Shown here in pieces: positions 1-14,293 of a stretch of DNA of 14,293 nucleotides (positions within the stretch are counted from its first letter, which is position 1; every line of letters begins with the position of its first letter). Origin of the DNA: Candidatus Lindowbacteria bacterium RIFCSPLOWO2_12_FULL_62_27 (GTDB taxonomy: Bacteria; Lindowbacteria; 2-12-FULL-62-27); the NCBI GenBank assembly GCA_001784175.1, contig MFPR01000029.1, positions 1 through 14,293 of the forward strand, read 5' to 3'. Under the pieces are notes generated by a model. It was given only the letters and a program-made list of their open reading frames with translations, had not been told where the DNA came from and made no database searches. The translations under genes and the position numbers were made by a program.

Positions 1-24
1 TTCCGGTGAATTGTGGAACACCGC
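1..24. repeat. Terminal direct repeat (left copy), likely circular-contig overlap
   Basis: These 24 bases are identical to the last 24 bases of the window (14270-14293), in the same orientation. The barrel-gene reading frame leaving the right edge (codon at 14271) enters here in the same phase (codon at 2). An exact 24-mer exactly at both ends is not expected by chance, so the window is best read as a circular sequence of 14,269 bp with a short overlap. A tandem array of the whole locus collapsed in assembly would look the same. Confidence 0.85.
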
Positions 25-1003
25 TCGGAAAAATATGAACGTCTCGACCGCGTTCGGCCAGAACATCACAAAGGCGAGCGACAATTCGGTGAAGAGCGCA
101 ATCAACAACCAGAACTACCAGCTCTCGACATCGAGCGGCCGCCACACCTTCTCGACGTTCTACCGCTACCAGATCACGCAGGAAAAGACGGCGGCGACGG
201 GCGACAGGCGAAACGCAAGCAACGGACTCACGTACGGCCTGAAAGAGATTCCGTGGAAAGTGTTCCTGTATCCGCAGAAGCCGTTCTCGACCGACCTCAC
301 GCTGAACGCGACGCGCACGCGCGACAAATCCATCGACGCCGCGGGCCGGTCTCATCAGCGGCAGTATGGAGTCGGCGCGCAGACGAAAGTGAACGACGAC
401 GAGCGGCTCAATATCGACTACACCCTCGGCCTCACGGACAACGACAACGTCAACAGCGACATCCGGACGATGAACTGGAAGTGCGCGTACGTTGTGCAGA
501 AGTTCATTCAGGAGGACGGCAGTTTTACGGTGTCCTATTCGTCCAACAAGACCGAGGAAGAGGTCACAACCCAGAACTACCGCGAAGCGGTCTGGCGCGC
601 GGACGCGGCGCTGAAATGGGGCGGCCCGGCGCCGGAGGCGGTGGCGGCGAGGGACGCGGCGGAAGGCGCGGTGAAAGATATCCTGGCCGTGTACGCGGAG
701 GAGGACATCCTGAAATTCATGCAGTTGGTCAGCCCGAGCTTCAAAGGCGACCGCATCGCCTTCGAGAACCATGCGCGCACGACGTTCGACCGCGTGGACG
801 CGATCAAGTACGAGGGCGTGTGGGCGTCGAGTTTTGTTCCGGGCGACAACGTGATTGAGATCACCTTCCGATGGCAACGCCGCTGGCGCGTGTACGCGAC
901 GGGCGCCGAGGAGACGGCGACGGGCGTCGCGCTGTTCCGGCTTGAGAAGTCGGGCGACAAGTGGCTGATTCAGGAGATACGAGAGACCTCGCCGTTGTTC
1001 TAA
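2..1003 (+). CDS. 3' part of outer-membrane beta-barrel protein with C-terminal NTF2-like domain (continues from 12999-14293 across the join)
   Basis: The frame is open from the left edge to TAA at 1001-1003, and its 5' part is the gene at 12999. The TTG at 11 and ATG at 35 are internal codons, not starts: there is no signal peptide here and the frame is open upstream on the circle. From the edge to about base 620 the protein shows alternating polar/hydrophobic, aromatic-rich strands with short D/N/G turns (for example STFYRYQITQ, FSTDLTLNAT, LNIDYTLGL, SFTVSYSS), which fits transmembrane beta-barrel strands. After a WGGPAPEA linker, about 629-1003 encodes a domain of about 120 aa with an NTF2/SnoaL-like pattern: an initial helix (AVKDILAVYAEEDILKFMQLV), a strand-rich middle, and a C-terminal ALFRLEKSGDKWLIQEI strand pair. 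A catalytic role is not indicated; such domains are often binding or dimerisation modules. The stop overlaps the convergent ATPase stop by 3 nt. The exact barrel family is not recognised. Confidence 0.85.
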   Translation, partial: SGELWNTARKNMNVSTAFGQNITKASDNSVKSAINNQNYQLSTSSGRHTFSTFYRYQITQEKTAATGDRRNASNGLTYGLKEIPWKVFLYPQKPFSTDLTLNATRTRDKSIDAAGRSHQRQYGVGAQTKVNDDERLNIDYTLGLTDNDNVNSDIRTMNWKCAYVVQKFIQEDGSFTVSYSSNKTEEEVTTQNYREAVWRADAALKWGGPAPEAVAARDAAEGAVKDILAVYAEEDILKFMQLVSPSFKGDRIAFENHARTTFDRVDAIKYEGVWASSFVPGDNVIEITFRWQRRWRVYATGAEETATGVALFRLEKSGDKWLIQEIRETSPLF

Positions 1004-2223
1004 CCGCGTTGAGTCCCGAGAAATGTTCGAATATCGACGGCCCTGACCTGACGGGTCAGGGCGATGGATTCCTCAACAGGCGCAACGATAAAAGCCGGCA
1101 TGCGTCGTGGCTCCTTCGACAAGGCGATGAACTGTTCCAACGCCGCGGCCATTACCGGGCGGGGGTGTGAAGACAGTTTACATTCGACAGCGGTCAATCT
1201 GCCGTCCCGCTCGATCAGAATGTCCACTTCGTGGCCGCCGGAGGAACGCCAGAAATACAGATTCGGCCGGTATCCCTGATGCAGGTGCGTCTTCAGAATT
1301 TCCTGCACGACAAAATTCTCGTATGCGGCCCCGGCCATGGGGCCTTGAAGCAGATGTTCGGCCGTCCGGATTCCGGCCAGATGAAGCGCGAGACCCACAT
1401 CGACAAAATAGAGTTTGGGACTCCGAATGATCCGCTTGCCGAAGTTTCGGTGATACGGCGGCAGCAAAAATACGATGTGGCTTGCCTCCAGAACGGATGT
1501 CCACGACCGGATGGTCGGCCCGGAAACTCCAAGTTCCTGCGAGAAATGGCTCATGTTGAATATTTGTCCGATCCGCGCGGCCGCCAGGACCATGAACCGC
1601 CGGAAGTCGCGAAGATTTCCGATATTGTGGAGTCCCCGAACGTCCCGTTCAAGATAGGTCGCGATATACCCCTCAAACCAGGCTTCGGCATCCAGACCGC
1701 GCATCACAGCCGGTCGAGGGTAGGCGCCCTTCAGACAGCGCGACAAAAAAAATGTCCGGGCCGAAGCTGGGCGTTCTTTGGTCGGCCACTCGGTTGCGTC
1801 AAAGGGCATGAGATTCAAAATGGAGACGCGGCCGGCAAGCGTTTCAGCGAGGCCGCGCATCATCTGAAACTGTTGAGAGCCGGACAGCACATATTGGCCG
1901 GGCCGTTGCCGGGCCTGGTCCACGCGGTGTTTGATGACAGGCAGAAGCGCCGGCAGATTTTGGATCTCGTCGATCACCGCCGGTGTCCCCAAATTCTCCA
2001 AAAATAATTCCGGATCCGCCTCCGCGCGGGAAAGCACGGAGGGCAGTTCCAGCGACACAGTCCGGGCCTTCCTCCCGGGCACCCGCTCAAGCATGGTCGA
2101 TTTCCCTGACTGCCGGGGTCCCGTGACCGCCACCACCGGAAACTGCGCCATCCGGCGTCTCAACGTCTCCTCCTCCGCCCTGCGCACATACCGGAATTTC
2201 GCCATGACCAACCGATACCACAT
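1000..2223 (-). CDS. AAA-type ATPase with C-terminal DUF4143 (PD-(D/E)XK-like) domain
   Basis: Cytoplasmic P-loop ATPase of the large, poorly characterised AAA_14/DUF4143 group. In the 407-aa frame the Walker A is GPRQSGKST at residues 35-43, the Walker B with catalytic acid is VIDEIQ at 83-88, and a sensor-like YVLSGSQQF follows at 111-119, then the family-typical GRVSILNLMPF. The DUF4143 half (about 180-407) has YLERDV, a winged-helix-like segment around 220-250, FVDVGLALHLAG and a nuclease-like signature EVDIL (331-335) with VECK (346-349). Length is normal for the family and the gene looks intact. The ATG at 2205 (MAKFRYVRR) is probably the true start: it gives a short 5' leader from the candidate promoter at 2232-2260 and a more typical N-terminus than 2223. 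The gene is tail-to-tail with the barrel gene (stop TAG on minus at 1000-1002) and divergent from the operon. Cellular role unknown; such genes occur in many copies in uncultivated bacteria, and no antitoxin or partner is adjacent. Confidence 0.9.
   Translation of the reverse strand: MWYRLVMAKFRYVRRAEEETLRRRMAQFPVVAVTGPRQSGKSTMLERVPGRKARTVSLELPSVLSRAEADPELFLENLGTPAVIDEIQNLPALLPVIKHRVDQARQRPGQYVLSGSQQFQMMRGLAETLAGRVSILNLMPFDATEWPTKERPASARTFFLSRCLKGAYPRPAVMRGLDAEAWFEGYIATYLERDVRGLHNIGNLRDFRRFMVLAAARIGQIFNMSHFSQELGVSGPTIRSWTSVLEASHIVFLLPPYHRNFGKRIIRSPKLYFVDVGLALHLAGIRTAEHLLQGPMAGAAYENFVVQEILKTHLHQGYRPNLYFWRSSGGHEVDILIERDGRLTAVECKLSSHPRPVMAAALEQFIALSKEPRRMPAFIVAPVEESIALTRQVRAVDIRTFLGTQRG
1040..1062. 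terminator. Perfect 9-bp hairpin just past the barrel gene stop (possible terminator)
   Basis: GCCCTGACC at 1040-1048 pairs exactly with GGTCAGGGC at 1054-1062 around a 5-nt loop. It lies 37 nt after the barrel stop and inside the 3' end of the convergent ATPase gene. There is no T-run on either side, so it is not a classical intrinsic terminator. It could slow polymerase or protect the 3' end of the operon mRNA. It could also be chance within coding sequence. Confidence 0.3.
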
Positions 2224-2231
2224 TCCCCGAG

Positions 2232-2260
2232 ATTATGCAAGATTAAATCAACACTTTAAA
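2232..2260 (-). promoter_or_regulatory. Candidate promoter of the ATPase gene
   Basis: Read on the minus strand, TTTAAA (plus 2255-2260, 4/6 to the -35 consensus) is followed after 17 nt by CATAAT (plus 2232-2237, 5/6 to the -10 consensus) inside an AT-rich island in otherwise GC-rich DNA. Transcription would begin near 2225, giving about a 20-nt leader to the ATG at 2205 and almost none to the ATG at 2223, which favours 2205. The assignment rests on sigma70-like consensus, which may not hold in this organism. Confidence 0.4.
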
Positions 2261-2315
2261 TTTACATATTTGGTATAGGTCAGTCTTCAATCGGAGAGAT
2301 TCCGGCGTCAAGCGA

Positions 2316-2445
2316 GAACGTGTGAAAAAATGTCGCCATGTGTCATTTCGAGCGCAGCGAGAAATCTTAACTCGCTGAGATTCAAGAAAGATTTCTCGGC
2401 GCTACGCGCCTCGAAATGACAGCCGATGGATTTTTTCACACGTTC
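2316..2445. repeat. Nested palindromic element (MITE/REP-like)
   Basis: An outer perfect 16-bp inverted repeat (2316-2331 with 2430-2445, core CGTGTGAAAAAAT) encloses an inner imperfect pair. The left inner arm, 2341-2368, starts TGTCATTTCGAG and ends CGAGAAATCTT. The right inner arm, 2388-2421, is its reverse complement apart from a changed, 6-nt longer centre, which itself forms a GGCGC-TAC-GCGCC mini-hairpin. The inner arm resembles a palindromic repeat that I recall being scattered in many bacterial genomes (the 'CATTTCGAGCG..GCGAGAAATCT' type). No clear target-site duplication flanks it and it carries no transposase. It sits between two divergent promoters and would extrude or fold as a long hairpin. 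Confidence 0.75.
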
Positions 2446-2475
2446 CGACCGATTACCCGCGCATCAAATTTGTCC

Positions 2476-2505
2476 TTGACCCCCCCCCCCCCCAGGATTT
2501 AGACT
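2476..2505 (+). promoter_or_regulatory. Candidate operon promoter with a C-tract spacer
   Basis: TTGACC (2476-2481, 5/6 to the -35 consensus) is followed after 18 nt by TAGACT (2500-2505, 4/6 to the -10 consensus). The spacer is mostly the C-run. Changing the run by one base would move the spacing from 18 to 17 or 19 and so change promoter strength. A weaker alternative (TTGCCT at 2541, AATACT at 2567) has a 20-nt spacer. The transcript would carry a leader of about 85 nt to the ATG at 2597. Confidence 0.5.
2480..2493 (+). repeat. Homopolymer run of 14 C
   Basis: Fourteen consecutive C residues lie upstream of the surface-protein operon, partly overlapping the candidate -35 hexamer. Long C/G runs are slippage-prone in vivo and error-prone in sequencing, so the exact length given by this assembly should be treated with caution. 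Confidence 0.95.
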
Positions 2506-2583
2506 CCCCTGTGATTTTCCGATTTACTGATCCTGACGTATTGCCTCCATGGGATGTGTCGTGGTCAATACTGCTGATTGACG

Positions 2584-2592
2584 AAAGGGGGG
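2584..2592 (+). promoter_or_regulatory. Ribosome-binding site of the giant Ig-repeat gene
   Basis: The purine run AAAGGGGGG lies 4 nt before the ATG at 2597 and 10 nt before a second in-frame ATG at 2603. Either is a workable start; the difference is two residues. No other in-frame ATG, GTG or TTG was found between there and the signal-peptide core, so the start is well bounded. Confidence 0.6.
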
Positions 2593-2596
2593 TCTC

Positions 2597-5500
2597 ATGG
2601 AAATGGGCGAGGCGACGAACGGCGGCGGTTTATCCTCAGCCTGCGGGTTTCGTATACCCACACATCTCTCGCGCTCCCTCTGTGCGCCCGTCTCCCTGTT
2701 TCTGATTTTCACGTTCGCTGTTGCCTGTTGCCTGTTCCCTGTTGCCTCTCCGTCCGCCCACGCCGCCGAAATTCTGAAGGGTACGCTCGCCGATGTTCGG
2801 GGCGACGTCAAAATCCGGCGCGTGGGATCGACGCTCGAAAGCCCGGCGGCCTCCGGCGCGCGCGTCGAACCCGGCGACGCCGTCATCACCGGGGCCTCCG
2901 GTCGCGCGGCCATCCGGTTTGAGCAGGGCGACATCGAAATCGACAACGCCACGCGCCTTACGATTCTTCGGAGCATGTCGAGCCGAAGCGAGGCATTCAG
3001 TGAAATCGCGCTCTCGGACGGGTCTGTCACGGCTGTTGTTAATATGGAGAGGGAGAAAGAGCTTTGGTTTGACATCTTCACGCCCACCCAGCGTTCGCGC
3101 GGCCAATCCCACAAAAAAAATGTGACCCGTCTGACGGTCTCGCACCGCGCGGGCGGAACGACCGTCACGGACAGCGAAGTCGGCCGGTGGGAATATCAGC
3201 CTCTCATCCTGACGGACCAGCCGGCGGCGGTTCAGGCTGCGCTGACGAACAACGCCCAAGCGTCGGCCCTGCTCAAAGATTATCTCACGACCGCCTTGAG
3301 CGACTCATCGATCCGCGCCTACGAAGTCCAGTCGAACGCGGGCGCGCCGGATATCAGCAATGTCGGGGCGCCGAAAAACACTGCGCCGCCCACGATCAGC
3401 GGCAAAATCAAAATTGGCCAGACGATTACGTACGACCCGGGCGCGTGGTCGGGCAAACCGTCGCCGACGTTCACGTACCAGTGGCTTATCGACGGAAAAG
3501 AAATCACCGGCGCGACAGCGCCTACCTACACCATTTTGGAGTCGGACGGCAATCACAAAATATCGTGCCGCGTCATTGCGACAAATTCGAATGGCTCGAC
3601 CTCCGCGACGACGGCCGAGGTGGTCGTCGAGGTCGAAAAACCGTCCTCGACCGCCGCGCCGTCGATCAGAGGAAGGGCCAGGATAGGCAAATCGGTCAAA
3701 TGCGATGCGGGCGCGTGGGCCGGCGATCCGACGATCCTCTACCAGTACCAGTGGGTTCTGGACGGCAAGAACATTTTGGAGGCGACCGATCCGTTTTACA
3801 TCATCGACGTGGAAGACGGCTTTCATAACCTGTCCTGCCTGGTCACCGCGTCGAACGGCGGCGGCCGGACCGCCGCGTCGTCCAAGGAGGTCCGGGTCGA
3901 AATCATCAAGCCATCGAACACCGCCCCGCCGGCCGTTGTCGGCAGTACGAAATTTGGCGGTAAACTTGGCTGTATTCCGGGCAAATGGTTCGGCGATCCG
4001 AAATTGGATTGGAAAGTGCGGTGGCTTCGGGACGGCAAGGAAATTGCCGGCGCGTCTGGCATGGCGTACACCGTGGCGGAATCGGACGGCGGCCGCAAAC
4101 TTACCTGCGAATTAATTTTCTCGAACAAAGCCGGCAGCGCGTCAGCCGCCGCGCCGGAAGTCGAAATCCCCATCGACCCGCCCCTGCCGATCGTCCCGCC
4201 GCAGATCGACGGCGCCGGGCGCATCGGCGCGAAACTGACGTGCAAGCCGGGGCAGTGGGACGGTTTTCCGACGATTCAATACGCCTATCAGTGGCTCCGC
4301 AACGGCGTCGAAATTCCGGGCGCGACCGGCGAAGTCTACGCCGTCACGGAGGCCGACGGCCTTCACAAGATCTCCTGCCGCGTCACGGCCACGAACAAGG
4401 CCGGACCGGTTTCGAGTGCCACAGATGAGATCGATATCGAGGTGATCCCGCCGAAAAACACGAAGCCGCCGGTCATCGCCGGCGTTTCGAAAATCGGCGA
4501 GAACCTGACATGCGCGCCGGGCGAATGGACCGGCGATCCGACGATCACTTACGCGTATCAGTGGTTCCGGGGCGAACAGGAAATTATCGGCGCCACAGAT
4601 GGCGCCGCCCCCGCCGTCAGCGCAACCATGGATGGCGGAGCCGGAAGCGGGGGCGGCGCGACAGGGCCGGCCTACAAGGTCGTTCTTGCGGACGCGCTCC
4701 ATCCGCTAGTCTGCCGCGTGACGGCCGCGAACAAGGGCGGGCAGGCTTCGATGTCGGCCATGATTCAGAGCGACGTCCACCCGCCTGAAAACAAGCGGCC
4801 GCCGGCCGTCACCGGCGCTCCGAAAATCGGCGGGAACCTGACGTGCGCTCCGGGCGAATGGACCGGCGATCCCGTGATCGCATACGCGTATCAGTGGCTC
4901 CGTGGCGACCAGGAAATTTCCGGCGCGACGATGCCGGCCTACACGCTCGTCGATGAGGACGCGTTCCAGTCGCTGACCTGCCGCGTGACGGCCCGCAGCC
5001 CATTCGGGAAAATGTCGTTGACCGCCGCGCCCGTCCTTGTCGATGTCGCCAAACTTTCGAACGTCCACCGCCCGGCCGTTTCCGGCGACGCGAGCGCCGG
5101 CGCGACTCTGACCTGCTCGACCGGCAAATGGTCCGGCGATCCGATCATCAGGTACGCCCACCAGTGGCTGATGGAAGACCAGGAAATCCCGGGCGCGACC
5201 GCCGCCTCGCTCTTGCTCGGACCGGAACACTCGATCCGGAAAATCGTCTGTCGCGTCACTGCGTCGAACGCTGCCGGCCCGGTCGCGGCGGTCAGCGATC
5301 CAGTCTTGGTGAAACCCCGGTATGAAGTCAGCGGGATCGCGACCTACAAAACCCTGTTCGTCGTCGGCGACGAATCCATAGTCGACGGCGAAATTTCCGT
5401 CAACAATCCCGCCAAACTCGCCCTTCCCTTCACCGTCGATTTGACGGTGACGGATCCCGCCGGAAATGAGATCGCGAAGGTTTCGGGCATTCCCGGCGCG

Positions 5501-8500
5501 GCTTCGAATCGCGCGGCGCTGGTCGTCCCGTACGGATTCAAGCTGCCGGCGGCGTCGAAGGCCGGCCAGTATCGGGCGCGGGCGGTTGTGAAAATCAAAT
5601 GGGCCGGCAGCGTCGAGGTCATGCCGATTTCCCGCGACTTCAATCTGTTGAACCTCTCTCCCGCCTCGCCGTCGGCGGGCCGGTGGATCATCGCAGATGT
5701 CCGATCCGACGACCGCATCGCCTATCCCGGCAGGCCGACGAGCGGCAAAATTCTGGTGGACGCGTATCCCACCCAGCTGGAAAACGCCGTCATCGTCATG
5801 ACCATCTCCGGCCAGTCCGGCCGGGTGATATTTGCGCTGAACAAATCCGTGACGATCCCCGCGAGCCAATCGCCCACGCCGTTCCAATATCAATTTGACC
5901 CGCCGGCGGATGCCGAGATTGGCGTCTACACCGCGACGGCGCTCTTGAAGGACGCGCAGGGCGCGGTGATCTGCCTCTACAACTCCGGCAATCCGGTGGA
6001 TATTTTCGAAATCAAACAGACAAGCTCGACGGCGGCGAAACCGCAGGTGCAACTCAAGCCCCTCATCAGCGGGACGCCCAAACTCGGCGGGAAATTGACC
6101 GCCAGTAAGGGCACGTGGACGGGCGCCGCGCCCATCGAATACAAATACCAGTGGACGAAGAATGGCGTGGACGTAGCCGGCGTGACAGACGCGGACTACG
6201 TCGTCGTAGCCGAAGACGCCCTGCAGAAAATCCGATGCCGCGTGACCGCGTCCAACGCCGGCGGGACCGTCCACGCCGTGAGCGACGAGAGGACCGTGAC
6301 GGTCGAAAAGCCGTCGAACCGGACGCCGCCGGCGGTTTCCGCCGAATCGCCCACCAGCATGAAACTGACGTGCAAGATGGGCGACTGGACCGGCGATCCG
6401 ACCATCGCGTTCGCGTACCAGTGGACGCGCGACGGCGTGGACATTGCCGGCGCGACTGCCGCGTCCTACGCCGCGCCGGGGTCGATGTCGGCGCACCAGT
6501 ACGGTTGCCGCGTCACCGCGTCCAACCTCGGCGGCGCCGTCGCGGCCAACAGCAACGCCGTCAATTTCGACGCGGCGAAACTCAAAGTCGCGGCCATCTT
6601 TGCCTATCGGAACGTCTTCGTCACCAAATCCACCGATGAGGTCAACGGCGAGATTACCGTCCAAAACCGCGGAACCCGCGACGTCGATTGCGCGGCCGGC
6701 CTGACGGTCACGGATCCGAATGGCGCGCAGGTGGCCAAACTGACCGGCCTGACCGGCTCGATCCCCGCCATGGACGCGGCGGGCGTGACATTCAAATTCA
6801 ACCTCAATGCGCCCATCGTGATCGACGACGGCCGATCCAAGGCCGCCGCCAACGTCTTCGTCGGCCCCGCATCCGCGCCGGAACTCGCCGCAACGTCCGG
6901 ACAATACATACTGTACCGGATCATCAATCCGCCGCCGCATTTCGCCGCCGGATCGCTCTTGATCGGCGATGTCTCCACGACCCTCAAGGCGATTTATCCG
7001 GGGTCGAAAGTCACGGGCAATATTTTCGCCGACGCGTATACACGCAATGAGGTGCCCGTCATTTTTGATGTGTCGGTTTTCAGCCCGTCCGGGAAAACAG
7101 TCTACACGGGTCAACTGTCCGGGCGAATTCCGTTTTTCGCCGGCATGACTCCGTTCCCATTCGAGTTTTACTTGAAAGACGACGCTGAAATCGGGCTGTA
7201 TTCCGTCAAGGCAAGCGTGAAAGTCGACGGGCCCAACAATTACTTCTTGGCCAACAAATCCTTCGCCTACAATTACGCCGACAAAGCCGACCTCTTCACC
7301 GCCCTCGAGTTTGACGCGTCCGTCAAGAAACCCGCGAACACCGGCTCTCCCGCCATCACCGGCGCGGCGCGGGTCGGCAAGACCCTGACGTGCGCCGTCG
7401 GCCAGTGGTCGGGCGATCAGCCGATGTTGTTCCATTACCAGTGGCTTCGGGACGGCGTCGTCATTCCCAATGCTCGAACCGCCGACTACGCCGTCATCGC
7501 CGCCGACGTGAACCACGACCTCTCCTGCCGGGTCTCGGCCTTGAACGCCGGCGGGAAAGCCACGGTGACGAGCGGAACGGTCAAGGTCAACCCGTCGCGG
7601 CCCGTGAACGAGGCGATGCCGGAGTTGTCCGGCGCGACAGCGGCCCGGATCGGGTCGACGCTGTCCTGCAGTCAGGGCGACTGGACCGGCGATCCGGCGA
7701 TCACGGTCGCGTACCAGTGGACGCGCGACGGCAGGGATATTCCTGGCGCGGCCGCGGCGTCGTATATTCCCGGGTGGGACGACGCCGGCAAGTCCCTCAC
7801 GTGCCGGGTCACCGCGGCCAACAATGTTGGACCGACTTCCGTGTCGCCGCCGGCGATCCCCTTGAAAGTCTATAAGCCCTCGACCGCCGCGCCGCCGCAA
7901 ATCACCGGCAAGGCGGCGATCAACTCCAAATTGATGTGCTCATCCGGCATGTGGTCCGGCGATCCGGCGATCACGATCACCTATCAGTGGCTGCGCGGCG
8001 GCGTGAACATCTCCGGCGCGGCGCAGGCGTCGTACGTCGTCACGGAGGAGGACGGCCTGGAGGCCCTCACGTGCCGGGTCACCGCGACCAACAAGGCCGG
8101 CTCGACTTCGGCGACGCCGGCGGCGCTCACCGTGAACGTCGAGAAACCGTCGAACACTTCGCCCCCTCAACTTGCCGGCACGCCGGCGATCGGATCGAAA
8201 CTGACGTGCAGTCCGAGAACGTGGGCCGGAGATCCGACGATCAAGTTCACCTATCGATGGCTCGTCGACGGCAAGGCCGTATCCGGCGTCGTGTCGCCTG
8301 AATTTACTCCGACCGCAACCCATCTCGGCGGCAGTGACAACTCTCTCGTCACATGCGAGGTGACCGCGCAAAACCTCGGCGGCAGCGCGGTGGTGGAGGC
8401 GGAGCCGGTCGAAATCCTGTCGGGGTCGGCGTCGGGCGCGGACGCCACGGCCGGCGACCTGAAGGTCTACACGGCCGGCAGTGTCGTTTCCGGAAAATTC

Positions 8501-8707
8501 AATGTCCTGAACTCCAAGTCCGTCCAGCGCAACTTCACGGCGGCCCTGACCGCCTCCGACCCGTCGGGAAAAATAGTCTTCACCAAAAATGATTTCGCAG
8601 GCCCCGCCGCCGCGAACGCCTCCGTCGCCGTCCCCTACACATTCACCCTGCCGAAGACCGCCTCCGGCGGCGTGTACAAATTTAAGGTGTCGGTGACGTG
8701 GCAATGA
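2597..8707 (+). CDS. Giant exported FecR-domain protein with 13 Ig-like repeats
   Basis: 2036 aa. A long n-region is followed by the hydrophobic core FLIFTFAVACCLFPVA and a signal-peptidase I site AHA|AE at residues 54-58. Residues about 57-215 resemble a FecR-type domain (LADVRGDVKIRR, GDAVITGASGRAAIRFEQGD). Then come Ig-like repeats of about 90 aa starting near residues 264, 352, 442, 532, 621, 732 and 824; a two-part beta-sandwich module (about 905-1150); repeats at 1152 and 1242; a second two-part module (about 1325-1580); repeats at 1581, 1672, 1764 and 1853; and a final half-module (about 1942-2036). The repeat core is LTC..G.W.GDPTI.YAYQW.RDG..I.GA, then SCRVTATN.GG. Two Cys per repeat suggest an Ig disulfide, hence an oxidising compartment. 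No LPXTG, PEP-CTERM or type IX sorting tail was seen. The product is likely a filamentous adhesin or surface protein, exact role unknown. It is the first gene of the operon; its stop overlaps the next start (ATGA). Confidence 0.9.
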   Translation: MEMGEATNGGGLSSACGFRIPTHLSRSLCAPVSLFLIFTFAVACCLFPVASPSAHAAEILKGTLADVRGDVKIRRVGSTLESPAASGARVEPGDAVITGASGRAAIRFEQGDIEIDNATRLTILRSMSSRSEAFSEIALSDGSVTAVVNMEREKELWFDIFTPTQRSRGQSHKKNVTRLTVSHRAGGTTVTDSEVGRWEYQPLILTDQPAAVQAALTNNAQASALLKDYLTTALSDSSIRAYEVQSNAGAPDISNVGAPKNTAPPTISGKIKIGQTITYDPGAWSGKPSPTFTYQWLIDGKEITGATAPTYTILESDGNHKISCRVIATNSNGSTSATTAEVVVEVEKPSSTAAPSIRGRARIGKSVKCDAGAWAGDPTILYQYQWVLDGKNILEATDPFYIIDVEDGFHNLSCLVTASNGGGRTAASSKEVRVEIIKPSNTAPPAVVGSTKFGGKLGCIPGKWFGDPKLDWKVRWLRDGKEIAGASGMAYTVAESDGGRKLTCELIFSNKAGSASAAAPEVEIPIDPPLPIVPPQIDGAGRIGAKLTCKPGQWDGFPTIQYAYQWLRNGVEIPGATGEVYAVTEADGLHKISCRVTATNKAGPVSSATDEIDIEVIPPKNTKPPVIAGVSKIGENLTCAPGEWTGDPTITYAYQWFRGEQEIIGATDGAAPAVSATMDGGAGSGGGATGPAYKVVLADALHPLVCRVTAANKGGQASMSAMIQSDVHPPENKRPPAVTGAPKIGGNLTCAPGEWTGDPVIAYAYQWLRGDQEISGATMPAYTLVDEDAFQSLTCRVTARSPFGKMSLTAAPVLVDVAKLSNVHRPAVSGDASAGATLTCSTGKWSGDPIIRYAHQWLMEDQEIPGATAASLLLGPEHSIRKIVCRVTASNAAGPVAAVSDPVLVKPRYEVSGIATYKTLFVVGDESIVDGEISVNNPAKLALPFTVDLTVTDPAGNEIAKVSGIPGAASNRAALVVPYGFKLPAASKAGQYRARAVVKIKWAGSVEVMPISRDFNLLNLSPASPSAGRWIIADVRSDDRIAYPGRPTSGKILVDAYPTQLENAVIVMTISGQSGRVIFALNKSVTIPASQSPTPFQYQFDPPADAEIGVYTATALLKDAQGAVICLYNSGNPVDIFEIKQTSSTAAKPQVQLKPLISGTPKLGGKLTASKGTWTGAAPIEYKYQWTKNGVDVAGVTDADYVVVAEDALQKIRCRVTASNAGGTVHAVSDERTVTVEKPSNRTPPAVSAESPTSMKLTCKMGDWTGDPTIAFAYQWTRDGVDIAGATAASYAAPGSMSAHQYGCRVTASNLGGAVAANSNAVNFDAAKLKVAAIFAYRNVFVTKSTDEVNGEITVQNRGTRDVDCAAGLTVTDPNGAQVAKLTGLTGSIPAMDAAGVTFKFNLNAPIVIDDGRSKAAANVFVGPASAPELAATSGQYILYRIINPPPHFAAGSLLIGDVSTTLKAIYPGSKVTGNIFADAYTRNEVPVIFDVSVFSPSGKTVYTGQLSGRIPFFAGMTPFPFEFYLKDDAEIGLYSVKASVKVDGPNNYFLANKSFAYNYADKADLFTALEFDASVKKPANTGSPAITGAARVGKTLTCAVGQWSGDQPMLFHYQWLRDGVVIPNARTADYAVIAADVNHDLSCRVSALNAGGKATVTSGTVKVNPSRPVNEAMPELSGATAARIGSTLSCSQGDWTGDPAITVAYQWTRDGRDIPGAAAASYIPGWDDAGKSLTCRVTAANNVGPTSVSPPAIPLKVYKPSTAAPPQITGKAAINSKLMCSSGMWSGDPAITITYQWLRGGVNISGAAQASYVVTEEDGLEALTCRVTATNKAGSTSATPAALTVNVEKPSNTSPPQLAGTPAIGSKLTCSPRTWAGDPTIKFTYRWLVDGKAVSGVVSPEFTPTATHLGGSDNSLVTCEVTAQNLGGSAVVEAEPVEILSGSASGADATAGDLKVYTAGSVVSGKFNVLNSKSVQRNFTAALTASDPSGKIVFTKNDFAGPAAANASVAVPYTFTLPKTASGGVYKFKVSVTWQ
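2719..2746 (+). repeat. Heptanucleotide tandem repeat in the signal-peptide coding sequence
   Basis: Four 7-nt units in a row: TGTTGCC, TGTTGCC, TGTTCCC, TGTTGCC. They encode the Cys/Val/Pro-containing end of the hydrophobic core. Because 7 is not a multiple of 3, adding one unit leads to a stop at 2920-2922, and losing one leads to a stop no later than 3123-3125. The unit resembles heptamer STRR repeats that I recall from filamentous cyanobacteria, but those are mostly intergenic. Confidence 0.85.
3387..5310 (+). repeat. Ig-like repeat block 1 (7 copies, about 270 bp each)
   Basis: Seven consecutive copies start near 3387, 3652, 3920, 4190, 4459, 4792 and 5066. Copies 5 and 6 are the most similar at DNA level (a shared stretch around GGCGAATGGACCGGCGATCC). 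Copy 5 carries an insertion of about 22 aa rich in Gly and Ala (about 4599-4670). Copy 1 has Tyr in place of the first Cys. Confidence 0.85.
6051..6570 (+). repeat. Ig-like repeat block 2 (2 copies)
   Basis: Two copies start near 6051 and 6320, flanked on both sides by two-part non-Ig modules (about 5311-6050 and 6571-7338). The first copy has Ala (LTASKG) in place of the first Cys, so its second Cys would be unpaired. Confidence 0.8.
7339..8420 (+). repeat. Ig-like repeat block 3 (4 copies)
   Basis: Four copies start near 7339, 7612, 7886 and 8155, all with both Cys. The last copy is slightly longer (insertion THLGGSDNSL before the final VTCEVTA strand). It is followed by a half-module (about 8420-8704) that ends the protein. 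Confidence 0.8.
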
Positions 8708-11700
8708 CGATCGGCAAAAATATGTTCCGGATCCTTTTGTCATCGGTCATTGTTCATTGTTCATTGGTCATTTCAAGTTCCGCCGCCGATCCGACCATCC
8801 GCAATCAGGCGGAATTCTCGGCGTTCAACCTCGTGCCGCCGAAACTCCAGATTCTCTCGGCGATTTCCGACAAGGCCGAATACGATCCCAACAAGAAGGT
8901 GACGCTCGAAATCAAAATCAAAAATCCGGAGGCCGCGGACTTTGACATCGCCGTCGATGTTACGGTCACTGATCCGGCGGGGAAAGACGCCTTCAAGAAA
9001 ACAGGGACGGCCGTGACGATCAAGGCAAACGGCGAGGTAACGGTCACGCAGGACTTCACGCTCTCCAAAACCGCCGCGGCGGGCGGCTACGCGCTTAAGG
9101 CGGTCGTCACATTCAACAAAAACGCCGTCGCGACAAAAGATGCCGCCAATGTCTTCAAAGTCAAACAGCCGGCCCCGCTCACCATCTCGCCCACATCCGT
9201 GATCGTCGGCCGCGGCAAACAGCAGACGTTCACCGCCGCCGGAGCTCAGGGAAAGGCCGTCTTCTCCATGGAAAAAATCATGCCGCCCAACGTCTATGAT
9301 TTCACCGAATATGGCAGTTTTACCGGAAAAGTCTTCACCGCCGGCCAGTTCGGCGGCAAGAAGGTGAAGATTATCGTCAAAGACGAACTCGACCGGACGG
9401 CCGAGGCGATCGCCGAGGTGAGCAGTGAAGTGGAGATCACGGCGCCGGGCGGAACCGAAGTCGAGCCGGGCGGAAGACTACCGCTGGGATACGCCGGCGG
9501 ATCGGACGGCGAACAGGTGACGTTCTGGATCAAATCCAATAAATCCGGCGGCAAAATCGATGCCCAGAAGTACTCCTGGTACTTTGTCCCCGGCTCGGTG
9601 ACCGCCGGCGTCGTCGATCGAGTCTGCGTGAAGGTGAACGGGACCTCCAAAGAGTCCTGTCTCGACGTGAAGGTCACCCCCGCCTCCATCGAGCCCAAAC
9701 TGCTGAACGTCGGTCCCGGACAGAATTTCTATTTCAAGGTCGTCGGCGGAGTCTCGGGCGTTACGCGGACATTCAAGATGAATAAGGGCGCGGATCAATG
9801 CGGAACCATCAACTCGTCCGGCAATTTCACGGCGGGCGCGCTCGAGATTTCCGCGGATCAGGCCAAATCCGGAGTGGTCGAGCTTAATAACAAGTACATC
9901 AATGCGGTCGTGGCGCAGAGGGGCAATGTGGACTTCTGGAAACGAATGGCGACAAATTCTATCCTCTACGCCGATGTCGCCATCAAGTCGAATCCGCTCC
10001 CGCTGACCATCAGTCCCACGTCGGCGGACGCCACGGAGTTTGAGGAGGTCACGTTCACGTTCTCCGGCGGGAAAGGGACGAAGCGGACATTCTCGGTCGT
10101 TGAAGGGCAATCGTATCCGGCGATCAAGGTGTACAAGTTCGGCGGGAAGTATATGGCCGGGCACGTGCTCAGTCCCAAACCCGATCGTGTCCGCGTCGAG
10201 GATGATCAGGGCGGCAAGGCCGACGCCGTCATTACCGTGAAGGCGCCGGAGGAGGAGGACGAGGGATTCGATTTTGTAGGCAAGGCATGGGACCTCGGCG
10301 GGATTGTAGGCGACATCCTGGGAGTGGGCGAGTTGGTTCAACTCGCCAACTTTGGCTACGACCTCGCCATGGGCATACAGGAGGGCAATGAGCGAGAAAA
10401 TTATGTCAAACAAAAATACAGCGAATTCGGCGGCTCCATCTCTCAGGGGCCCTACAAAAAGGGCGCCATCGTCACCGCCACCAACTTGAACGACCCTTCC
10501 CAGACCGTCACCAGCGAGGTCATCGATGATAACGGGCGGTATTACATCAAATGCCCGTGGGACGGCCCGACGAAGATCGAGGCATCGGGGCCGTTCATGG
10601 ACGAATTCACGGGCCGCCAAACAAAGATGCAGGGCGAAATGTCCGCCGTCGCCAACGGCGTGGACTCGAAATTGGTCGCCTGCGACGTCAACATCCCCAC
10701 GACCATCGCCGCCGAGATCGTCGACCGCAAACTGGAAAAAATGAAAGACAGCCGCAAAATGTTCGCCGCCGGCCAGATCGACCTCACCAACGAAAAAGTC
10801 GGCCAAACGATCTGCGGCAAACCCGGCGTAGACATCAGCGAGGTTGAATTCGGCAATCCGGCCGACCCGAATTCCTCCAAAGTCACAAAATTCCACGTCG
10901 CCGTCGCCGCCCTCGCCGGCCCAAACCAGGTCGTCGACGCCGCGAAACAATTCGCCGGCGAAATCTCAACCAACAATCCCGTCGGTTCATCCGGCGGCGT
11001 GGTCAGCGCGGCCGACCTCAAGAAAACGCTGGACAAAATCGAATCGGGCGAGCCCTTCAACGCGAAAACCTCCGCCGGCGTCATCTCTGTCCGGCCGGAA
11101 GATGTCTTCCGGCGGCTTGCGCGCGAGACCGCGCCGGCGCCTGCGCCGCCGGAACCCGCCGTCGCCGGAGTCGACGAGGCCAAAAAAATTCTGACGGCTA
11201 TGGCCGACGCGCTGAATCAAAAAAATGCGCCCGGCCTCCTCGCCCCGGTCGCTCCCGATGCCGTCGTGACGATTCAGGGCAGGCGGTCCGACGCGGCGGG
11301 ACTGCGGCAACTGCTCGCGGCGGCGCTTCCGCTCCTGGACAATGTCCGGTGGACTCCGGAAATCCAGTCGGCGGCGGTCGACCCGAAGACCGGCAACATC
11401 CGCGTGCGCGTGACGTCGTCGTACTCGGCCGATCTCATGGAGCCTGTCGGCGTCACGCGCGCGGCGGTGGCGGCGCCTGCCGAGGTCAAGGCATATCAGA
11501 TGCGGCTCTTGGAATCGTTGCGGGCCACATCCGACGAAATCTATGAATTCAAATCAACTGCGGGCGGCCTCCAACTGGTCGAGATGGTCTCCGGTCTGCC
11601 CTTCAGCGCCGACCTGGCCGGCAAAATCGCCCGCCTCATGGCTGCGTGGCGGGTGAAGGTCGCGGTGTTCGGGCTGTTCGATCATCTGGAACAGAACAAT

Positions 11701-13005
11701 CTCGACAAATTCGCGGACCTCGTCGGCGCCGATTTCGTCAACAACGACGATAACGGATTCAAACACAACCGAACCGATTTTCTGGAGTCGGTGAAGGCCG
11801 ACCTCGATCACTTGACTTCGATCGATCACACCGTCCGCGTAGATGACATTCAGTTCAACGCAGACCTGACCTCCGCGCGGGTCCCCGTCTCATGGGACCG
11901 CCGGGCGCGAATCGCGAACAAGAATACGGAGTGGACGATCAAGGACCAGAAGACGACACTGACGTTGCGCCGCGGCCCGGAATTCGGGCTTGTCCAAGTC
12001 GAAGGCAAGCCGCTCTTCGGCAATTCCAGCCGGATTACGCGCAAGACGCTGATCGGCGCGGGCGAACTCGACGGAACGGCGATCACGCTGGCCATCGCGA
12101 TTAGCGACGCGCGCGAGACGGCCACTGCGACGTCGTCCGACTTTCCGGGAGTTTCCTTGAGCAACATTGTCGGGTCCGCCGTCGGAACGTCACAAACATT
12201 TACGTATACCGGCGCCGTGCAGACCTTCACGGCGCCCGCGAACCTTAGTTTCACCATCAAGGCGTGGGGCGCCGGCGGAGGCGGGGGCGGATGGGACGTC
12301 GGTACTGGAGGCGATGGCGGCGGTGGCGCCTATGCCACAACAACGCTCGTTTTGGCCAAGGGAAGTGTTATTCAGATATATGTGGGCGGCGGCGGCGACT
12401 CGGGAGCCACTTCTGTCGCCAATACGGGCGCCGGCTCGGGCGGATTTGGGTATGGTTCGGGCGGTCGGGGCGGAAAAGCCGGAGGGACGCCCAATTCGGG
12501 ATCGGGCGGCGGCGGCGGCGGATCGACGGCGGTTACGAATCAGAGTGGAACCACATTCCACCTGGTTGCGGCCGGCGGTGGCGGCGGCGGTGGCGCCGGA
12601 TTTACCAACCCGAATCGTGATGGTGGAGCGGGCGGCGTAGGCGGGCAGAATGGAACGACGGCCAGCGGCGCCGGGGGAGCAACGGGCGCCTCCGGATCAA
12701 AAGATGGAACTGATGGCGGCGACAGGGGAGCAGCCGCTGACGGCGGCGGTGGCGGCGGCGGTGGTGGCGGATATACCGCCGGCGGCACGGGAGGCAATGC
12801 AGGCTCCGGTGACAATGGCGGCGGAGGCGGCGCCGGGGGAAACAGCACCGGCACCGTCACGGCCGGCAGCGGCAAGACGCCCGGCAATTCGACAGACGCG
12901 GATCTGACCGCCGGCCTCGCGGCAGGCGGCAGCGGTTCCACCGGAAATACAGTCGCAACCAGAGCAACCCCCGGCGGCGCCGGGATGGTGAAAATATCAT
13001 GGTAG
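8704..13005 (+). CDS. Large exported multidomain protein: Ig-like, carboxypeptidase-regulatory-like, two NTF2-like domains and a glycine-rich C-terminus
   Basis: 1433 aa from ATG 8704, chosen because ATGA (8704-8707) overlaps the upstream stop, a translational-coupling arrangement; GTG at 8698 and ATG at 8722 are alternatives. Signal peptide: core FRILLSSVIVHCSLVIS, cleavage near SAA|DP (residues 26-30). Domains: a beta-sandwich (about 32-156) matching the last domain of the upstream protein; several bacterial Ig-like domains (about 160-515, two opening PLTISPTS); an acidic linker EEEDEG; a helical stretch (about 522-560); a carboxypeptidase-regulatory-like sandwich (about 576-640, GGSISQG..VTATN..DDNGRYYI); an Ala/Pro linker (PAPAPPEP); two NTF2/SnoaL-like domains (about 823-970 and 983-1102, the second ending LVQVEGKPLFG); and a Gly-rich domain (about 1163-1433) of the type related to ALK/LTK receptors (Pfam Gly_rich, from memory), opening TFTYTGAVQTFTAPA and closing GMVKISW. 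No catalytic motif was seen. Likely a surface or periplasmic scaffold or adhesin. Confidence 0.88.
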   Translation: MTIGKNMFRILLSSVIVHCSLVISSSAADPTIRNQAEFSAFNLVPPKLQILSAISDKAEYDPNKKVTLEIKIKNPEAADFDIAVDVTVTDPAGKDAFKKTGTAVTIKANGEVTVTQDFTLSKTAAAGGYALKAVVTFNKNAVATKDAANVFKVKQPAPLTISPTSVIVGRGKQQTFTAAGAQGKAVFSMEKIMPPNVYDFTEYGSFTGKVFTAGQFGGKKVKIIVKDELDRTAEAIAEVSSEVEITAPGGTEVEPGGRLPLGYAGGSDGEQVTFWIKSNKSGGKIDAQKYSWYFVPGSVTAGVVDRVCVKVNGTSKESCLDVKVTPASIEPKLLNVGPGQNFYFKVVGGVSGVTRTFKMNKGADQCGTINSSGNFTAGALEISADQAKSGVVELNNKYINAVVAQRGNVDFWKRMATNSILYADVAIKSNPLPLTISPTSADATEFEEVTFTFSGGKGTKRTFSVVEGQSYPAIKVYKFGGKYMAGHVLSPKPDRVRVEDDQGGKADAVITVKAPEEEDEGFDFVGKAWDLGGIVGDILGVGELVQLANFGYDLAMGIQEGNERENYVKQKYSEFGGSISQGPYKKGAIVTATNLNDPSQTVTSEVIDDNGRYYIKCPWDGPTKIEASGPFMDEFTGRQTKMQGEMSAVANGVDSKLVACDVNIPTTIAAEIVDRKLEKMKDSRKMFAAGQIDLTNEKVGQTICGKPGVDISEVEFGNPADPNSSKVTKFHVAVAALAGPNQVVDAAKQFAGEISTNNPVGSSGGVVSAADLKKTLDKIESGEPFNAKTSAGVISVRPEDVFRRLARETAPAPAPPEPAVAGVDEAKKILTAMADALNQKNAPGLLAPVAPDAVVTIQGRRSDAAGLRQLLAAALPLLDNVRWTPEIQSAAVDPKTGNIRVRVTSSYSADLMEPVGVTRAAVAAPAEVKAYQMRLLESLRATSDEIYEFKSTAGGLQLVEMVSGLPFSADLAGKIARLMAAWRVKVAVFGLFDHLEQNNLDKFADLVGADFVNNDDNGFKHNRTDFLESVKADLDHLTSIDHTVRVDDIQFNADLTSARVPVSWDRRARIANKNTEWTIKDQKTTLTLRRGPEFGLVQVEGKPLFGNSSRITRKTLIGAGELDGTAITLAIAISDARETATATSSDFPGVSLSNIVGSAVGTSQTFTYTGAVQTFTAPANLSFTIKAWGAGGGGGGWDVGTGGDGGGGAYATTTLVLAKGSVIQIYVGGGGDSGATSVANTGAGSGGFGYGSGGRGGKAGGTPNSGSGGGGGGSTAVTNQSGTTFHLVAAGGGGGGGAGFTNPNRDGGAGGVGGQNGTTASGAGGATGASGSKDGTDGGDRGAAADGGGGGGGGGGYTAGGTGGNAGSGDNGGGGGAGGNSTGTVTAGSGKTPGNSTDADLTAGLAAGGSGSTGNTVATRATPGGAGMVKISW
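8738..8772 (+). repeat. Heptanucleotide tandem repeat in the signal-peptide coding sequence
   Basis: Five 7-nt units: TGTCATC, GGTCATT, GTTCATT, GTTCATT, GGTCATT, encoding the core VIVHCSLVI. Adding one unit leads to TGA at 8943-8945; losing one leads to TGA at 8900-8902. Either would abolish the protein. Units of this kind recall cyanobacterial STRR heptamers (from memory). Confidence 0.85.
12190..13005 (+). other. Glycine-rich C-terminal domain coding region
   Basis: About 270 codons dominated by Gly with Ala, Thr and Ser, with Gly runs up to 10 or 11. The opening YTGAVQTFTAPANLSFTIKAWGAGGGGGG and the terminal beta-strand MVKISW are the signature ends of a glycine-rich fold that packs polyglycine type II helices, known from ALK-family receptors and some phage tail adhesins. 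The DNA is a low-complexity GGC/GGN tract that could slip or recombine. The long proline-rich frame on the opposite strand is a by-product of it. Confidence 0.7.
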
Positions 13006-14293
13006 TCACCCACCCCTTCCTGCCTTCCTGCCTTCCTTATAAAAAATATCTCTTTTTCTTTTTACTCTTCTCCATTTCCTGCTCCTTCTCCCCCAACCGG
13101 GCCGATGCCCTGTCGATCATGTACCCCGGCGAAGGCCTGAAGACCGTCGTGTCCGCGGCCGGCGAGGAAGTGAAGAAAGTATTGGACGCGGACAACGACG
13201 TGTCGCGCGCGGCAAAGGGCGCGCTGAACCTGATCGACCCGAACACATGGGCGACGCATTTCGACCAGTTCGACATGGACCTCACGCTCTCGGCCTATCA
13301 CAACACCATCGACGGCAACCGCACGCGCTCGTTCCTGAAACCGGGGACGCAGACGCAGGAGCAGGCGAACATCGGCGGCAAAAAACGCTACGCGAATTTC
13401 GGCGGCGGGGAGTTCGAGTTCAAATCGTCGCTCCGCTCGACGGACGATCGGCAGGTCGACGCGGTGAAACGAACGCGCCTGCAGGGACTGTACGGCACGT
13501 TCTCGCGTCCTGACGACTACTCCCTGCGACTCGGCAACGTGAGCGGATCGTTCACGTCGTATTCGTTGTCATCGAGCGCGAATGTGGGGGCGCACCTGAC
13601 GAAAGAATTGGGCGGGAAAAATATGTTTCAGGAAATGCAACTCTATTTCGGCCGGCCGACGCGGCACATCGAAGGCAGTTCGTTCACGCGGTACGTCGGA
13701 GGGATGCGCCTAGCGGACCTCGAAGTGGAGGGATGGGACAAGCTGGACAAATTCGGGCTGTCCTACGTCAAGACGAAAGACATCGTGGACAGCATCAAGG
13801 ACACGAGCGCGCGCCCGGCGAACGCGGTGGAGAACCAAGTGGTGTCGGCGGACGCGAGTTTCAAATTCGGCGACGACGCCCAGGTAGCGGCCGAGTGGGC
13901 GTATTCAAAAACCGACCCGAACACGCAGTCGAATCCCGCGGACCGCCTCAAGGGGTCGGCCTACAAGGTGAACGGGTCGTATCGGGCCAAGGCGCGTTTG
14001 GGATTCGACGCGACGAGCGTGACGTCGTCATTCGAGGAAGTCGACCCGGACTTTCGCTCGACCAGCGGCGGCGGATCGCCGGACGCGCGTCGGGCAACGC
14101 TGGGCCTGAACAGCGGGATGAAACTCCACGGCAACCTGCCGGACCTCACGATGTCGTACAGCGGCAATTCGAGCCGGAACAACCTCGAAAACCAGATCGC
14201 GCGCCGGACGACCTCGACGGTGCACAATTTCAATTTCAGTTTCAAGCCGTACCAGAAAACGAAGGACGTTTCCGGTGAATTGTGGAACACCGC
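12999..14293 (+). CDS. 5' part of outer-membrane beta-barrel protein (continues at 2-1003 across the join)
   Basis: ATG 12999 overlaps the upstream stop (TAG 13003-13005) by 7 nt, with GGATGGTG about 8 nt upstream as a possible ribosome-binding site. Signal peptide: n-region with KK at 15-16, core YLFFFLLFSISCSF, cleavage ADA|LS at residues 35-39; no proper lipobox. After a helical segment (about 45-75) the protein is a long series of amphipathic strands (FDMDLTLSAY, YSLRLGNVSGSFTSYSL, FQEMQLYF, FGLSYVKT, VSADASFKF), as expected of an outer-membrane barrel. The frame runs off the right edge; joined to 2-1003 it gives 757 aa, with an NTF2-like domain at the end. This frame is one ORF of about 430 codons from 12999. 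I do not recognise the barrel family. It is the third gene of the operon, possibly the membrane anchor or port for the two upstream proteins. Confidence 0.88.
   Translation, partial: MVVTHPFLPSCLPYKKYLFFFLLFSISCSFSPNRADALSIMYPGEGLKTVVSAAGEEVKKVLDADNDVSRAAKGALNLIDPNTWATHFDQFDMDLTLSAYHNTIDGNRTRSFLKPGTQTQEQANIGGKKRYANFGGGEFEFKSSLRSTDDRQVDAVKRTRLQGLYGTFSRPDDYSLRLGNVSGSFTSYSLSSSANVGAHLTKELGGKNMFQEMQLYFGRPTRHIEGSSFTRYVGGMRLADLEVEGWDKLDKFGLSYVKTKDIVDSIKDTSARPANAVENQVVSADASFKFGDDAQVAAEWAYSKTDPNTQSNPADRLKGSAYKVNGSYRAKARLGFDATSVTSSFEEVDPDFRSTSGGGSPDARRATLGLNSGMKLHGNLPDLTMSYSGNSSRNNLENQIARRTTSTVHNFNFSFKPYQKTKDVSGELWNT
13015..13038 (+). repeat. Octanucleotide tandem repeat in the signal-peptide n-region coding sequence
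   Basis: Three 8-nt units: CCTTCCTG, CCTTCCTG, CCTTCCTT, encoding most of residues 6-13 (PFLPSCLP) just before the KK and hydrophobic core. Loss of one unit puts TAA at 13040-13042 in frame at once; gain of one unit leads to TGA at 13138-13140. Confidence 0.8.
14270..14293. repeat. Terminal direct repeat (right copy)
   Basis: Identical to bases 1-24 in the same orientation; see the left copy. It encodes the same residues (SGELWNTA) in the same frame, which is what permits the barrel gene to be joined across the ends. Confidence 0.85.

Follow-up and report, generated by a model that had tools for sequence, protein, structure and literature searches.

Transcriptional phase variation through the spacer of a promoter is known mainly in host-adapted pathogens. 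In Neisseria, the surface-protein gene fetA (frpB) carries a poly-C tract between its -10 and -35 boxes that ranges from C10 to C14 among strains (PMC5320596), and porA carries a poly-G tract in the same position, where the spacing, around an optimum of 17 nt, sets the level of transcription (PMC7864442). A poly-C is also found in the promoter of the Neisseria outer-membrane protein gene opc, with 11 versus 12 C altering expression (PMC3447861); here the tract lies over the -35 region, and its effect is probably mediated by a regulator (PMC7864442). Similarly, the length of a C-stretch controls the transcription of the surface-appendage genes fim2 and fim3 of Bordetella: a tract shortened by one C no longer yields Fim3 (PMC1891110, PMC10172299), and tract length determines how far an activator site lies from the -10 box (PMC1891110).

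The locus described here lies in a window of 14,293 nt (the whole stretch of DNA that was analysed), which is the entire contig C29 of a 4.39-Mb genome in 44 contigs (G000); the named genomes closest to it are JACQOF01, a MAG from groundwater, and a MAG of Candidatus Lindowbacteria. Its features are the following:

2316..2445, no strand: palindromic MITE-like element with 16-nt terminal inverted repeats (context only)
2476..2481, + strand: -35 hexamer TTGACC, from a consensus scan; TTGAC and the preceding GTCC are conserved in the paralog on contig C26 and in G002:C129
2480..2493, + strand: C14 homopolymer, mostly in the -35/-10 spacer, read from the sequence; without counterpart in the homologous promoters
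2500..2505, + strand: -10 hexamer TAGACT, from a consensus scan; this position reads TAGATT in the paralog and TATATT in the ortholog
2506..2596, + strand: leader of gene 1, with a conserved counterpart in the paralog; transcription start predicted at about 2511-2514 from the position of the -10 only
2597..8707, + strand: gene 1, an ORF of 2036 aa with signal peptide, Ig-like repeats and MG2 (Pfam Ig_2 and MG2); ATG conserved in the homologs
8698..13005, + strand: gene 2, 1435 aa, with signal peptide, SnoaL-like domain (Pfam) and Gly-rich C terminus; overlaps gene 1; paralogs in the genome
12999..14293, + strand: gene 3, represented by its N-terminal 431 aa; its start lies within the end of gene 2, and its remainder would be at 25-1003 in a circular contig or otherwise on another contig

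A preliminary description had reported a run of 14 C in a mostly poly-C spacer between TTGACC and TAGACT, 18 nt apart, and this is borne out: C occupies 12 of the 18 spacer positions, and the first two C of the run double as the last two bases of TTGACC. With 14 C at 2480-2493, the run exceeds the length of about 9 that was sought in a homopolymer flanked by recognisable -35 and -10 boxes. The window shares with fetA a poly-C in the -10/-35 spacer, but variation and expression change have been shown in fetA, whereas the tract of the window is known from the sequence of one genome, that of an unrelated organism, and stands before unrelated genes. With porA it shares a homopolymer in the spacer, although the tract is poly-G and experimentally proven in the one and poly-C in the other. 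As to opc and Bordetella fim, the likeness is a poly-C in the promoter or promoter region; the opc tract, however, covers the -35 region, and the fim tract sets a distance between activator site and -10, while no activator site is known at the window promoter. The closer precedents are fetA and porA rather than opc and fim, and among the comparisons drawn earlier, the one with porA (poly-G between the hexamers) holds, whereas those with opc (tract overlapping the -35) and Bordetella fim (activator spacing) are looser analogues (PMC7864442, PMC1891110).

Is there a promoter at this place at all? Among the sigma70-type hits of the consensus scan, TTGACC/TAGACT is the only one on the + strand, and a rough sigma70 matrix ranks it as the top-scoring + strand site of the window, but the scan alone proves nothing, its 3 hits being no more than expected by chance (3.2 in shuffles). 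Two homologous operon heads were therefore compared with this one, namely a paralog in the same genome (G000:C26, at about 82.8 kb) and an ortholog in another genus (G002:C129). The paralog is 77% identical to positions 2469-2767 of the window, a stretch that begins shortly upstream of the -35 and reaches into the signal peptide, and its promoter reads TTGACG-N17-TAGATT; that of the ortholog, TTGACG-N17-TATATT, is close to consensus. In an alignment of the promoters, GTCCTTGAC is common to them, as are most of GATTTAGACT and the TCCCC that follows it; the spacer differs, the window having one base more. Because both heads keep the hexamers, the leader and the start codon (the -35, the -10, the discriminator, the leader and the ATG of gene 1 are conserved in the paralog and in the other genus), TTGACC/TAGACT is likely the real promoter of the operon, which supports its earlier assignment. 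The homologous spacers are of 17 nt, mixed but C-rich (CTTTCCCCTGCC, CTTTCGCCCGCC), and a poly-C tract was found neither in the paralog nor in the other-genus ortholog, the comparison with other genomes covering distant relatives. A conserved C or G run at the same place in relatives, which the preliminary description had proposed to look for and which would support a fetA/porA-type locus without strictly defining it, is thus absent from these two promoters; the C14, in turn, would most simply be a private expansion in the window copy, lengthening its spacer from 17 nt to 18. For a contingency locus, strains of the same species are the comparison that matters.

No C/G run longer than the C14 was found in the genome, and the remaining C or G runs of the window reach at most 6. 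Genome-wide, C/G runs of at least 9 number six (9, 9, 9, 9, 10 and 14), against 5.3 expected by extrapolation from 151 kb of the genome, where the counts of such runs drop about fivefold per added base; for runs of 14 or more, the same extrapolation gives 0.0013 against the one found, in a null that ignores slippage. Slippage itself lengthens tracts, so that the outlier status of the C14 is evidence of an unusual mutational history, not of selection. The C14 stands alone as an outlier, with no general tendency of the genome towards such tracts; the idea of C-tract promoters across the genome was considered and rejected, with only one of the six long C/G runs in a promoter-like place.

Downstream of the promoter, three ORFs overlap each other (genes 1 and 2 at 8698/8707, genes 2 and 3 at 12999/13005), and each begins, as judged by eye, like a signal peptide; with 2036 aa, 1435 aa and 431 aa or more, they agree with the three large exported proteins noted previously. 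By these starts and by the Ig-like and MG2 domains they qualify as exported determinants, and the products are putative surface or secreted proteins. Parts of the same gene set recur at other loci of the genome (contigs C39, C26, C41, C3 and C2), the paralogs of gene 3 being of about 760-800 aa, and the operon is one of several paralogous operons of a multi-copy family.

Beyond this genome, TTGA followed by poly-C and then TANANT occurs in 2 of 386 diverse genomes, this one and the distant G374, and the reversed pattern in none. The G374 promoter, TTGA-C14-GTGT-TATACT (L070:1501-1528, corresponding to G374:C122:5573-5600), has a spacer of 16 and is accompanied by AGGAGG and a lipoprotein-like product; it is convincing by itself, and its locus had no match in the one same-genus genome examined (G386). 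Shorter tracts are found in G552 (C7, about 47514; L231), where a TTGA-C9 promoter with a consensus TATAAT at 17 nt lies ahead of a pilin-like gene with a prepilin-like start (MSFKKGFTLAEILIVLMVIG), and in G002, of the same family as the window's genome (C106, about 62968; L202), where a C9 sits in the spacer of a good promoter, TTGACA-N18-TAGGAT, ahead of an acyl-carrier-protein gene and then a ketoacyl-synthase-like frame. In viral contigs, TTGA-C10 and longer is followed by TANANT at a spacing of 15-19 in 7 of 75 sites, some of them near-duplicates, which is a weak signal; two viral contigs with the 18-nt flank of the window were dismissed as coincidence, the surrounding sequence being unrelated.

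We favour, with a probability of about 0.55, the reading that a sigma70-type promoter of a three-gene exported-protein operon has had its spacer overtaken by C14 and has become a contingency locus at the level of transcription. Slipped-strand mispairing at replication would make the tract gain or lose C within the population, and tract length would set the -35/-10 distance (16 nt for C12, 17 for C13, 18 for C14, 19 for C15 and 20 for C16), with transcription peaking near C13 and falling away on both sides; the graded expression would then vary the set of surface or secreted proteins, and this would be the selected role. Spacing control as in fetA and porA is the best-supported mechanism. A rough sigma70 matrix forecasts 12.9 bits at C13, 11.8 at C14, 8.9 at C16 and 7.4 at C10, a modelled maximum at C13 with a loss to either side. 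The contingency reading is favoured because the homologous promoters fix the place of the promoter, because the C14 is a strong genome outlier within an 18-nt spacer, because the downstream genes are exported and belong to a multi-copy family, because the C14 promoter of G374 also precedes an exported protein, and because of the fetA precedent of C10-C14 between -10 and -35 (PMC5320596). Against it, the tract is known from one genome and not conserved at the homologous promoters, the C9 spacer of the relative G002 precedes an acyl-carrier-protein gene, for which switching is not expected, and the genome encodes MutS, so that no mutator background is indicated (a mutS-deficient mutator was rejected). 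Phase variation of the operon is plausible, and the window locus is probably a contingency locus of the known fetA/porA type. If so, a case in an uncultured lineage without known host would suggest that surface variation also pays in the environment (phages, grazers, attachment). More speculatively, and on balance doubtful, poly-C switches in the promoter spacers of exported-protein genes may have evolved independently in uncultured environmental bacteria, TTGA-C14 having arisen separately here and in G374 and toggling here one member of a multi-copy surface-operon family.

One member of a redundant surface family is a place where phase variation would be expected, but also neutral decay, and the main rival, which we regard as a serious possibility, is that a C-rich spacer passed the slippage threshold in one redundant operon copy: the length may vary, but the switching would be unselected and the promoter drifting or decaying. 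The homologous spacers are indeed already C-rich, the operon has paralogs, and the -10 shows a drift off the consensus (TATATT, TAGATT, TAGACT), that of the window being weaker than those of the homologs, so that the promoter might be decaying; moreover, in six genomes most C runs of 9 or more lie outside promoters, some of them, of 11-14 C, without visible role. Neutral expansion, however, sits less easily with a single outlier run placed exactly between -35 and -10 and with the retention of both hexamers, the discriminator and the reading frames. Were it correct, the window would offer a clean example of a C-rich spacer drifting into a would-be contingency locus.

Two further explanations concern the tract itself. 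Most platforms miscount long homopolymers, and in related draft genomes some long C runs (36, 19 and 13 C) lie at contig ends or beside N, which raises the question of whether the run, or its length, was misread from a shorter or interrupted C-rich spacer; nonetheless, it lies 2.5 kb inside the contig with flanks intact and alignable to the homologs, and the genome has no general excess of long C runs, which makes such a sequencing or assembly error improbable. Slighter still is the chance that the tract works via a bound regulator or an unusual DNA structure instead of the -35/-10 spacing. The tract overlaps the end of the -35, and precedents exist in opc and, for activator spacing, in Bordetella fim (PMC7864442, PMC1891110), but no operator-like repeat was seen at the tract, and the homologs have near-consensus -35 and -10 boxes at optimal spacing, so that an activator need not be assumed.

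Regarding the contig, its first 24 nt (1-24) equal its last 24 (14270-14293), with gene 3 in frame across the junction, and this stretch is also contained in contig C39 (at its end) and contig C26 (at its start). Both a circle and a linear order C39-C29-C26 are possible; a circular plasmid was not preferred, since the shared ends are explained at least as well if the assembly broke at a repeat that the paralogous copies of gene 3 have in common. Gene 2 gave no match against plasmids, and an Rfam search no match. An AAA_14/DUF4143 ATPase gene (1000-2223) adjoins the operon, and the homologous operons in C26 and G002 also adjoin related ATPase genes, but in opposite orientation. Between ATPase gene and promoter, the near-perfect palindrome of 130 nt ends 30 nt before the -35 and folds as a DNA hairpin of -43.8 kcal/mol (z -8.95); short stretches of other genomes resemble its core, and a second copy was not found in G000.

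Within gene 1, four imperfect GTTGCCT heptamers (2718-2747) lie in the signal-peptide codons, with a hydrophobic reading in all three frames, and gain or loss of a unit would shift the frame, making the repeat a candidate for a second, translational, slippage site; it recurs in the corresponding gene part both in the paralogs and in another exported protein, of G001 (L024). Furthermore, two exported proteins of related operons (L056:13151-19312 and L059:2678-7102) have a signal peptide directly followed by a ubiquitin domain (Pfam ubiquitin, with E values of 7e-28 and 7e-24), and they also carry Ig-like, MG2 or F5/8C domains.
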